Below are positions 1-64,000 of a stretch of 64,000 bases of DNA, one piece after another. The translations under genes were made by a program, and so were the position numbers. This DNA is from Peptostreptococcus sp. MV1 (GTDB taxonomy: Bacteria > Bacillota > Clostridia > Peptostreptococcales > Peptostreptococcaceae): assembly GCF_000758885.1 (NCBI RefSeq), contig NZ_JRNB01000058.1, positions 1 through 64,000 on the forward strand. Reading direction: 5' to 3'. The notes under the pieces were generated by a model, which saw only the letters and a program-made list of their open reading frames with translations, was not told the DNA's origin and searched no databases. Numbering within the stretch: the first letter of the stretch is position 1; the number at the start of each line of letters is the position of its first letter.

Positions 1-69
1 ACGACTTTGAAAGCATTTTTGTTACCATCAACGCTATATATTATAGAACCAATTTATTTAATAAAATAT

Positions 70-534
70 TTATACGTCTAGGCTAAAACTCAGTGGCAAG
101 AGATGTAGTATATCTGTGACCAAGACTTCCCTACCATTTGTAAGTATGATAGGGCAGGTCGGTTCTAATAGCTCAGATAGGACCTGTCTGCAGGCTCCAC
201 ATGGCGTAGTCAACTTCTTGTCTTCTGATACTATGGCAATGGCCCTGATATCTTTTTTTCTATAGCCATTTGAGTAGGCAGAGAAGATGGCATTTCTTTC
301 TGCGCAGTTTGTCAGTCCATAGGATGCATTTTCTACATTTGTTCCTATAAAGTATTTGTTGTTTTTAGTTTCTACACAGGCTCCCACCCTGAAGTTTGAG
401 TAGGGGGAGTAGGAATTTTTTAGGGCTTCAAAGGCCCGGTCTATTAGGGACTTGTCTCTTTTATCAATCTGGTCCAACCATTCTGGGTTAAATGTTTTCC
501 TATTTGGATCGTAATTTCCATAATTTTTAAACAT
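70..534 (-). CDS. cdd: Cytidine deaminase
   Basis: Hydrolyses cytidine/deoxycytidine to uridine/deoxyuridine in cytosolic pyrimidine salvage. The 154-residue product has the zinc site of the family: Cys77-Ala-Glu79 (CAE; Glu is the proton shuttle) and the PCGAC pair Cys112/Cys115. The substrate-binding stretch VGACVET and NVENASYG are also present. It is about 20-25 residues longer at the N-terminus than the usual ~130-residue enzyme, but the start chosen has a plausible SD (GGCGGTGA) eight or nine nt upstream. It lies 24 nt downstream of the HEPN gene on the same strand, so the two are probably cotranscribed. A housekeeping salvage role is the default reading; involvement in the upstream module is only a possibility. 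Confidence 0.95.
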   Translation of the reverse strand: MFKNYGNYDPNRKTFNPEWLDQIDKRDKSLIDRAFEALKNSYSPYSNFRVGACVETKNNKYFIGTNVENASYGLTNCAERNAIFSAYSNGYRKKDIRAIAIVSEDKKLTTPCGACRQVLSELLEPTCPIILTNGREVLVTDILHLLPLSFSLDV

Positions 535-558
535 AGATAATTCACCGCCTATCTTTAC

Positions 559-1281
559 CTAATTTGTATCTTTAATCTGACTATTTTTGACAGACTCTAT
601 AATCTGATAGTTAATAGCCTCAACCATAAATTGAATCACATTGATGGTGTGCAGGACATAGTCATAATCTATAGGATGCTTGTCAGAGCTATTAGGTTGA
701 AAGTCTAGCTCATGGGCTATAATATTTCTCCTGTCAGCGAGTTCATCTACAAACTTTTTTAGGCCTGTAACGCTAGTCAGGTCCTTGAAGCGCATCATCA
801 TCCTTGGATGTATGGCCTTCCACATATTAAAATTTATTATATAGCCAAGATTCCTGTCTATGGCATAAGACTTTTGCATGGTAAAACTTGATGTTAATTC
901 ATATATGGTATTACTTAGGATTTTTTCCTTTTCTTCTGGGTCGAATTCAATTTTATCAAACTTATCCAAGAGAGATATTGGCACCATGAAGTTATCAAAG
1001 TTTTTTCCAGCCGCTGCCTTACCCTTGAAAATCTGGAGTAGCATGGTCTTTACAATATCGTGCATATACTTGTCCATTGAACCACATATGAGGATAACGC
1101 AGTACCTTAGTATATTTTCGTCTTTTTTGTTTTCTAGCATTAGGTCACGTATTTTTCTAGTATTTGCATGAAATACATCTATAGGTACATTTATACTAAT
1201 ATCTATCAGGTCTAGGCCTGTAGCTCTAGGTTTTATGCTTGGTTTTGGTCTTTTGAAAGAGTTCTTGTATTTGTTAGTCAT
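559..1281 (-). CDS. HEPN-domain protein (putative RNase of an ATPase-HEPN pair)
   Basis: A 240-residue, largely helical protein without signal peptide or membrane segment. Near the C-terminus it carries Arg185-Asn186-x3-His190 (DRRNIIAHE), the R(N)x4-6H signature of HEPN domains, whose active members are metal-independent RNases used in toxin-antitoxin, abortive-infection and CRISPR systems. The general layout (helical N-half, then a motif preceded by a VDELADRR helix) resembles the RiboL-PSP-HEPN group, though I cannot confirm the subfamily. Its ATG overlaps the end of the upstream ATPase gene by 8 nt, which suggests translational coupling and a fixed ratio of the two proteins. Inference: the RNase effector controlled by the ATPase. 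It could instead be a non-catalytic HEPN partner. Confidence 0.7.
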   Translation of the reverse strand: MTNKYKNSFKRPKPSIKPRATGLDLIDISINVPIDVFHANTRKIRDLMLENKKDENILRYCVILICGSMDKYMHDIVKTMLLQIFKGKAAAGKNFDNFMVPISLLDKFDKIEFDPEEKEKILSNTIYELTSSFTMQKSYAIDRNLGYIINFNMWKAIHPRMMMRFKDLTSVTGLKKFVDELADRRNIIAHELDFQPNSSDKHPIDYDYVLHTINVIQFMVEAINYQIIESVKNSQIKDTN

Positions 1282-2593
1282 GTAACTCCCTCCTAAAGTA
1301 ATTTAAACCTCCATACTTGCCTGAAAGATAGGCATTTCTAAAGTTTTCACTCTTAGATACATCTAGTATATCAGCAAGTGAGTAAATAGTAGTTTCATTG
1401 AAGTTCTTGTCTGTAATATATATCTGGTCACGTCTCAGGCTCTTCATTTCCAACAAGTCAGTTGTATGTGTAGTCGTAATTAGCTGACCAGATTGGTTTT
1501 CAACAGGGTTTTGGAAGAGGTTAAGTATATATTGGGAAACTATGGGGTGGATATATGATGTCATCTCATCTATGACAAGGGTCTTTCCGTTGTATAGGGC
1601 ATCATATATATAGGCGTATAGGGCATAGATTTTTATAGTTCCTTCAGACTCTTCGAAGAGGTTGAATACTATATCCTTGGAGTTACCATTGATATCTAAG
1701 CCTTTTTTAAAGGTGTTTAATGTCATGGTTTCCCCATCTCCATCAACTTGTCCCTTAGATTTCTTTCTTATATTTTTGAATAAAGTAGACTTACGCATTT
1801 CATCTTTTACTGTATCGTCTATATCGTCTTGTTTTAGAGCCTGACTAAGACTCTGTGCCTGTATTGAGCTTATATTTGAATAACTTATATCTGTCAACAT
1901 CCTCAGTAACTTGGCGTGGAATATATCGCCTTTTTCTAGTAAGTATCTAGTAGTTCTTTGTATATTTTCCCTGGAATCAAAATTATTCTTTATTATAATA
2001 AGGTCGTTTTCAACCCAATCTACAAATTTTTCAACCCTAGTATCAAATATACTAACACTACCAATTATTGGCCTTTTTGACATATTAGGACCCATAATTT
2101 TTTCAATTACACACTTGTCTATTTTTGTATCTAGACTGAAATTATCATAGCTTCTGTCTATTAGAATTGTATAATTTTCATTTGAATCAAATGAAGCAAG
2201 GCGCTCATATATTATTGAGTTTTTATCGTATTTGAACTGGTAGTCAAATACACACCCATCAACTATGGCCCTCAATTGGTATGATGTAGGCTTGTCCCTA
2301 TAAGTATCTGATAGTTTGAAAGGCTTGTATTGAAAAATCTCTATACCTAATTTTTCTGGATTAGATATTTTTGAGAATACAATTTGCTTTCTTGCTAGGT
2401 CAAGAGCTTTTAAAAAGTTCGACTTACCAGATGCGTTGAATCCATAAATTGTGATTGCTGGTAGCAGATGAAGGTAGTCGTTGGACCTATGTATTTTTAT
2501 TCTACTGTCGTCTTCGTCATCAGATTCCACAAGGGAAAAAATCAACCTATTTTTTATAGATAGGTAGTTTTCTATACTAAAATCAATTAACAT
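1274..2593 (-). CDS. AAA/OLD-type ATPase (COG1106-like), partner of the HEPN protein
   Basis: A 439-residue ABC/SMC-type ATPase. It opens with the typical LIDFSIENYLSIKNR strand and has Walker A GFNASGKS (residues 51-58). An ABC-like signature SEGT lies near 316-319, Walker B KTLVIDE at 337-343, and an H-loop His376 in TTTHTTDLLE. The C-terminus has AYLSGKYGGLNYF, similar to the end of AAA_15-type defence ATPases. The middle 200 residues lack a recognisable nuclease (no TOPRIM seen), so effector activity is expected from the overlapping HEPN gene. ATPases of this class act as sensors in phage-defence pairs such as PARIS and Septu. The role here is inferred from architecture and pairing. A TATAAT element lies about 35 nt upstream. 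Confidence 0.75.
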   Translation of the reverse strand: MLIDFSIENYLSIKNRLIFSLVESDDEDDSRIKIHRSNDYLHLLPAITIYGFNASGKSNFLKALDLARKQIVFSKISNPEKLGIEIFQYKPFKLSDTYRDKPTSYQLRAIVDGCVFDYQFKYDKNSIIYERLASFDSNENYTILIDRSYDNFSLDTKIDKCVIEKIMGPNMSKRPIIGSVSIFDTRVEKFVDWVENDLIIIKNNFDSRENIQRTTRYLLEKGDIFHAKLLRMLTDISYSNISSIQAQSLSQALKQDDIDDTVKDEMRKSTLFKNIRKKSKGQVDGDGETMTLNTFKKGLDINGNSKDIVFNLFEESEGTIKIYALYAYIYDALYNGKTLVIDEMTSYIHPIVSQYILNLFQNPVENQSGQLITTTHTTDLLEMKSLRRDQIYITDKNFNETTIYSLADILDVSKSENFRNAYLSGKYGGLNYFRRELHD

Positions 2594-2662
2594 ATCTAAT
2601 CCCTCCTTAACTTCTATATTACCATTATACTACATTGCTATGACTTATTAGACATTAAAGAT

Positions 2663-2701
2663 AAAAAAAGTAGAGGTTGTTTAGACAACCTCTACTTTTT
2701 T
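2663..2701 (-). terminator. Strong near-symmetrical hairpin with A- and T-runs
   Basis: Arms AGTAGAGGTTGT and ACAACCTCTACT around a four-base loop, flanked by A6-7 and T6-7, so it can end transcription in either direction. It lies between two divergent genes, where no protein-coding transcript needs to end. See the candidate small RNA. Confidence 0.8.
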
Positions 2702-2743
2702 AATGTGAGAAATAACTTAATAAGAAATGTAATTCTTTTAAGT
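2663..2743 (-). ncRNA. Candidate short RNA of about 80 nt
   Basis: A leftward promoter (TAGACA, 17-bp spacer, TATAAT at 2778-2750) would start RNA near 2743, and the hairpin at 2701-2663 would end it. No ORF of useful size lies within it. It could be an independent small RNA, or an attenuated leader of the ATPase-HEPN operon that starts about 70 nt further on. Prediction from sequence signals only. Confidence 0.3.
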
Positions 2744-2749
2744 AAGTAT

Positions 2750-2778
2750 ATTATACAATAAGTTGTGATAAATGTCTA
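2750..2778 (-). promoter_or_regulatory. Leftward sigma-A-type promoter
   Basis: Read on the minus strand: -35 TAGACA (2778-2773), 17-bp spacer, -10 TATAAT (2755-2750). It points at the free-standing terminator and the ATPase operon. Confidence 0.55.
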
Positions 2779-2785
2779 ATAGTTT

Positions 2786-2814
2786 TTGTGAAAATCTAAT
2801 TTTAATGGTATAAT
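2786..2814 (+). promoter_or_regulatory. secA2 promoter
   Basis: -35 TTGTGA (2786-2791), 17-bp spacer, extended -10 TGG-TATAAT (2809-2814). This leaves a leader of about 110 nt before the secA2 start; no clear structure was recognised in the leader. Confidence 0.65.
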
Positions 2815-2931
2815 ATAAAGGTCAAAGTAGGTGAATTTGCCCCAAATAGGTAAATAGCTAATATTCAAGAAAATTATATACAAGGATACTTGTTTTATTT
2901 GACATAAAATATGTAATTGAAGGAGTAGATA

Positions 2932-5292
2932 ATGTCGGTTTTAGATTCGTTTTTAAGTAAAAAAGATGATGCAGAAATAAAAAAAATAAACAAAATTGTT
3001 GACCAGATAGAGGCAATAGAGGAAGAAATATCTTCCCTGTCAGATGAGGAACTTGGAGGCAAGACTCAATTGTTCAAAAAAAGATTGGATGAAGGGGCAT
3101 CAATTGATGATGTATTAGTTGAAGCCTTTGCCGTTGCAAGAGAAGCATGTAAAAGAGTCTTAGGTATGAGACAGTACAGAGTCCAGTTGATAGGTGGTAT
3201 AGTCCTACACCAGGGTAAAATAGCAGAAATGAAGACGGGTGAAGGTAAGACCCTAGTTGCTGTGGCTCCATGTTACTTAAATGCCCTATTAGGCAAGGGC
3301 GTTCATGTAATCACTGTAAATGACTACCTAGCTGAGCGTGATGCAGATACAGTCAGACCAGTATTTGAATTTTTGGGTATGTCAGTAGGTACTATAATAA
3401 CTGGCCAAGACCCTTATACTAGGAGACTTCAGTACAATTGTGATGTATCTTATGGTACTAATTCAGAATTTGGTTTTGATTATTTAAGAGATAACATGGT
3501 GAAAAATATTGAGGACAAGGTACAGGGTAAACTTTACTACTGTATAATTGATGAGGTTGACTCAATATTGATAGATGAAGCCAGGACTCCACTGATTATA
3601 TCAGGAGAGGGTGAGGCAATTAGCAACCTATATAATTTGGCTGACGACTTTGTTAAGACAATTGTAGAAGAGGACTATGACCTTGATGAAAAGGAACATA
3701 CAGTATCTCTGACTGAGTCCGGTTTTAGGAAGGCTGAGAACTACTTCAAGATTAGGACAATAACAAATTTAAATAATATGGCGATTTACCACCATATCAA
3801 CCAGGCTCTTACAGCCCACAAGCTAATGGACCTTGATGATGACTACGTAGTCAAGGATGGTGAAGTATTTATAGTAGATGAATTTACGGGTAGAATAATG
3901 GATGGTAGAAGGTTCTCTGACGGACTTCACCAGGCTATTGAAGCAAAAGAAAAGGTGGAAATCAAGTCTGACAACAAGACTATGGCTACCGTTACCTACC
4001 AGAACTTCTTTAGGATGTATGAAAAGTTATCTGGTATGACAGGTACAGCGAAAACAGAAGAAAATGAATTTGAGCAGACCTACCATATGAATGTTGTTCA
4101 GATTCCTACAAACAAGCCAGTTATAAGGGCAGACCTGAATGATAAGGTATATTCAACTGAAAGAGAAAAGTTTGCCGCAGTGGCAGAGGAAATTATAAAG
4201 ATACACAGTACAGGCCAGCCTATCCTAGTAGGTACAGCTACTGTTGAAAAGTCAGAGATCTTGTCTAAGTTGCTTACTGACAAGGGATTGAAACATGAGA
4301 TACTAAACGCCAAGAATAACAAAAAAGAGGCTGAAATAGTTGCAAAGGCTGGTATGGTTGGAAATATCACTATAGCTACCAACATGGCAGGTAGGGGTAC
4401 TGATATCAAGTTAGGTAATGGGGACAAGGATATGGAAGAGCAGGTTAAGAGTCTGGGTGGTCTATATGTCCTAGGTACTGAAAGACACGAATCTCGTAGA
4501 ATAGACAACCAGTTGAGAGGGCGTTCTGGTAGACAGGGTGATCCGGGTGTTTCTAGGTTCTATGTAAGTATAGAGGATGAAATAATCAAGTTATATGGGG
4601 GTTCTGCAATCAAGAAGTTGAGCAAAAAGCTTAAGCCAGACGAGTACGGTGCCCTATCAAGTAGGTCTCTTACAAGGGCAATAGAGAATGCCCAAAAGGG
4701 TATAGAAGGCAAGAACTTTGAACAGAGAAAAGATGTTTTAAAGTACGACAATGTAATAGACAAGCAGAGGAAGGTTATCTATGGTGAAAGGGATAATGTT
4801 CTAAGGGGCATTGACCTGAGAGAAACTATTATGCAGATGGCCAAGGATACTATAGTTGAAAGTGTAGAGAAGTATATTGATGTGAAACCTAGAAATTACT
4901 TTAACTATTTAAAAAGCCTATATACAGCCTTTATGCCAGATGGAACCTTATTGATGCCGGATATTGCTAGCATGACTAGGGATGAAGTAATTGAAAATAC
5001 AATGGAAATTGTCAAGAGGGTATATGAACTAAAGATGATGATGGTTCCAGAATACGAGCTAGCCCGCCAAGAAAAGGAAATTTTGTTGGAAGTAGTTGAT
5101 AATTATTGGGTAGACCATATAGACTTGATGGACCAGATGAGACAGAGTGTAGGTCTGGTATCCGTTGCACAGAAGGACCCGGTTAAAGAGTATACAATTG
5201 AGGGTTACAAGATGTTCGAATCATTAAATAGGAAGATAAGGAGAGAAACGCTTAAGTTTGTATTTACCTTTGACGATTTGGAAGAAGAATAA
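2932..5292 (+). CDS. secA2: Accessory SecA translocase ATPase (SecA2 type)
   Basis: Drives protein export through SecYEG. The 786-residue protein has Walker A TGEGKT (Lys106 near 101-107), the DEAD-like DEVD at 207-210 followed by SILIDEARTPLI, the GTDIKLG motif, and the late motif QLRGRSGRQGDPG. It ends in FTFDDLEEE and lacks the cysteine-rich zinc tail and linker usual on housekeeping SecA1. Its length matches C. difficile SecA2, which exports the S-layer and CWB2 proteins. Downstream are CWB2 proteins and a cell-wall polymer operon, the same kind of neighbourhood. That it is SecA2 and not the only SecA is inferred from the missing tail and context. SD GAAGGAG precedes the ATG. Confidence 0.85.
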   Translation: MSVLDSFLSKKDDAEIKKINKIVDQIEAIEEEISSLSDEELGGKTQLFKKRLDEGASIDDVLVEAFAVAREACKRVLGMRQYRVQLIGGIVLHQGKIAEMKTGEGKTLVAVAPCYLNALLGKGVHVITVNDYLAERDADTVRPVFEFLGMSVGTIITGQDPYTRRLQYNCDVSYGTNSEFGFDYLRDNMVKNIEDKVQGKLYYCIIDEVDSILIDEARTPLIISGEGEAISNLYNLADDFVKTIVEEDYDLDEKEHTVSLTESGFRKAENYFKIRTITNLNNMAIYHHINQALTAHKLMDLDDDYVVKDGEVFIVDEFTGRIMDGRRFSDGLHQAIEAKEKVEIKSDNKTMATVTYQNFFRMYEKLSGMTGTAKTEENEFEQTYHMNVVQIPTNKPVIRADLNDKVYSTEREKFAAVAEEIIKIHSTGQPILVGTATVEKSEILSKLLTDKGLKHEILNAKNNKKEAEIVAKAGMVGNITIATNMAGRGTDIKLGNGDKDMEEQVKSLGGLYVLGTERHESRRIDNQLRGRSGRQGDPGVSRFYVSIEDEIIKLYGGSAIKKLSKKLKPDEYGALSSRSLTRAIENAQKGIEGKNFEQRKDVLKYDNVIDKQRKVIYGERDNVLRGIDLRETIMQMAKDTIVESVEKYIDVKPRNYFNYLKSLYTAFMPDGTLLMPDIASMTRDEVIENTMEIVKRVYELKMMMVPEYELARQEKEILLEVVDNYWVDHIDLMDQMRQSVGLVSVAQKDPVKEYTIEGYKMFESLNRKIRRETLKFVFTFDDLEEE

Positions 5293-5306
5293 ATGAAGGT
5301 GATATA

Positions 5307-6671
5307 ATGCATGTGAATGATGTGGAAAAATTTGGTCTCAAGGCCTACATACGAAAATACTTAAATATTATTAGAATTTTATATTTGGACAAGAAAGTCA
5401 AAGACCAAGAATATGCTTATATGAGGATTGGAGCTATAGATGTCTTAAGGGGGATTTTTGTAGTGGCAGCCCTATTTATAATCAATCAGGGCTTGGAGTC
5501 CGCTGTATCAATTAACCTAGCCATTTCTAACTGGCATGGCATGACCTTTGCAGACCTAGTCCTGCCATATTTTGTACTGATAATGGGCATGTCCATACCA
5601 TTTTTTGTGAAAAAGAATTATGCAGATGGAGATTTAATTATAGATATAGTGAAGAGGGTATTTATAAGGTTTGCAATCATATTTGTTATAGGTGTTTTGT
5701 ACAGTATGATTTTCATGGATGGTAGGGAGACTGTAAGGTTGACTGGACCCTATCAACTCTTGGCAGTTGACTATCTCTTGGTAGCCTTGGCCTATATAGG
5801 TCTATTAAATCTAAAAATTAAGAATAATGTCCTTACATATGTTTTTATAGTATTGTCAATTTTGGTGTCTGTTATAATGACCTTTATATCATTTGCCAAT
5901 GGCTATACTATTGATAAGAATGTTTTTGTTGGTATAGACAGGTCTATCCTAGCTGGTTTTATGAGCAAGTCGCCAGCTGACCCAGAAGGATTGATGGCAG
6001 TATTGGCTGCCAGTCCACTAGCTATGATAGGACTATCGATTGCCTGTATATTCAATAAAAAACCCATTGAAAACAAGAGGTACAAAAAATATAATAGACC
6101 AAGACAGATAAGAAGAGAAGGCTTCACAAGGGCTAATTTGTGGATAGACGTCAAAAGTTGGTTAAATGCAAGGTCTATTGCTTCCATTTTGAGTAACTAT
6201 TATAGGTTAAATGATGAGTTGAAAAAGCTGGTAAATTTGCTTCTCTTATCTATATTGATGTTTATACTGTCACATATAAGTCAGCTCTTTATACCATTGA
6301 ATAGGAATGTTTTCAGTATTACCTTTGTCCTTAGAATGGCAGAGTATACATACTTTATCAGTATGATAGCCTATTTGGTATGTGATATTATTGGTCTAAG
6401 TTTTGGTACTAGTCTCTTAAAAAGGGTTGGTCTAAATGCTATGCCTATAATCTTACTGGATACCATAATACATGGATTGGTAAAATTTATACATATCAAA
6501 TCGATATATACAGCTACTTGGTTGCCATTTAACAATTGGTTTACTACAGATTTTATAATCCCTGTAAGTGGTATTGACTATGCATCAGCATCCTATTCGG
6601 TATTTATAACTCTTATATGGGTACTTTTGTTCAACTTTTTGGAAAGATACAAATTAAAGATAAATATATAA
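5307..6671 (+). CDS. Multi-pass membrane acyltransferase, heparan-N-acetyltransferase-like (COG4299)
   Basis: A 454-residue integral membrane protein. After a cytosolic N-terminus of about 40 residues it has IGAIDVLRGIFV, then WHGMTFADLVLPYFVLIMGMS, the typical start of the COG4299/DUF5009 family, followed by roughly ten hydrophobic segments. Family members move acetyl groups from cytosolic acetyl-CoA to sugars across a membrane. A conserved His appears in the WHG motif. It starts 14 nt after secA2 and is followed after 13 nt by the phosphodiesterase-like gene, so the three are probably one transcript. Inference: decoration of the surface polymer or cell-wall glycans. The acceptor cannot be deduced. 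Confidence 0.7.
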   Translation: MHVNDVEKFGLKAYIRKYLNIIRILYLDKKVKDQEYAYMRIGAIDVLRGIFVVAALFIINQGLESAVSINLAISNWHGMTFADLVLPYFVLIMGMSIPFFVKKNYADGDLIIDIVKRVFIRFAIIFVIGVLYSMIFMDGRETVRLTGPYQLLAVDYLLVALAYIGLLNLKIKNNVLTYVFIVLSILVSVIMTFISFANGYTIDKNVFVGIDRSILAGFMSKSPADPEGLMAVLAASPLAMIGLSIACIFNKKPIENKRYKKYNRPRQIRREGFTRANLWIDVKSWLNARSIASILSNYYRLNDELKKLVNLLLLSILMFILSHISQLFIPLNRNVFSITFVLRMAEYTYFISMIAYLVCDIIGLSFGTSLLKRVGLNAMPIILLDTIIHGLVKFIHIKSIYTATWLPFNNWFTTDFIIPVSGIDYASASYSVFITLIWVLLFNFLERYKLKINI

Positions 6672-6684
6672 TAGTGGAGGGCTT

Positions 6685-7989
6685 ATGTTTGAAAATATGA
6701 ATATGGAAATTGTAAAAAACAGAGCTAGAAAGGCCTTGATTTTGATCGTTTCCCTACTATTGATAATAGCCTTGTTTAGGCTGCTTCACTACCACCAGAG
6801 TCAAAGGAAAATTATAACCGACTACAAGGATACCAATATAAGGGAGCGACTGATAACTAACAATAAGGTTGCTCAAATGAAGAAACCCTACAAGATAAAC
6901 AATGGTATAGTGTATGTTCCACTACTGGAGTTGTGCAAAAATTTCAATACCAAGGTTGAGTATAAGTTTTTACCTTTTGGAGAGGTAGAGCTAAAGTACA
7001 AGAAGTCTACTTATTACCTGAAGAGGGGATCTAATGAGGTTAGGTTTGCCAACAACAAGAATGTTTTGAAGATGGATGGCCTAATGGAGTACATGGAGAA
7101 TACCATATATGTTCCGCTTGACTTTATCTACAAGGTATTAGATGTAAATGTAGTTCAATCTAGTGATAGGACTGTATACATGGATAACTATCCCAAGAAA
7201 TTCAATTATTCCTGGGTAAGGGAAAATAGGTATATAGCCCATGCTATGGGTGGCATTGGAGGTAATTCCTATACAAATTCAAAACAGGCTATGATTTCAA
7301 GCTATAATAGGGGCTTAAGAGTATTTGAGGCGGACATGTCTATGTCTTCAGATAATCAACTAGTGCTACTTCACTCTTTTGATAGGGTCGGTCTATCGGA
7401 GTTAGGTTTGCCGCTTTCTTGGGCTAATACAAAACCTACAAAGAAGGAGTTTTTGGCTGAGAAAATACTTGGAAAGTACGACACACTAGCATTAGATAAT
7501 GTAGTGGAGTTCATGAAGGACCACAAGGATATGTATTTGGTGGTAGACCTCAAGATAAATGATATAAGGAGTGTTGAACAGGCATATAGGAGTCTAGTGG
7601 ATACCTTCAGAAAGGTTGATTCATCCTGTCTTAATAGGGTAATACCACAGATTTACTATGAAGAAATGTACAAGCCTGTGATGAATATATATGACTTCAA
7701 GTCCATGATATTTACAACCTATAGATTAGAAGGTTTAGAGGTTAATAGGATCGTTGACTTCTCCTATGAACATGGCATAAAGATAGTAGCTACTAACAGG
7801 TTTAAATTCTCTGAAGACTTGACTAAGAAATTGGTTGATAGGGACATAAGTTTGTATATGTATACTTATAACGACCAAAGCAAGGTTAATTCTCTAAGAA
7901 ATAATTATGTGAGTGGATTTTATACAGATTTTCTACCAAAGGATCCTATAAGCAGAGATGCCGATGGTAAGGTTGTAGTCAAAAAATAA
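6685..7989 (+). CDS. Membrane-anchored GDPD/PI-PLC-like phosphodiesterase with N-terminal stalk domain
   Basis: A 434-residue protein: cytosolic start, one membrane segment (about 16-33), and an extracytoplasmic domain resembling the copper-amine-oxidase N-terminal/stalk fold (about 68-168, with repeated YVPLLEL and YVPLDFI elements). A glycerophosphodiester phosphodiesterase-like barrel follows. Active-site candidates are His186 (AHAMGG), Glu215-x-Asp217 (FEADMS) and His230 (LLHSFD). The classical HRG is HAM here, a variant I recall from secreted members of this superfamily. Family chemistry is hydrolysis of glycerophosphodiesters or related phosphodiesters. With a glycerophosphotransferase-like gene in the same locus, the substrate may be a glycerol-phosphate wall polymer; that is inference. 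Confidence 0.7.
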   Translation: MFENMNMEIVKNRARKALILIVSLLLIIALFRLLHYHQSQRKIITDYKDTNIRERLITNNKVAQMKKPYKINNGIVYVPLLELCKNFNTKVEYKFLPFGEVELKYKKSTYYLKRGSNEVRFANNKNVLKMDGLMEYMENTIYVPLDFIYKVLDVNVVQSSDRTVYMDNYPKKFNYSWVRENRYIAHAMGGIGGNSYTNSKQAMISSYNRGLRVFEADMSMSSDNQLVLLHSFDRVGLSELGLPLSWANTKPTKKEFLAEKILGKYDTLALDNVVEFMKDHKDMYLVVDLKINDIRSVEQAYRSLVDTFRKVDSSCLNRVIPQIYYEEMYKPVMNIYDFKSMIFTTYRLEGLEVNRIVDFSYEHGIKIVATNRFKFSEDLTKKLVDRDISLYMYTYNDQSKVNSLRNNYVSGFYTDFLPKDPISRDADGKVVVKK

Positions 7990-8018
7990 GTTACAGAATG
8001 TAACTTTTGTGGTATAAT
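7988..8018 (+). promoter_or_regulatory. Palindrome and promoter before the CWB2 amidase
   Basis: A perfect 8-bp inverted repeat AAGTTACA-GAA-TGTAACTT (7988-8006) overlaps the stop codon of the previous gene. A TATAAT at 8013-8018 (preceded by GTGG) follows, with TTACAG at 7991-7996 as a possible -35 at 16 bp. The hairpin could end the upstream transcript weakly or serve as an operator. A near copy lies upstream of the NlpC/P60 gene. Confidence 0.5.
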
Positions 8019-8083
8019 GTAATAGTATTCATTTTTATATGTATAAAGTGCTTACATATATTTTTTAGATAGGAGGGTAATAA

Positions 8084-9982
8084 ATGAAGGTATTTTTAAG
8101 GAAATTTATGGCTATGACCATTGCTATTACAATGGTAGTGGGACTAGTTCCATATAGTTTTGCTGACAATGGAAATGTGAGTGAGGATGTTTCTAGAGTA
8201 GAGGCAAGTAGTATGACTGATGGGGAAGATGCTGATGCAAGAAGTATGGAAATAAAGCTTGGTATGGCAAAGTTTGATCAGGATGGTAAGATAATTGAAG
8301 AAGTTGATCCTGAGGAAGACGAAATGACATATGAAACAAAGTTAGATGCCAACTATGCCAAATCAAATGCTAATGTGTCCTATTTGTATGGTAGTGACAG
8401 GTATGAGACATCTATTAAAGTTAGTAAGTCTGCCTATCCAAACGGGTCCGATTCCGTGGTTTTAGTTAATTCATCAAGCGCTGTATACGGTTTGATTGCA
8501 ACACCATTTGCCGCTCTAAATAGGGCTCCGATACTCTTAACATCTGCAGAATCAATAAAGCCAAGTGTGCTTGCCGAGATACAGAGATTGAGACCAAAGA
8601 AAGTGTATTTAGTAGGCGATAGAAGTCATATATCAAAGGGGATTTCTAATGCGATAAAAGCAAATACAGGGGCTGAGATGGTTAGAATTTTTGGCCAGTA
8701 CCCAGGTGATATATCAGCTGCAGTAGCTGAAAAAATACATGAAAGTCACAGGGTTGATACAGCATATGTAGTAAGTACTGAGTATGGTGTAGCAGATGCC
8801 TTGTCTATTTCTTCGATAGCAGGCAAGACCAAGGCACCTGTAATAGTTGCTAGCAAAAATTATGTGAATGCTAGGGCTTTCAAGTATCTAAATGATTGTG
8901 CCTATAATGTATACTATATAGGAGGACAGGATTCTATTTCTAGAAACCTAATAAATAAAATAAGTTCAGTGGTTAGGAATGGCGGACAGTCAAATAGAAT
9001 ATATGGTAATGATAGGTACCAGACTAACATAAATGTAATCAATAAATTTTATAGAAATAATGATATAAAGAGTTTGATAGTAACAAAGGCTGAAAATAGT
9101 GGTTTGATAGATACGGTAAGTGCTGGACCATTCGCTACACTGAAATCAGGGCCAATTCTGATAACTCATAGGTACAAGCTATCAGATGCTTCTCAGAATT
9201 TCTTAAATAGCGTTCAAGGTAATACCATCTACCAAATAGGTGGGGGGATTAGTAGTGCTGTTACTAATCAAATTAAGTCAAGTTTTCAGTCTAGACCAAT
9301 AGCTAACAGGAATGTAGAAAAAGTTCCTGCACCAAGTGTGGGCAATGAAAATACTAAGCCTAGACCTAATCCTGGCCCAAGTAATGATAATGAAAATGTA
9401 GCTCCGACTGGCAAGGGTATAAGGGGGAAGACAATTGTTATTGACCCTGGTCATGGTGGTAAGGATTCAGGCGCAGTTGGACTGTACGGATACAAGGAAA
9501 AAGATTGGACCTTAAAGACAGCTATGGCCTGTGCAGACTATCTTACAAGGGCAGGTGCAAGGGTAATAATGACTAGAAAGAATGATACGTATCCTACACT
9601 TCAAGATAGGGCAGATATTACTAACAGTAACAAGGCTGTTTTCTTCTGTAGTATTCACTACAATAAGGGCGGAGATATAATAAACTCAGATACAGGTGAA
9701 CTGAGTGGTAGAGGTGTAGAAGTATTTACTGGTAGCGGTAGTTTTGCCCAGAATAGTGCGAGAAAGGTACTGAATAGTATATTGTCAAAATTTAATTTGA
9801 AAAGCAGGGGAGTAAAAGATGGTACTCACCTATATGTTATAGCTAATACAGTATCACCTGCTATACTAGTAGAATGTGGATTTATGTCTAGTTCTCATGA
9901 TGTAAGTCTCTTGAAATCAGATCAAGCATTAAGAACTATGGGTATACAAATAGCCAAGGGTATAATTGAAGGATTTAACTAG
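8084..9982 (+). CDS. CWB2-anchored N-acetylmuramoyl-L-alanine amidase
   Basis: A secreted 632-residue peptidoglycan hydrolase. The signal peptide ends near residue 27 (SFA|DN). An acidic spacer of about 70 residues is followed by three CWB2 modules (about 96-410: YGSDRYETS, then a degenerate central copy, then YGNDRYQTN, with LVGD and IGGG turns). A Pro/Asn linker leads to an Amidase_3 domain (about 447-632). The zinc and catalytic residues are all present: His457 (DPGHGG), Glu472 (YKEKDW), His525 (SIHYN), Glu597 (VECGF). The domain plan matches C. difficile Cwp6. The CWB2 part should hold it non-covalently on a wall polymer while the amidase trims stem peptides from MurNAc. Confidence 0.92.
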   Translation: MKVFLRKFMAMTIAITMVVGLVPYSFADNGNVSEDVSRVEASSMTDGEDADARSMEIKLGMAKFDQDGKIIEEVDPEEDEMTYETKLDANYAKSNANVSYLYGSDRYETSIKVSKSAYPNGSDSVVLVNSSSAVYGLIATPFAALNRAPILLTSAESIKPSVLAEIQRLRPKKVYLVGDRSHISKGISNAIKANTGAEMVRIFGQYPGDISAAVAEKIHESHRVDTAYVVSTEYGVADALSISSIAGKTKAPVIVASKNYVNARAFKYLNDCAYNVYYIGGQDSISRNLINKISSVVRNGGQSNRIYGNDRYQTNINVINKFYRNNDIKSLIVTKAENSGLIDTVSAGPFATLKSGPILITHRYKLSDASQNFLNSVQGNTIYQIGGGISSAVTNQIKSSFQSRPIANRNVEKVPAPSVGNENTKPRPNPGPSNDNENVAPTGKGIRGKTIVIDPGHGGKDSGAVGLYGYKEKDWTLKTAMACADYLTRAGARVIMTRKNDTYPTLQDRADITNSNKAVFFCSIHYNKGGDIINSDTGELSGRGVEVFTGSGSFAQNSARKVLNSILSKFNLKSRGVKDGTHLYVIANTVSPAILVECGFMSSSHDVSLLKSDQALRTMGIQIAKGIIEGFN

Positions 9983-9996
9983 AAAGATTTTAAAGA

Positions 9997-10041
9997 AGAT
10001 ATATAGAGAATGTGTAAAAGTTCTCTATATATCTTTTTTTT
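9997..10041 (+). terminator. Rho-independent terminator of the amidase gene
   Basis: Fourteen-base arms (AGATATATAGAGAA and its complement) with a ten-base loop, followed by a run of T. Confidence 0.85.
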
Positions 10042-10052
10042 CATCACAAGCT

Positions 10053-10081
10053 TTGCACAAATATTTAATATATAGTATAAT
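10053..10081 (+). promoter_or_regulatory. Promoter of the membrane CWB2 gene
   Basis: -35 TTGCAC (10053-10058), 17-bp spacer, -10 TATAAT (10076-10081). Confidence 0.65.
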
Positions 10082-10137
10082 GATGTAGTAAGTGAGATTA
10101 TGTTTATTTCACATAAATAGGAGTTGGAGAATTAAGG

Positions 10138-11244
10138 ATGAAAAAAATTATTAAATGTATGGCACTTATAGTAGTATTTTTGATTGTGTATATAGGTGGC
10201 GGAAAACTACTTGATAAATTATATTTTGATAAGTTTGATGTGGTTGATTATACAGGTGACACTAGATACGATACCGTGAATACTGTCCTTGATAAACGCT
10301 TTAAAAAAGCTGATACGGCAATAGTTGTGAATACGGAAATGATAGAACAAATAGTATCGATTGCACCGTATGCATACAATAGTAAGTATCCTGTTTTTTA
10401 TGTTGAGAGCTATAATGTAAAGAAACCTGTTTATGAGCAGATGAAGAAATTGGGCATAAAAAAAGTTGTTCTTATTGGAGGAACTAATAGCCTGAATAAT
10501 AGGGTTGAAAGATCATTTAAAAGGAATGGTTACAAGGTTAGTAGGATAGTAGAGTATAATAATACGGATCTTTCTATAAGGTTGGCAAATATAATGGCTG
10601 ATAAGAAAAAGGTTAAGGCTGTGGGCCTGGTTAGCAATGACGTATTTGATTTGCCTAATGCTATATCTTTTTCACCTTATGCACAGAAAAATAACATACC
10701 AATAATCGTTATATCTGGAAAGGACGATGACCCAGCAAAGCTGAAAAATTATATTGATAAGAAGGGGATAAAAAAGGTTTTTATAATAACAAATAAAAAT
10801 ACTCTAAATAGAAATTACGACAAAATGTTTGAAAACGTGGTGAAAATAAGTGGCAAGGATAGGTATGAGGTTAATAGAAATATAATGGATCGCCTATATA
10901 AAAGAGGTGAAAAAATATACGTATCTAAGGGCGGAGAAGTGCTTCACAAGAGGTCGATAGCATCTGGACAGTTAATAAATGCAATGGCAATAGCACCTCT
11001 GGCAGCCGATAACAATGCCCCTCTCTTACTGATAGAAAATAATTATCTAGCAACTGCAGATGAAAAATTAGTTGAGGAGAGAAAATATACCCAGTTAAAT
11101 CAAGTTGGCTTTAAAATAGAAAGAAGGAATTTCTTCAATGTAGAAAGGTTTAAATTGGTTACAACTATATTTTTGATTTTATTATCGATATTTATGGTTA
11201 TAAGGCTTCTTATAAAAAAGGATTCGACTTTGGCTGGCTTGTAA
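10138..11244 (+). CDS. Membrane-anchored CWB2-repeat protein without effector domain
   Basis: A 368-residue protein with a hydrophobic helix at each end (about 7-22 and 340-359). Between them are three diverged CWB2 modules: TGDTRYDTVN, a middle copy lacking the DR motif, and SGKDRYEVNR, with VVLIGGTNSL and KVFIITNKN turns. The N-terminal helix has no clear signal-peptidase site, so the protein is probably tethered with the CWB2 region outside and both ends in the cytosol. No hydrolase or adhesin domain is present. Classical CWB2 proteins are released and bind the wall; this one would stay at the membrane face where the polymer is exported. It has its own promoter and sits directly before the polymer operon. 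A role in polymer handling is inference. Confidence 0.75.
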   Translation: MKKIIKCMALIVVFLIVYIGGGKLLDKLYFDKFDVVDYTGDTRYDTVNTVLDKRFKKADTAIVVNTEMIEQIVSIAPYAYNSKYPVFYVESYNVKKPVYEQMKKLGIKKVVLIGGTNSLNNRVERSFKRNGYKVSRIVEYNNTDLSIRLANIMADKKKVKAVGLVSNDVFDLPNAISFSPYAQKNNIPIIVISGKDDDPAKLKNYIDKKGIKKVFIITNKNTLNRNYDKMFENVVKISGKDRYEVNRNIMDRLYKRGEKIYVSKGGEVLHKRSIASGQLINAMAIAPLAADNNAPLLLIENNYLATADEKLVEERKYTQLNQVGFKIERRNFFNVERFKLVTTIFLILLSIFMVIRLLIKKDSTLAGL

Positions 11245-11300
11245 ATTTATAAAATTTTTAGTATAATATAAAGTTGTCATACGCATAATATATAGCGTAT
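11240..11300 (+). promoter_or_regulatory. Promoter and leader hairpin of the polymer operon
   Basis: -35 TTGTAA (11240-11245), inside the end of the preceding gene, 16-bp spacer, -10 TATAAT (11262-11267). The short leader contains ATACGC-N10-GCGTAT (11279-11300), followed by a few T, which could be a weak attenuator. This appears to drive all genes to 21073. Confidence 0.5.
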
Positions 11301-11324
11301 TTTACTGATGAGGGGAGGACAATA

Positions 11325-11987
11325 ATGACTCTTAACAAATACAGTGGAGATGATATAGAGTTAAAAGAATATATTGACACCATAGATTATAGTATAGTAA
11401 AGGGTGGCATAGGTTTGGAATTATGTCAGAGGATTGTTGATATAGTACTGAGTCTTATAGCTATGATAGTTGGAATACCTATCATGCTTATAGCGGGTAT
11501 TTTTATAAAAATTGAAGATAATGGTCCTATTTTATACAAGCAGGAGAGACTGGGAAAAAATGGTAAAGAGTTCTACGTATATAAATTGAGGTCAATGAGA
11601 ACTGATGCCGAAAAATTTGGGGCACAGTGGGCAGAAAAGGATGATCCAAGAGTTACCAAGGTTGGAAAGTTTATAAGAAAGACTAGGATTGACGAAATAC
11701 CACAGCTATTTAATATTTTCAAGGGTGATATGGGTATAATCGGTCCTAGACCTGAAAGACCAGGTTTCACTAAAGAATTTGAAAAAAGATATGGACATTT
11801 CGTATTTAGACTAGCCATCAAGCCAGGTCTTACAGGTTGGGCACAGGTGAATGGTGGATATGAAATAGATGCCGGAGAAAAACTAAAGTATGATCTTTAT
11901 TACATAAAAAATAGAAGTTTACTTTTAGATATAAAGATAGTTCTTATGACTGTTAGAGTTATATTTACAGGTGATGGAGCCAGATAG
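11325..11987 (+). CDS. Polyprenyl-phosphate phosphosugar transferase (initiating enzyme)
   Basis: Transfers a sugar-1-phosphate from a UDP-sugar to undecaprenyl phosphate, the first committed step of a lipid-linked glycan. The 220-residue protein is a minimal monotopic transferase: one re-entrant hydrophobic helix (about 38-61), then KQERLGKNGKEFYVYKLRSM, the DEIPQLFNIFKGDM motif, GPRPERPGF and KPGLTGWAQVNG. All are hallmarks of the bacterial sugar-transferase family (PF02397). It lacks the multi-TM N-terminal half of WcaJ-type enzymes. First gene of the polymer operon. The sugar transferred is not evident; the dehydratase in the operon suggests a 4-keto-6-deoxy-derived amino sugar. Confidence 0.92.
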   Translation: MTLNKYSGDDIELKEYIDTIDYSIVKGGIGLELCQRIVDIVLSLIAMIVGIPIMLIAGIFIKIEDNGPILYKQERLGKNGKEFYVYKLRSMRTDAEKFGAQWAEKDDPRVTKVGKFIRKTRIDEIPQLFNIFKGDMGIIGPRPERPGFTKEFEKRYGHFVFRLAIKPGLTGWAQVNGGYEIDAGEKLKYDLYYIKNRSLLLDIKIVLMTVRVIFTGDGAR

Positions 11988-12002
11988 AAGGGAAAGTTTT
12001 AA

Positions 12003-12782
12003 ATGGACGAGATGGGAAAATTATATACTAATAAGTTGGTTTCGGTCATTATGCCTGTATATAATGCAGAAAAATACTTAGAAGAAACTTTGGATAGTGT
12101 TTTGAATCAGACTTATGAAGATATAGAAATTATTTGTGTAGATGATATGTCTAGTGATGGTTCTAGAGATATTTTAGGGAAATACAAAGAAAAGAGTAAA
12201 AAAATAAAGACTATTTATTTGACAGAAAATGCTGGAGTTGCAAATGCTAGAAATGTTGCTATTCAAAATGCTGAGGGAAGGTTTATAGCATTTTTAGATA
12301 GTGATGATGTGTGGCTACCAGAAAAGATAAGTCGTCAAATAAACTTCATGTTGGATAATCAGTATGAATTCACTTTTACCAGTTATAGGTTTATAGATGC
12401 AGATAGCAACTTAATGAATACTATAGTAAAGGCCAAGAGAGAATTAACTTATAATAAATTATTAAAACATAATGCAATTGCATGTTTGACAGTAGTTATA
12501 GATAGGAATTATGTGAACGATATTTACATGCCTAAAACTAGGCATGAAGATTATGCTGCTTGGCTGAGGATACTAAAGAAGGGTTACAAGGCATATGGTC
12601 TCAATGAGCTTTTAGCTCTTTACAGGACAAGGCAAAATTCTCTTTCTGGCAATAAACTAAAGGCTGCTACTTGGACTTGGAATATACTGAGGAATGAAGA
12701 AAAGTTGGGACTATTTAAGTCAGTGTATTGTTTTGCTAACTATGCTTTTGTTAATGTGTTTAAGCATTTTTTATCTAAATAG
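12003..12782 (+). CDS. GT2 family glycosyltransferase
   Basis: A 259-residue GT-A enzyme. The N-terminus VSVIMPVYNAEKYLEETLDSV and VDDMSSDGS form the nucleotide-binding half; FLDSDDVW carries the metal-binding Asp residues. The C-terminal part LYRTRQNSLSG is typical of polysaccharide GT2 enzymes. No membrane segment. It begins 15 nt after the phosphosugar transferase; ATG at 12003 or 12012 is possible. It is clearly a paralogue of the gene at 16018. Likely adds one sugar to the lipid-linked repeat; donor and linkage unknown. Confidence 0.88.
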   Translation: MDEMGKLYTNKLVSVIMPVYNAEKYLEETLDSVLNQTYEDIEIICVDDMSSDGSRDILGKYKEKSKKIKTIYLTENAGVANARNVAIQNAEGRFIAFLDSDDVWLPEKISRQINFMLDNQYEFTFTSYRFIDADSNLMNTIVKAKRELTYNKLLKHNAIACLTVVIDRNYVNDIYMPKTRHEDYAAWLRILKKGYKAYGLNELLALYRTRQNSLSGNKLKAATWTWNILRNEEKLGLFKSVYCFANYAFVNVFKHFLSK

Positions 12783-12820
12783 CAGAACAATTTTAAATTG
12801 TAGAAGAAGGGAAATATAAT

Positions 12821-13633
12821 ATGAAATTCAGTTTGTTGTTGGGAACATACGGTTCAAGATTGAAAGAACTAGATGTTCTATTTGATAGTTTGGATAGGCA
12901 GACGTATAAAAATTTTGAAGTAATAGTTGGTTCACAAACTAATTTTAATGAAATAGATGAATTACTAAAGAAACATAGTTTTGAATATAAGCATATTGAT
13001 GCAGGTGGTGTTGGATGTTCTGTAAGCAGGAATGCTACAATGGATTATTGCACAGGTGATATATACACTTTTACAGATGACGATTGCTGGTACACTGATA
13101 ATGCTCTGGAAATAGTTAATGATCACTTCGAAAAGTACAATCCTGATGTAGCAATATTTCAAAACTTTGATCCAATAACTAAGAAATCTACAGCAGATTA
13201 CCCAAAGGAGGCAATACTGGGTATATCTAGGATGCAGACTTTGAAACAGATTACTTTTGATATGTGGTTTAATGCACATCAACTGGATCCAATGACTCAC
13301 AGGTTTGACGAGAGGTTTGGTATTGGTAAGAAGTATAATTCTGGTGAAGAAAATGTCTTTATAATGGATGCATATAAAGAGGGAAAGAAAAAAATGTACT
13401 ATTTTCCAATAATTGTATCTTATCATCCATATAAAAAAGTTAATTATACTGATGAAAAATCTATATTAGGAAAGGGGCCTCTTTTCAAGAGATTGTTTGG
13501 AAGTTTTTGGGGATTTTTCTTATTTATAGCATTTGGATTTAAAAAAATGAAGATAATTAAGGATAGCAATGATGGAAGATTCTGGGGAATCTTTATGGCA
13601 GCTATCAAGGAACAACTTAAATTTAGAGTTTAA
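12821..13633 (+). CDS. GT2 family glycosyltransferase, divergent
   Basis: A 270-residue GT-A-like enzyme: FSLLLGTYGSRLKELDVLFDSL, NFEVIVGSQTN and the metal site FTDDDCWYT, with GVGCSVSRNATMDYCTGD before it. SGEENVFIMDAYKEG in the second half supplies the usual acidic acceptor-site residues. A hydrophobic stretch near 229-240 may touch the membrane. Quite different from the other two GT2 genes of the operon, so it probably has another donor or acceptor. Preceded by SD AAGGGAAA. Overlaps nothing; the next gene follows after 10 nt. Confidence 0.85.
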   Translation: MKFSLLLGTYGSRLKELDVLFDSLDRQTYKNFEVIVGSQTNFNEIDELLKKHSFEYKHIDAGGVGCSVSRNATMDYCTGDIYTFTDDDCWYTDNALEIVNDHFEKYNPDVAIFQNFDPITKKSTADYPKEAILGISRMQTLKQITFDMWFNAHQLDPMTHRFDERFGIGKKYNSGEENVFIMDAYKEGKKKMYYFPIIVSYHPYKKVNYTDEKSILGKGPLFKRLFGSFWGFFLFIAFGFKKMKIIKDSNDGRFWGIFMAAIKEQLKFRV

Positions 13634-13643
13634 GGGTGGTATT

Positions 13644-14831
13644 ATGAGTCTAGTTGAAAAAGTTGTTAGACTTAGCAAGAATTCTTTAGAAATGCTGGTC
13701 TATAATAGTAGGATAAGTAAATATAGAGGACAAGAAAAATATAAGAACATGTGGCTTATATCCGAAAGAGGGGTTGAGGCTAAGGACAATGGTTATGTTT
13801 TCTTTAAGTATTTAAGAGAAAATCATCCTGAAATAAATGCATGGTATGTTATAGATTCTTCTCACAAGAAAGATTACGATAGGGTTAAGAACCTTGGTAA
13901 TATTATCGAGTATGGTAGTGATGAACATAAAATAGCCTTTCTTTTATGTGAGTATGCTATATCTTCACATCTTGGTTTTTTGGAGCCATGGAGCTACAAG
14001 CTTTACAAATTATTGTTAGATAGGAAGGATAAAAAGAAATTTGTACTATTGCAACATGGTATTATATTGAGTGATTTAAGTATGTATTACAATGCTTCAA
14101 ATAAGATTGACCTCTTTATTACAACGACAAAACGTGAGTATGAGTCCATATGCGGACCAAATTACGGCTTTGATGATGGGGTTGTTGTACGAACAGGTAT
14201 AGCTAGGTATGATAGATTAAACGAGTTTAAAACAAAAAAGCAAATTCTATTGATGCCAACCTGGAGGCAAACTATTATAACACCTTCATACAAGAAACAG
14301 AATAAGCTGGATATGACTAGTTTTATATCCTCAGACTATTTTAAATCTCTTAATTCTTTGATAAATAATAAGGAACTTTCAGACTTGCTAGATAAATATG
14401 ACAGGGATCTTATCTTTTATCCTCATTTTGAGATGCAACCTTACAAGGGATGTTTTGATCTTGAATCTAGTAGGTTTGTTTTGGCTGACAAGGACGATTA
14501 TGATGTTCAGACCTTGCTTAAGGAATCAGAGCTATTGATTACAGATTTTTCATCTGTGGCCTTTGATTTTGCATATATGAAAAAACCTTTGATCTATTAT
14601 CAGAAGGTAAAGGATGATAAGTATGAGCCTGGTTATTTTAATTATGAACTAGATGGTTTTGGAGATATAATACTGGATGAAGAATCACTAGTAGATAAAC
14701 TATCTGTTTATCTTGAAAATGAATTTATGATGGAAGATAAGTACGTCAAAAGGGTAGATGAATTTTTCGATCTAAGAGATGGTAAGAATTGTGATAGGAT
14801 ATTTGAAGCTGTATTGGGCTTGGAGAAATAG
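13644..14831 (+). CDS. CDP-glycerol glycerophosphotransferase-like enzyme (TagB/TagF family)
   Basis: A 395-residue protein of family PF04464, which transfers (poly)glycerol-phosphate or ribitol-phosphate from CDP-alditol to lipid-linked wall polymers. Diagnostic elements are FVLLQHGIILSDL with the conserved His, LFITTTKREYESI, LLMPTWRQT and ITDFSSVAFDFAYMKKPLIYY. The start is ATG 13644 because SD AGGGTGG is correctly spaced there; a longer frame back to 13569 would run into the previous gene. No CDP-glycerol synthase (TagD) is in the window. Suggests that the polymer contains phosphodiester-linked glycerol or another alditol phosphate. Acceptor unknown. Confidence 0.85.
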   Translation: MSLVEKVVRLSKNSLEMLVYNSRISKYRGQEKYKNMWLISERGVEAKDNGYVFFKYLRENHPEINAWYVIDSSHKKDYDRVKNLGNIIEYGSDEHKIAFLLCEYAISSHLGFLEPWSYKLYKLLLDRKDKKKFVLLQHGIILSDLSMYYNASNKIDLFITTTKREYESICGPNYGFDDGVVVRTGIARYDRLNEFKTKKQILLMPTWRQTIITPSYKKQNKLDMTSFISSDYFKSLNSLINNKELSDLLDKYDRDLIFYPHFEMQPYKGCFDLESSRFVLADKDDYDVQTLLKESELLITDFSSVAFDFAYMKKPLIYYQKVKDDKYEPGYFNYELDGFGDIILDEESLVDKLSVYLENEFMMEDKYVKRVDEFFDLRDGKNCDRIFEAVLGLEK

Positions 14832-14853
14832 TTTATACTAGGGGAGCAGTTAG

Positions 14854-16005
14854 ATGTTAAAAGATAAGTGGAGGAATTTATTCGGTATAGTAATAGTCTT
14901 TATGGCTGTTTTTAAGTTTTATGGAGACTTTTTTGATATGAATTCCTTTTCTAGGTATATAATGGTGCTTAGTTTGGGTTTATCAACTATAATGATAGCA
15001 ACTGATTTAAAAAAATTTAATATTGTCCATTTATTTGTTTTTGTATTGGCTGGAATACAGTTTGCATTATCCAAGAATATAACTATGGCATATGTCTATT
15101 ATCTTTGTTTGGGACTATATACATGTGATTTTAGAATACTGGTAAAGTGGTTTATGATTTTTAATGCTGCATTTTTTTCAATATACTTGGTTAGTAATCT
15201 CTTGGACATACACCCTACTGAGTATTTGGAAGGCAGGAATGACTTCGGCTTTGGTAATCCAAATTCGTCATTCATATGCATGTTTTTAATATGGTCATCA
15301 TACTTTTATTATGTGTTTTACAGCAAAAAAAAGATAGACTTTTTAGTTTTGTTTTTGATGGCCTTTTTGATGTATTCACAGACTATAACTAGGACTGGTC
15401 TATTAACTGCTATTATGACAGCACTTGCCTTCTTGATTTTGAGAAAGATAGACGTAAGAAAAAAGAAAACAGCTGTTATAATAGGTATATTTCCAATATT
15501 TATGTCTATACTAAGTATATTGGTTGCCTTGTTTGGGAATGGTGACTACTACTTAAATAAAATATTATCTCATAGACCCCTATATTGGCATTCGTATATT
15601 ACTCATCCTACTAGTGGTATCAATTTATTTGGTTACACACCTAATATTAGAGATATATTATTTTCACAGAGGATGCCACTAGATAGTGGTTATATATGGA
15701 CCCTGTATAGTATGGGTATTATAGTCTTTGTAGTTATTATAGGTTTTTTGTGTTTGGCAATTTACAACCTGTGCAGGGAAAACCAAAAAGACAAGGTACT
15801 TTTGATAGTAAGTATATTGATTTATTGTTTTGCGGAAAGTATATTGGTAGATATTGCCAGCAATATCAGTATAATACTATTGGTATACGGCATATCCAAG
15901 TTTGATATTAGAAAAATAGATTTTAAAAAGATTTCTTTAAGTGGAATTAAGTTTAATAAGAGAAAGTTTAAGAGAGCTAAAAATGCTAAAGGCAGTATTA
16001 GTTAG
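14854..16005 (+). CDS. Polysaccharide polymerase/O-antigen-ligase-like membrane protein
   Basis: A 383-residue protein with about nine or ten hydrophobic helices and a larger outside loop before the last helices. The loop holds HRPLYWHSYITH and a downstream RMPLDSGYIWTLYSMG, the layout of Wzy/O-antigen-ligase-like proteins. TRTGLLTAI is similar to the conserved Arg-containing helix end in these families. The basic C-terminal tail is cytosolic. As the only polymerase candidate in the operon it should link lipid-borne repeat units outside the membrane. Sequence conservation in this class is poor, so the assignment rests on topology and context. Confidence 0.7.
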   Translation: MLKDKWRNLFGIVIVFMAVFKFYGDFFDMNSFSRYIMVLSLGLSTIMIATDLKKFNIVHLFVFVLAGIQFALSKNITMAYVYYLCLGLYTCDFRILVKWFMIFNAAFFSIYLVSNLLDIHPTEYLEGRNDFGFGNPNSSFICMFLIWSSYFYYVFYSKKKIDFLVLFLMAFLMYSQTITRTGLLTAIMTALAFLILRKIDVRKKKTAVIIGIFPIFMSILSILVALFGNGDYYLNKILSHRPLYWHSYITHPTSGINLFGYTPNIRDILFSQRMPLDSGYIWTLYSMGIIVFVVIIGFLCLAIYNLCRENQKDKVLLIVSILIYCFAESILVDIASNISIILLVYGISKFDIRKIDFKKISLSGIKFNKRKFKRAKNAKGSIS

Positions 16006-16017
16006 GAGATAGATATC

Positions 16018-16782
16018 ATGAAAGAAGGTTTGGTATCGATAATAACACCCGTATATAATGCAGAGGAATTTATAGTGGAAACTATAGAGTCTGTTCAGGC
16101 TCAGACCTTTAAGGACTGGGAGTTATTATTGGTGGACGATTGTTCAAAGGATTCTTCGGGCAAGCTGATAGAAGCAAAGGCCAAGGGAGATGATAGAATT
16201 AAATATATTAAGCTAGAAAAAAATTCTGGGGCAGCCGTTACTAGGAATATCGGACTTTCAGAGGCTCAAGGTAGGTATGTGGCTTTTTTGGATAGTGATG
16301 ATATCTGGAAACCGGAGAAACTGGAAAAGCAGTTGGCTTTTTTGGCTGATAGGGAAGTTGCATTTTGTTTTACATCATATAGGTACACCAATTCAGATGG
16401 TAGTCCAACATCCAAGGTGGCTAGGGCACCAGAAAAGATAGATTATAATGGTCTCCTAAAGAATACAATTATAGGTTGTTCTACAGTTTTGATAGATAGG
16501 GAACTGATGGGAGACTTCATGATGACAAATGTCAGACGTGGTCAAGATACGGCTACTTGGCTTCACCTATTAAAGAGGGTAGACTATGCCTATGGTATAT
16601 ATGAAGACTTGGTCTGGTATAGGATAGTCAAGGAGTCCTTGTCGCACAACAAGTTCAATGCGATAAAGAGGACTTGGAATACATATAGAAATATAGAAAA
16701 ACTTAGTCTGTGGAAGGCGTCTTATGTGTTTATTTTTTATGCATATAATGCAGCCAAGAAGAGACTTAAAAAGGAGAAATAG
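16018..16782 (+). CDS. GT2 family glycosyltransferase
   Basis: A 254-residue GT-A enzyme with VSIITPVYNAEEFIVETIES, LLLVDDCSKDSSG and FLDSDDIWKPEKL (metal-binding Asp). The second half, with RRGQDTATWLHLLKR and VWYRIVKESLSHN, parallels the 12003 gene along its whole length, so the two arose by duplication within the locus. It begins 12 nt after the polymerase-like gene with SD AGGAGAT. Function is addition of one sugar to the repeat unit; specificity unknown. Confidence 0.88.
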   Translation: MKEGLVSIITPVYNAEEFIVETIESVQAQTFKDWELLLVDDCSKDSSGKLIEAKAKGDDRIKYIKLEKNSGAAVTRNIGLSEAQGRYVAFLDSDDIWKPEKLEKQLAFLADREVAFCFTSYRYTNSDGSPTSKVARAPEKIDYNGLLKNTIIGCSTVLIDRELMGDFMMTNVRRGQDTATWLHLLKRVDYAYGIYEDLVWYRIVKESLSHNKFNAIKRTWNTYRNIEKLSLWKASYVFIFYAYNAAKKRLKKEK

Positions 16783-16845
16783 GACCTGGTTCAGTAATAA
16801 TTAAGGATACAGGCATAGAATAAGTTCGTCGGCTAGGAGGTTTAT

Positions 16846-17955
16846 ATGGCAAAGATTTGTTATTTGGCAGATGCTTCAAACCCTCATGTTAAGAAGTGGT
16901 GTGACTTCTTCTTAAAGAAGGGCTATGAAATAGAGATAATATCGCTAAATGGTGGTAGTATAGAGGGCGTTAGAGTTCATAATTTCCAAACAAATGTAAA
17001 TGAAGTTAGGAATAAGGGCTTGTTTAGCAAGTTTAGTTACCTAAAGCATAGGAAGGAAATCAAGGCCCTTATAAATAAGATTCAGCCAGATTTTCTGCAC
17101 GCCCAGTATGCGAGTTCTTATGGTTTTTTAGGAGCCTTGATGGGATATAGACCATATGTCCTATCTGTGTGGGGTACAGATATATACGACTTTCCTAGAA
17201 ATGGTCTACTTCAGAAGATGATCATAAAGTATAATTTTAAGAAGGCGGACTATATATTTTCAAACAGTGTAGATATGGCTAGAGAGGCCAATTTATATAC
17301 AAACAAAAAGGTTGATATTACTTACTTTGGGGTTGATACCAAGAGGTTTACGCCTATGGAAGATGCCAAGGACAAGGATTATTTTACCTTTGGAATAATA
17401 AAGAGTCTGGAAAAAAAGTATGGAATCAAGTACCTAATAGAAGCCTATGACAACTTGTATAGCAAGTACGAGGGCGTCTATAATGGGAAAAAATTAAGGT
17501 TATTGATAGGTGGAAGTGGACAGGAAGAGCCTGCTCTTAGGGACCAGGTAGCAGGACTAAAATCAAGAGAATCAATTACTTTTCTTGGAAGGGTTCAAGC
17601 TCATGTCATAGTTGAAACATATAATTCTTGTGATGTGTGTGTATTCCCATCATTAAGAGAAGGTTTTGGTGTGTCTGCAATAGAATCTCAGGCCTGTCAA
17701 GTGCCTGTAATCATCACCAGGGTAGGTGGCCATCCAGAATCAGTTGATGAAGGAAAAACAGGTTTGATAGTTGAATCCAAGTCTGCAGAGGAGCTTTTAG
17801 AAGCAATGGAAAAGCTGATGACTGATGATTCTATGAGGTTGTCTATGGGTGAAAATGCTAGAAAATTTGTAGTAGCTACATATAGGTTTGAAGATAATTT
17901 TGAAGATATATCCAAACTGTATGATAGAGTATTAGCGGATAAAACAAATAAATAA
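16846..17955 (+). CDS. GT4 family glycosyltransferase
   Basis: A 369-residue GT-B enzyme. The N-terminal Rossmann half (about 1-165) starts MAKICYLADASNPHVKKW, with an active-site-like DASNPH. The C-terminal half has the retaining GT4 signature FPSLREGFGVSAIESQ (E-x7-E type) and LLIGGSGQEEP. The best ATG has SD AGGAGG. A 63-nt gap before it and a small stem-loop after it (17964-17991) set it slightly apart from its neighbours, but no terminator breaks the operon. Likely adds a sugar with retention of configuration in the same polymer pathway. Confidence 0.88.
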   Translation: MAKICYLADASNPHVKKWCDFFLKKGYEIEIISLNGGSIEGVRVHNFQTNVNEVRNKGLFSKFSYLKHRKEIKALINKIQPDFLHAQYASSYGFLGALMGYRPYVLSVWGTDIYDFPRNGLLQKMIIKYNFKKADYIFSNSVDMAREANLYTNKKVDITYFGVDTKRFTPMEDAKDKDYFTFGIIKSLEKKYGIKYLIEAYDNLYSKYEGVYNGKKLRLLIGGSGQEEPALRDQVAGLKSRESITFLGRVQAHVIVETYNSCDVCVFPSLREGFGVSAIESQACQVPVIITRVGGHPESVDEGKTGLIVESKSAEELLEAMEKLMTDDSMRLSMGENARKFVVATYRFEDNFEDISKLYDRVLADKTNK

Positions 17956-17963
17956 ATATTGTG

Positions 17964-17991
17964 CAACAAGTTGGAGACAGTTTACTTGTTG
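17964..17991 (+). repeat. Intercistronic stem-loop
   Basis: CAACAAGT-N12-ACTTGTTG with no T-run, between the GT4 and dehydratase genes. Possibly an mRNA processing or stability element; purpose unknown. Confidence 0.3.
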
Positions 17992-18053
17992 GTATTGTGT
18001 ATGTAATTATGGAAGTAAATGGACCTATTCTAGGTTTTCATGGAAGGTGAATT

Positions 18054-19499
18054 ATGGCAAAATTGTCTAGAGTTATGATTGTTGGTGCCGGTGAAGCTGG
18101 TCAGATGGTCATCAGTGAAATAAATAAAAATAAAGGAAAATTAAACAGGAAGGTTGTTGCACTTGTCGATGATGATGACCAGTTAATAGGTCAGCTAGTT
18201 TGTGGCAAGATCGTTGACGGCAAGGTCGATGATATACCTACACTTGTGAAGAAGTTTATGGTTGATGAAATCATATTTTCTATAGCGAATATAAGTAATA
18301 AGAGAAAAAAAGAAATAATAGATATATGTAGGACAACTTCATGCTATACAAAAACTATACCTAGTTTTTTGGAGATAATAGATGGCAAGGTTGATTTTAA
18401 GTTGATTAGGGATGTCGAAATAGATGACCTACTTGGTAGGGACCCTGTGAGCCTTGATATGGATAAAATTAGGGACTATATATCTGATAAGATTGTAATG
18501 GTTACAGGGGCAGGAGGAACGATAGGTTCTGAATTGTGTAGACAGATATACAAGTACGGACCTAGCAAGCTTGTACTACTAGATAATTACGAAAATAATG
18601 TTTATAGCATACAGCAGGAGCTGGTAATGAAGTATGAAAACCAGGTTGAAATGGATGTAGTTATAGCAAACGTAAGGGAAGAAAAAAGGTTAGACCAGTT
18701 ATTTTCAAGCTTTAAGCCAGATATTGTATTTCATGCGGCTGCTCACAAACATGTTCCACTAATGGAAGCTAATCCAACAGAGGCAGTTAAAAACAATGTG
18801 TTTGGAACTTTGAATTTGTTGAAGGTTTCAGATAAGTATAAAGTCAAGAAGTTTGTTTTGATATCTACTGACAAGGCTGTAAATCCTACAAATATTATGG
18901 GAGCTACAAAGAGGTTGGCAGAGAAGTTGATCCAGATATATAATGGAATTAGTTCTACAGACTATGTAGCAGTCAGATTTGGAAATGTCCTGGGTAGCAA
19001 TGGTTCAGTTGTACCTCTTTTCAAGAAGCAAATAATGGCAGGAGGTCCTGTTACCGTTACTCATAAGGATATAATAAGGTATTTTATGACTATTCCAGAG
19101 GCCGTTGCCCTAGTTATGCAGGCAGGTGCTATGGCACATGGTGGAGAAATATTTGTTTTAGATATGGGTGATCCGGTCAAGATAGATGACCTGGCTAGAA
19201 ATATGATAAGATTGAGTGGTTTTGAACCAGATGTAGATATAGATATAGTTTATACGGGTCTAAGACCGGGTGAGAAATTATATGAAGAATTGCTTATGGC
19301 CGAAGAAGGTTTAAAAGTTACAGATCATAATAAAATTTTTATAGGTAGCCCACAGAGGTTTAATGAGGAAGAGATTTTTAGTCGACTAGCTGAGATGAAG
19401 GCAGCTGCAGTTGAGGAAAATTCTGATAAAGTAGTAAGTTTATTAAAGATATTAGTTGATACATATAGGAATCCTGATGATGTCAACAAGTTAATATAG
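18054..19499 (+). CDS. UDP-N-acetylhexosamine 4,6-dehydratase (PglF/CapD type)
   Basis: A 481-residue soluble version of the WbpM/PglF/CapD family. The N-terminal Rossmann-like domain (GAGEAG, residues 11-16) is followed by the SDR dehydratase domain with VTGAGGTIGS (about 150-159). The active-site line is STDKAVNPTNIMGATKR, where Met replaces the usual SDR Tyr, as is normal in this family. HAAAHKHVPLMEANP and RFGNVLGSNGSVVPLF are further hallmarks. The four N-terminal membrane helices of full-length relatives are missing. It would make a UDP-4-keto-6-deoxy-HexNAc. No aminotransferase for that product lies in this window, so later steps are elsewhere or the keto-sugar is handled differently. 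Confidence 0.9.
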   Translation: MAKLSRVMIVGAGEAGQMVISEINKNKGKLNRKVVALVDDDDQLIGQLVCGKIVDGKVDDIPTLVKKFMVDEIIFSIANISNKRKKEIIDICRTTSCYTKTIPSFLEIIDGKVDFKLIRDVEIDDLLGRDPVSLDMDKIRDYISDKIVMVTGAGGTIGSELCRQIYKYGPSKLVLLDNYENNVYSIQQELVMKYENQVEMDVVIANVREEKRLDQLFSSFKPDIVFHAAAHKHVPLMEANPTEAVKNNVFGTLNLLKVSDKYKVKKFVLISTDKAVNPTNIMGATKRLAEKLIQIYNGISSTDYVAVRFGNVLGSNGSVVPLFKKQIMAGGPVTVTHKDIIRYFMTIPEAVALVMQAGAMAHGGEIFVLDMGDPVKIDDLARNMIRLSGFEPDVDIDIVYTGLRPGEKLYEELLMAEEGLKVTDHNKIFIGSPQRFNEEEIFSRLAEMKAAAVEENSDKVVSLLKILVDTYRNPDDVNKLI

Positions 19500-19510
19500 A
19501 GGAGAAAGTT

Positions 19511-21073
19511 ATGTCAAAAGCAGCAAGGGCTACCGTCCTTTTAATGGTAGTTACCATATTGTCTAAGATGCTGGGCCTAATTAGGGATAGCGTCTTGGCT
19601 TCGGCCTATGGTACAGGAAAGTATGCAGCTGTATATGTGACTGCTAATAGTATATCGACTATATTGTTTGCAGTAATTGGTACGGCTATAGCTACAAGCC
19701 TGATACCCCTTTACAATAAATTGGAAAATGAAGATTCTAGAGAAAGAGCCATGGGATTTCTAAATTCAGTTGTAAATCTCGTGGTTATAGTATGTCTAGT
19801 AATAGCAGTTGTAGGTATAATATTTGCGGGACCACTAGTCAAAATATTTGCACCAGGTTATGAAGGTGATGTATATATACTATGTGTACAATATACTAGG
19901 ATACTTTTACCTAGTATAATATTTGTAGGTTTGGCTAATATATTCACTTCCTATTTGCAGATAAAAAAGAGATATGTAATACCAGGTTTTATAGGTATGC
20001 CATATAGTATAATTATAATCGTATCTATATTTTTGAGTTTAAAGACTAGTCCCTTGGTATTGGTAGTTGGTACCTTGATAGCTATATCAGCAAAGGCCTT
20101 ATTCCAACTTCCTTTTGTTTATAAAGAGGGATATAGGTATAGACCAAAGATAAATATTCATGATCCAGTCATGAAGGATATGATGATATTGATACTGCCA
20201 GTAGTAATAGGTGTCGGTGCCAATCAAATTAATTCAATAGTGGACAAGTCACTAGCATCTTTATTGGGTACTGATGTAGTTGCATCCTTCAGTTATGCAA
20301 TAAAATTATACGAATTTGTCCAAGCCTTATTTATAACATCGATACTATCTGTTATATATCCGAGGTTGTCAAGCATGATAGTTTTGGACAGGATGGATAG
20401 CTTCTTGGACAGCATAAAGAAGACTATGAACGTTATAATTGTAGCTCTAGTGCCTATAATAGTTGGATGTATAGTTCTTTCTAGACAGATTGTTGAAGTT
20501 CTTTTCCAGAGAAATGCTTTTACATCTAAGGATACTACTATGACTGCTAGTATATTGCTTATATATGTGGTTGGTATTCTAGCGTTTGCACTTAGGGATG
20601 TTCTTACTAGAGGTTTTTACTCTATGGAAGATAGCAAGACGCCTATGATAAATAGTATTATAGCGATAGTATTCAATATTAGTTTAAATTTGATATTAAT
20701 AAAGCCCCTGGGCTACAAGGGACTAGCAATTGCAACTGCTGTATCGGCATATATAGGTCTTTTCCTATTTAACATTAGTATGAAGAAAAAGGTTGAAGGT
20801 TATTCGGCAAGGGATAATTATATAGTTTTTGGAAAATCTCTTTTTGCCGCCTTAGTTATGGGTTTGGGTGTAAAGCTAGTATATGGAATAATTGGACCTG
20901 CTCTAATAGGTAGTTTATTGTTGAAATTGATAGTTTTGGCAATATCTGTAGGAGTAGGAGTAGTAGTATACTCGATAGTGATGCACTTCTTAAAGGTTGA
21001 AGAGTACGAAATGATTTTTGAAATGATTTTTGGGACTCTTGGTAAAAAAATTAAAAAGTTACAGAAAAAGTAG
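19511..21073 (+). CDS. murJ: MurJ/MviN-type lipid-linked glycan flippase
   Basis: A 520-residue MOP-superfamily flippase with about 14 membrane helices. The first helix carries LLMVVTILSKMLGLIRDSVLASAYGTG, matching the MurJ start with its conserved Arg. The central NQINSIVDKSLASLLG and FALRDVLTRGFYSMEDSKTPM are also MurJ hallmarks, distinct from Wzx. It ends the polymer operon and starts 11 nt after the dehydratase. MurJ flips lipid II; here, in a polymer operon without any Wzx, it may flip the polymer intermediate instead, as proposed for the MviN protein in the C. difficile PSII cluster. Whether another murJ exists in the genome cannot be seen. Confidence 0.88.
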   Translation: MSKAARATVLLMVVTILSKMLGLIRDSVLASAYGTGKYAAVYVTANSISTILFAVIGTAIATSLIPLYNKLENEDSRERAMGFLNSVVNLVVIVCLVIAVVGIIFAGPLVKIFAPGYEGDVYILCVQYTRILLPSIIFVGLANIFTSYLQIKKRYVIPGFIGMPYSIIIIVSIFLSLKTSPLVLVVGTLIAISAKALFQLPFVYKEGYRYRPKINIHDPVMKDMMILILPVVIGVGANQINSIVDKSLASLLGTDVVASFSYAIKLYEFVQALFITSILSVIYPRLSSMIVLDRMDSFLDSIKKTMNVIIVALVPIIVGCIVLSRQIVEVLFQRNAFTSKDTTMTASILLIYVVGILAFALRDVLTRGFYSMEDSKTPMINSIIAIVFNISLNLILIKPLGYKGLAIATAVSAYIGLFLFNISMKKKVEGYSARDNYIVFGKSLFAALVMGLGVKLVYGIIGPALIGSLLLKLIVLAISVGVGVVVYSIVMHFLKVEEYEMIFEMIFGTLGKKIKKLQKK

Positions 21074-21100
21074 AAAATGTAAATATATATTTAGATACAC

Positions 21101-21133
21101 AAGGCAAAAGTTACAAATTGTAATTTTTGCCTT
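21101..21133 (+). terminator. Terminator of the polymer operon
   Basis: Fifteen-base arms around a three-base loop (AAGGCAAAAGTTACA / TGTAATTTTTGCCTT, one G-T pair). The T-run after it is weak. Its core AGTTACA-N3-TGTAAT resembles the palindrome at 7988-8006. Confidence 0.65.
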
Positions 21134-21160
21134 GCTTTATTTGTCTACATATGGTAGAAT
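21132..21160 (+). promoter_or_regulatory. Promoter of the NlpC/P60 gene
   Basis: -35 TTGCTT (21132-21137), 17-bp spacer, -10 TAGAAT (21155-21160). Confidence 0.45.
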
Positions 21161-21201
21161 TGTAAGTGTTGTGGGATATATTTTAACTAAAGGAGGCAGA
21201 G

Positions 21202-22458
21202 ATGCAGTTTAAAAATATAACAAATAAAAAGATAATTGCCATAGCCTTAGCGACTATTATTATGTCATCGAGTGCTTTTATGTATACTAAAAATGTAAGT
21301 GCTGATGAACAGGTTGAAGTAATAACTACTCAACAAACTACTGAAGGTGATATAAATGCAGGTGCTAGAGGAGATGGTCAGCTTACTGAAGGTGGAGCAG
21401 AAGTAGTTTCTTCTGATGCAAGCAGTGATACATCTAATATACCAGAAGAAAGCCAGTTAGAAATTACTCCAAATGAAAATCCTATAAAGGCTGCTAGTAG
21501 CGGATTTAATGGATTTGTAAGGGAAAATGGAAAGTGGTATTTTTATGTAAATAATGTTCAGAAAAAGGGATGGATAGAGTACAAGGGTAACAAGTACTAT
21601 GTTATAAATACCTATGCTCTTCCCCAAAATATGTGGAGAAAAATAAATGGATACTTATACTATTTTAATAAAGATGGTATAATGATTAAGGATCAGAGGA
21701 TTAGTATAGAAGGTAAAGAATACCAATTCGACAAGAGCGGTCATATGGTTAGTTTGGACTCAAGTAAAAGGTTAAACGAAGTAACTCCTGAGCAAGGGAA
21801 GTTATATGATTTGGGTCAGCAAACATTGATCGAAGCTGCTTCTACAAAGAAAAATGGAGTCCTATATGAATGGGGAAAATACTACAGATATGTAGATGGA
21901 AAGAAAGTTAGGGGATGGTACAAACAAAATGGAAAGTGGTACTATTTCTTGAATACCCTAAATAGGGCAGAAAATATGTGGAGAAAAATACAAGGCAGTC
22001 TCTACTATTTTGACCAGAATGGTGTCATGGTATCCAATACAAGCAAAAATATTGGTGGCGTTACCTATAAGTTTAACCTAGGTGGTAGTCTGGCATGGAG
22101 TTCTTCTCAGATAAAGATTGACCAGGTGATAAATGTTGCCAAGTCAAAGATAGGGTCTAGGTATGTTTGGGGAGCGCAGGGGCCAAGTACTTTCGATTGC
22201 TCAGGATTGATGTTGTATGCCTTCCAGAATGGAGCAGGGATAACATTGCCTAGAGTTTCTAAAGATCAGGCTAAAAGAGGTACATATGTATCTAGAGCAA
22301 ATCTAAGACCAGGAGACTTGATTTTCTGGGGAGCACCGGTTCATCATGTAGCCCTTTATATAGGCAACGGCAAGTATATACATGCTCCACAGCCAGGTTC
22401 TAATGTAACAATTGCCAACTTAGGTGGTTATACAACTGCAAGAAGAATAATACAATAA
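21202..22458 (+). CDS. Secreted NlpC/P60 endopeptidase with choline-binding-like repeats
   Basis: A 418-residue wall hydrolase. The signal peptide ends near residue 34 (VSA|DE), followed by a Ser/Thr/Glu-rich spacer. Two copies of an aromatic cell-wall-binding block lie at about 104-182 and 222-297; each has GKWYxF, GWxxxxGKxYY, NMWRKI and a final YYFxxxGxM, like PF01473/PF19127 repeats. The C-terminal NlpC/P60 domain has Cys333 (FDCSGL), His382 (HHVALYIG) and His394 (IHAP), a full catalytic triad, so it should cut peptidoglycan stem peptides. It binds the wall through aromatic repeats, not CWB2, unlike its neighbours. Confidence 0.9.
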   Translation: MQFKNITNKKIIAIALATIIMSSSAFMYTKNVSADEQVEVITTQQTTEGDINAGARGDGQLTEGGAEVVSSDASSDTSNIPEESQLEITPNENPIKAASSGFNGFVRENGKWYFYVNNVQKKGWIEYKGNKYYVINTYALPQNMWRKINGYLYYFNKDGIMIKDQRISIEGKEYQFDKSGHMVSLDSSKRLNEVTPEQGKLYDLGQQTLIEAASTKKNGVLYEWGKYYRYVDGKKVRGWYKQNGKWYYFLNTLNRAENMWRKIQGSLYYFDQNGVMVSNTSKNIGGVTYKFNLGGSLAWSSSQIKIDQVINVAKSKIGSRYVWGAQGPSTFDCSGLMLYAFQNGAGITLPRVSKDQAKRGTYVSRANLRPGDLIFWGAPVHHVALYIGNGKYIHAPQPGSNVTIANLGGYTTARRIIQ

Positions 22459-22531
22459 ATGAAAGTTATGCCTGATGGCTTGCTCTGTTAGCTAGTTTGA
22501 ATTATATGGGCAATTTAATCTATTAAAATAT

Positions 22532-22579
22532 TGCGACTATAATCGACATTCATTTGTCGCATTAGAGTCGCATTTTTTT
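22532..22579 (+). terminator. Terminator of the NlpC/P60 gene
   Basis: Outer stem TGCGACT/AGTCGCA and inner stem CGACA/TGTCG, followed by seven T. Confidence 0.75.
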
Positions 22580-22831
22580 ATAAAAATTTTTAATATATTC
22601 ACAGTATGTCAATTGTTTTATAGATTTTTTAAATATCTTTGATAGGAATATCTATAGATTTAATAAATAACCTAAATAAATATATTCAATTTATCTATAA
22701 TCGTTGATTTCCAAGAAGATTTTATAGTAGTATATAAAGCATAACATAAATAGTCTATTAGCAAAAAAAACCTATAGAATGTTCGTGTTTTTGACATACT
22801 AGCTGAATAGTGTTTTATTAGGAGGGAAATA
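22580..22831 (+). other. AT-rich intergenic stretch before the GHL10 gene
   Basis: About 250 nt without a credible ORF or recognised riboswitch. A TATAAT at 22696-22701 may be a -10 without a good -35. The TTGACA at 22791 is too close to the start codon to work in the usual way. The gene's own SD (AGGAGGG) is at 22820-22826. Confidence 0.4.
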
Positions 22832-24967
22832 ATGAAAAGGAAGATTTCTTTTGTGGCAACGTTAATTCTGGCTCTTGGTATGATATTATCATCTATGGCT
22901 AGTTTAGGAGCAGTCAAGGCCCAGGATTCAGAAGTAAGGGCGGCTTGGATATCAACAGTATTCAATATTGATTGGCCTTCCAAGGCTTCTTATGGAAATT
23001 CTAAAAGACAAAAACAAGAATACATTACCTTGCTTGACAAGCTTCAATCTACAGGTATAAACACAGTCATGGTTCAGGTTAGACCGGAGTCAGATGCCTT
23101 TTATAGGTCTAATATCAGTCCTTGGTCTAGATTTTTGACAGGCCAGCAGGGCAGGGATCCAGGTTATGATCCCCTACAATTTGTATTGGAAGAATCTCAC
23201 AAGAGGGGGATAAAGGTTCATGCTTGGTTCAATCCATATAGGGCAAGCATATATAAGGATATCAGTACTACATCTCCATCTAATCCAATAAATACACATA
23301 GGGATTGGGTGATTAACTACCAGGGCAAGTGGTATTATGATCCAGGTAAGCCAGAGGTGACTCAGTATATATCAGATGTAGTTGCAGAAGTAGTAGAAAA
23401 CTACCAGGTAGATGGAATACATTTTGATGACTACTTCTATCCGGGTCCAGGTTTCCCTGATAGTGCCACATATAGTCAGTATGGCAGTGGTAATATCGAG
23501 AACTGGAGAAGAGCTAATATAAACAATATGGTTAAGACAGTTAGAGACAGGATCAAGTCAATAAATTCTAATGTATCTTTTGGTATCAGTCCAGCGGGTA
23601 TATGGAGGAATTCAGGAAATGATTCAAATGGTTCAAGGACTAATGGTGGAGAATCATACAACAAGCAGTATGCAGACACTAGATACTGGATCAAGAATGG
23701 TCTAGTAGACTATGTGGTACCTCAGGTATACTGGAGGATAGGCCATCCAAAGGCAGACTATGCTACACTAGTTAAATGGTGGGCAGACCAGGTTAGGGGT
23801 ACAGGAGTAGACTTATATATAGGCCAGGGTATCTACAAGCATGGTCAGTCTGACTACAATGGTGAAAATGTAGCAGCAGAGATAAAGAGTCAGATTAACC
23901 TAAATAGAAGATATCCAGAAATAAAGGGAAGTGTATTTTTCTCAGCCAAGGATATTGTGAACATAGGTCAGGTTGCCAATGATTTAAAGTCTTTATATAA
24001 TACACCTAGCCAGCCTGCAGATCCAAACAGAAGGTATCCATACCAGAACAAGCTGTGGGGGGCAGATAGGTCAGAAACAGCTATAAGGATTAGCCAACAG
24101 GGTTGGAGAAAGGGCTCTTCAACAGTTATATTGGTAAATGGTAAGGATCTAATATCTGGAGTAGTATCCAGTCCACTTGCAGCTAGCTATGATGCTCCTA
24201 TTTTACTTAGCTATCCAAACAAGGTTAGTGACAATACTATCAAGGAGATAAAGAGGTTAGGTGCTAAGAGGGTAATACTAGTAGGAACAAACAATTTTGC
24301 TATGAATAAGGACCTAGCAAGTATTAAGGGCAAGCTATCTAATATAAGTATCGAAAAGATATATAGCTCAGATATAGAAGTAGCATCTAGGGAGATAGCA
24401 GACAAGATAGCAGAACAGAAAGAAATTGATACAGTATATGTAGCTAGTAAGGATGCCCTAGTTGATGTCTTGTCGATAGCATCTAAGGCAGGTAAGAATA
24501 AGAGTCCTATATTAGTATCTTCAAAAAATACTATGAATAAGGAGTCAGTAAATTGGTTAAAGAACAAGCAAATTAATAATATACATTTTATAGGTGGCCC
24601 AGATTCTCTATCTGATGCAGTTGTAGACCAAGTGGGAGCTGAATTGGGAATCAACCTGAGGTCAAACAGAATATATGGTAATGATAGAATTGAGACAAAC
24701 ACAAGAGTCATTGAAAAATTCTATCCAGATTCATTCTCTCCAAAGGTATTTATAACTAGGAGTAATGCTCCAATAGATGCAATTACAGTTAGTGCCTTTG
24801 CTCAGAGGTCTGATTCACCAATAGTATTAGCATCATCTAGGGTGTCAAAATATCAAAATGATGTCCTATATCCTAGGAGCACAAGTCTCCTATACCAGAT
24901 AGGTGGGGGTATAAATGAAAACTCATATAGGCAGATATACAAGCTACTTGAAGGTGTGATGAAGTAG
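22832..24967 (+). CDS. GHL10 (DUF187) glycosyl hydrolase-like protein with CWB2 anchor
   Basis: A secreted 711-residue protein. The signal peptide ends around residue 30 (VKA|QD). The catalytic GHL10 barrel (about 35-390) shows EVRAAWISTVFNIDWPS, VMVQVRPESDAFY, KVHAWFNPYRAS and DGIHFDDYFYPG, the last with conserved acidic residues, then VPQVYWRIGH. The C-terminal half (about 395-711) holds three CWB2 modules: GADRSETAI, a central degenerate copy, and YGNDRIETNT. C. difficile Cwp19 has the same pairing and is a lytic transglycosylase, so glycan-strand cleavage is the likely role. With the amidase and the NlpC/P60 protein it completes a set that cuts three kinds of wall bond. Confidence 0.88.
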   Translation: MKRKISFVATLILALGMILSSMASLGAVKAQDSEVRAAWISTVFNIDWPSKASYGNSKRQKQEYITLLDKLQSTGINTVMVQVRPESDAFYRSNISPWSRFLTGQQGRDPGYDPLQFVLEESHKRGIKVHAWFNPYRASIYKDISTTSPSNPINTHRDWVINYQGKWYYDPGKPEVTQYISDVVAEVVENYQVDGIHFDDYFYPGPGFPDSATYSQYGSGNIENWRRANINNMVKTVRDRIKSINSNVSFGISPAGIWRNSGNDSNGSRTNGGESYNKQYADTRYWIKNGLVDYVVPQVYWRIGHPKADYATLVKWWADQVRGTGVDLYIGQGIYKHGQSDYNGENVAAEIKSQINLNRRYPEIKGSVFFSAKDIVNIGQVANDLKSLYNTPSQPADPNRRYPYQNKLWGADRSETAIRISQQGWRKGSSTVILVNGKDLISGVVSSPLAASYDAPILLSYPNKVSDNTIKEIKRLGAKRVILVGTNNFAMNKDLASIKGKLSNISIEKIYSSDIEVASREIADKIAEQKEIDTVYVASKDALVDVLSIASKAGKNKSPILVSSKNTMNKESVNWLKNKQINNIHFIGGPDSLSDAVVDQVGAELGINLRSNRIYGNDRIETNTRVIEKFYPDSFSPKVFITRSNAPIDAITVSAFAQRSDSPIVLASSRVSKYQNDVLYPRSTSLLYQIGGGINENSYRQIYKLLEGVMK

Positions 24968-24976
24968 TTTTTCTTG

Positions 24977-25051
24977 AAAAACACCCTCAAGTATGAATTT
25001 GGTATTATTCGTTAGACGATTGATATAAATAAAATACAAGGGGGTGTTTTT
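24977..25051 (+). repeat. Inverted repeat that can cover the symporter ribosome-binding site
   Basis: AAAAACACCC (24977-24986) pairs with GGGTGTTTTT (25042-25051), which contains the SD GGGGGTG and lies directly before the ATG at 25054. A possible promoter (TTGGTA at 24999, TATAAA at 25024) lies in the loop. Only read-through RNA would carry both arms, so it may act as a terminator or translation block for such RNA. Confidence 0.4.
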
Positions 25052-25053
25052 TA

Positions 25054-26403
25054 ATGAATGATGCATTATTAAAAATCGTAGTAGCCATAAATGGTATACT
25101 ATGGGGAAAAGTTTTACTGGTAATCCTTATTGGATGTGGTATTTTCTTTACTATATCTTTAAGGGGTATACAGCTAAGAAAATTTGCCAAGGCTTTTAAA
25201 CAGGCTTTTGGTGGATTTAGTTTAAAGGGTGAAAAGGCCGGGAAAGACGGGATGTCATCATTCCAGTCTCTTGCAACAGCAATAGCTGCCCAGGTTGGTA
25301 CAGGTAACCTAGCAGGTGCTGCAACAGCGATCGTTTCAGGTGGTCCAGGTGCAATATTCTGGATGTGGATCAGTGCTTTCTTTGGTATGGCAACAATATT
25401 TGCCGAAGCAGTTTTGGCACAGTTATTTAAGAAAGAGATCAATGGACATGTAACTGGTGGTCCAGCCTACTACTTAAGGTATGGTCTAAACAGCAAGTTC
25501 TTATCATCATTTTTTGCAGTCACAATAGTTTTGGCCCTAGGCTTTATAGGTAATATGGTTCAGGCAAACTCAATTGGTACAGCTTTTGAATCAGCTTTTC
25601 ATGTGAACCCACTAATAGTTGGTATTGTATTAGCAATTATATCTGGATTTATCTTTGTTGGTGGTGTTGCTAGAATAGCTTCTTTCACAGAAAAGATAGT
25701 ACCAATTATGGCAGGTTTTTATATACTAGGTGGTATAATAATACTTGTAATGATGGGTTCTCAGACAATTGACGCTATTAGGCAGATTTTTGTTGGAGCC
25801 TTCAATCCAACTGCAGTTATAGGTGGTGCTGCCGGTGTAGCTGTCAAGGATGCAATTAGGTATGGTGTCGCTAGAGGTCTATTCTCTAACGAAGCAGGTA
25901 TGGGTTCTACACCACATGCTCATGCAATTGCCAAGGTAGATGATCCTACTCAGCAGGGTCTAGTTGCTATAGTAGGTGTATTTATAGATACATTTGTAGT
26001 ACTTAATGTAAGTGCCCTAGTAATTATAGCTACTGGTGCCAACTTATCAGGTGAAACAGGTATAGCCGTAACTCAGAAGGCCTTTGAGACAGGCTTTGGA
26101 GCATTTGGTTTGGCCTTTGTTGCCATAGCCCTATTGTTCTTTGCCTTCTCAACTATAATAGGATGGTATTTCTTTGGTGAAGCCAATATCAAGTACCTAT
26201 TTGGTGAAAAGGGTCTAACTCCATACAGGCTGATAGTACTTGCATTTATAGTATTGGGTACATGTCTACATGTAGACCTTGTTTGGGAATTAGCAGATAT
26301 GTTCAATGGTATTATGGTAATACCTAACGTTATAGGTCTAATAGGTCTGTCTAAGTTAGTTAAAGACGCACTTGAAAAGGCAGAAGATAAGCATATACTT
26401 TAA
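25054..26403 (+). CDS. Sodium:alanine/glycine symporter (AGCS family)
   Basis: A 449-residue integral membrane protein with about 10-11 helices that imports alanine or glycine with sodium. Family signatures: GVFFTISLRG-like GIFFTISLRGIQL near the N-terminus, SSFQSLATAIAAQVGTGNLAGAATAIVSGGPGAIFWMW (AGCS motif, about 65-110), and RGLFSNEAGMGSTPHAHA near 275-292. The C-terminus is cytosolic and charged. It stands alone between the GHL10-CWB2 gene and a convergent LCP gene. D- and L-alanine supply for peptidoglycan would fit the surroundings, but import of glycine or alanine for fermentation is equally likely. Confidence 0.92.
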   Translation: MNDALLKIVVAINGILWGKVLLVILIGCGIFFTISLRGIQLRKFAKAFKQAFGGFSLKGEKAGKDGMSSFQSLATAIAAQVGTGNLAGAATAIVSGGPGAIFWMWISAFFGMATIFAEAVLAQLFKKEINGHVTGGPAYYLRYGLNSKFLSSFFAVTIVLALGFIGNMVQANSIGTAFESAFHVNPLIVGIVLAIISGFIFVGGVARIASFTEKIVPIMAGFYILGGIIILVMMGSQTIDAIRQIFVGAFNPTAVIGGAAGVAVKDAIRYGVARGLFSNEAGMGSTPHAHAIAKVDDPTQQGLVAIVGVFIDTFVVLNVSALVIIATGANLSGETGIAVTQKAFETGFGAFGLAFVAIALLFFAFSTIIGWYFFGEANIKYLFGEKGLTPYRLIVLAFIVLGTCLHVDLVWELADMFNGIMVIPNVIGLIGLSKLVKDALEKAEDKHIL

Positions 26404-26416
26404 TTTTACAAAATAC

Positions 26417-26462
26417 AAAATCGGGCGAATTTGATAACATGTCAAATTCAGCCCGATTTTTT
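26417..26462. terminator. Bidirectional terminator between convergent genes
   Basis: AAAATCGGGC / GCCCGATTTT arms with an inner AATTTGA/TCAAATT stem, T-runs at both ends. Serves the symporter (+) and the LCP gene (-). Confidence 0.85.
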
Positions 26463-26525
26463 CATTCTTAGATTATTCTCTTAGCTTTACAAGATAAGTT
26501 GACTTATGCTGATTAGGTCTATAGT

Positions 26526-27488
26526 CTAGTAGTCAATATCGTCAAATATAAACTGCTTTAAGAATTTTGTAGACACTGGGTCATATCTAATTACCCATCC
26601 GTGTCTACCATATATACCGTTAGTAGTATATTGTGGATTATCAACTAGTGGGAATTCTTTTTGTTTTATATTGTCAGTACCTATTCTAAGCGCATCTATT
26701 CCTATCTTAATCATATTTGTTGGAGACATACTAGAATCTATATATGGGGCTGCAGCCCTTAGTATCATAGGATACTTCAAAATAGATGTGTCCTTTATCT
26801 CCTTCATAATACTAGATACAATCATTCTTTGTCTATTATCCCTACCAAAGGCAGAATCATTGTGTCTGATTCTGGCAAATGACAAGGCCTGGTAGCTATT
26901 AAGCTTTTGGGTTCCAGCGTTTTCTACTAGCTTCATTGGCCCCTTGTCCTTATTTGTAGACCATGAATATGTCTCCGGTATAAACTTGTTGAGTTCAGCT
27001 ATTTCATTTTGAGTAACGTCTACTGTAACTCCACCAAGACTATCAATAATGGCCATAAATGATTGGAAGTTGATCATGGCAAATTCATCTATATCTATAT
27101 CAAAATTTTCTTCAATTGTCCTGATTAATAGGTCCTCTTTACCAAAGGCATAAGCGTGTGTCAATTTTGACTTGCCATAGCCGGGTATACTGACAAAAGT
27201 ATCTCTAGCTAGGGATGTTATTTTTATATCATTATGGACGCTGTCAAGAGTGACAATCATCATAGAATCTGACCTAGAAGAAGTCTCTCCAGGCCTAGCA
27301 TCCGTTCCCATAACAAGGATATTTTTGATGCCATCTGCATGCATATGTGACTTGTCATGAAGACTACTTGTATTGAGGTCTTTATTATGGACGTCTTTTA
27401 GTATAGAAGTAGTTAGGGCAAAGGCTCCAATTGGTAGCAATATGACTAATACAAGTAAAAATCTGACGAAATTTCTGAGTTTAAACAT
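26526..27488 (-). CDS. LCP (LytR-CpsA-Psr) family wall-polymer ligase, copy 1
   Basis: Transfers lipid-linked polymers onto peptidoglycan at the outer face of the membrane. The 320-residue protein has a short cytosolic start, one membrane helix (about 7-27) and the LCP domain: ILVMGTDARPGE, SRSDSMMIVTLD, ITSLARDTFVSIPGYG, KLTHAYAFG, DSLGGVTVDV and LSFARIRHND..GRDNRQR. These include the Arg/Asp residues that bind the pyrophosphate-lipid head group. Start ATG with SD AGGTAGGTG. It is a paralogue of the gene at 27782. C. difficile has a similar LCP pair that attaches the CWB2-binding polysaccharide PSII; the same job is inferred here. Confidence 0.9.
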   Translation of the reverse strand: MFKLRNFVRFLLVLVILLPIGAFALTTSILKDVHNKDLNTSSLHDKSHMHADGIKNILVMGTDARPGETSSRSDSMMIVTLDSVHNDIKITSLARDTFVSIPGYGKSKLTHAYAFGKEDLLIRTIEENFDIDIDEFAMINFQSFMAIIDSLGGVTVDVTQNEIAELNKFIPETYSWSTNKDKGPMKLVENAGTQKLNSYQALSFARIRHNDSAFGRDNRQRMIVSSIMKEIKDTSILKYPMILRAAAPYIDSSMSPTNMIKIGIDALRIGTDNIKQKEFPLVDNPQYTTNGIYGRHGWVIRYDPVSTKFLKQFIFDDIDY

Positions 27489-27662
27489 TTAAACACCTAC
27501 CTTTCTAGCCAATTATATTCCAATAAGATTAAATAAACCATAACTGCAGAGTCTACCCTTTTCACCAATAGCAAGCCAGTATTAAATTGATAAAAATCGG
27601 ATATAGCTATTTATCTATGTCAATTTAGAGTTTATATAAGGCATAAAGGGTATTATAAATGA

Positions 27663-27720
27663 AAAAATAGGAGCTTTACATTCATTTAGCTGAGTTTTAG
27701 AATGTAAAGCCCCTATTTTT
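27663..27720 (-). terminator. Terminator between the two LCP genes
   Basis: AAAAATAGG and GCTTTACATTC with their complements around a 16-base loop, ending in T5. It would stop the upstream LCP transcript, so the two copies are transcribed separately. The rest of the 293-nt gap shows a TATAAT before copy 1 and nothing else recognisable. Confidence 0.75.
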
Positions 27721-27781
27721 AAATGCCATATACCAAGACGATCTTCAAATGGTAAATGGCTATATTCGAACATATATCAAT

Positions 27782-28822
27782 TTAATAAGCAACAGACATA
27801 TATTCCCTATCTCTAATATACTGTGTTTTGTTTCCGGCCTCTTTCCACAATTGCTGGGCTGTTGTGATTTCTCCCGGCGTAGGTTTTATATTGTCAAATA
27901 TATACTTGTGAAGCAAGTCAACCTCATAGCTCTCAAACGGTATTACATAGCCAGACTCTGGAAGTCTAATCTCATTTTCCGGGTGAAGAGGGAACTGCAT
28001 AGTATCAATAGTCAAGTTACCTATTGATAGGACATCCTTACCTAAATACATAATATCTGTAGGATTCATATTAGTCTTTACATATGGCTTGACAGCATCA
28101 AGTAGTTTAGGATACTTGGTTATAGAAATACCATTTACCTTGTGGATAATCGCCTCTATTACCTTTCTTTGCCTATCATCTCTTTGCATCGTTCCGTCAC
28201 TCTTTCTGATTCGAGCATATGTAAGAGCCTGGTAACCAACTAAAGTCTGCCTACCAGATTTTTTGAATTCCTTTATTGGACCATTTTTATGGTCACTCCA
28301 ATAGTAGCACTCAGTGACAAACCTATTTAGCTCAGGAATTTCTTGTTTCTTGACATCTATCTCGATGCCACCTAGGGCATCAACTATATCCATAAAGGAG
28401 AAGAAATCCACCTTAGCATAGTTCTGTATATCAAGTTTAAAGTTATCTTCTATAGTTTGTATCAACAATTTTTCCTTACCGTATGCATATGCATGAGTCA
28501 GTTTTTGGTAGCCATGATCAGGTATCTTGACATAGGTGTCCCTACCAAGTGATGTTAATTTTAGTTTTTTATGCTTGTTATCCACAGTCAATATCATCAT
28601 GGAGTCTGACCTAGCCACTTCCTCACCAGGTCTGGCATCACTACCAACCAAAAGTATATTAATAATCTCATTATCGAACTTGTATTTATTTGAAGTCAAC
28701 ATATCAAAATTACCATTTATTTGCATGCTTTTTAGCTTTGAATAGACAACCCCGGCAAAAGTAACTGGGATTGCAACGACTAGGACTGCTAGAAAAATCA
28801 CGAATTTTCTAAGAGCAGACAA
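27782..28822 (-). CDS. LCP family wall-polymer ligase, copy 2
   Basis: A 346-residue paralogue of the adjacent LCP gene. Membrane helix at about 6-27, then ILLVGSDARPGE, ARSDSMMILTVD, LTSLGRDTYVKIPDHG, KLTHAYAYG, DALGGIEIDV and LTYARIRKSD..QRDDRQR. It has a C-terminal extension of about 25 residues after the conserved domain (TAQQLWKEAG...). The start is a TTG with SD AAGGTGAT; no ATG fits. Two LCP copies may serve different polymers or back each other up. Confidence 0.9.
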   Translation of the reverse strand: MSALRKFVIFLAVLVVAIPVTFAGVVYSKLKSMQINGNFDMLTSNKYKFDNEIINILLVGSDARPGEEVARSDSMMILTVDNKHKKLKLTSLGRDTYVKIPDHGYQKLTHAYAYGKEKLLIQTIEDNFKLDIQNYAKVDFFSFMDIVDALGGIEIDVKKQEIPELNRFVTECYYWSDHKNGPIKEFKKSGRQTLVGYQALTYARIRKSDGTMQRDDRQRKVIEAIIHKVNGISITKYPKLLDAVKPYVKTNMNPTDIMYLGKDVLSIGNLTIDTMQFPLHPENEIRLPESGYVIPFESYEVDLLHKYIFDNIKPTPGEITTAQQLWKEAGNKTQYIRDREYMSVAY

Positions 28823-28942
28823 AAAATCACCTTCTTTTCTTTAAAGTTACATAAACTATTATATTAAATAAAGTTTGACTAGTAAAGGGGAATATTGAAA
28901 AATATGGATAAATTTTATTTGATTTATATGACAAGTGGTATA

Positions 28943-28951
28943 TGGTATAAT
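28943..28951 (+). promoter_or_regulatory. Extended -10 promoter of the HAD gene
   Basis: TGG-TATAAT (TATAAT 28946-28951) with no good -35, 32 nt before the start codon. Confidence 0.5.
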
Positions 28952-28983
28952 ATTAGTGAAAAGCAATATTATGAGGAGGGTTT

Positions 28984-29772
28984 ATGGTAAAATTAATAAC
29001 AGTAGATATGGATGGTACATTTTTAAATGACAATAAGGAAATGAGTCCTGAATTTGATAGGGTATTTAAATCCTTGAAAGAGAAACAAATAAAATTTTGT
29101 GCAGCAAGTGGTAGGCAATTGGCTAGCCTCAAATCTGTATTTGATGAATATAAGGATGAGATGCTCTTTGTAGCTGAGAATGGTGCTGTAATGGAAATAG
29201 ACGGTCAAGTAATTATTAATGCGACACTTACTAGAGATGTAAGTGATAGATTTTTGAATAGACTAAAGCAGTTAGACGATATGAGAATTCTGTATTGTAC
29301 ATCTGATTACTCATACATAGACAGGACAGATGAAGAGTCTATGGAAAATGCTAGAATGTATCTTCCTAAGTTTGGTATAGTAAAAGATTTTACTAAATTG
29401 GATAAATTACCAGTCAAGATATCTGTACATTCAAAAAATGGTTATTACAACGATTTTAAATTGTTGGTAGAGGAGTTTTCTGATGAAGCCAGCATATGTA
29501 CATCGGGCTTTGATTGGTTGGATATTGTGCCTAAGGGAACCAACAAGGGGACTGCTATAGCCAAGATGCAGGATATGCTTGGAATTAGCCCTCAAGAAAC
29601 AATGGCCTTTGGTGACCAGATGAATGATTTTGAAATGATTAACCAGGCCTACTATAGTTATGCTATGGACAATGCCATAGATGAAATTAAACAGATAGCT
29701 AGGTATACAGCTCCTAGTAACAATGAATTTGGTGTAGTGTCAACCATTAAGGAAGTATTTTCTATTGATTAG
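28984..29772 (+). CDS. HAD-superfamily phosphatase, Cof type
   Basis: A 262-residue cytosolic sugar- or nucleotide-phosphate phosphatase. Motif I VDMDGTFL (Asp8, Asp10), motif II AASGRQL (Ser), motif III Lys in KGTNKGTAI, and motif IV FGDQMNDFEMI with the metal-binding Asp residues. The C2-type cap between motifs II and III (about 85-185) marks the Cof/YidA subfamily. Substrate cannot be told from sequence. It is followed after 13 nt by the amidase-like gene and probably shares its transcript. Confidence 0.88.
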   Translation: MVKLITVDMDGTFLNDNKEMSPEFDRVFKSLKEKQIKFCAASGRQLASLKSVFDEYKDEMLFVAENGAVMEIDGQVIINATLTRDVSDRFLNRLKQLDDMRILYCTSDYSYIDRTDEESMENARMYLPKFGIVKDFTKLDKLPVKISVHSKNGYYNDFKLLVEEFSDEASICTSGFDWLDIVPKGTNKGTAIAKMQDMLGISPQETMAFGDQMNDFEMINQAYYSYAMDNAIDEIKQIARYTAPSNNEFGVVSTIKEVFSID

Positions 29773-29785
29773 TAAGGAGTAGATT

Positions 29786-30799
29786 ATGGGAAAGAAGGTT
29801 AAAAGAACACATAGGGGGTCTAGTAATAGAAGGATCAGTAGTCATAATAAGCCTAGTCAGCGCCAAAAAAGGGGCAATAGAAGTGGCAAGAAAAAAATTA
29901 TAAAGTCTAGGCTATTTTTGATGCTATTTATCGTATTCATCTTCTTCTTTGCAGTAGGAAGGCTGGTATGGACTGGTCACAAAAATGCCCAGGCCAAAAA
30001 AGCCTTGGAAGAGGCTCAAAATCAGAAGTCAATAGAGGTTATGGAAGAAAAAAAGAGGAATGTCATAAATGTAGCAATAGATGCTGCCAAGGGTGGTATA
30101 AACGAAGGTATGACAGCCTATAGAGGCAGTCACAAAGAAAAGGATATAAATCTAGAAATAGCAAAATTTATAAAAGATAATTTATCAGGTCAGGAAGATA
30201 TAAATGTGATAATGGTTAGAGCCTATGACGAGGACAAAAAGTTAGCAGATAGGGTAGCATATGCTAAAAAAAATCAGGCAGACCTCTATATTTCTGTAAG
30301 ATTAAGTGCCCAGTCTGGTAGAAATGATGCCTCGGGTATAGATACCTACTATATCAGTCCAGAAAACATTGACTATAGTTCTCTTGATAAGTCGAAAGAG
30401 GAGTCTGCCAGCAAGGATATTAAAACTAATTCGAGTTCAAATGAGCTAGTTGGTAAGGACGATATAAATGAAAAAAGCAAGTCTGAAAAGGAAAAGACTA
30501 TTAAACCAGAGAGAGATAACTTATCTAAGCTTTTGGCAGAAAATATTCAAAATACGACCATATCCTACATAGAAATGAGGGATAGGGGTATACTAGATAA
30601 AAAATTTGATATATTAAACTATACCCAGATGCCGGCTGTAATAGTCCAGTGTGGCTTTATCAGTAACAAGGATGATGCTGAAAAGTTGGAAAATGAAAAG
30701 TACCAACAAGATATAGCTCAAGGTATCAGTGAAGGCATACTAAAGTTTGTGGATGAAAATAGGAAGGCCATAATAAAGGACAGGATAAACTATAGGTAG
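29786..30799 (+). CDS. Membrane-anchored Amidase_3-like protein with degenerate active site
   Basis: A 337-residue protein: a very basic N-terminus (1-45, many Lys/Arg/Ser), one membrane helix (about 47-63), a coiled Ala/Glu segment, then an Amidase_3-like domain (about 92-330). The fold is well kept (NVAIDAAKGG, SHKEKDINLEIA, DLYISVRLS, GIDTYYI, PAVIVQCGFISN), but three of four catalytic positions are replaced. The first zinc His is Lys102, the second His is Arg172 and the catalytic Glu is Gln288; only Glu118 remains. An acidic/Ser-rich insert lies at about 195-245. It is probably a non-catalytic wall-binding or regulatory relative of amidases. I see no frameshift or stop, so it is not a pseudogene by decay. 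Confidence 0.8.
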   Translation: MGKKVKRTHRGSSNRRISSHNKPSQRQKRGNRSGKKKIIKSRLFLMLFIVFIFFFAVGRLVWTGHKNAQAKKALEEAQNQKSIEVMEEKKRNVINVAIDAAKGGINEGMTAYRGSHKEKDINLEIAKFIKDNLSGQEDINVIMVRAYDEDKKLADRVAYAKKNQADLYISVRLSAQSGRNDASGIDTYYISPENIDYSSLDKSKEESASKDIKTNSSSNELVGKDDINEKSKSEKEKTIKPERDNLSKLLAENIQNTTISYIEMRDRGILDKKFDILNYTQMPAVIVQCGFISNKDDAEKLENEKYQQDIAQGISEGILKFVDENRKAIIKDRINYR

Positions 30800-30850
30800 T
30801 TCATTATCTGTCTTTGCAGAATTTACAGAAAATATTTAAATAAAAATTGG

Positions 30851-30887
30851 TATTTTACTAGATTTTCGGGTAAAATACTGATATAAT
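30851..30887 (+). promoter_or_regulatory. Promoter with overlapping palindrome before ptsH
   Basis: TATTTTAC-N11-GTAAAATA (30851-30877) overlaps the -35 area (TAGATT 30859-30864) of a promoter with -10 TATAAT (30882-30887). A repressor site is plausible; it may instead be the 3' hairpin of the preceding gene. Confidence 0.5.
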
Positions 30888-30893
30888 AGTTTT

Positions 30894-31024
30894 TATCAGA
30901 TGGATGGGGACGAAAAATGACCTCTAGGGTCGCAAAGCGTCAAAAGCCATTTGTTAAAGGAAAGTTTATAAGAAAGTCTATATCGTCTTAGGTTTTCACA
31001 AATACAAGATTTTTGGAGGTTATC
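30894..31024 (+). ncRNA. Structured 5' leader of ptsH
   Basis: About 130 nt between the predicted transcription start and the ptsH ATG. A nested fold is visible: outer AGATGG/CCATTT, then GACG/CGTC, then GACC/GGTC. An internal loop AAAAAT faces GCAAAG. It has no T-run, so any control would be at translation or RNA stability. No known riboswitch consensus was recognised. Confidence 0.35.
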
Positions 31025-31288
31025 ATGGAAAAGAAAGTTACAATTATCAACGAAACAGGTTTACATGCTAGACCAGCTAGTATGTTCGTAAAGAAGGCAT
31101 CTGAATTTAAGTCAAGCGTAGAGTTAATCCACGATGGTGAAAAGGTAAATGCTAAGTCAATAATGGGTATAATGAAGCTAGGTCTAGCTAAGGGAACTGA
31201 AGTAGTTATCGAAACTCACGGTGAAGATGAAGAGTTAGCTTTAAACTCAATAGTAGAATTAATAGAAAGTGGTTTTGGAGAAAAATAG
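31025..31288 (+). CDS. ptsH: Phosphocarrier protein HPr
   Basis: An 87-residue carrier that takes phosphate from enzyme I on His and passes it to sugar-specific EIIA proteins of the PTS. His14 lies in the signature TGLHARPAS; the regulatory Ser45 lies in AKSIMGIM, the site of HPr kinase in Firmicutes, so it can also serve carbon-catabolite control. The ATG at 31025 is chosen because the in-frame GAGGTT just upstream is the SD. Enzyme I follows in the same direction. Confidence 0.96.
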   Translation: MEKKVTIINETGLHARPASMFVKKASEFKSSVELIHDGEKVNAKSIMGIMKLGLAKGTEVVIETHGEDEELALNSIVELIESGFGEK

Positions 31289-31303
31289 TATAAACTAAAC
31301 TGT

Positions 31304-31333
31304 AAAATGTTAAGAGTTTTCTCTTAACATTTT
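31304..31333 (+). terminator. Intercistronic hairpin between ptsH and ptsI
   Basis: Perfect 13-bp stem (AAAATGTTAAGAG and complement) with TTTT loop; its right arm ends in TTTT. Probably lets only part of the transcription or mRNA reach ptsI, giving more HPr than enzyme I. Confidence 0.6.
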
Positions 31334-31356
31334 ATTTGCATTTAATGGAGGTAGTT

Positions 31357-33072
31357 ATGTTTTTTAATGGTATAGGAGCATCACCAGGGATTGTAATCGG
31401 TAAGGCCCTAGTGATAGAAGAAAATGAAATAGTAATAGAAAAGAAGTCAATCAGCGATCTTGATGCTGAAGTCAAAAAATTAAATGATGCAGTTGCAGTG
31501 TCAAAGGCTGAACTTGAAAAGGTGAAAGAGAAGGTAGCCAATGACCTAGGTGAGGAAGAGGCAGAAATCTTTGGTGCTCATTTATTGGTTCTAGAAGATC
31601 CTGAATTTATAGGTGAGGCAGAAAACAAGATAAAGTCAGAGTCTCTAAATGCTGAATATGCCCTAAATGAAGTAAAGGATATGTTCGTGACTATATTCGA
31701 GTCAATGGACAATGACTACATGAGGGAGAGAGCAGCGGATATTAAGGACGTTACAAACAGAGTACTTAGACATATATTAGGTGTCAAGATAGTAGACCTA
31801 TCTGCAATTGACGAAGAAGTAGTCTTGGTAGCCCATGACCTAACTCCTTCAGATACAGCTACAATGAACAAGGCTATGGTTCAGGGCTTCTTGACTGACG
31901 TAGGTGGTAGGACTTCTCATACAGCTATTATGTCAAGGACACTAGAGATACCAGCAATAGTTGGCCTAAGTGATATCACAATCCAGGCCAAGGACGGAGA
32001 TATCCTAGTATTTGATGGTGACAAGGGGCAGGTATACATCAACCCAGACCAGCCTCTAATCGATGAATATACAGAGAAGAAGAAGGTCTTTGAAGAAGAC
32101 AAGAAGGCCCTAGCCCTATTAAAGGGTCAGGAATCTAAGACTCTAGACGGCAAGAGGGTTGAGTTGGCTGGTAACATAGGAACTCCAGATGATATTGAAG
32201 GCCTAATCAAAAACGACGCTGAAGGTGTTGGTCTGTACAGGACAGAATTCCTATATATGAACAATGACGAATTCCCAAGCGAAGACATCCAGTACGAAGC
32301 CTACAAGAAGGTTTTAGAAGGCATGGACGGAAAGCCTGTTGTAATCAGAACTCTAGATATAGGTGGAGATAAGAAGCTTAGCTATTTTGAAATGGAAGAA
32401 GAAATGAATCCATTCCTAGGATATAGGGCTATCAGGCTTTGTCTAGATAAGACAGAAATATTCAGGACTCAGCTAAGAGCCTTATACAGGGCTTCTGTTC
32501 ATGGTAAGCTTAGAATCATGTTCCCAATGATATCTTCACTAGAAGAACTATTATCTGCTAAGGAAATGTGTCAGAAGGTTAAAGAAGAGCTAAAGGCCGA
32601 AGGAATTCAGTATTCAGAAGATGTAGATCTAGGTATGATGATAGAAATACCATCTGCAGCAGTAATATCTGATATATTGGCCAAGCATGTAGACTTCTTC
32701 TCTATAGGAACAAACGATCTCATCCAGTATACTTGTGCAGTGGATAGGATGAACCAGAAGATCAGTTATCTTTACAACCAGTTCAACCCGGCTGTATTGA
32801 GATTAATCAGACTAGTAATAAAGAATGCCCACCAGGAAGGCAAGTGGGTAGGTATGTGTGGTGAATCTGCAGGAGACCAGAAGATGATACCAATCCTGTT
32901 AGGATTTGGTCTAGACGAGTTCTCAATGTCTCCAATATCTATACTAAGAGCTAGAAGGTTGATAAATTCTCTTACGGAAGCAGATATGAAGAAGCTTTCT
33001 GATGAAGTTCTATCTTTAGGTACTGCCAAAGAAATAGAAGCCTATATGGACAAGTTTATAGCTTCTAAGTAG
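31357..33072 (+). CDS. ptsI: PTS enzyme I (phosphoenolpyruvate-protein phosphotransferase)
   Basis: A 571-residue cytosolic enzyme that moves phosphate from PEP to HPr. The N-terminal HPr-binding helices (LDAEVKKLNDAV...) are followed by the swivelling phosphohistidine domain, His188 in GGRTSHTAIMSR. The C-terminal PEP-binding barrel has GVGLYRTEFLYM, RTLDIGGDKKL, FFSIGTNDLIQYT and the catalytic Cys in GMCGESAGD. The ATG at 31357 follows SD GGAGGT; two in-frame ATGs upstream lack one. Length and motifs are standard. Confidence 0.96.
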   Translation: MFFNGIGASPGIVIGKALVIEENEIVIEKKSISDLDAEVKKLNDAVAVSKAELEKVKEKVANDLGEEEAEIFGAHLLVLEDPEFIGEAENKIKSESLNAEYALNEVKDMFVTIFESMDNDYMRERAADIKDVTNRVLRHILGVKIVDLSAIDEEVVLVAHDLTPSDTATMNKAMVQGFLTDVGGRTSHTAIMSRTLEIPAIVGLSDITIQAKDGDILVFDGDKGQVYINPDQPLIDEYTEKKKVFEEDKKALALLKGQESKTLDGKRVELAGNIGTPDDIEGLIKNDAEGVGLYRTEFLYMNNDEFPSEDIQYEAYKKVLEGMDGKPVVIRTLDIGGDKKLSYFEMEEEMNPFLGYRAIRLCLDKTEIFRTQLRALYRASVHGKLRIMFPMISSLEELLSAKEMCQKVKEELKAEGIQYSEDVDLGMMIEIPSAAVISDILAKHVDFFSIGTNDLIQYTCAVDRMNQKISYLYNQFNPAVLRLIRLVIKNAHQEGKWVGMCGESAGDQKMIPILLGFGLDEFSMSPISILRARRLINSLTEADMKKLSDEVLSLGTAKEIEAYMDKFIASK

Positions 33073-33159
33073 GTGGGACTAGATAGGACCAATATGGTAC
33101 AACATATATCATATATATGACTCAAATAAACTAAAAAATAAAAAATATATGCTATACTA

Positions 33160-33197
33160 ATTGATTTTTTAGGGGCTAAAAACCCTAAAAAATCAAT
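33160..33197. repeat. 15-bp perfect inverted repeat
   Basis: ATTGATTTTTTAGGG and its complement around an eight-base loop, 90 nt after ptsI. No T-run on the plus strand after it; may be an RNA 3'-end element or first of two stop signals. Confidence 0.45.
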
Positions 33198-33216
33198 AGT
33201 TTTAGCGATTTTACAC

Positions 33217-33258
33217 AAATAAGGTAGATTGGATTATCATCCGTATACCTTATTTTTT
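33217..33258 (+). terminator. Terminator downstream of ptsI
   Basis: AAATAAGGTA / TACCTTATTT arms followed by a T-run. Ends the pts transcript. Confidence 0.8.
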
Positions 33259-33270
33259 TGTAAAAAAAGC

Positions 33271-33299
33271 TAGACGTAGGCCGATAAATGTGTTAATAT
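33271..33299 (+). promoter_or_regulatory. Promoter of the 33350 gene
   Basis: -35 TAGACG (33271-33276), 17-bp spacer, -10 TAATAT (33294-33299). Confidence 0.45.
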
Positions 33300-33349
33300 A
33301 AAGTTGGAAATGATTTCCTGACGTTGAATATTAAGTGGAGGTGTAGCTC

Positions 33350-34003
33350 ATGTTAGGCGATATTATAAGATATAATTTTTTTGCACTAGATGATGTAGAT
33401 TATGAGACATTTTCTCTAGACTACGCAGTTGTTTTGGATATAGATGAAGACAAAAATACTGTAAAGATTTTGCCTATATCTAATAAATTTAGCAAGGATT
33501 GTATAGAGTCTTTTTGTATAGGTTTTATTCCTGGATTTGTAGAAATCAAGAATGAAGGCTATGTAAGTAACAAGCAGTATGTACACTTTAGTAAGGTTAT
33601 CGATGTGAGGCCAGACGAATTACATCCAGTACACGTACAGGATTTGAGTGGGGCTATAGCAAAGGATGACAAGGGTAGTCCAATCAGTGTTGCCCTAACA
33701 GATGACCAGTTGGAGAAGATCTTGAGAAAATACAAGATATACGAAATTGGTGAGGAAAGAAACCTAATTAATCTGTTGATGAAATCAGATGCCCAGTTTA
33801 TGCTAGCTGATTCTAATGAAATGGACCAGATTCGCAAGGTATGCAACAAGGAAATGGATAAGTACAGGGAATACAACTTTAAGGATAAGAAGGTCATAGT
33901 TTTCTTCGTTGGAGGTAAACGTTATTCAGTTGTCATGGTTCCTACTGACAACAAGGACCTATCATATAGAAATGAAAGTCTTAAGCTTGCCTTGGCTAAT
34001 TAA
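33350..34003 (+). CDS. Unknown cytosolic protein
   Basis: 217 residues, no signal peptide or membrane helix; I do not recognise a family. The N-terminus (GDIIRYNFFALDD..YAVVLDIDEDKNTVKILPIS) has the rhythm of a small beta-barrel and loosely recalls PemK/MazF-like folds, but the key residues of those toxins are not evident. The C-terminal half is charged and partly helical (DQLEKILRKYK, NEMDQIRKVCNKEMDKY), ending in a short strand pair VIVFFVGGKRYSVVMVP. A good SD (GGAGGTG) and its own promoter and terminator show a real, separately expressed gene. Confidence 0.6.
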   Translation: MLGDIIRYNFFALDDVDYETFSLDYAVVLDIDEDKNTVKILPISNKFSKDCIESFCIGFIPGFVEIKNEGYVSNKQYVHFSKVIDVRPDELHPVHVQDLSGAIAKDDKGSPISVALTDDQLEKILRKYKIYEIGEERNLINLLMKSDAQFMLADSNEMDQIRKVCNKEMDKYREYNFKDKKVIVFFVGGKRYSVVMVPTDNKDLSYRNESLKLALAN

Positions 34004-34067
34004 TTTGCTATTACTTTTTGTTTTTTTACAAAACTACCATAATAAACATGCACTATTACAGTGCAGG

Positions 34068-34097
34068 AACGCCGGAACTTACCACTCCGGCGTTTTT
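34068..34097 (+). terminator. Terminator of the 33350 gene
   Basis: GC-rich AACGCCGGA / TCCGGCGTT arms, then T3-4. A smaller hairpin TGCACT-N5-AGTGCA lies directly before it (34049-34065). Confidence 0.85.
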
Positions 34098-34210
34098 ACT
34101 TTTTAAAATACATATGGATAAATGTATGGGCAAATAGTCTCAAAAGTCTTCAAAAGGTACCGAAATACTATATAAAAATATTTCATGAAAAAGCTAGTTA
34201 TATATTTTTT

Positions 34211-34239
34211 TTGTGAATTGCATGATTATATGGTATAAT
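34211..34239 (+). promoter_or_regulatory. Promoter of the lipoprotein gene
   Basis: -35 TTGTGA (34211-34216), 17-bp spacer, extended -10 TGG-TATAAT (34234-34239). Same -35/-10 combination as the secA2 promoter. Confidence 0.7.
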
Positions 34240-34270
34240 AGTAGATATTTATGAAATGGAGGTGGATTTT

Positions 34271-35284
34271 TTGAATTTATTCAAAAAGGCAGTTGTTGCT
34301 AGTTTGGTCCTTGCCATGACGATGACAGTTGGATGTGGCAACAATAAAAATGCTGATACCAACAGTAGCGATAAGAAGCAAAAAATCGAATATATAACAG
34401 AGATTACTAAGGACAATGTAGAAGAAGTGGTTATTGAATATAAGGAGATATTGTCATACTATAATGACCTCAAGAATAATTTGAAGACTATAAGTGATGC
34501 TAGCAAGAATCCTGATCTTGAGAGTGACCTAGTTACAGCTAAAGATTCAATAAAGAATGGACAGACTCTTTTGGCTAGCACTGATACTAAATATAAACCC
34601 TTGAAAGAGGCCAAGGAGATACTGAAAAAAATGTATGTCAAGTCTCTTGATATGTCAGACCATGTATTAACTGATTCTGTAAAGTATAAGGAAGAGCTAA
34701 AAGATTATGATGTCCTATTTAAGGATTTCAAGGAAAAGATGGATAAGATAAGACTTGATATAGAAAAAGTAAGAGGTAAATCGCCTAAGCAGAAGGATGA
34801 CCAGCCTATAACAGATGAAGTAGACAAAAATAAAAAAACTGATCTGAATGCTGACAAGAAGCAAGAAGATAGTTCAAATAAGAATACAAATAATGATAAG
34901 TCTGATGATTCTAGTAGAAGGTCTAGTAATAAAAATAATGATGAAGACAGGTCTGAAAGAAATAGTAAACCTTCTAACACATCTAAGCCAAGTAGAAACG
35001 AATCAAACCAATCAAATAGAAACGGTTCGAATTCAAACCAGGACCAGGGATTTGTTCCAAGGGTTTCTAGTTTAAATAATAGTTTGAGAAGTGAAATAAG
35101 GAGTGCAGGTGCAAATGCAGGCGCTAGTTTCAAACAGGGAGGCGGTAATGAGGCCCAGTTAGAATCAGCAGCAACTCAGATGTTCAATGACTTGGAGGGT
35201 GATAGTCCTATCCAGGGTAGTCAGTTATCAGAGGCAAGAGCCATATTTGTAGAAGCCTTTAAGGCAGCTTTCTATGGAAACTAA
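34271..35284 (+). CDS. Putative lipoprotein of unknown function
   Basis: 337 residues starting with TTG 34271; the in-frame ATG at 34256 is part of the SD region (ATGGAGGTGG), so it is rejected. A lipoprotein-type leader ends at TMTVGC, giving a lipid-modified Cys. A helical domain follows (about 30-165, ITKDNVEEVVIEYKEILSYYND...). Next is a long Ser/Asn/Lys/Asp-rich disordered linker (about 170-260). A C-terminal helical region, LNNSLRSEIRSAGANAGASF to EARAIFVEAFKAAFYGN, completes it. No known domain recognised. Monocistronic between its own promoter and terminator. Confidence 0.7.
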   Translation: MNLFKKAVVASLVLAMTMTVGCGNNKNADTNSSDKKQKIEYITEITKDNVEEVVIEYKEILSYYNDLKNNLKTISDASKNPDLESDLVTAKDSIKNGQTLLASTDTKYKPLKEAKEILKKMYVKSLDMSDHVLTDSVKYKEELKDYDVLFKDFKEKMDKIRLDIEKVRGKSPKQKDDQPITDEVDKNKKTDLNADKKQEDSSNKNTNNDKSDDSSRRSSNKNNDEDRSERNSKPSNTSKPSRNESNQSNRNGSNSNQDQGFVPRVSSLNNSLRSEIRSAGANAGASFKQGGGNEAQLESAATQMFNDLEGDSPIQGSQLSEARAIFVEAFKAAFYGN

Positions 35285-35338
35285 TCTTGTACTTGTATAG
35301 AATTATAGAAAAATGAATATTAAATATATTTTTTAAAT

Positions 35339-35369
35339 AAAAAACCAACCATGATAGGTTGGTTTTTTT
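35339..35369 (+). terminator. Terminator of the lipoprotein gene
   Basis: AAAACCAACC / GGTTGGTTTT with six-base loop and T7. Confidence 0.9.
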
Positions 35370-35386
35370 GTCTTGTCTTATAATGG

Positions 35387-35397
35387 TGTGGTATAAT
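35387..35397 (+). promoter_or_regulatory. Extended -10 promoter of the SCIFF maturase gene
   Basis: TGTGG-TATAAT (TATAAT 35392-35397) directly after the terminator; -35 weak. The 36-nt leader leaves no room for a SCIFF peptide gene. Confidence 0.6.
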
Positions 35398-35433
35398 AAA
35401 GAGTAAAGGATTTTTAAATTAGGAGGAAGTAAA

Positions 35434-36807
35434 GTGGAATTAATACACAAGTATAGTTTAAATGGATATAATATCGTCATAGATGTGAATGGGGGCGCTG
35501 TTCATGTAATAGATGACGTGACATATAGAGTCTTGGATTTTTATAAGGAAAAAGATTTGGATGCTATAGTTGAAGAACTAGCAGGTGAATTTGAAGCTGA
35601 TAAGGTCAGGGAATCATATGAAGAAATAAAAAACTTGGAAGAAGAGGGTTTGCTTTATTCAGAAGATGAATACAAGTTCCACCCAAGCTTTGTAAATAGA
35701 CAACCAGTGGTAAAGGCACTCTGTCTAAACGTCGCCCATGACTGCAACCTAAAGTGTAAGTATTGCTTTGCAAAGCAGGGTGACTTTGGAGGCAAGGCAG
35801 AACTAATGCCACTTGAAGTTGGTAAAAAGGCTATAGACTATGTAATAGCTAATTCAGGCAATAGGAGAAATCTGGATATAGATTTCTTTGGTGGTGAACC
35901 TCTGATGAACTGGCCAGTGGTCAAGGAACTGGTTAAGTACGGTAGGGAAGTGGAAAAGCCAGCAGGAAAAAATATTAGATTCACAATTACGACAAATGGA
36001 GTTCTTTTAGATGACGAAAAGATAGATTTCATAAATGAGCATATGCACAATGTAGTCCTATCATTGGACGGTAGGAAGGAAATAAATGATGGTATGAGGC
36101 CAACTGTCAATGATAGGGGTAGTTATGATATCATAGTTCCAAAGTTCCAGAAATTAGTTAGACAGAGACCAAAGGACAAGTACTACTATGTAAGGGGTAC
36201 CTTCACTAGGGACAACCTTGACTTTTCTCAAGATGTCAAGCACTTTGCTGATTTAGATTTTGAATTGACATCTATAGAACCGGTTGTAGATGATGAATCT
36301 AATCCATTTGCCCTAAGAGAGGAAGACCTACCAAAGATTTTTGAAGAATACGAAAAGTTTGCAGATGAATTGGCTGATAGACAGCTAAGGGGAGAAAAAA
36401 TGAAATTCTTCCATTTTATGATAGACCTAAACCAGGGACCATGTGTAATCAAGAGGATCACAGGATGTGGGGCAGGTAACGAGTACATATCTATTGTACC
36501 AAACGGGGATATTTACCCATGCCACCAGTTCGTAGGCAAGGAGGAATATATCCTAGGAAATATAAATGACGAAAAAATTGAGATACCTGAAAATATAAAG
36601 ACTATGTTCAGAGAGGCTCATGTATATAATAAGGAAACTTGCCAAACATGTTGGAACAAGTTCTACTGCTCAGGTGGATGTCATGCCAATGCAATAAACT
36701 TCAATAATGACATCAGAAAACCATATGATTTAGGATGTGAGATGCAGAAAAAGAGGACGGAATGTGCCATCATGATTCAGGCAAAGCTATTGACTGAAGG
36801 TGAATAA
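35434..36807 (+). CDS. scfB: Radical SAM/SPASM maturase of the SCIFF family
   Basis: Makes thioether cross-links in the six-cysteine SCIFF peptide. 457 residues, GTG start with SD AGGAGGAAG. The N-terminal peptide-recognition domain (about 1-80) is followed by the radical SAM core with Cys104-x3-Cys108-x2-Cys111 (HDCNLKCKYCFAKQGD), FFGGEPLMNW and TTNGVLLDD. The SPASM region carries auxiliary Fe-S cysteines in CVIKRITGCGAGNEYIS, YPCHQFVG, ETCQTCWNKFYCSGGCHAN and LGCEMQKKRTEC. The motifs match the SCIFF maturase/CteB type closely. In most clostridia the precursor gene lies immediately upstream; none is seen here or elsewhere in the window. Confidence 0.9.
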   Translation: MELIHKYSLNGYNIVIDVNGGAVHVIDDVTYRVLDFYKEKDLDAIVEELAGEFEADKVRESYEEIKNLEEEGLLYSEDEYKFHPSFVNRQPVVKALCLNVAHDCNLKCKYCFAKQGDFGGKAELMPLEVGKKAIDYVIANSGNRRNLDIDFFGGEPLMNWPVVKELVKYGREVEKPAGKNIRFTITTNGVLLDDEKIDFINEHMHNVVLSLDGRKEINDGMRPTVNDRGSYDIIVPKFQKLVRQRPKDKYYYVRGTFTRDNLDFSQDVKHFADLDFELTSIEPVVDDESNPFALREEDLPKIFEEYEKFADELADRQLRGEKMKFFHFMIDLNQGPCVIKRITGCGAGNEYISIVPNGDIYPCHQFVGKEEYILGNINDEKIEIPENIKTMFREAHVYNKETCQTCWNKFYCSGGCHANAINFNNDIRKPYDLGCEMQKKRTECAIMIQAKLLTEGE

Positions 36808-36810
36808 TAT

Positions 36811-38478
36811 ATGAGGATAAGTTACAAATATCTAGGCAGATACAAGGAAATTGCAGGCGTTTTAATTAAATATGGATTTGGATTTATAGTAGACAGACTC
36901 AATAAGGACTCCCTGACTGCCAAGGTAGTTGGACATGGACCTAGTAGCAAGATCAAGTCTATGACTACAGCCCAAAGACTCAAGTGTGCCCTAGAGGACC
37001 TGGGTCCTACCTATATCAAGATAGGTCAGATACTCAGCACTAGGAAGGACATATTTGATGATGATGTCATAGGCGAATTGAGTAAGCTGAGGGACAATGT
37101 GGAGATGTTCGATAATGATGTGGCTATGGCTATTTTGGAAGAAGAACTCTCTTGTCCAATAGATCAAGTCTTTTCCTATATCAGTGAGGAACCTATTGCT
37201 GCGGCTTCCATAGGCCAAGTCTATGAAGCTAGGCTGATAAATGGACGCAAGGTAGTCATCAAGATACAAAGACCAGATATAGAGACAACTATAAAGGCAG
37301 ATATTAGTATACTTAAAAATATTGCATCAAGCCTAAATAGTCTACAAAAGGACTTTAACCTAGATGTTGAGGAACTTATCAAGGAAATGGAAATCCAGCT
37401 CTTGAGAGAGTTAGATTACAAGTTTGAGTCTGTAAATGGAATCAAGCTTGGGAAAATATTTAAGGATAGTAAAGAAGTTTTTATACCAGAAATATTTGGT
37501 GATTATACTAGCAAAAAAATTTTAGTAATGGAGAAGGTAGAAGGTATATGTCTATCGGATCTAGAAAAGCATGGTTTGGATGATCAGGAGAAAAAGAGGA
37601 TAATAGATGTGGGTGTTAGGTCATTTTTTAGGCAGGCTATGACATGCGGCTTTTTTCATGCTGACCCCCATCCAGGCAACATGTATATCCTAGATGATGG
37701 TCGACTAGCCTATATAGATTTTGGCATGATAGGCCTGATCGATGATAAGACTCTAGGGTATTTGAACCAGTTGATAATTGCATCTACAAATAAAAATATA
37801 GATAAAATTATTAGAATTTTGACAGATATGGATGCTATGTCAGTTGATGTAAATACAGAGGGCTTGAGAAGGGACCTACTTTATTTAATTCATTACTATT
37901 ACGATATACCTTTTGATAGGTTGAGTATAACCGATATACTAGATGAGGTTTTTAGGTTTATGAGAAACCACAAGATAAAGTTACCGTCTCAGTTGATTAT
38001 ACTGGGAAAGACGGTGGTTACCCTAGAAGGAACATCAAGAGGTATGTACAAAGATTTTAGCGTGGAGAGTATAGCCAATTCGTATTTAAAGTATTATAGG
38101 GAAGAAAAGATAGACCTTAAGAAGAACCTATCCAGACTAAAATCCAACATGGATGAATACTATTATGAGTGGATTACGGTACCTGGACAAATAAAAACTA
38201 TACTATCTACACTTGAAAAAAACAATATGAAATTGGAGCTTGGAGAATTGAAATCTCCTAGTTTGGATGATAGCATAAAGAAGTTTACTACTCAAATGTC
38301 TATGAGTGTTATGCTGGCAGCCTGTATAGTGGGTTCGTCATTGATACTGGCGTCATCAAATATACAAAAAAGCATAATGATAAAGTACGTAAGTATAGTA
38401 GGCTTTATAATATCATTTGTAATAGGTATAACCCTGGTATTTTTAATATTCAGAAACAACTATCACGACAAGAAATAA
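36811..38478 (+). CDS. ubiB: ABC1/UbiB-family atypical kinase
   Basis: A 555-residue membrane-associated member of the UbiB/AarF family. It has the KxGQ motif (TYIKIGQILSTR), the Ala-rich nucleotide loop AAASIGQVYEAR, IKIQRPDI, HADPHPGNMYI and the metal-binding DFGMIG. Two hydrophobic helices end the protein (about 497-550). In other bacteria the family supports isoprenoid-quinone or lipid-related processes; anaerobic clostridia have it without ubiquinone, so the role is unknown. It starts 3 nt after the scfB stop, so the two are coupled. secD/secF often occupy this place in related gene orders. Confidence 0.9.
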   Translation: MRISYKYLGRYKEIAGVLIKYGFGFIVDRLNKDSLTAKVVGHGPSSKIKSMTTAQRLKCALEDLGPTYIKIGQILSTRKDIFDDDVIGELSKLRDNVEMFDNDVAMAILEEELSCPIDQVFSYISEEPIAAASIGQVYEARLINGRKVVIKIQRPDIETTIKADISILKNIASSLNSLQKDFNLDVEELIKEMEIQLLRELDYKFESVNGIKLGKIFKDSKEVFIPEIFGDYTSKKILVMEKVEGICLSDLEKHGLDDQEKKRIIDVGVRSFFRQAMTCGFFHADPHPGNMYILDDGRLAYIDFGMIGLIDDKTLGYLNQLIIASTNKNIDKIIRILTDMDAMSVDVNTEGLRRDLLYLIHYYYDIPFDRLSITDILDEVFRFMRNHKIKLPSQLIILGKTVVTLEGTSRGMYKDFSVESIANSYLKYYREEKIDLKKNLSRLKSNMDEYYYEWITVPGQIKTILSTLEKNNMKLELGELKSPSLDDSIKKFTTQMSMSVMLAACIVGSSLILASSNIQKSIMIKYVSIVGFIISFVIGITLVFLIFRNNYHDKK

Positions 38479-38520
38479 ATGATAATAAATATATAACAGA
38501 AGAATGAAGGGAGGGCTTTG

Positions 38521-41007
38521 ATGAAAAAATGGAATATACTACATAGGCAAGAACCTATTAGAAATGAACTTATGGCATCTATGTCTATATCGAATGAAAT
38601 AGGACAAATCCTTCTAAATAGAAGTATAGAGAGTAAAGAAGATATAGAGATGTTCACTAATCCATCCTTAGATTATCTTAGAGATCCATTTTTACTCAAG
38701 GATATGGATAGGGCAGTAGAGAGAATCAAGCTTGCTATATCTGAGGGTCACAATATATGGATATTTGGGGACTATGATGTGGATGGAGTATCATCAACAT
38801 CTATAATGGTCTTGTATTTCAAGTCAATAGCCTATCCGGTCAACTATTATATACCAAACAGGCTAGAAGAGGGCTACGGATTAAATACAGATGCCATAGA
38901 CCACATCAAGAGCCAGGCAGGTGATCTGATAATAAGTGTTGACTGCGGTATTACCTCTGTAAAAGAGGTAGAGTATGCCAAGAGTTTGGGAATAGACGTA
39001 ATAATTACAGACCACCACGAGTGCCAGGAAGACCTGCCAGCTGCCTATGCAGTAATCGACCCCAAGAGAGAGGACTGCACTTATCCCTTCAAGGGTATAT
39101 GTGGCTGTGGAGTTGCCTTCAAATTGATCCACGCCCTATCTGGAAGGGATGAATTTTACAAAAATATAAAGAGCTACCTAGAAATAGTATCTCTAGCTAC
39201 TATATGTGATATAATGCCCATACTAGACGAAAATAGGATTATAGTAAAAAACGGCATGGAGATATTGGGTCAGGGCAACAACCTAGGTATGAAGGCCCTC
39301 TTGGAGATATGTGGACTAGATGGTACAAAGATAAAAAGTTCCCACCTTGGATTTGCCCTAGGTCCTAGGATAAACGCCTCAGGTAGGCTAGGATTTTCTA
39401 GGTTAGGAGTGGAGCTCTTTACTACTGACAGTCCGCAAGAGGCTAGGATATTGGCACATATGATGGACGATAAAAATACCCAAAGGCAGGAGGTTGAGGC
39501 CAAAATCCATATGGAAGTCGAGGATATTATATCCAAGGACAAGTCTTTTAGGGATGATAAGGTCTTGGTCGTGTCAGGTAAAGGATGGCACCACGGCATT
39601 ATTGGTATAGTTGCTTCTAAGGTCACTGAAAAATACTACAAGCCATGTATACTTCTTTGTGAAGAAGGTAATATGGCAGTGGGTTCAGCTAGGTCTATAA
39701 AGGGCTTTGATATATTTTCCGCCCTATTTGAATGCAGGGACTACATGACCAAGTTCGGTGGCCACCAACAGGCGGCTGGTATGAGTATGGAGGTAGACAA
39801 GATAAGCCTTCTAAGAAAAAAAATAAATCAGATCGCCAACTATGAATTAGAAAAAGAAGACCTAATAGAAACAATTAGGGTAGAATATGAAATACGTGAG
39901 TCGAGCTTAGATCTTGACCTAGTGGAGGAACTTCACCTGCTGGAGCCATTTGGTATTAAAAATCCGACCCCGTATTTTATGTTGAGAAATTGCCTTCTAA
40001 AGAGGGTAATGACGATAGGTAAAGACAAGAGCCACCTAAAGATGCTTGTAGACAAGGATAGGGAGTTTGAGGTAATAGGTTTTGGCATGGCCTATATGAG
40101 GTCTGGTTACCAGGAGGGAGACCTAGTTGACCTAGTTTTCCAGGTTGATTCCAATACCTTCAACAATAGGACCAGTCTTCAGTTGCTATTAAAAGATATG
40201 AGGCTGTCCAAGCCAAGAAGTCTATATCCGGGTTACTACTTTGCAGATTTAGTGGAAGGCTTGATACCGGATGCTTGTCATAGCTATACGACCGATTTAT
40301 CTGATAGAGTTGAGGAAAAGCCAGGAAGAGGCCCTGCAGACAACTTGGTGCTATCCGATTCGCATAATGATGTGGAAGACCAGATTGTCAAACTAGCTGG
40401 ACTAGAGAATAAAAATGAGGGCAAGGAGCTAAATCTGGGAGACTGCAACCTATTTCTAGTAAATACTATAAATGGATATTTTAAGGCCCTTTCCGATAAA
40501 AATTTGTACTATGATCAGAAAATAGACCTTATATTTTTAAGAAATATTGATAAAATCGACTTAAAAGTATATAATAAAATTATTATATACGACTATTTTG
40601 ACAATTATGACCAGTATAGGAGTTTATTGGAATATAAAGGAGACTCAGATATAGTTATCAACTACAATGAGTCGGATTTTGTATACTTAAAAAATAAGTT
40701 TAAATTACTTAGATTTAATAGAAAAGAATTTGTTGTTGTATATAAAAAATTAATGGGTATTAAAAAAGGTAAAATAAAATATAGTGATTTGATTGAATTA
40801 ACGAGATTAAATCCAGTTAAAATATATTTGATATTGAAGGTATTGGCCAGTGAAAAATTGATTAAATACTTGGTTGATTTTGACTCGGATTCAATCGACA
40901 TTGAAATATTGCCTAAGCCAGATGCCAAGCTCAATTTAGAAGAAAATAAAATTATTGAATGTATAGCTGATTACTATAAAAGTTTTGTTGATGCATACAA
41001 TTTATAA
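38521..41007 (+). CDS. recJ: Single-stranded-DNA exonuclease RecJ
   Basis: A 5'-3' exonuclease used in recombination and mismatch repair. 828 residues from ATG 38521 (SD GGGAGGG). DHH domain motifs: [49 protein letters not shown]1 domain: [22 protein letters not shown] and [10 protein letters not shown]. An OB-fold region follows (about 460-575). The last 250 residues are a less conserved extension, comparable in size with other Firmicutes RecJ. It precedes apt by 23 nt. Confidence 0.93.
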
Positions 41008-41030
41008 TAGCTGATACTATGGAGGAATAT

Positions 41031-41552
41031 ATGAATTTAGAAGCTAAGATTAGAAACGTCCAAGATTTCCCAAAGGAGGGTATAGGTTTTAAAGACATCA
41101 CTACATTGATTGGTGATGGTGAGGCCTTCAGAGTGGCTGTTGACAAGATGGCAGAAGATTTAAAGTATAAGAATGTAGACATAATAGTTGGACCAGAGGC
41201 AAGGGGATTTATATTCGGTACACCAGTTGCCTATGCTCTAGGAGTAGGATTTGTTCCAATTAGAAAACCAGGCAAGTTGCCAGCAGACGTAGAATCTATA
41301 GAGTATGATTTAGAATATGGAACTGACATATTGGAAATCCACAAGGATGCTATTAGGCCAGGACAAAGAGTGGCTATAGTTGACGACCTACTAGCTACAG
41401 GTGGTACAACTGCAGCTGCTACAAAGTTAATAGAAAAGCTGGGTGGTCAGGTTGTAGGCCTTGAATTTTTGATTGAATTGACATTCCTAAATGGTAGGGA
41501 CAAGTTGGAGGGATATGATATCCAGACTCTAGTTCAATATGACAGTGAATAA
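41031..41552 (+). CDS. apt: Adenine phosphoribosyltransferase
   Basis: Makes AMP from adenine and PRPP in purine salvage. 173 residues from ATG 41031; the in-frame ATG at 41019 overlaps the SD (ATGGAGGAA) and is rejected. Family marks: [35 protein letters not shown] and the PRPP loop [16 protein letters not shown]. Gene order recJ-apt-rel is common in Firmicutes. Confidence 0.95.
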
Positions 41553-41646
41553 TAATAGTAGGCGTGATGATGCAAGGCAAATAGACAAGGTTGATAAATT
41601 TTAGCTTTACTAGCTTATGGTATATTTAGTATGAGAGGGTGATTTT

Positions 41647-43872
41647 ATGTATGATGATAGAATAAAAAGTTTAATAGAAAAGATAAGAGCATATGCGCCT
41701 AATTCTGATATTGATAAGGTAGTAAGAGCATATAATCTAGCCAAGGAAGCCCACAAGGATCAATACAGGAAGTCTGGAGAACCATATATTATTCATCCGG
41801 TAGCTGTAGCCAATATATTGGCTGATATGGAATTGGATATCGAAGCTATTTGTGGTGGGCTTCTTCATGACGTTGTTGAAGATACTGACTATGAAGAAGC
41901 TGATATAGAAGAGATGTTTGGTAAGGATGTAGCCGCCTTAGTAGATGGAGTTACAAAGCTTGGCAAGATCAAGTATATGACCAAGGAAGAGTCACAGGCA
42001 AGTAATCTGAGAAAGATGTTTTTGGCAATGGCCAAGGATATGAGGGTCATGCTGATAAAGCTATCAGACAGGCTTCATAATATGAGGACCCTTGAATATA
42101 TGGATAGCGAAAAGGTCAAATACAAGGCCCAAGAGACCCTAGATATCTATGCAGGTATAGCCCATAGACTAGGTATATCTACAATCAAGTGGGAGCTAGA
42201 GGACCTAGCCTTTAGGTTTTTGTATCCTGACGAATATTATGACTTGGTTGGTAAGGTAAATAAGAAGAGGGAACAAAGAGAGGCCTATATAGATGAGATT
42301 GTAGGTATCATAAAGAAAGATATGGACGAAAAGAGCGTTGACTGCGATGTATACGGACGTCCAAAACATTTTTATAGCATCTACAAGAAGATGAAAAAGA
42401 AAAACAAGAGTTTTGATGAAATATACGACTTGACAGCAGTCAGGGTCTTGGTAGACACAGACAAAGACTGCTATGCGGTCTTAGGTGAGGTACACACCCT
42501 GTGGAAGCCAATTCCAGGTAGGTTCAAGGATTATATAGCCATGCCTAAGCCAAATATGTACCAGTCTCTGCATACAGCCGTTATAGGTTCTGATGGAGAG
42601 CCTGTCGAGGTACAAATCAGGACTTATGAGATGCACAATGTTGCTGAATTTGGTATAGCTGCCCATTGGAAATACAAGGAAGGTATTACCGACAGTAGGT
42701 TAAGTGATGTAGATAGAAGGCTTCAATGGTTGAGGCAGATGATGGAATGGGAGAAGGATGTAACAGACCCACATGAATTTTTGGATGCATTGAAGGAAGA
42801 TGTATTCAATGCCCAAGTATATGTATTTACACCGCAGGGAGACGTATTAGAGTTGCCAAATGGAGCTACACCGATAGACTTTGCCTATAGGATTCATTCT
42901 AAGGTGGGCAATAAGTGTGTAGGGGCCAAGGTCAATGGTAGAATCGTACCCCTAGAATATAGCTTGAAGAATGGTCAAATTGTGGAGATACTTACATCGG
43001 CAAATTCTCTAGGGCCAAGTAGGGATTGGATGAATTTGGTAAAGACTCCTAATGCTAGAAATAAGATAAAACAGTTCTTTAAAAAGGAAAGGCGCGAGGA
43101 AAATATCGAGAGAGGCCTTGCTATCCTAGACAAGGAACTTTCAAGGAATAATTTAAGTAGAAATGATGTCAAGGTCATGGCTGCAATAAAGGAAGTAGCA
43201 GCAAGGTTTAACCAGCCGGACTATGAAGATTTTTTGGCTACAATAGGATATGGCGGCATTATAGGTAACCATGTAGTTGGCAAGGTTAAAGATGAAATTA
43301 CTAAGGAAGAAAGAAAGCTTGAAAAAGAGCAAAAGGCCAACCTGGAAGAGGAGATAGTAGCCCACAATATAGTAGATCCGGAAAAGAGTAAGTATACTTC
43401 TAAAAAGACTGAAAAGAGGCACATCGGTGTCCAGGTTGATGGACTAGACGGCATATATGTTAGATTTGCCAAGTGTTGCAGTCCACTACCAGGAGATGAT
43501 ATAGTTGGCTATATTACTAGAGGTAGGGGAGTTACAGTTCATAGGACAGATTGCGAAAATGTTCTTAGAGACAAGGAAAAGAGCGCTCCTAGGATGGTCA
43601 ATGTATCTTGGATAGATGATACCAAGTCCAAATTTGAGGCTGAGTTACAGATAAAGGCCAATGATAGGAGGGGTATTATAAATGAAATTACCCACGTAAT
43701 ATCTAATGAAAAAGTTGGCTTGGTTGGAATCTATGGAAGAAAGGGTAGCGATATAGGTGTTACCGTCGACCTTATAGTAGAGGTTGTAGGCATAGATGAA
43801 TTAAATAAATTGATTAGAAAAATGATGAATGTACCGGGAGTTGAAGAGGCTTATAGGGTGCAGGGCAGATAG
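41647..43872 (+). CDS. relA: Bifunctional (p)ppGpp synthetase/hydrolase (Rel)
   Basis: Controls the stringent response by making and degrading (p)ppGpp at the ribosome. 741 residues: HD hydrolase domain with His50 (IIHPVAVA) and His74-Asp75 (LLHDVVEDTD); synthetase domain with YDLTAVRVLVD, KDCYAVLGEVHTLWKPIPGRF-like and MYQSLHTAVIG; TGS domain (VYVFTPQGDVLELPNGATPIDFAY); a Cys-rich zinc-finger-like segment (RFAKCCSPLPGDDI); and a C-terminal ACT domain. Both active sites look intact. Preceded by a 94-nt gap without a clear terminator. Confidence 0.96.
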   Translation: MYDDRIKSLIEKIRAYAPNSDIDKVVRAYNLAKEAHKDQYRKSGEPYIIHPVAVANILADMELDIEAICGGLLHDVVEDTDYEEADIEEMFGKDVAALVDGVTKLGKIKYMTKEESQASNLRKMFLAMAKDMRVMLIKLSDRLHNMRTLEYMDSEKVKYKAQETLDIYAGIAHRLGISTIKWELEDLAFRFLYPDEYYDLVGKVNKKREQREAYIDEIVGIIKKDMDEKSVDCDVYGRPKHFYSIYKKMKKKNKSFDEIYDLTAVRVLVDTDKDCYAVLGEVHTLWKPIPGRFKDYIAMPKPNMYQSLHTAVIGSDGEPVEVQIRTYEMHNVAEFGIAAHWKYKEGITDSRLSDVDRRLQWLRQMMEWEKDVTDPHEFLDALKEDVFNAQVYVFTPQGDVLELPNGATPIDFAYRIHSKVGNKCVGAKVNGRIVPLEYSLKNGQIVEILTSANSLGPSRDWMNLVKTPNARNKIKQFFKKERREENIERGLAILDKELSRNNLSRNDVKVMAAIKEVAARFNQPDYEDFLATIGYGGIIGNHVVGKVKDEITKEERKLEKEQKANLEEEIVAHNIVDPEKSKYTSKKTEKRHIGVQVDGLDGIYVRFAKCCSPLPGDDIVGYITRGRGVTVHRTDCENVLRDKEKSAPRMVNVSWIDDTKSKFEAELQIKANDRRGIINEITHVISNEKVGLVGIYGRKGSDIGVTVDLIVEVVGIDELNKLIRKMMNVPGVEEAYRVQGR

Positions 43873-43884
43873 GAGTAAGATGCT

Positions 43885-44334
43885 ATGAGAGCAGTAGTAC
43901 AGAGAGTTACTAGGTCAAAAGTAGAGGTAGAAGGCCAGATAAGTGGACAGATTGACAAGGGTTTGATGGTACTCTTGGGGGTTGGAAATGATGATACTTC
44001 AAAAGACCTAGATTATATGGTCGACAAGATAGTCAACCTTAGAATATTTGAAGATTCAGATGATAAGATGAATTTATCCCTTTTGGATGTAGGTGGTCAG
44101 CTCCTAGTAGTCAGTCAGTTTACCCTATTTGGGGATTGTAGAAAGGGTAGACGTCCAGGTTTTAGTAAGGCTGCTAGACCAGATATGGCAGATGACTTTT
44201 ACCAGCAGTTTGTTGACAAGGCCAGGGCCATGGGTATAGATACCCAGACAGGCAAGTTCAGGACTCATATGATGGTGGAATTGGTAAATGATGGACCAGT
44301 TACTCTACTGATTGATTCTAAGAAAAATTTCTAG
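43885..44334 (+). CDS. dtd: D-aminoacyl-tRNA deacylase
   Basis: Removes D-amino acids wrongly attached to tRNA. 149 residues with the family motifs [34 protein letters not shown] and the cross-subunit Gly-cis-Pro motif [11 protein letters not shown]. Twelve nt after rel; part of the rel-to-hemZ transcript. Confidence 0.95.
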
Positions 44335-44351
44335 GAAGGATTTATAAATAA

Positions 44352-44978
44352 ATGAAGATAAAGGTAATAACAGATAGGATGATGGAAGAAAATACCTATG
44401 TATGCTATGATGAAAATACTCTAGATGCAGTGCTAATAGACCCATCACTTAACATAGATGAAGAAAAGAAATTTATAAAAGATAATAATCTAAATGTAAA
44501 GTATATTATGTTGACTCATGGCCATGCTGACCATATAGGAGACGTATTAGAACTAAAGAAGATGACTGGTGCCAAGATATTGGCCCACCAGGATGAAAAA
44601 GAAATGTTAAATGATGCTAGCAAGAACATGAGTATCCAATTTTTCCCAGTCAGGGTGGAATTCGATGCAGACATATATGTTACAGATAGGGAAAAGTTAA
44701 AGCTGGGAGACCATACATTTAGCTTTATAGCTACACCAGGCCACACTAAGGGTGGTATGTGTATCAGGTTGGGTATGGATATGTTTACTGGTGATACCCT
44801 ATTTGCAGGCTCAATAGGTAGGACTGACTTCTACGGCGGTGACTACAAGCAACTATTGAAGTCTCTTAAAAAATTGAGCAAGATGGAAAATGACCTAGCA
44901 GTGTATCCAGGACATGGACCAGCCAGTACAATAGGTATTGAGAAAGAAAAAAATTATTATATGAAATTGGTGGTATAG
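44352..44978 (+). CDS. Metallo-beta-lactamase-fold hydrolase (glyoxalase II-like)
   Basis: A 208-residue cytosolic hydrolase with the two-metal site THGHADHIGD (HxHxDH). Further metal ligands lie in ATPGHTKGGM and FTGDTLFAGSIGR (Asp), and YPGHGP provides the last His. Compact MBL proteins of this kind are usual between dtd and hemZ in clostridia. True substrate unknown; thioester hydrolysis is the family guess. Confidence 0.9.
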   Translation: MKIKVITDRMMEENTYVCYDENTLDAVLIDPSLNIDEEKKFIKDNNLNVKYIMLTHGHADHIGDVLELKKMTGAKILAHQDEKEMLNDASKNMSIQFFPVRVEFDADIYVTDREKLKLGDHTFSFIATPGHTKGGMCIRLGMDMFTGDTLFAGSIGRTDFYGGDYKQLLKSLKKLSKMENDLAVYPGHGPASTIGIEKEKNYYMKLVV

Positions 44979-46568
44979 ATGTATATTTTGTTGCAGGGGC
45001 ACGATTACAGGTACGAGATATCCGAATTTCTAAAGCTATTCTCTTCTGAGTTTTCTTTTATAGAATGCTCAGAAGATTTTGGCGTTAATAGAGAAGAGGA
45101 AGTCTTGGTCAATAAATTGGATATAGACTACTCCGATGACAGGGTCAAGATAGCCACAGTCAGTCAGGTATACAAGGGTGACAAGGTCATATATGAAAAA
45201 GAACTTTCAGACAAACTATTTATAGCTGATGTGCTAGGTCCATATGATGGAGGCCTTGAAGATGAAAAAAAATTTGCAAAAAGAAAGAAAAAAATAGATA
45301 ATAATATTAAGACTATATCAAAAAGATTGATCCAGAGGTCTATGTTTGACTACCTAAATGAAAAATACGACGCCAATGTTCCCTGGGGGATATTGACAGG
45401 AATCAGGCCGGTTAAGCTGATACACAGCCTTATGGACAAGGGAAAAAATGACCAAGAGATAGCAGACTTTATGAAGGATGAGTACCTAATATCCCAGGAA
45501 AAATTGGACCTGATTATGGATATAGCCAAGAGGGAGAGACCCTTTATATACCCTACATCTGAAAAGAAGATATCACTTTATCTGAGCATACCATTTTGTC
45601 CTACAAGGTGTCTCTATTGCTCATTTCCATCCCACAGCCTAGATAGGTATGGACAGCATAGGTCAGCCTATGTAGAAACCCTTCTAAAAGAGGCCAGGGG
45701 TATAAAGTCAATAATAGAAGACTTTGACAAGGAAATAGAGAGTCTATATATAGGTGGTGGTACGCCAACCAGCCTGGATGCAGGTGACATGGACTACCTG
45801 ATATCCAATATATTTGAGATATTAGACCTATCTCATATCAAGGAATTCACTGTAGAGGCAGGCAGGCCAGACACCATTACTAGAGAGAAGCTGGAAGTGC
45901 TAAAAAAGCATGGCGTAACTAGGATTAGTATAAATCCGCAGACCATGAACCAGGCCAGTCTAGACAGGATAGGTAGGAGGCATAGCGTAGAAGATATTGT
46001 AGACTGCTACCAGATGGCGAGAGATCTAGGTTTTGATAATATTAATATGGATCTGATACTAGGCCTACCAGGAGAGACTCCAGCCATGGTTGAAGAAACT
46101 ATGAAAAAGATTGTAGATCTAGACCCAGAGAGTGTTACAGTCCATACACTGGCACTCAAGAGGGCATCAGACCTAAACATTAATTTGGAAGACCATAAAA
46201 ACGATTTGAGCAACTATAGGAATATGGTTGAGATGATAGATATTTCTAGGAAATACATGGATGAAAACGACTACAAGCCTTACTATATGTACAGGCAAAA
46301 GCACATGATGGGCAACCTGGAAAATATAGGCTATGCCAAGCCGGGCTATGAATGCCTATACAATATGCAGATTATGGAAGAAAAACAGTCCAACTACGCC
46401 ATAGGGGCCGGGGCGGTTTCCAAGTTTGTGTACCTTGATGAAAATAGGATAGAAAGAGTCGATGATGTAAAGAGCCTAGAGCATTATCTAGCTAGAATCG
46501 ACGAAATGATAGATAAGAAGTATAAGGAGGTAGCAAAAAATGTTGACAAAAGCACCAAGAGGAACTAA
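44979..46568 (+). CDS. hemZ: HemZ-like radical SAM coproporphyrinogen dehydrogenase
   Basis: A 529-residue protein. The first 190 residues are specific to HemZ (including NVPWGILTGIRPVKLIHSLMDKG). The radical SAM core then has CPTRCLYCSFPSHSL (Cys-x3-Cys-x2-Cys), LYIGGGTPTSLDAGD, EAGRPDTITREKL and NMDLILGLPGETP. The HemN relatives oxidise coproporphyrinogen III without oxygen, but no other haem genes are nearby and HemZ function in anaerobes is uncertain. Starts directly after the MBL stop and overlaps hisS by 29 nt. Confidence 0.88.
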   Translation: MYILLQGHDYRYEISEFLKLFSSEFSFIECSEDFGVNREEEVLVNKLDIDYSDDRVKIATVSQVYKGDKVIYEKELSDKLFIADVLGPYDGGLEDEKKFAKRKKKIDNNIKTISKRLIQRSMFDYLNEKYDANVPWGILTGIRPVKLIHSLMDKGKNDQEIADFMKDEYLISQEKLDLIMDIAKRERPFIYPTSEKKISLYLSIPFCPTRCLYCSFPSHSLDRYGQHRSAYVETLLKEARGIKSIIEDFDKEIESLYIGGGTPTSLDAGDMDYLISNIFEILDLSHIKEFTVEAGRPDTITREKLEVLKKHGVTRISINPQTMNQASLDRIGRRHSVEDIVDCYQMARDLGFDNINMDLILGLPGETPAMVEETMKKIVDLDPESVTVHTLALKRASDLNINLEDHKNDLSNYRNMVEMIDISRKYMDENDYKPYYMYRQKHMMGNLENIGYAKPGYECLYNMQIMEEKQSNYAIGAGAVSKFVYLDENRIERVDDVKSLEHYLARIDEMIDKKYKEVAKNVDKSTKRN

Positions 46569-47802
46569 GGATATAATACCTGCAGAAGCCTATAAATGGA
46601 ATTACTTGGAAGGTAAGTTTAGAGACCTATGTAGATTATATGGCTATGAAGAAATAAGGACACCTGTATTTGAGCATACAGAGCTATTTAAGAGGGGTGT
46701 GGGAGATACTACAGACATAGTTCAAAAGGAAATGTATACTTTCAAGGATAGGGGAGACAGAGACCTTACCCTAAAGCCAGAGGGAACAGCCGGAGTGATC
46801 AGGGCCTTTATAGAAAACAAGATGTATGCAGAAACTCAACCTACAAAGCTATTCTACATCACACCATGTTTTAGGTATGAGAGACCCCAGTCAGGTAGGC
46901 AGAGACAGTTCCACCAGTTCGGTGTAGAGGCCATTGGTAGCGATACTCCTTCACTAGACGCAGAGGTAATCTCACTTGCCATGCAGTTCTTAGGAGAGGC
47001 AGGTCTAAAGGACCTGACAGTATCTATTAATTCAGTAGGATGTCCAGTATGTAGGGAAGAGTACAACAAACTACTAAAGGATTACCTAGCAGCCAAGGCT
47101 GATGTCCTATGCGACCTATGTAACGATAGAAGAGACAAGAACCCTATGAGGGTAATAGACTGCAAGAATGAAACCTGTCAGGCCAATATAGTGGACATAC
47201 CTTTGATGGCAGACCACCTATGCGATGACTGCAAGGACCACTTTACAAAGTTAAAGTCATATCTGGACGAAATGGGTATCAACTATCTAGTCGACAAGAA
47301 GATAGTAAGAGGGCTTGACTACTACAAGAGGACAGCCTTTGAAATCATATCAAATGACCTAGGTGCCCAGTCAACAGTATGTGGTGGCGGAAGGTACGAT
47401 GGTCTAGTAGAGCAGATAGGAGGGCCAAGTGGCTACAGTGGTATAGGCTTTGGTCTAGGAGCAGAAAGACTACTATTGACTCTTGAAGCAAATGGGGTTG
47501 AAATAGACAATCCTAACCACACAGATATATTCGTGGTGACAATAGGTGATAGGGCAAAGCTAAAGTCATTTAGCATCCTAAAGGACCTAAGAGTCAACCA
47601 CATATCAGCTGACAAAGACCACCTAGACAGGAGTCTAAAGGCCCAGTTTAAGTATTCTAACAAGATAAATTCAAGGTATACTATAGTAATTGGTGATGAT
47701 GAGCTAGACAAGGATGAGGCCACATTGAAAAATATGGAAACAGGTGACCAAAAATTGATAAAAATCAGTGAATTAGTTAATGAACTAAGAACTGTACTAT
47801 AA
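46540..47802 (+). CDS. hisS: Histidyl-tRNA synthetase
   Basis: Charges tRNA-His. 420 residues, class II: motif 1 region [18 protein letters not shown], motif 2 [20 protein letters not shown], histidine-binding [13 protein letters not shown], and motif 3 [11 protein letters not shown]. The C-terminal anticodon-binding domain starts near residue 325. SD AAGGAGG sits inside the end of hemZ, so translation is coupled. Confidence 0.96.
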
Positions 47803-47818
47803 TTTGGAGGTAGAGGCA

Positions 47819-49609
47819 TTGGATAATTTAAAGGGAATGAAGAGAACTTGTTATGCAGGAGACTTGAGAGCTTCTGATATAGGCAAAGAAGTAGTATTGA
47901 TGGGATGGGTCCAGAAAAAGAGAAATCTAGGCGGACTAGTCTTTGTCGATTTGAGAGATAGGGGTGGCATATCCCAGATAGTATTTGATACAGATGTGAG
48001 CAAGGAAGCCTTTGAAAAGGCAGAAAAACTAGGCAGTGAGTACGTAATAGCTGTCAGGGGTAAGGTATGTGAAAGACAGTCAAAAAACCCTAATATGCCA
48101 ACAGGTGATGTAGAGGTATTCGCTGAAGAACTAAGGCTTCTAAACGAATCACAGACACCACCAATATACATCAAGGATGACGATGAAGTAAGTGAAGCCC
48201 TAAGGTTGAAGTATAGGTACCTAGATCTTAGAAAGCCAAAGATGCAGAAGAATCTGATGCTAAGGCATAAGGTGGCAAATGTAGTGAGAAACTACCTATC
48301 AGACAATGACTTCTGTGAAATAGAGACACCTTTCTTGGTAAAGCCAACTCCAGAAGGTGCCAGAGACTATCTAGTACCATCAAGGGTAAATGAAGGTAAG
48401 TTCTATGCCCTACCACAGTCACCACAGCTATACAAGCAGCTATTGATGGTGTCTGGTATGGACAGGTACTTCCAGATAGTAAAGTGCTTTAGGGATGAAG
48501 ACTTGAGGGCAGATAGACAGCCGGAATTTACCCAGATAGACTGTGAAATGTCATTTGTAGAAGAAAATGATGTAATGACTATAATGGAAGGCCTAGTAAA
48601 GGACATCTTCAAGAAGGTCCTAGACAAGGATATAGAGACACCATTCCCAAGAATGACATATGCAGATGCCATGGACAAGTATGGATCTGACAAGCCAGAC
48701 ACAAGATATGGCTTAGAATTTGTAAATATATCCAACATAGTAGCAGACTGTGGCTTCAAGGTATTTGCAGATGCGACAAGGCCAGGTAGTTCAGTAAGGG
48801 GTATAAATGTAGTAGGTGGGGCAGACCAGTTCACAAGAAAGGCCATCAGCCACCTAGAAGATCACGCCAAGACATACAGGGCCAAGGGTCTAGCCTGGAT
48901 GAAGATTACAGAAGAAGGCGTGACTTCTCCTATAGCAAAATTCTTCTCAGAAGAGGAACTAGCAAAGATTACAGGGGCAATGGATGCCAAGCTAGGTGAC
49001 CTATTACTATTTGTAGCAGACAAGGACTCTGTAGTATACGATGCCCTAGGTCAGGTCAGAATAGCAGTAGCAGACAAGCTAGGTCTAGCAGACCCTAACC
49101 AGTTCAACCTATTATGGGTAACAGAATTTCCAATATTTGAAGAAGATGAAGAAAATGGTAGGTATGTAGCCAAGCACCACCCATTCACTTCACCAATGGA
49201 TGAAGACCTAGACAAGCTAGAGTCAGCAGAAAATAAGCTAGAACTAAGGGCCAAGGCCTATGATATAGTACTAAATGGATACGAAGTAGGTGGAGGTTCT
49301 ATCAGAATTTCCAATGCAGAAGTGCAGAAGAAGATGTTCAAGGCGCTAGGGTTCTCAGATGAAGAGGCCTACAACAAGTTTGGTTTCTTGATTGATGCCT
49401 TCAAGTTTGGTACACCACCTCATGGAGGTATAGCATTTGGTTTAGATAGGCTAGTCATGCTACTAGCAGGGGCTGACAATATCAGAGAGGTAATAGCCTT
49501 CCCTAAGAACCAGAATGCAGTATGCCCTATGACAAATGCACCAAGTATAGCAGAAGACGACCAATTAAAGGAACTAAGTATAAGGGTAGCCATAGAAAAT
49601 AAGGAATAA
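47819..49609 (+). CDS. aspS: Aspartyl-tRNA synthetase
   Basis: 596 residues of the bacterial class IIb type: N-terminal OB-fold anticodon domain ([23 protein letters not shown]), catalytic core with [21 protein letters not shown] and [18 protein letters not shown], the inserted GAD domain (about 290-415), and the ATP motif [12 protein letters not shown]. Start is TTG 47819, spaced from SD GGAGG; the upstream in-frame TTG at 47804 overlaps that SD. It follows hisS by 16 nt. Whether it also charges tRNA-Asn cannot be decided here. Confidence 0.96.
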
Positions 49610-49612
49610 GCT

Positions 49613-49927
49613 ATGAGTATTGATTCGGTAAATAATCATGATGATAGACACCTGAATCCCAACAACGACAAGGACCTACTTTTGAAGAGACTCAGGAGGA
49701 TAGAAGGCCAGATTAAGGGGATCCAGGGTATGGTTGAAAATGAAAGGTACTGTGTCGACATACTGACACAAATATCTGCAGCAAAGTCAGCCATCAATGC
49801 CGTTGGGAATATGATCCTAGAAAATCATATTAGGGGCTGTGTTAAAGAGGCCGTCGAAAGAAACGAGGACGACAAGCAAGAGCTAATTGATGAAATGATT
49901 GAACTAATGGTGAGATACTCCAAGTAA
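49613..49927 (+). CDS. CsoR/FrmR-family metal- or thiol-sensing repressor
   Basis: A 104-residue all-helical regulator (DUF156). It has LLKRLRRIEGQIKGIQGMVEN and the Cys47 / His72 / Cys76 set (RYCVDIL, ENHIRGC), the ligand pattern of Cu(I)-sensing CsoR proteins. The RRIEGQIKG helix is the DNA-binding side. A 20-residue polar N-terminal extension is unusual. Starts 3 nt after aspS and precedes the RseC-like gene by 14 nt; no copper pump is adjacent, so the inducer is unknown. Confidence 0.85.
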   Translation: MSIDSVNNHDDRHLNPNNDKDLLLKRLRRIEGQIKGIQGMVENERYCVDILTQISAAKSAINAVGNMILENHIRGCVKEAVERNEDDKQELIDEMIELMVRYSK

Positions 49928-49941
49928 GAGGAGGTATGAGA

Positions 49942-50418
49942 ATGGATCAAAGAGGTAGAATAGTAGAAATAGTAGATGAAAAGACTGCTATGATGAAGAT
50001 GCAGAGAAACTCTGCCTGTGCATCTTGTGGCAAGTGCATAGGTTCTTCGTCATCAGAGTCAAAGGAAATAGTAGTTGAAGTAGACAACAGCATAGGGGCC
50101 AAGTTAGGAGACAATGTAGAGGTTAGCATGGATCAGATAGACGTAATGAAAGCCCTAGGCATCCTATATGGTATACCACTAATAGCCCTTTTAATAGGGT
50201 CGGTGGGATCATTTTATATATTAGAGTCAGCTGGTGTCACTAATATGCTAGAAATATTGAGTGCCTTGATAGGATTTGCCTTCACAGGTATATCCTACCT
50301 ATTGATAAGGACAAGAGAGAACAAGTTTAGAGCTAGTAGAAAATATATGCCAACAGTAACCCGTGTTGTCATAGATTTGAATGCGTGTCCCGTTGATGGT
50401 AGTTGCGGTGATATGTAA
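49942..50418 (+). CDS. RseC/MucC-family membrane protein
   Basis: A 158-residue protein with a cytosolic Cys-rich N-part (NSACASCGKCIGSSSS, Cys-x2-Cys-x2-Cys), then two membrane helices (about 72-92 and 98-120) separated by a short turn. The C-terminal part contains two more Cys (NACPVDGSC). This is the SoxR-reducing/RseC layout, associated with Rnf-type electron transfer in other bacteria. ATG 49942 is preferred over 49936 because the SD AGAGGAGG needs the spacing. Confidence 0.8.
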   Translation: MDQRGRIVEIVDEKTAMMKMQRNSACASCGKCIGSSSSESKEIVVEVDNSIGAKLGDNVEVSMDQIDVMKALGILYGIPLIALLIGSVGSFYILESAGVTNMLEILSALIGFAFTGISYLLIRTRENKFRASRKYMPTVTRVVIDLNACPVDGSCGDM

Positions 50419-50450
50419 ATAAAAAGCAATAGATAATCAGGAGGAAGAAA

Positions 50451-51419
50451 ATGGAATTAATCGAAGGATTAAAAGCACAAATTACTGGTAAAGACATCAA
50501 GATAGTCCTACCAGAAGGAACTGAACCAAGAATAATTGGTGCAGCAGCAAGACTACACAAGGAAGGAATCTTGGTACCAGTCCTAGTAGGTCAGCCAGAT
50601 GCAATCAAGGCAGTAGCTGGGGAAAAGAAGATAGATATAGAAGGCATAGAAATTCTAGACCCAGATAACTATCCAGCTTTTGATGAGATGGTAGCAGCCT
50701 TTGTAGAAAGAAGAAAGGGCAAGGTAAGCGAAGAAGATGCCAGAAATATCCTAAAGGATGAAAACTACTTTGGAACAATGTTGACATACATGGACAAGGT
50801 AGATGGTATGGTATCTGGTGCTGTACACTCAACAGGAGATACAGTAAGACCAGCCCTACAGATAATCAAGACTAAGCCAGGCGTATCAAGAACTAGTGGT
50901 GCCTTTGTAATGTTAAAGGGTGACACTAGGTACATATTCTCAGATTGTGCTATAAATATAGAACTAGATGCTGAAGGTCTAGCAGGAGTAGCAGTAGAAT
51001 CAGCCAGAACTGCCAAGATGTTTGGTATAGACCCAAAGGTAGCTATGCTGAGCTTCTCAACTATGGGATCAGCCAAGCACGACCTAGCTACAAAGGTTCA
51101 GGAAGCAACTAAGATGGCTCAGAACTTAGCACCAGAACTACCTATAGATGGAGAAATGCAGTTTGATGCAGCTATAGTAGAGTCAGTAGGTCAGCAGAAG
51201 GCACCAGGTTCAAAGGTAGCAGGATTTGCTAATGTATTTGTATTCCCATCACTAGAGGCAGGTAATATAGGGTATAAGATTGCCCAGAGACTAGGTGGAT
51301 TTGAAGCACTAGGCCCAATCCTACAGGGATTAAACAAGCCTATCACAGACCTATCTAGGGGATGCAATGAAGAAGACGTATACAAGTTGAGTATAATAAC
51401 AGCTTGCCAGAGTCTATAG
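50451..51419 (+). CDS. pta: Phosphate acetyltransferase
   Basis: Converts acetyl-CoA and phosphate to acetyl phosphate, feeding ATP formation by acetate kinase. 322 residues, the short form without the regulatory N-terminal domains: IKIVLPEGTEPRIIGAA, DKVDGMVSGAVHSTGDTVRPALQ, AMLSFSTMGSAKHDL, GEMQFDAAIV and FVFPSLEAGNIGYKIAQRLGG. SD AGGAGGAAG. No ack gene follows; a terminator does. Confidence 0.95.
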   Translation: MELIEGLKAQITGKDIKIVLPEGTEPRIIGAAARLHKEGILVPVLVGQPDAIKAVAGEKKIDIEGIEILDPDNYPAFDEMVAAFVERRKGKVSEEDARNILKDENYFGTMLTYMDKVDGMVSGAVHSTGDTVRPALQIIKTKPGVSRTSGAFVMLKGDTRYIFSDCAINIELDAEGLAGVAVESARTAKMFGIDPKVAMLSFSTMGSAKHDLATKVQEATKMAQNLAPELPIDGEMQFDAAIVESVGQQKAPGSKVAGFANVFVFPSLEAGNIGYKIAQRLGGFEALGPILQGLNKPITDLSRGCNEEDVYKLSIITACQSL

Positions 51420-51456
51420 TAATAAATATAAATTGAAAATATAATATGAAAAATTT

Positions 51457-51524
51457 ATTGACGGTAATTGAAAATGATTTAAGCTTATTAGCAAGAATAC
51501 TTTAATTACCGTCAATATTTTTTA
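51457..51524 (+). terminator. Terminator of pta
   Basis: ATTGACGGTAATT / AATTACCGTCAAT arms, 34-nt loop, then a T-run. The remaining 250 nt to the next promoter are AT-rich, with no ORF or structure that I can support. Confidence 0.7.
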
Positions 51525-51775
51525 TATCAACGAATAAAAATAAAGAGGGATAAGTAGTACAACAAACACTCTTTATGATAGCTATATTCTCCAGGGCTTG
51601 ATAAGTGTAATTTCTATAATAATATTTTTAAATATAAAGCTTGGTATAAATACTATTATTAAATAAAATGAAATATGAAATTTTAAAATTTGAATAAAAG
51701 GTTATTTTTAATTCAATATACAGAATAAATAGAGTTTTTGTCTTTTTTCCTTAAAAAATAAGCATGTTTTAAGTG

Positions 51776-51804
51776 TTGTCATTGTATTTTTAATGTGTTA
51801 AAAT
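51776..51804 (+). promoter_or_regulatory. Promoter of the dicarboxylate/amino-acid symporter
   Basis: -35 TTGTCA (51776-51781), 17-bp spacer, -10 TAAAAT (51799-51804). The short leader has a small hairpin GGTTTC-ATG-GAAACC (51821-51835). Confidence 0.6.
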
Positions 51805-51859
51805 GATATCTGTGATTGAGGTTTCATGGAAACCAAATAAAAATTCATAGGAGGAAAAA

Positions 51860-53059
51860 ATGAAAGAAAAGAAGTTTAAGCTGGGTTTAGTTTCTAAGCT
51901 TATCATCGCCATTGTAATAGGTATTGGTCTTGGTAGTGCTAGTTTCATACCAGCAGGTTTATTAAGAGTTCTAATCACATTAGCAAGTTTGTTTGGTGAA
52001 TTCTTGAGCTTTATTATACCACTAATGATCATAGGTTTTGTCGTTAAGGGTATAGCAGAATTATCAGATGGTGCTGGAAAATTATTGGGAATTACGGCAG
52101 CTACAGCATATTGTTCAACACTTATAGCTGGGTCAATAGCCTTTGTAGTAGCTAGCAATTTCTTCCCTACATTTATCACACCTGACCTTGTTGAAAAGGT
52201 AAAGGGTAACGTTCCAGCTCTTGAAACTTATTTCAAGATTAACCTAAAGCCAATGCTTGATGTTACAAGTGCAGTTGTATTTGCATTTATAATGGGTCTA
52301 AGCATTTCTTGGTTGAGGTCTAAGGGTAGAGGTAAGGTACTATACGAAGTTTTTGATGACTTTGAAGCAATTATATCTAGAGTTTTAAGTACAATTATCA
52401 TACCTTTACTACCAATGTTCATCTGTGGTAACTTCGCAAATATGGCCTATACAGGTTCAGTAGCAAGCGTTCTTTCTATATTCTGGAAGGTATTCTTGAC
52501 TGTAATAGTACTACACCTACTATACGTAAGTGCTATGTTTATCGTGTCAGGTACATATGCAGGTAAGAATCCATTTAGATTAATTAGAAACCAGGTTAAC
52601 GGATATGTTACAGCTATCGGTACTCAGTCATCAGCAGCAACTATACCAGTTAACATTGAATGCGCTAAGAAGAACGGTGTATCAGAAGATATTAGAAACT
52701 TCGTAGTGCCTCTATGTGCTACAATACATCTAGCAGGTTCTATGATTACTATCACTTCTTGTAGTGTTGCAGTTTTGCTAATGAATGGTTTACCATTTAG
52801 CTTTGGAACTGTATTTGGATTTATAGCTATGTTGGGTGTAGCAATGGTTGCAGCTCCAGGTGCTCCAGGTGGTGCTATCATGTCAGCCCTTCCATTCTTA
52901 CCAATGGTTGGAATTACATCTCAGGTAATGCAGCAGTTGATGATCACTCTATACCTTACTCAGGATAGTTTCGGTACAGCTGCCAACGTATCAGGTGACA
53001 ACGCCATCGCAGTATTTGTGGATAAACTATATAACCACAAGATTAAAAAAAGTGCCTAG
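51860..53059 (+). CDS. DAACS-family dicarboxylate/amino acid:cation symporter
   Basis: A 399-residue transporter of the glutamate/aspartate/serine symporter family with eight membrane helices and two hairpin loops. Signatures: FGEFLSFIIPLMIIGFVVKGI, TQSSAATIPVN (hairpin 1 serine-rich motif), PLCATIHLAGSMI and AAPGAPGGAIMSALPFL. TAANVSGDNAIAVFVDKL corresponds to the substrate/Na site region. The substrate (Glu/Asp, Ser/Thr or C4 acids) cannot be decided; an upstream terminator and its own promoter make it monocistronic. Confidence 0.9.
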   Translation: MKEKKFKLGLVSKLIIAIVIGIGLGSASFIPAGLLRVLITLASLFGEFLSFIIPLMIIGFVVKGIAELSDGAGKLLGITAATAYCSTLIAGSIAFVVASNFFPTFITPDLVEKVKGNVPALETYFKINLKPMLDVTSAVVFAFIMGLSISWLRSKGRGKVLYEVFDDFEAIISRVLSTIIIPLLPMFICGNFANMAYTGSVASVLSIFWKVFLTVIVLHLLYVSAMFIVSGTYAGKNPFRLIRNQVNGYVTAIGTQSSAATIPVNIECAKKNGVSEDIRNFVVPLCATIHLAGSMITITSCSVAVLLMNGLPFSFGTVFGFIAMLGVAMVAAPGAPGGAIMSALPFLPMVGITSQVMQQLMITLYLTQDSFGTAANVSGDNAIAVFVDKLYNHKIKKSA

Positions 53060-53109
53060 TATAGTTTAGGTTTAAATATTGATTATAGACAGCATCTTTG
53101 ATAAAAATA

Positions 53110-53165
53110 TGGGGTGTCGCAAGATTCATTTTTATGTGTTCAGAATCCAGCGTCACCCCAATTTT
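53110..53165. terminator. Terminator between convergent genes
   Basis: TGGGGTG-T-CGC and GATTC pair with GAATC, GCG-T-CACCCCA; AT-rich on both sides. Serves the symporter and possibly the yjjB gene. The rest of the gap to 53308 is unremarkable. Confidence 0.7.
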
Positions 53166-53308
53166 ATTGTCTATAGACCTAACTTTTATCTTCCTAGTCT
53201 AACTACTTTTAAGGCTTTTTTATTACTATCAGTGCCATATAACGTATAAGCATTTTATTTTGAATGCTAGAACTACATTAAAAGAGTTACTGGGTATAAT
53301 CCTTAACT

Positions 53309-53986
53309 TTATTCTGACTCTTTTAATGTGTCATCATCCAAAATAATATCTTGAGAACTATTTTTCTCCATCTTTTCCAAGTCCAATTTCTTATATGAGT
53401 CAGTATCTATATTCAAGCTATTTAGATGCTCATTTAATTCATCCCTATTAAGCACAAATTTATTTCCAGTCCGGTTCTTACCTAAGTTTACCCAGTCTAC
53501 GTATTTAGCTGCATCATTCCTTGAAAAGGCCTTTTTTAACTTGTAGAGGTTAAATACCCTTGATAGGGATGCTATTACAAGGATTCCCAAGGCTATACCC
53601 ATGCTGACGATTACTGCCTTGGTGCCTGTAGAAGCTGCCAGTGTGTATTTCTTAAACATAATTAGGTATACTGTCTGATATAGACCGACACCGGGTACTA
53701 GGGGAAGTATACCAGGTATTACAAATAGTATAGCTGGTTGTTTTAACTTTCTTGCTAATATTTCCGAACAAAGTGATATAACAGCTGCTGCTAGAAAGGA
53801 ATATATCATTGGATTTTCATAGTGGTCAATGCCTATTAGGTACACTACCCATCCAATTGCTCCTACCAAGGCTTCCCACAATAGAAGCTTGGGTTGGACA
53901 TTGAAAAATATAGCAAAGCCACAGGTTGCAAAGGCTGCAAATAAAAAGTGTTGCCATAGTGGTACTTGAGTTATCATACTATACAC
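53309..53986 (-). CDS. YjjB-like half of a ThrE-type exporter
   Basis: 225 residues. Four or five membrane helices in the first 145 residues (FLFAAFATCGFAIFFNV, LVGAIGWVVYLIGI, FVIPGILPLVPGVGLYQTVY), matching the ThrE_2/DUF3815 family. The helix-loop LVPGVGLY is the conserved family motif. A charged cytosolic tail of about 75 residues follows, longer than in E. coli YjjB. Overlaps the yjjP-like gene by 8 nt. In E. coli the YjjP-YjjB pair is linked to succinate export; other relatives export Thr/Ser. Which applies here is unknown. Confidence 0.85.
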   Translation of the reverse strand: MYSMITQVPLWQHFLFAAFATCGFAIFFNVQPKLLLWEALVGAIGWVVYLIGIDHYENPMIYSFLAAAVISLCSEILARKLKQPAILFVIPGILPLVPGVGLYQTVYLIMFKKYTLAASTGTKAVIVSMGIALGILVIASLSRVFNLYKLKKAFSRNDAAKYVDWVNLGKNRTGNKFVLNRDELNEHLNSLNIDTDSYKKLDLEKMEKNSSQDIILDDDTLKESE

Positions 53987-54755
53987 CTCCTATTCCTATT
54001 ACTAGGGCTACACCAGATGCTATAGCTGCCAGTATGATAAATACCTCAAATATTCTGGCTGCACCTGACATCAAACTTCCAGATATTAGGTCTCTCATGC
54101 ACTTGATAAATGCAACTCCCGGCAATAGGGGCATTATAGATCCTACTATAAGGTATGATGCATCTGGTATCATATTAAACTTGTGAAATATAACTCCACA
54201 AATTGTGATAACTGACGATGCTAACATAGTGGCAAACATACTAATTGAACTATACTTAAGCGTCTTATCAAATATAAAAATAGCAAGTATCGATGTAAGA
54301 ACAGTTAGTATAAAAGTTGACACTTGGTTACCACCGAGCATGGCTGCACAAAATGCAGATCCAATGCCGGTACTAAGCAGGTATATCCATTTTGGATACG
54401 TCTTTAACTTATCTATTTCATGTAGCTTATTTATTTCATCTTCTATGTTCGGATCAACAGTATTGACAAATTCTCTAGAAAAAGTATTTAAAAGAGAGAC
54501 CTTGTGCATGTTTATGCCCCTATTATCTATAGTTTTCATAAAACACAGACCATCGAACTTGTCATCAGATATTATAATTACTGTAGGTGTACTAAAACAG
54601 TTAATATGGTTGTAGCCCCTAGATTTACAAATTCTAAGGACGCTATCTTCGACCCTATACGTTTCTGCACCATTTTTTATGAGCAGTTCCCCGAGGAATA
54701 AAGCCAATTTGATGGTTTGCATTTTATAGTCCTTGTCTTCAAGTCTATTTTTCAA
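53979..54755 (-). CDS. YjjP-like half of a ThrE-type exporter (DUF1212)
   Basis: 258 residues from a TTG start (SD AGGAGGT). The cytosolic N-part has the family signature LGELLIKNGAETYRVEDSVLRICKSRGY and CFSTPTVIIIS. Five membrane helices follow (WIYLLSTGIGSAFCAAMLGG onward), with MPLLPGVAFIKCMRDLISG as the conserved helix-loop. Together with the overlapping downstream gene it should form one exporter. Confidence 0.87.
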   Translation of the reverse strand: MKNRLEDKDYKMQTIKLALFLGELLIKNGAETYRVEDSVLRICKSRGYNHINCFSTPTVIIISDDKFDGLCFMKTIDNRGINMHKVSLLNTFSREFVNTVDPNIEDEINKLHEIDKLKTYPKWIYLLSTGIGSAFCAAMLGGNQVSTFILTVLTSILAIFIFDKTLKYSSISMFATMLASSVITICGVIFHKFNMIPDASYLIVGSIMPLLPGVAFIKCMRDLISGSLMSGAARIFEVFIILAAIASGVALVIGIGGV

Positions 54756-54918
54756 GTTATTACCTCCTATTCAATTATTTTTTTACGACATAGTTTAGTA
54801 TAACACAAAAGTGAAAAGATGTACTGTTTTTTGTGATTATTGCTACAAAAGAATAAGCCATACTTTTACTTGAAAATTCTGTATTTTACCTGTTAAAAAC
54901 AAAAGATTATAATAAATT

Positions 54919-54948
54919 TTGCATTAATTAAGGAAGATATGTTATCAT
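54919..54948 (+). promoter_or_regulatory. Promoter of the CWB2-only surface protein
   Basis: -35 TTGCAT (54919-54924), 18-bp spacer, -10 TATCAT (54943-54948). Confidence 0.45.
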
Positions 54949-54976
54949 AAAAATTAAAAGAAGGAGGTAATGAAAA

Positions 54977-56446
54977 ATGAATAGAAGAATATCAATCGTA
55001 CTTTCTCTATCTATGACTTTAAATGCCTTGGCCTACACAGGTGCCCTAGCTTATGCAGAAGGTAAGCAAGTAGATGACCAAGCAGGATTAGTCGTTGAAG
55101 AGCTTATATCAAATGACAATCTAAAGATGGAAGATGTAAGTACTAGTATACCAAAGGCAGGCACAGATAATGTAACAAATCCTGCCATGCAGTTGGAAAA
55201 TTTGGCTGATGTAAAGGCAAAGATTGAGGCAGATGCCAAGGTTGTAATAGAATTACCAACATCAATAGACCAAGGTCAGAGTATAATAAGTGGTAAGTTG
55301 GTAAGGGGTATAGGAGTATCTGTATACAGTTTGACTGATAAGGAATTTTCAGACAAAAAGTTTGTGCCTACAGCAGACGCTCTTATAACCAATTCAAAAT
55401 ACAATGTAAACACTCAGGATGGCAAGTTTAGTCTAGCCTTAAATACAGCTAATCTAAAGCCTGGTAGCCACCTAGCTATATGTATTTACTATTCTTTGAG
55501 GCAGGCAGATGGAAAAATAGTCAACAAAAATTACTTTATAAATGCTACATATGGCCAGGCAGGAGCCCCTATTGCTCCACAGCCACAGAAGCCTTCACAG
55601 CCAATAGATGAGAGAAGAATCAGTGGAGATGATAGGTTTGCGACAAACCTTGCATCTGTAAGGAAGACTTTTACATCTAGCCAGACAGTAGTTGTTGCTT
55701 CTGGAAATAGCTTTGCAGATCCTCTAGCAGCGGGTCCACTAGCTATGAAGTATAGTGCACCTATTATATTCTCTGACAAGGCAGGTCTAAGACCAGATGC
55801 AGTCAAGCTAATCAAGGAACTAGGTGCTAAAAATGTGATAATAGTTGGTGGCTTAAATTCAGTTCCGGCCAGTGTAGTAAAGCAGCTAGCAGGACTAAGT
55901 GTAAGAAGAATATCAGGTAATGACAGATATGAAACCTCTGCCAAATTGGTCAAGGAGTTCGGTCCATCTAGACACATTATATTCACTGATGGTAGGAAAT
56001 TTGCAGATGCCCTATCAGCTACACCACTTGCAAAGAAGCTAAGTTCACCTATATTATTGGTAAACGGTATTGATAAGTTACCTAATAATATAAATTCTTA
56101 CCGCGATACATATATAATTGGAGGAAAGAATTCAGTAGGACTTGATGTAGAAAATAGATTAAAGTCTATAAAGGGCGATAAGTCATATAGGATATATGGT
56201 CAAGACAGGGAGGCTACATCATACCAAGTAGCATCAGTATTGAAGTTCAGTGAAAATATCATAGCCAATGGTAATAGTTTCGCAGACGCCTTGAGTGCCG
56301 TCAACCTTTTGAATAATGGTGGAAAGAATCTTATCCTAGTTAAGAAGAATTCAATATCAAAGGATAATAAAGAACTTACAGAAAACAAGGCAAACTATAT
56401 TATAGGTGGCTATAATACGGTGTCAAAAACCATACTTGCTTATTAA
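54977..56446 (+). CDS. CWB2 surface protein with unassigned N-terminal domain
   Basis: A secreted 489-residue protein. The signal peptide ends near residue 27 (AYA|EG). A polar stretch is followed by a beta-rich domain (about 85-192, KVVIELPTSIDQGQSIISGK to KNYFINATYG) that I cannot assign, and a Pro/Gln linker (APIAPQPQKPSQP). The C-terminal 280 residues are three well-kept CWB2 modules: SGDDRFATN, SGNDRYETS and YGQDREATS, each with an SFADxLxA or KFADALSA helix and an IVGG/IIGG turn. They are less diverged than in the secA2-linked genes. Likely exported by SecA2 and held on the same wall polymer; no enzyme activity is evident. Confidence 0.88.
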   Translation: MNRRISIVLSLSMTLNALAYTGALAYAEGKQVDDQAGLVVEELISNDNLKMEDVSTSIPKAGTDNVTNPAMQLENLADVKAKIEADAKVVIELPTSIDQGQSIISGKLVRGIGVSVYSLTDKEFSDKKFVPTADALITNSKYNVNTQDGKFSLALNTANLKPGSHLAICIYYSLRQADGKIVNKNYFINATYGQAGAPIAPQPQKPSQPIDERRISGDDRFATNLASVRKTFTSSQTVVVASGNSFADPLAAGPLAMKYSAPIIFSDKAGLRPDAVKLIKELGAKNVIIVGGLNSVPASVVKQLAGLSVRRISGNDRYETSAKLVKEFGPSRHIIFTDGRKFADALSATPLAKKLSSPILLVNGIDKLPNNINSYRDTYIIGGKNSVGLDVENRLKSIKGDKSYRIYGQDREATSYQVASVLKFSENIIANGNSFADALSAVNLLNNGGKNLILVKKNSISKDNKELTENKANYIIGGYNTVSKTILAY

Positions 56447-56452
56447 TGAATA

Positions 56453-56495
56453 AAGTTTAATAAAAGTAAACTTATGGATAAAATTTATTAAACTT
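56453..56495. repeat. 12-bp inverted repeat related to the downstream operator
   Basis: AAGTTTAATAAA (56453-56464) and TTTATTAAACTT (56484-56495). TTTAATAAAAGTAAA within it differs by one base from TTTATTAAAAGTAAA in the palindrome at 56616-56652. Confidence 0.6.
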
Positions 56496-56524
56496 CAAGG
56501 GTAAAAAACGAATAAAAATGTTGC

Positions 56525-56589
56525 AAATCAATGCTTTTTACAATTATCGAAAAAATGATAAAAATTGTAAGAAAGCATTGATTTTTTTT
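56525..56589 (+). terminator. Terminator of the CWB2 surface protein
   Basis: Long hairpin: AAATCAATGCTTT and ACAATT pair with AATTGT and AAAGCATTGATTT, ending in T8. Confidence 0.85.
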
Positions 56590-56615
56590 GTGATTTTCTA
56601 TATAATTGTCTAGTG

Positions 56616-56652
56616 TTTACTTTTAATAAACTTATAGTTTATTAAAAGTAAA
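56616..56652. promoter_or_regulatory. Perfect 17-bp palindrome, likely operator
   Basis: Arms TTTACTTTTAATAAACT and its exact complement around TAT. It lies about 90-125 nt before the XRE-cupin regulator, overlapping the first 21-bp repeat. No T-run follows, so an operator fits better than a terminator. Confidence 0.65.
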
Positions 56653-56708
56653 GGTGTAATAGATTTAAGTAAAGGTATAATAGATTTAAGTAAAGGTGTA
56701 ATAGATTT
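56646..56708 (+). repeat. Three tandem 21-bp repeats with -10-like cores
   Basis: Three abutting copies (56646-56666, 56667-56687, 56688-56708) of a unit beginning AAGTAAAGG. The copies differ only in GGTGTAAT, GGTATAAT, GGTGTAAT. The middle copy holds a consensus TATAAT (56676-56681). A 21-bp period places the sites on the same DNA face. Confidence 0.85.
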
Positions 56709-56740
56709 TTATAGAATAATAATTGAGAATGGAGGATTAG

Positions 56741-57280
56741 ATGGAAATAGGCGACAAGCTAAGACGGTTAAGAACGGAAAAGCAACTGACCCAGGAGGAA
56801 TTGGCTAACCGTTGTGAATTATCCAAGGGATTTATATCTCAGTTGGAAAATGACCTAACGTCACCGTCAATTGCTACCTTGATAGATATACTAGAAATAC
56901 TAGGAACAAATTTGAGAGATTTTTTTGCAGATGAGGTCAATGAAAAAATCACATTTACTAAGGATGATATGTTTGAAACGGATGACGAAGAATTGGGTTA
57001 TCAATTCAAGTGGTTGGTACCAAATTCTCAAAAGTATGACATGGAACCAGTCTTAGTGAATATAGAACCTGGTGGTAGCTACAAGGAAGAAAAACCTCAC
57101 GAAGGTGAGGAGTTTGGTTTTGTTTTAAAAGGGTCCATATGTTTACACATGGGCCATAAAAAGTACAGGGTCAAGAAGGGTGAGAGTTTTTACTATCAGG
57201 CCAGGGAGACTCATTCAATCAGAAATGAAGGTAAAACGCCAGCTAGCCTAATCTGGGTGAGCTGTCCTCCTTCCTTTTAA
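56741..57280 (+). CDS. XRE-cupin transcriptional regulator (PuuR-like)
   Basis: 179 residues: N-terminal helix-turn-helix (about 5-60, [32 protein letters not shown]). A C-terminal cupin domain follows (about 108-176, [38 protein letters not shown]) that can bind a small ligand or metal. The same architecture is found next to polyamine transport and catabolism genes and regulates them in response to putrescine/spermidine. It is followed after 23 nt by potABCD and probably autoregulates that operon through the repeats upstream. Confidence 0.9.
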
Positions 57281-57303
57281 ATATTTGTAAAGGGGTGTAT
57301 TTA

Positions 57304-58347
57304 TTGAAAAATAAGCTAATTGAGTTGAAGAATATCTCAAAGAAATTTAATGATAATACTATATTGGACAAGTTTAATCTAACTGTCAATGAAAATGAAT
57401 TTTTGACACTATTAGGACCTAGTGGGTGTGGTAAGACAACACTTTTAAGAATCATAGCAGGCTTTGAATTTGCAGATGAGGGAGATGTGTATTTTGGGGG
57501 ATACAGGGTTAATAGTGTTCCTGCCTACCAGAGGAATATAAATACAGTTTTCCAAAAATATGCCTTGTTCCCACATATGGATGTATACGAGAATATAGCT
57601 TTTGGTTTAAAGATTAAAAAAATAGATCCTATCACAGTTGAAGAAAAGGTGAAGAGTATGCTAGCCCTAGTTTCTCTTCAGGGATTTGAACATAGGAAGA
57701 TATCTTCTCTATCAGGGGGCCAGCAGCAGAGAGTAGCTATAGCAAGGGCCCTAGTAAATGAACCAAAAGTGCTATTACTAGATGAGCCTCTTGGAGCTCT
57801 TGACCTAAAGTTGAGACAGGAAATGCAGATTGAGCTTAAGAAGATACAAAAAAAACTTGGTATCACCTTTATATTTGTAACACATGATCAGGAAGAGGCC
57901 TTAAGTATGAGTGATACTATAGTAGTTCTTGACAAGGGTGTAATACAGCAGATTGGTAGTCCTATAGATATATATAATGAGCCAGAAAATGCCTTTGTAG
58001 CAAACTTTATAGGTGAGTCCAATATAATTGATGGTATAATGCATGACGATTTTGATGTTGAGTTTTCATCTAGACGTTTTGTATGTGTAGACAAGGGCTT
58101 TGAAAAGGATGAAAATGTAGATGTAGTTGTCAGACCTGAGGATATTATTATGACTAGTGCTGAAGAGGGTATGTTGAGAGGTATAGTTAGGTCTTCAGTA
58201 TTTAAGGGTGTTCACTATGAGCTGGAAGTTGAAGAGAGTGGAAGGCTGTGGCTATTACAGAATACAAAAACCGCTCCTATTGGCAGTGAGTTAGGCATGA
58301 TTATAAATCCTGAGGATATTCATATCATGCATAAAGGAGATGCATAA
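57304..58347 (+). CDS. potA: Spermidine/putrescine ABC transporter ATPase
   Basis: Energises polyamine import. 347 residues from TTG 57304 (SD AAAGGGG; the GTG at 57295 is too close to it). Walker [11 protein letters not shown]-loop [11 protein letters not shown], signature [15 protein letters not shown], Walker [18 protein letters not shown]-loop THDQEEA, then a TOBE domain (about 275-340) typical of PotA. Forms the complex with PotB, PotC and the lipoprotein PotD. Confidence 0.95.
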
Positions 58348-58348
58348 T

Positions 58349-59215
58349 ATGAAAAAAATTAGGAACAGAGCCAATACGATAGTTGAGCAGAAAGAGACAA
58401 GACTAGCATATCCATATGCACTTTGGTCGATACTATTTATAGTAGTACCCTTGGTATTGATAGTTTATTATTCTTTTACCCGCAAGACGGATGATGGCGG
58501 AATATTATTTACTTTTGAAAATTATAGGCAGGCATTTGACCCCCTATTTTTAAAGGTATTTATGAGGTCGTTTATACTTGCTGGTATAGCGACGATTTTA
58601 TGTGTAATTATAGGCTACCCAGTAGCATATATAATATCCAAAGCCAAAATTAGTAGGAGGGATTCCTTAATTTTATTATTCATTTTACCTATGTGGATGA
58701 ATTTCCTACTTAGAACATATGCCTGGATAGCAATTTTGGGTAAAAATGGTTTATTGAATTCAGTCTTGGGATTTTTTGGTTTTACACCAAATTCTATTCT
58801 GTATACGAGTGCAGCAGTCTTACTAGGTATGATATATAACTTCTTGCCTTATATGGTATTACCAATATATACGTCACTTCAAAAGATGGATGAAGACTTG
58901 GTAAATGCAGCTAGAGACCTGGGTGCTAATACAATAACAGTTTTTAGGAAGGTCATTTTTCCACTGAGTATACCTGGTGTCATGAGTGGTGTCACAATGG
59001 TATTTATGCCATGTGTAACTACATTTGCTATTTCTAGGCTACTGGGAGGTGGCAAGACTATGCTAGTGGGTGATTTGATTGAACAACAGTTTACTACAGT
59101 AGGTGACTGGAACTTAGGGTCATCAATATCTATAGTAATGATGGTTATAATATTGATATCTATGGCCTTTATGAACAAGGTAGACAAGGATGAGAGACAA
59201 GGAGGTAAGGTATAG
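58349..59215 (+). CDS. potB: Spermidine/putrescine ABC transporter permease
   Basis: 288 residues, six membrane helices. ATG 58349 is chosen because SD AAAGGAG is nine nt before it; the ATG at 58340 touches the SD. The EAA loop is DLVNAARDLGANTITVFRKVIFPLS-like, contacting PotA. One nt separates it from potA and its stop overlaps the potC start by one base. Confidence 0.94.
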   Translation: MKKIRNRANTIVEQKETRLAYPYALWSILFIVVPLVLIVYYSFTRKTDDGGILFTFENYRQAFDPLFLKVFMRSFILAGIATILCVIIGYPVAYIISKAKISRRDSLILLFILPMWMNFLLRTYAWIAILGKNGLLNSVLGFFGFTPNSILYTSAAVLLGMIYNFLPYMVLPIYTSLQKMDEDLVNAARDLGANTITVFRKVIFPLSIPGVMSGVTMVFMPCVTTFAISRLLGGGKTMLVGDLIEQQFTTVGDWNLGSSISIVMMVIILISMAFMNKVDKDERQGGKV

Positions 59216-60021
59216 TGCAGAGAAGAAATTTAATATCTAAGTTATGCTCGAATATATATTTGGTCTTGGTATTTGTATTTTTGTATGCACCAATATTAAC
59301 CCTTATAATCTTCTCTTTTAATGATTCTAAGTCTATGGGTGTCATAAATGGTTTTACAATGAAGTGGTATATAGCCCTATTTAAAAATGAGACTATATTA
59401 GCAGCCCTTTATTATACTCTTACTATTGCTATTTTGGCGTCAATTATATCTACTATTTTTGGTACCATAACTTCAATAGGCATATACAAGATGAGGGGCA
59501 AGGTCAAGGCCGCTATCTTAAATATTAACTATTTACCAGTTTTGAATACAGAGATAGTAACGGGTGTCGCAATAATGAGTTTATTTGCATTTTTTGAGAT
59601 GAATTTTGGTTTTAAGACTATGTTGCTATCGCATATAATGTTCTGTACACCATATGTAATATTATCAGTTCTACCAAAGCTAAGACAGTTGCCTGATAAC
59701 GTAGAAGAGGCTGCCCTAGACCTAGGTGCAACACCTTGGCTTGCTATCAGAAAGATAGTTATACCACAAATCAAGCCCGGTATAGTGTCAGGATTTTTGA
59801 TGGCATTTACAATGTCAATTGATGATTTCATTATATCCTTCTTCAATACAGGAAATGGTGTCAGCAACCTTTCTATAGAGGTTTATGGTATGGCTAGACG
59901 TGGTATCAAGCCAGAAATAAACGCCCTATCAAGTCTGATGTTTATAACAGTTTTGATACTTTTGATACTAGCTAATAGGAAGGATTCTATAATTAAGAAT
60001 TCAGCCTTGGGCAAGGCATAG
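59215..60021 (+). CDS. potC: Spermidine/putrescine ABC transporter permease
   Basis: 268 residues, six membrane helices, GTG start overlapping the potB stop (TAGTG) with SD GGAGG. The EAA loop reads EEAALDLGATPWLAIRKIVIP. Start-stop coupling with potB indicates one-to-one production of the permease pair. Confidence 0.94.
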   Translation: MQRRNLISKLCSNIYLVLVFVFLYAPILTLIIFSFNDSKSMGVINGFTMKWYIALFKNETILAALYYTLTIAILASIISTIFGTITSIGIYKMRGKVKAAILNINYLPVLNTEIVTGVAIMSLFAFFEMNFGFKTMLLSHIMFCTPYVILSVLPKLRQLPDNVEEAALDLGATPWLAIRKIVIPQIKPGIVSGFLMAFTMSIDDFIISFFNTGNGVSNLSIEVYGMARRGIKPEINALSSLMFITVLILLILANRKDSIIKNSALGKA

Positions 60022-60038
60022 GTCAGGAGGTATAAGTC

Positions 60039-61130
60039 ATGAGATTATTTGTTAATAAGAATAAGATAAAATTGAGTAAAAGTTTAACCAGACTAATTGC
60101 TTTAACGGTGATAATGTCATCAGTTGTAACATTTGCTAGTGGTTGTGCAGCAGGTGGTCAGGACTCTAGAAAGGTACTGAATGTATATAATGTAGGTGAC
60201 TATATAGATGAGAGTTTGATAAGTCAGTTTGAAGAACAGACTGGAATACAGGTTCAATATTCTACTTATGACACCAATGAAATGATGTATCAGAAGGTCA
60301 AGAGTGGTAGCACCAAGTATGACCTAATTTTCCCATCTGACTATATGGTTCAGAAGATGAGCAGAGAAGGTCTATTGAAAAAGATAAATTACAACAATAT
60401 ACCAAATTTTAAGTATATAGATAAGTCTTTTGTGAATCCTATGTACGACCCAACTAATGAATATTCGGTACCATACATGTGGGGTACTCTAGGTATAGTA
60501 TACAACAAGAAAATGGTAAAAGAAAAAGTAGATTCATGGGATATTTTGTGGGACAAAAAGTATTCTAGAAACCTATTGATGTTTGATTCAGTAAGAGACA
60601 CAATGGGGATAGCCCTAAAGAAGCTGGGTTATAGCATGAACTCTACAGATAAAGATGAAATAAATGCAGCCAAGGGCATATTGATCAAGCAAAAGCCACT
60701 TGTACTTGCCTATGTAAATGATGATGGTAAGGACAGGATGATAGCCGAAGAAGCTGCAATAGGAGTATTCTATTCAGGTGACTTCTCTTTGATGAAGGAA
60801 GAAAATGAAAACCTAGAATACGTAATACCAAAAGGTGGAACAAATAAGTGGACGGATGCCATCTGCATACCACAGACAGCAGACAATGAAGACTGGGCAG
60901 AAGCCTTTATAAATTTCCTATGTGACCCCAAGGTAAACGCTCAAAATACAGAGTATATAGGATATTCAACACCTATTAGCGAAGGTAGGAAACTACTAGC
61001 AGATGAGTTGAAAAATAATAAAGCTATGTATCCAGACCAGGATATACTAGATAAATCTGAAGCGTTTTTAGATATCCAGGCAAATATAAAGGAATATGAT
61101 AAAGCCTGGATTGAACTAAAGAGTTATTAG
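60039..61130 (+). CDS. potD: Spermidine/putrescine-binding lipoprotein
   Basis: 363 residues. Lipoprotein signal with lipobox FASGC (Cys about 36). The mature part is a periplasmic-binding-type protein: LNVYNVGDYIDESLISQFEEQTGIQV, LIFPSDYMVQKM, PYMWGTLGIVYNKKM and NEDWAEAFINFLCDP are PotD-like, with aromatic and acidic residues expected to hold polyamines. Preceded by SD AGGAGG; a terminator follows. Confidence 0.94.
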   Translation: MRLFVNKNKIKLSKSLTRLIALTVIMSSVVTFASGCAAGGQDSRKVLNVYNVGDYIDESLISQFEEQTGIQVQYSTYDTNEMMYQKVKSGSTKYDLIFPSDYMVQKMSREGLLKKINYNNIPNFKYIDKSFVNPMYDPTNEYSVPYMWGTLGIVYNKKMVKEKVDSWDILWDKKYSRNLLMFDSVRDTMGIALKKLGYSMNSTDKDEINAAKGILIKQKPLVLAYVNDDGKDRMIAEEAAIGVFYSGDFSLMKEENENLEYVIPKGGTNKWTDAICIPQTADNEDWAEAFINFLCDPKVNAQNTEYIGYSTPISEGRKLLADELKNNKAMYPDQDILDKSEAFLDIQANIKEYDKAWIELKSY

Positions 61131-61197
61131 GTTTTGGTATAGTTTAAGGTTTATGGATTGAAAATGTAAATATTACTTTAATGTAAAAGTAAGCAAT

Positions 61198-61249
61198 CAA
61201 GGGAGCATAGACATTCATTTACCTGTGTCTAGAATGTCAAGCTCCCTTG
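61198..61249. terminator. Hairpin between convergent potD and malQ
   Basis: CAAGGGAGC/GCTCCCTTG with inner ACATTC/GAATGT. T-run is poor on the plus strand, better as an AT-rich end further on. Confidence 0.6.
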
Positions 61250-61315
61250 CTTGCTTGTAAAATGAAAATATTAAATTTTGCCAACCATGCTCGCCGTATT
61301 TTCCTCATTTAAAAA

Positions 61316-62794
61316 CTATCTATTTTTATATCTACCGTACAAACCAGTAAGATGGCTAATATAGCCTTCCAATTCTCTATTGAACATTTCATGAGGCAAG
61401 ATCCTAAATACCCAGTTTCCTTCGTCTATTCCTGGTGTATTGATCCTTGACCATCCTTCGAAGTCATACCAATCTTGTAGTGGTATGATTGCCATGTCTG
61501 AGTTTGACATCATGACAGCTCTTATTAGGCTTTCTGTATATCTTTCATAGGCTGACATTCTTAGGTAGGCTTCGGCGTAGGCAAATTCACTTGGGTTACA
61601 AGTTTTTAGCCATTCAGCTAGGCTGGTATTGTCGTGGGTACCAGTGTAGGCTACAGAATTTTTAGGGTTATTGTGTGGCAGGTTGAGGTTGTTGGCATCT
61701 GAACTAAATCCAAACTGGATTATCTTCATACCAGGAAAGCCTGTGTACTCTAGTAGGTCACGTACTTCATCTGTGATTATACCAAGGTCTTCTGCTACGA
61801 TTTTAGCATTTTTAATTTCTTTGTTTACCTGGTCAAATAATTCTTTACCTGGTGCCTTTACCCATTGACCGTTTATGGCATCCTTGGTGATAGGGTCTAT
61901 GCAGTAGAAGCTTTCAAGGCCCCTAAAGTGGTCAATCCTAACTATATCATATAGTTCAAGTGATTTTTTGATTCTCTTTATCCACCAGTCAAAGTCGTGG
62001 TCTTTTAGGTAGTCCCAATCGTATAGTGGGTTACCCCATACCTGGCCAGTCGCAGAGAATTCATCTGGTGGAACTCCAGATATTTTGTTGGGTTCACCCT
62101 TTTCATCAGTAAGGAACATATCTCTATTGTAGTAGAAGTCTGAACTATCACGTGAAACGTAGATAGGCATATCTCCAAATATTTCTATACCACGGTCGTT
62201 GGCATATTTTTTTAGTTTGGCCCATTGGTCAAAGAATAAATACTGTAGGAAGCAATGGAAGTCTATTGTATCCTGGTTTGCTTCATTTCTAGGATTAGGC
62301 CATTCCCAATAAGGTTTTTCTCCATTAGCCTCTTTGATTGCCATGTACATTGCAAAGTCATCAAGCCAGAAGGCATTTTCTTTTTTGAAATCCTTGTAGG
62401 CCTGGTCATTTGCTGGATTGAAGTTTTTATAGGCCTCTCTGAAATATATCATCTTTAGGGCTCTAGCCTTGCCGTAGTCAGCATATCTAGGGTCAGCCTG
62501 GTAGGGTGACTGGTCTATGGTATTTATAAAGTTCCAGTCTAGGAGACCTTTTTCAACAAGTAGGTCTATGTCTATCAGGTCGTAGTTACCTGAAAAGGCA
62601 CAAGTAGACTTGTATGGTGAGTAGTCTTCGTCCTGGGTTGTGGCTGTGATAGGCAGGATCTGCCATACTGATTGGCCAGTTCTAGCCAATAGGTCTACGA
62701 ATTCATAGGCCGTCTGACCTAGACTTCCAACTCCGAACCTACTAGGCAGGGAGAATATAGGCAGGAGTATACCTGCTTTTCTAGTGTTTGTCAT
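61316..62794 (-). CDS. malQ: 4-alpha-glucanotransferase (amylomaltase)
   Basis: 492 residues of GH77. Rearranges maltodextrins, releasing glucose and longer chains. N-terminus RKAGILLPIFSLPSRFGVGSLG; catalytic residues in VRIDHFRGLES (Asp nucleophile), IVAEDLGIIT (Glu acid/base) and YTGTHDNTS (Asp). SD AGAGGTAA. It starts 19 nt after the GH13 gene, so both are cotranscribed for maltodextrin or glycogen use. Confidence 0.95.
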   Translation of the reverse strand: MTNTRKAGILLPIFSLPSRFGVGSLGQTAYEFVDLLARTGQSVWQILPITATTQDEDYSPYKSTCAFSGNYDLIDIDLLVEKGLLDWNFINTIDQSPYQADPRYADYGKARALKMIYFREAYKNFNPANDQAYKDFKKENAFWLDDFAMYMAIKEANGEKPYWEWPNPRNEANQDTIDFHCFLQYLFFDQWAKLKKYANDRGIEIFGDMPIYVSRDSSDFYYNRDMFLTDEKGEPNKISGVPPDEFSATGQVWGNPLYDWDYLKDHDFDWWIKRIKKSLELYDIVRIDHFRGLESFYCIDPITKDAINGQWVKAPGKELFDQVNKEIKNAKIVAEDLGIITDEVRDLLEYTGFPGMKIIQFGFSSDANNLNLPHNNPKNSVAYTGTHDNTSLAEWLKTCNPSEFAYAEAYLRMSAYERYTESLIRAVMMSNSDMAIIPLQDWYDFEGWSRINTPGIDEGNWVFRILPHEMFNRELEGYISHLTGLYGRYKNR

Positions 62795-62813
62795 ATGATT
62801 ACCTCTTTCTATA

Positions 62814-64000
62814 TTATTTTATTTTAATTGCCGTAAATGAGTTTGGTCCAACTACTAGACCGTATTCTGTAGGGTAAGTCTCTTTGTTGCCAAAGATTTT
62901 TTCTCCACCAATAATTTCCTCTACAAGGGCAGGTCTGTCATCAAGATTGATTAGGCAGGCTATATCATTCCTGTAGTAGCAGATTAGATTTTCCCTTGCA
63001 AGGCTAAATTCAAATCCACTTCTAAAGTACGCCCTGTATTTTGACCTAAATTCAGTCAAGGCCTTGTAGTGGTCGTATATATCTTCATTTCTATCGTCTT
63101 CTACAAAGCAACACCTGTTGAAGGGGTCAGAGAAGCCTTCCATGCCATTTTCATCGCCATAGTATAGGGATGGTATGCCTGGTAGGGTAAACTGGATAAA
63201 TGATGCGATTTTTTCTAGTTCTATGGCCTTTTGGTATAGGTCTGCTGGCAACTTGTAGTCAAGCTTGTCCTCATGCCTAAAATTGTCCACATCCAGAACT
63301 AGGCAGTTGGTAATCCTAGCCGTATCATGGCTAGATAGGAGGTTCATCAAGGTGTCCAGGGCTGGCCCGGGATAGTTAGAGACTAGGTCCATTATCCTGT
63401 TTTTAAAGAGCTTGGTATCCCTTCCCTTCAAAAGGTCTATAATTGCAGTCCTCCATGGGTAGTTCATGACTGAGTCCAACTGGTCTCCCAGTAGATAACG
63501 TCTCCTGCCACCATAGGAAAACTTGTTTGTAGCATCTTCCCATACTTCACCTATGATAAGGGCGTCTGGGTCACTGGCCTTTATTGACTCTCTCAACCTA
63601 TCTATAAATACGTCAGGTAGTTCGTCTGCTACGTCCAATCTCCAACCACTGGCTCCAAGATCTTGCCAGTATTTAAGGACACCGTCGTCTTGGTTACATA
63701 TATAGTTGGTGTAGTCTTCATTTTCCTTAATTAGCTCAGGCAGGTTGTCAAAGCCCCACCAAGAGGCATAGGTATTTGGATAGTCAATGAAGTTGAACCA
63801 GGGATAGTAGCTAGATTCCCTTGACTGGTAGGCTCCAAGGCTAGGATATCTACCATACTTGTTGAAGTAGATACTATCTGAGCCTGTATGACTAAATACA
63901 CCATCTAAAATTACGGATATGCCGGACTTTTTTAGGTCCTGACAGAGGTCTTTGAAGCTATCTATACTACCCAAATAAGGGTCTACATTTTTGTAGTCAG
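62814..64000 (-). CDS. GH13 alpha-glycosidase, 5' end outside the window
   Basis: Partial: the frame stays open through base 64000 (DYKNVDPYLGSIDSF), so the TTG at 63974 is not the start. About 395 residues are visible. GH13 conserved regions: VILDGVFSHTG (region I), GWRLDVADELPD (nucleophile Asp), IIGEVWED (acid/base Glu) and NLLSSHDTARI (third Asp). The missing N-terminus probably holds the beginning of the barrel and, in neopullulanase/maltodextrin glucosidase types, a starch-binding domain. Cytosolic maltodextrin breakdown with MalQ is likely. Confidence 0.9.
   Translation of the reverse strand, partial: DYKNVDPYLGSIDSFKDLCQDLKKSGISVILDGVFSHTGSDSIYFNKYGRYPSLGAYQSRESSYYPWFNFIDYPNTYASWWGFDNLPELIKENEDYTNYICNQDDGVLKYWQDLGASGWRLDVADELPDVFIDRLRESIKASDPDALIIGEVWEDATNKFSYGGRRRYLLGDQLDSVMNYPWRTAIIDLLKGRDTKLFKNRIMDLVSNYPGPALDTLMNLLSSHDTARITNCLVLDVDNFRHEDKLDYKLPADLYQKAIELEKIASFIQFTLPGIPSLYYGDENGMEGFSDPFNRCCFVEDDRNEDIYDHYKALTEFRSKYRAYFRSGFEFSLARENLICYYRNDIACLINLDDRPALVEEIIGGEKIFGNKETYPTEYGLVVGPNSFTAIKIK

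What the first reader, a model, noticed from the sequence alone, without database searches (positions are those of the whole stretch)
70..2593. ATPase-HEPN pair with cytidine deaminase in one operon: candidate defence module
Seen: an OLD/AAA_15-like ATPase (Walker A, B, SEGT signature, H-loop) overlaps by 8 nt a protein with RNxxxH HEPN signature, and cdd follows after 24 nt. Known: similar ATPases pair with different effectors (TOPRIM in PARIS, HNH in Septu), and HEPN proteins are common RNase toxins. Inference: ATPase senses infection and releases the HEPN RNase. Whether Cdd (with an extra N-terminal ~25 residues) adds nucleotide depletion, or is just a neighbour, is open.
Basis: partly seen in the sequence, partly recalled or inferred. 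Interest (0 to 1): 0.7.

Follow-up and report, generated by a model that had tools for sequence, protein, structure and literature searches.

The report
ATPase and HEPN RNase defence pair
Two overlapping genes in a Peptostreptococcus bacterium look like a variant of a known anti-virus suicide system in which the usual toxin is replaced by a different, probably RNA-cutting, protein, while the third gene beside them is most likely an ordinary neighbour.

Summary
In detail: ATPase (1274-2593, -), HEPN protein (559-1281, -, 8-nt overlap) and cdd (70-534, -, 24-nt gap) carry the stated motifs. The ATPase fits PADLOC's AbiLi profile (6e-68), whose usual partner is AbiLii/RloB. This one belongs to a minority that precede a RiboL-PSP-type HEPN protein: 13 such pairs were collected, 12 overlapping or within 18 nt; partners co-diverge (r 0.94 over 12 pairs) and dN/dS is low. 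The pair is patchy (7 of 71 family genomes). R185, N186 and H190 never vary in 25 aligned HEPN proteins, even where the partner is a ParA-like ATPase. Best reading: an AbiL-like toxin/regulator pair, probably abortive-infection defence, with an RNase in place of RloB. Nothing was tested on this pair; a 2023 toxin-antitoxin network already links such ATPases to a HEPN node (PMC10440598, passages). cdd is probably not part of it: it flanks 2 of 13 pairs, the same cdd type lies near nagB without the pair in the sister genus, and two species have the pair at this site without cdd. By-product: an unannotated small RNA beside secA.

The parts
1274..2593 (-). ABC-type ATPase of the AAA_21 / AbiLi (RloA-like) kind, 439 aa; putative sensor and antitoxin
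   Evidence: PF13304 2.2e-22; PADLOC AbiLi PDLC02335 6e-68; model pLDDT 86, Foldseek matches to Rad50, PtuA and OLD with TM-scores of about 0.4 to 0.5 by query length
559..1281 (-). RiboL-PSP-type HEPN protein, 240 aa; putative RNase effector
   Evidence: PF18735 2.6e-16; R59, D70, H74, R184, R185, N186, I188, H190, D193 invariant in 25 aligned proteins; model pLDDT 86.8, best solved match a HEPN toxin, Z 8.7
703..732 (-). HEPN active-site motif, residues 184-193 (RRNIIAHELD)
   Evidence: read; R184, R185, N186, I188, H190, D193 invariant in 25 aligned proteins
2420..2443 (-). Walker A of the ATPase, residues 51-58
   Evidence: read; G51, N53, G56, K57 invariant in 40 aligned proteins
1637..1651 (-). 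ABC signature of the ATPase, residues 315-319
   Evidence: read; S316, G318 invariant and E315 nearly so in 40 aligned proteins
1565..1582 (-). Walker B of the ATPase, residues 338-343
   Evidence: read; D342, E343 invariant in 40 aligned proteins
1466..1468 (-). H-loop histidine H376
   Evidence: read; invariant in 40 aligned proteins
70..534 (-). cdd, cytidine deaminase; co-directional neighbour, judged not part of the module
   Evidence: TIGR01354 2e-42; beside 2 of 13 pairs; near nagB without the pair in the sister genus

Best explanation
A two-gene AbiL-like conflict module in which the place of the AbiLii/RloB toxin is taken by a HEPN RNase. Inferred mechanism: the ABC-type ATPase assembles (as the hexameric ATPase of PARIS does), keeps the HEPN protein inactive, and on an infection cue lets it cleave RNA, most likely tRNA or another RNA of translation, so that the cell stops growing or dies before phage progeny form. 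Shown here: two linked, co-diverging, selected genes with intact ATPase and HEPN motifs, a partner that differs from AbiL's, and patchy presence. Inferred: the complex, the trigger, the RNA target and the phage phenotype. cdd is an adjacent salvage gene, not a component.
For: PADLOC AbiLi 6e-68 for the ATPase, no PADLOC match up to E 1 for the HEPN protein. RloB (Pfam) partners of relatives are what PADLOC calls AbiLii. Quick tree of 90 distinct ATPases: partner HEPN 13, RloB 70, none found 5, contig edge 2; the HEPN label needs 2 changes against 12.4 in shuffles. In one family, 13 ATPase genes (E <= 1e-20) in 12 of 71 genomes: HEPN after 7, RloB after 4, neither after 2. HEPN homologues in that family: 7 of 7 beside the ATPase. 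Identities of the two proteins correlate, r 0.94 over 12 pairs, 0 of 5000 permutations as high. dN/dS 0.075 (ATPase) and 0.053 (HEPN) between P. porci and P. sp. D1. Two pairs lie on IMG/VR contigs, and both proteins match phage protein families of unknown function (3.7e-49, 2.5e-16). AAA antitoxins of this kind neutralised TOPRIM toxins, and the same network has a HEPN node (PMC10440598, passages).
Against: No functional data for this pair. PMC10440598 reports no phage protection in E. coli for an AAA-AarT pair, and PMC3985639 no antitoxicity of AbiLi against AbiLii of F. nucleatum (passages), so neutralisation by the ATPase is not general. The four Peptostreptococcus pairs share one chromosomal site, which also suits a vertically kept gene pair. 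Foldseek gave no match at all at E <= 0.001 for the HEPN model; the second look's top rows are HEPN proteins, but unrelated helical proteins follow closely (Z 7.2). One of 13 pairs (G277) has an in-frame stop in the HEPN gene. dS between window and P. faecalis is saturated, so the dN/dS rests on one species pair.
Confidence: 0.66

Rival explanations
1. A plain toxin-antitoxin or addiction pair: the ATPase only neutralises the HEPN RNase and keeps the locus in place; there is no dedicated phage sensor.
For: PMC10440598 classes such ATPases as antitoxins (passages). Homologous HEPN genes follow ParA-like ATPases, a dyad type already predicted to be toxin-antitoxin (PMC3710099, passages), including on a conjugative plasmid and a small phage genome.
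Against: The ATPase is AbiLi-like, and the ABC ATPases of AbiL and PARIS belong to anti-phage systems (PMC12409363, passages); the locus is chromosomal, beside secA, in all four genus carriers, where addiction would seem of little use (inference).
Confidence: 0.18
2. A three-gene module in which Cdd acts with the RNase, for example by removing cytidine freed from broken RNA.
For: cdd follows HEPN on the same strand after 24 nt here and 1 nt in P. faecalis, although the proteins of the two operons are only 58-69% identical. Within the genus the close cdd is seen only in these two genomes, both carriers: 2 of 4 carriers, 0 of 5 non-carriers, which chance gives with 6/36 = 0.17.
Against: Only 2 of 13 pairs. 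In sister genus g11 the same cdd type (63-67% identical) lies near nagB and cvfB without the pair in 3 of 3 genomes, and G032 has a diverged pair at 0.73 Mb and its cdd at 2.11 Mb. P. porci and P. sp. D1 have the pair at the same site without cdd. None of 16 further cdd loci in other genera has the pair within two genes.
Confidence: 0.06
3. The ATPase is the effector or a DNA-repair factor and the HEPN protein is a non-catalytic RNA-binding or regulatory partner.
For: The ATPase model's best matches are Rad50 heads; some HEPN domains are thought not to be RNases (PMC3710099, passages).
Against: RNxxxH and D193 never vary in 25 aligned HEPN proteins with two kinds of partner; in related operons the partner position is held by RloB, a TOPRIM-related protein according to PMC10440598.
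Confidence: 0.08

Closest known systems
AbiL (AbiLi + AbiLii), also RloA-RloB, phage abortive infection
   Same: Same ATPase family (AbiLi, 6e-68), same gene order ATPase then partner, tight spacing.
   Different: AbiLii/RloB is absent; a HEPN protein stands in its place.
NetFlax AAA node D29 with HEPN node M61 (PMC10440598)
   Same: An AAA ATPase of the AbiLi/PARIS/Septu kind linked to a HEPN protein, predicted as toxin-antitoxin (passages).
   Different: In the passages seen the HEPN link is one sentence without an experiment; whether M61 is of the RiboL-PSP type could not be checked, as supplements could not be opened.
PARIS (AriA + AriB)
   Same: ABC ATPase with a separate RNase effector; AriA profile 9.7e-24.
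   Different: Effector is a TOPRIM tRNase (PMC12409363, passages); here HEPN.
PrrC and RloC anticodon nucleases
   Same: ABC ATPase joined to a HEPN RNase (PMC3710099 and PMC12409363 passages for the HEPN; the ABC part from the start of the abstract of PMC2610378 and recall).
   Different: Those are single proteins (recall); here two genes.
ParA/Soj-HEPN dyads (PMC3710099, passages)
   Same: The ParA-linked HEPN proteins found here share the nine invariant residues.
   Different: The partner is a ParA-like ATPase, a different P-loop family; the paper assigns its dyad to the MAE_18760 HEPN family, here PF18735 fits better.

Membership tests
AbiL | AbiLi-type ATPase | tested here: met
   PDLC02335 6e-68
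AbiL | AbiLii / RloB partner | tested here: not met
   no PADLOC match up to E 1 for the HEPN protein; Pfam gives HEPN_RiboL-PSP and no RloB
AbiL | phage protection by abortive infection | not testable with these tools
   needs plating assays
HEPN RNases | conserved RNxxxH motif | tested here: met
   R185, N186, H190 in 25 of 25 aligned proteins
HEPN RNases | HEPN domain by sequence profile | tested here: met
   PF18735 60.5 bits against a cut-off of 28.4
HEPN RNases | HEPN fold in the predicted model | tested here: inconclusive
   7ae6 HEPN toxin Z 8.7, 130 aligned, rmsd 3.9; seven of the first nine rows are titled HEPN or MntA-HepT; unrelated helical proteins from Z 7.2; Foldseek none at E <= 0.001
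HEPN RNases | RNA cleavage | not testable with these tools
   biochemistry needed
PARIS | AriB (DUF4435) partner | tested here: not met
   no such match in Pfam or PADLOC for the partner
Septu | HNH protein PtuB partner | tested here: not met
   no such match in Pfam or PADLOC for the partner
PrrC / RloC | ATPase and HEPN in one protein | tested here: not met
   two ORFs with 8-nt overlap
ParA-HEPN dyad | ParA-like ATPase partner | tested here: not met
   partner is AAA_21; AAA_31/CbiA in L029 and L049
Three-gene module with Cdd | cdd linked to the pair across homologues | tested here: not met
   2 of 13 pairs within the stretches fetched

The most novel reading that the evidence does not exclude
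The window is a node of a swap network in which one ATPase family takes RloB or HEPN, and one HEPN family takes an AbiLi-type or a ParA-type ATPase; in two Peptostreptococcus species the neighbouring cdd has since been captured into the operon as a third working gene, making an RNase plus nucleoside-deaminase defence.
Probability: 0.06. Interest if true: 0.6.

Novelty: new variant of a known kind. Interest (0 to 1): 0.36.

Why it matters
AbiL is a long-known phage-resistance system whose trigger and target are, to my knowledge (recall), not settled. A sister form with the same kind of ATPase but a HEPN partner is a natural swap experiment: it separates what the ATPase does (sense, hold) from what the partner does (cut), and predicts that HEPN and RloB might be exchanged. 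The PADLOC copy used (2023) matches the ATPase but no model in it matched the window's HEPN partner, so a rule that needs both AbiL proteins would pass over such pairs.

Tried and rejected
Cdd as an effector: rejected on linkage. The conserved hairpin between ATPase and secA as the module's own regulatory RNA: rejected, since it is present in the four carriers and in four non-carrier Peptostreptococcus loci and beside secA elsewhere in the family. OLD/AAA_15 label: weaker than AAA_21 and AbiLi. Solved relatives by sequence: the HEPN profile gave only uridine-cytidine kinase 2 chains at E about 0.009, taken as chance; the ATPase profile gave six chains, best an OLD nuclease at 4e-5. PADLOC on other members: the HEPN of L032 matched only Cas8b at 1.3e-4, taken as chance, and that of L029 nothing. 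E. coli genomes by megablast: none, which excludes near-identical DNA only. Wider searches with the HEPN profile, in overlapping sets: order 9 of 393 (one, G273, a weak match with no ATPase in its 3-kb locus), phylum 2 of 398 (the second, G767, has a ParA-like partner), family of G277 2 of 296 (G277 and G273 again). The consensus promoter scan of the region found no more sites than shuffles (15 against 15.1). Not resolved: what follows cdd in this genome. Literature searches for the pair: ('RiboL-PSP' with 'HEPN' gave no paper); for the small RNA: and passages of PMC10267692, which did not place a C. difficile RNA beside secA2.
Full report
WHAT IS THERE. Three ORFs on the minus strand at the start of the window: ATPase 1274-2593, HEPN protein 559-1281, cdd 70-534, with an 8-nt overlap and a 24-nt gap. 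The divergent gene at 2932 is a second SecA of the host: each of the 8 genus genomes that hold it also has another SecA. The window starts at base 1 of contig C58 of a 1.98-Mb, 121-contig assembly. The closest relatives are named Peptostreptococcus faecalis, P. porci and P. sp. D1 in the public records, so the host is taken to be a Peptostreptococcus.

PROTEINS. The ATPase matches AAA_21 (2.2e-22) and, in PADLOC, AbiLi (6e-68), ahead of AriA (9.7e-24). The HEPN protein matches HEPN_RiboL-PSP (2.6e-16) and nothing in PADLOC up to E 1. Both match phage protein families of unknown function. Cdd is a regular cytidine deaminase (TIGR01354, 2e-42). The AlphaFold models are confident (pLDDT 86.8 and 86.0). 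For the HEPN model Foldseek gave no match at E <= 0.001. A second look by VIA-align 2 gave Z 8.7 to 7.3 for the first nine rows, seven of them titled HEPN or MntA-HepT (the other two, 1jog and 7bxo, are of that kind by recall), with unrelated helical proteins from Z 7.2. The sequence profile therefore carries more weight than the fold. The ATPase model matches Rad50, PtuA of Septu and of retrons, and OLD, with moderate TM-scores.

LINKAGE. In 71 genomes of the family the HEPN protein was found in 7, and in all 7 the ATPase lies directly before it. Seen from the ATPase, 13 genes in 12 of the 71 genomes (E <= 1e-20) are followed by HEPN in 7, by RloB in 4 and by neither in 2, one of which has stops inside. 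On viral contigs 142 stretches encode a relative of the ATPase and the best 80 were kept; among 73 distinct ones in the tree, 66 have RloB, 2 (L101, L118) have HEPN, 3 neither and 2 end at the contig edge. RloB was called by a profile built from five partners that Pfam identifies as RloB; two of those and one genomic partner are AbiLii in PADLOC. On the quick tree of 90 distinct ATPases the 13 HEPN-linked ones fall into two groups (4 from Peptostreptococcus, 9 others), each with SH-aLRT 100 and no bootstrap; two changes of partner are needed and one is not ruled out. Four of the 13 (L032, L035, L036, L164) were found only through the HEPN protein, so 13 to 70 is not a frequency. Over 12 pairs the identities of the two proteins correlate at r 0.94 (0 of 5000 permutations), and at 0.89 among the 8 pairs outside Peptostreptococcus; the G277 pair was left out because its HEPN gene is interrupted. 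dN/dS between P. porci and P. sp. D1 is 0.075 (ATPase) and 0.053 (HEPN); between window and P. faecalis dS is saturated. In 12 of 13 pairs the longest ORFs overlap or lie within 18 nt; the 13th is the interrupted one.

A HEPN WITH TWO KINDS OF ATPASE. Of 17 loci found in the genome collection, 7 have the AbiLi-type ATPase before HEPN, 9 have a ParA-like ATPase, and 1 (L039) lies at a contig edge and could not be judged. Of 7 viral-contig loci 6 have the ParA-like gene and 1 (L058) was not resolved. Pfam confirmed the ParA type for L029 and for the phage locus L049; for the others I read the P-loop motif by eye. Two of 12 Burkholderia plasmid hits were opened and both have the ParA type, as has the phage WX-TY, a 10-kb circular record with a zot gene. 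Across 25 aligned proteins of both types R59, D70, H74, R184, R185, N186, I188, H190 and D193 never vary. A ParA/Soj-HEPN dyad was predicted to be a toxin-antitoxin pair in 2013 (PMC3710099, passages).

THE PAIR'S SITE. Eight of nine genus genomes hold this secA gene. In the four non-carriers with it the neighbours are nagB and cvfB (three) or cvfB alone (one), with no pair and no cdd. In P. faecalis the pair and cdd lie between secA and nagB; in P. porci and P. sp. D1 the pair lies between secA and cvfB without cdd or nagB, with one further small ORF on the secA side. So the pair comes and goes at one site, or was there early and has been lost.

CDD. It is beside the pair in 2 of 13 cases, within the stretches fetched, some of which end at contig edges. 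A Cdd homologue (E <= 0.001) is found in 63 of 71 family genomes. In sister genus g11 the same cdd type (63-67% identical to the window's; P. faecalis 68%) lies directly beside nagB in G033 and G034 and one gene from nagB in G032, with cvfB near in all three and no pair in these loci. In 16 sampled loci of other genera no ATPase or HEPN lies within two genes of cdd; 11 of them have what I read by eye as cdd followed by era. The orientation of cdd to nagB differs between P. faecalis and g11, so the site has been rearranged. Against my reading stands that within this genus the close cdd is seen only where it follows the pair (2 of 4 carriers, 0 of 5 non-carriers); that is too few to tell, and capture of cdd in this lineage is kept as the most novel reading.

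MECHANISM. In PARIS the ATPase is a hexamer that senses phage and holds its RNase inactive until then (PMC12409363, passages). AAA ATPases of the AbiLi kind neutralised TOPRIM toxins, and their linked nodes include a HEPN node M61 (PMC10440598, passages). I infer the same logic here with HEPN as the cutter. Complex, trigger, RNA target and phage effect are all untested. The same paper reports no phage protection for one such pair, and an older one no antitoxicity of AbiLi of Fusobacterium (PMC3985639, passages).

KNOWN OR NEW. It fails the AbiL definition on the partner, so it is not filed as AbiL; it is likely to work like it. The kind (ATPase plus nuclease pair) is known, and an AAA-HEPN link has been named in print, so this is a variant, described here by its family, distribution and site. 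The finding is sound but would not greatly surprise a specialist.

BY-PRODUCT. Between secA and the ATPase lies a conserved promoter-like site, about 90 nt and a strong hairpin with a T-run (about 2656-2790, minus strand). It is present in 8 of 8 Peptostreptococcus secA loci. A covariance model built from these eight finds matches in 32 of 71 family genomes. Six loci outside the genus were opened, chosen from the hits: in 6 of 6 it lies beside secA on the opposite strand, with a weaker second match on the other side of secA (E 5e-6 to 0.015). Rfam gave nothing at its thresholds. Covariation support is thin: 1 of 27 pairs has a change on both sides.

Noticed in passing
window 2656-2790, minus strand: Putative unannotated small RNA gene (conserved promoter-like site, about 90 nt, two stem-loops, terminator) beside secA; in 8 of 8 genus secA loci, in 32 of 71 family genomes by model R1, and beside secA in 6 of 6 opened loci of other genera, with a weaker second match on the other flank.
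   Followed up: partly
L027-L031, L033, L034, L037, L040, L049-L051, L053-L057, L059, L163: RiboL-PSP-like HEPN genes directly after a ParA-like ATPase in many phyla, on Burkholderia plasmids and on Pseudomonas phage WX-TY.
   Followed up: partly
L164 (G277, contig C25), HEPN gene at about 2400-3059 of the contig: The HEPN gene of this pair has an in-frame TAG while its ATPase frame is open; sequencing error or decay cannot be told.
   Followed up: no
window 33176-33259, plus strand: Weak second match to the small-RNA model in the window (E 0.0067).
   Followed up: no
window 454-534, minus strand: Cdd has an N-terminal stretch of about 25 residues that P. faecalis and the sister genus lack; a TTG at codon 20 could be another start.
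   Followed up: no

Follow-up and report, generated by a model that had tools for sequence, protein, structure and literature searches.

Replacement of the catalytic residues in a CD2761-type Amidase_3 protein of Peptostreptococcus and its probable role as a wall-binding protein

The locus and the layout of the protein

The window, a 64,000-nucleotide stretch of Peptostreptococcus sp. MV1 (contig NZ_JRNB01000058.1, positions 1 to 64,000), contained a gene for a 337-aa protein that followed a HAD phosphatase gene and a ribosome-binding site (Table 1). The first-pass annotation had called the frame full length, and it was open throughout. The protein matched Pfam Amidase_3 (PF01520) with 138.3 bits (cut-off 27; E 3.6e-40) over residues 96-319, corresponding to positions 1-173 of the 174 in the profile, and its nearest solved structure was 4RN7. 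The spore CwlD profile TIGR02883 gave the protein 94.3 bits, below the cut-off of 221.55.

Table 1. Features of the pseudo-amidase locus and of the CWB2 amidase in the window.
Feature	Position	Strand	Basis
Secreted CWB2 amidase, HEHE set intact, possible partner	8084..9982	+	Alignment; Pfam
HAD phosphatase gene (Pfam Hydrolase_3), directly upstream	28984..29772	+	Upstream of the amidase in 9/9 species of the genus
Ribosome-binding site AAGGAG, 6 bases 5' of the ATG	29774..29779	+	Read off the sequence
Pseudo-amidase gene, 337 aa, CD2761 orthologue	29786..30799	+	ORF; Pfam Amidase_3; synteny and tree
Basic segment at the N-terminus (residues 1-41); disorder and an intracellular location predicted	29786..29908	+	Charge +17; low pLDDT
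Transmembrane helix, residues ~42-62	29909..29971	+	Hydropathy; helix 40-91 in the model
Amidase_3 domain, part 1, residues 94-190	30065..30355	+	Pfam; 4RN7 alignment; AlphaFold2; Foldseek
Lys102 codon, first zinc His position	30089..30091	+	Alignment
Glu118 codon, kept zinc Glu, invariant across orthologues	30137..30139	+	Alignment
Arg172 codon, second zinc His position	30299..30301	+	Alignment
Genus-specific charged insert, residues 191-245	30356..30520	+	Orthologue length comparison
Amidase_3 domain, part 2, residues 246-325	30521..30760	+	Pfam; 4RN7 alignment; AlphaFold2; Foldseek
Gln288 codon, catalytic Glu position	30647..30649	+	Alignment
Genus-specific C-terminal tail, residues 326-337, consensus IIKDRINYR	30761..30796	+	Conserved in 8/9 Peptostreptococcus species, absent from other orthologues

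A membrane anchor and a basic N-terminus had also been read from the sequence earlier. Both were real, but they were common to orthologues with an intact His-Glu-His-Glu (HEHE) set. A basic cytoplasmic segment, a transmembrane helix and a long juxtamembrane helix would suit a transmembrane sensor, in which wall fragments are bound outside and a signal is passed inside by the basic segment. The HEHE orthologues had the same N-terminal architecture, however, which is therefore not special to the inactive form; moreover, the N-terminal segment was short, disordered and weakly conserved. A sensor is improbable on these grounds.

Gene neighbourhood and orthology with CD2761

The gene order was the same in all nine Peptostreptococcus species, namely: two LCP genes (a single one in one of the species), the HAD gene and then the amidase gene. 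HPr and PtsI genes were downstream of the amidase in eight of the nine. The HAD phosphatase and pseudo-amidase genes, with ~13-14 bases between them, are probably co-transcribed.

Most other Peptostreptococcaceae genera also had orthologues, and neighbouring genes were shared with them, the HEHE genera included. One orthologue (from genome G061) matched 4RN7 with 100% identity across 185 aa, and 4RN7 is the zinc-binding CD2761 of C. difficile (PMC8496864). Synteny and this identity therefore identify the Peptostreptococcus protein as an orthologue of the zinc-binding amidase CD2761; it shares the conserved neighbourhood and the single-transmembrane architecture that define the CD2761 group. 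Outside the family, the matches listed covered mainly the amidase domain and mostly lay within larger proteins.

Several further genes were recorded around the locus. The two LCP (LytR-CpsA-Psr) genes of the window (26526-27488 and 27782-28822, minus strand) were divergently upstream of the amidase, and the presence of LCP genes near the amidase in many genera suggests a wall-assembly neighbourhood. In most genera, a conserved ~550-aa protein resembling an N6 DNA methylase was encoded 3' of the amidase gene (L063:3831-5486 plus 42 further loci); the window lacked it at the corresponding position. All nine Peptostreptococcus species encoded, near the locus, a 217-aa protein (33350-34003, plus strand, in the window) for which Pfam gave no match. 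The gene at 34256-35284 (plus strand) encoded a probable lipoprotein whose long linker is rich in Ser, Asn and Lys; it likewise had no Pfam match.

Catalytic residues across Peptostreptococcus

When the protein was aligned with 4RN7 and with every orthologue, Lys102-Glu118-Arg172-Gln288 fell on the Amidase_3 set His-Glu-His-Glu. The earlier reading that three of the four catalytic residues are replaced was thus correct: Lys102 and Arg172 occupy the zinc His positions, Gln288 occupies that of the catalytic Glu, and Glu118 is kept. The His-Glu-His zinc ligands were missing from all nine species, which had Lys or Arg, Glu, and Arg in their place (Lys-Glu-Arg here), and the catalytic Glu was missing throughout the genus, with Gln or His at that position. 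The combinations were K-E-R-Q (three species), K-E-R-H (five species) and R-E-R-H (one species). In each of the nine the gene was present in the same genomic place with its frame intact. By hand count, ~37 columns were invariant in the 32 HEHE orthologues, and ~27 were kept in at least eight of the nine Peptostreptococcus species. Three of the four catalytic columns were among those lost from every species of the genus.

The closest pair within the genus, two KERH species with 85% identity over the whole protein, gave a dN of 0.045 and a dS of 0.34 for the amidase domain (dN/dS 0.134, p 6e-11); this within-genus value comes from one close species pair, the remaining pairs being near saturation. 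Values were 0.04-0.13 in other changed clades and 0.03-0.13 in HEHE clades. Because the gene was intact and its residues replaced in nine of nine species, with the domain under purifying selection, the sequences place the catalytic loss in the ancestor of Peptostreptococcus, as an old and fixed change and not as decay. The suggestion of a selected pseudoenzyme is supported by these replacements, frames and dN/dS, and the last two rule out a recent pseudogene. It had also been proposed that HEHE homologues, by revealing a recent loss, would refute this suggestion. Such homologues do exist in other genera, but the replacement is genus-wide, so that the loss is older than the radiation of the genus and is not recent.

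Insert, tail and predicted structure

The insert was 43-91 aa long in the nine Peptostreptococcus species and 5-8 aa in all other orthologues. In the alignment it coincides, in position only, with the regulatory insert of the Gram-negative amidases AmiA and AmiB. In the AlphaFold2 model, pLDDT was >90 for the greater part of the domain and low for the insert, and residues 40-91 formed a single long helix. Foldseek matched it to 4RN7 (TM 0.93 by target), CwlV (1JWQ; 0.95, 1.2 A) and LytH (7TJ4; 0.91 by target). Lys102, Glu118 and Arg172 probably form a salt-bridge cluster that replaces zinc, which would explain why Glu118 was never lost and is invariant across all orthologues.

The CWB2 protein at 8084 had been taken for a true amidase, and its intact HEHE set agrees with this. 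An HEHE CWB2 amidase was present in all seven Peptostreptococcus genomes scanned with the Amidase_3 profile, and it was 20-42 kb from the pseudo-amidase in the six genomes that had both on one contig. This co-occurrence permits an interaction. As the earlier reading had suggested, the inactive domain could regulate true amidases: it might bind one of them, for instance the CWB2 enzyme, or compete for its sites, and set the place and time of cutting in an EnvC-like manner, and the position of the insert relative to that of AmiA and AmiB would fit. However, the CWB2 amidase is secreted whereas the pseudo-amidase is membrane-held, and a separation of 20-42 kb says little in 2-Mb genomes. We regard control of an active amidase as unlikely, though likelier than the other alternatives.

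The same genome encoded two more HEHE Amidase_3 proteins of ~294 aa (L004, G000:C59:10498-11022; L005, G000:C105:2538-3062). Both were on small contigs and are possibly of phage origin.

Loss of the catalytic set across the family

The family orthologues numbered 55 after two partial sequences were excluded; 32 had the HEHE set and 23 were changed. Outside Peptostreptococcus (g1), the changed sets were: CEHQ in g9 (three); HEHQ, DEHQ and REHQ in g14 (six); REQK in g18 (one); HEQE in g13 (one); HEHK and HEEE in g11 (one each); and HEHQ in g23 (one of three). The strong cases among these are g1, g9 and g14, as the states seen in single genomes could include sequencing errors. A broad set of 78 Amidase_3 proteins from many phyla, fetched by a pattern whose last position could be Glu, Gln or His, comprised 77 with HEHE and one exception, P. 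canis. Against this background, a replacement shared by nine of nine Peptostreptococcus species exceeds chance.

On an orthologue tree computed without the catalytic columns, the HEHE or changed label required six changes by parsimony (5-7 across bootstrap trees), four of them forced by well-supported branches. A single origin of all changed members was rejected (p-AU 0.0002). One origin for Peptostreptococcus, g9 and g14 together was not rejected, with a p-AU of 0.12, or 0.19 when two long branches were left out. Going by this tree, several relatives lost the cutting chemistry separately; as nine Peptostreptococcus species nevertheless keep the protein, it probably has a second, non-cutting job at the wall. 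Rates of change relative to neighbouring genes showed no clear difference for the methylase-like neighbour, and the PtsI sequences probably included paralogues.

Metal may still be bound by relatives with the sets HEEE, HEQE and CEHQ. The CEHQ and HEEE cases, and the retained fold and groove framework of the Peptostreptococcus protein, would favour an enzyme of altered chemistry that uses another metal, say, or a metal-free site. Against this, both His residues and the catalytic Glu are absent from all nine species, and the catalytic position holds Gln in some of them and His in others, a variation ill suited to a new fixed active site. An altered enzyme is accordingly a very improbable outcome.

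Sporulation and the second UppS-type gene

CD2761 is controlled by sigma-E in C. difficile (PMC3789822). Profiles for Spo0A, sigma-E and CwlD found none over the cut-off in any of the nine Peptostreptococcus genomes or in the g23 genomes. Both observations would be in keeping with a dispensable gene that is decaying slowly, as might follow the loss of sporulation. However, two of the asporogenous g23 genomes had the HEHE set, and g9, g14, g18 and g13 were changed yet held Spo0A and sigma-E; loss of sporulation was therefore neither needed nor sufficient, and as a cause it does not match the distribution of the changed sites. With nine intact frames, a dN/dS of 0.13 and a conserved tail that was gained, decay of the Peptostreptococcus gene is hardly credible.

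A second, divergent UppS-type cis-prenyltransferase gene was directly upstream of the amidase in 29 of 32 HEHE loci vs. 3 of 23 changed loci. Its product scored ~130-156 bits in most genomes, compared with ~300 for the main UppS (example: L086:6187-6831). The gene was absent genome-wide in g1, g9 and g23, and was located elsewhere in g18 and most of g14. It may mark a pathway that needed the cutting activity. The raw counts that link its adjacency to catalysis are strong, but the link was not significant because the tree holds only three changes.

Proposed role

The account that we favour, and hold to be probable, is that of a membrane-anchored, non-hydrolytic wall-binding or scaffold protein that arose from a CD2761-type amidase by loss of catalysis. 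The CD2761-type orthologue kept its Amidase_3 fold while the two zinc His residues and the catalytic Glu disappeared in the ancestor of the genus; purifying selection has continued to act on it, and the charged insert and the conserved C-terminal tail were gained. The single transmembrane helix would place the domain outside the cell, at the membrane-proximal face of the wall. There, to judge by its residues, the domain should be unable to hydrolyse the MurNAc-L-Ala bond. As a non-catalytic module it would use the old groove, the insert and the tail to hold nascent uncross-linked peptidoglycan or a wall-assembly partner. Since catalysis was lost repeatedly, this binding or scaffold role may well have been present already in the active ancestor.

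A broader proposal, which we put forward tentatively and with somewhat more doubt than belief, is that the main function of CD2761-type amidases is free of catalysis, so that hydrolysis was dropped at least 4-6 times. The end state in Peptostreptococcus would then be an extracellular binding protein with Lys-Glu-Arg in place of zinc.

Related genomes that carry an active or an inactive orthologue at one and the same locus constitute a natural experiment on the cutting and the binding role of a membrane amidase. Nor should every protein annotated 'N-acetylmuramoyl-L-alanine amidase' in this set of genomes be taken for a wall hydrolase.

Comparison with known systems

The closest known protein is CD2761 (PDB 4RN7), which shares the syntenic position, the basic N-terminus, the single transmembrane helix and the Amidase_3 fold. 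It differs in having HEHE and zinc, whereas the Peptostreptococcus protein has K/R-E-R-Q/H, the insert of 43-91 aa and the new C-terminal tail. A literature search on Amidase_3 pseudoenzymes found nothing on the CD2761-type family.

The best-known pseudo-amidase of the Amidase_3 fold, and the closest precedent, is the cytoplasmic CwlM (Rv3915), a mycobacterial regulator of MurA. Its zinc His residues are degenerate (Arg), its acidic ligands are kept, and its amidase site is dispensable for its essential function (PMC4946905). K-E-R-Q fits that published description, with its change of His to Arg and its kept acids. According to a report cited in PMC4946905, CwlM was once found to have amidase activity even though it is short of zinc ligands, which speaks against reading inactivity from residues. 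CwlM is phosphorylated by PknB and has PG-binding domains; the Peptostreptococcus protein comes from another phylum and is predicted to lie outside the membrane, not in the cytoplasm, its transmembrane segment being preceded by positive charge.

For location, the closest active model is LytH of the LytH-ActH pair of Staphylococcus aureus (7TJ4), a membrane-bound Amidase_3 protein of the membrane-proximal wall that has a membrane partner (PMC13104630). LytH is catalytic, whereas the Peptostreptococcus protein is without the catalytic residues. Among the neighbours of the pseudo-amidase gene at its locus, no ActH-like gene was noticed.

EnvC, as cited in PMC4946905, is a protein of the wall-hydrolase (LytM) fold whose catalytic function was lost and which works through binding. 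Degenerate LytM proteins of the EnvC type differ in their fold and are Gram-negative; what they have in common with the Peptostreptococcus protein is the loss of catalysis in a wall-hydrolase fold.
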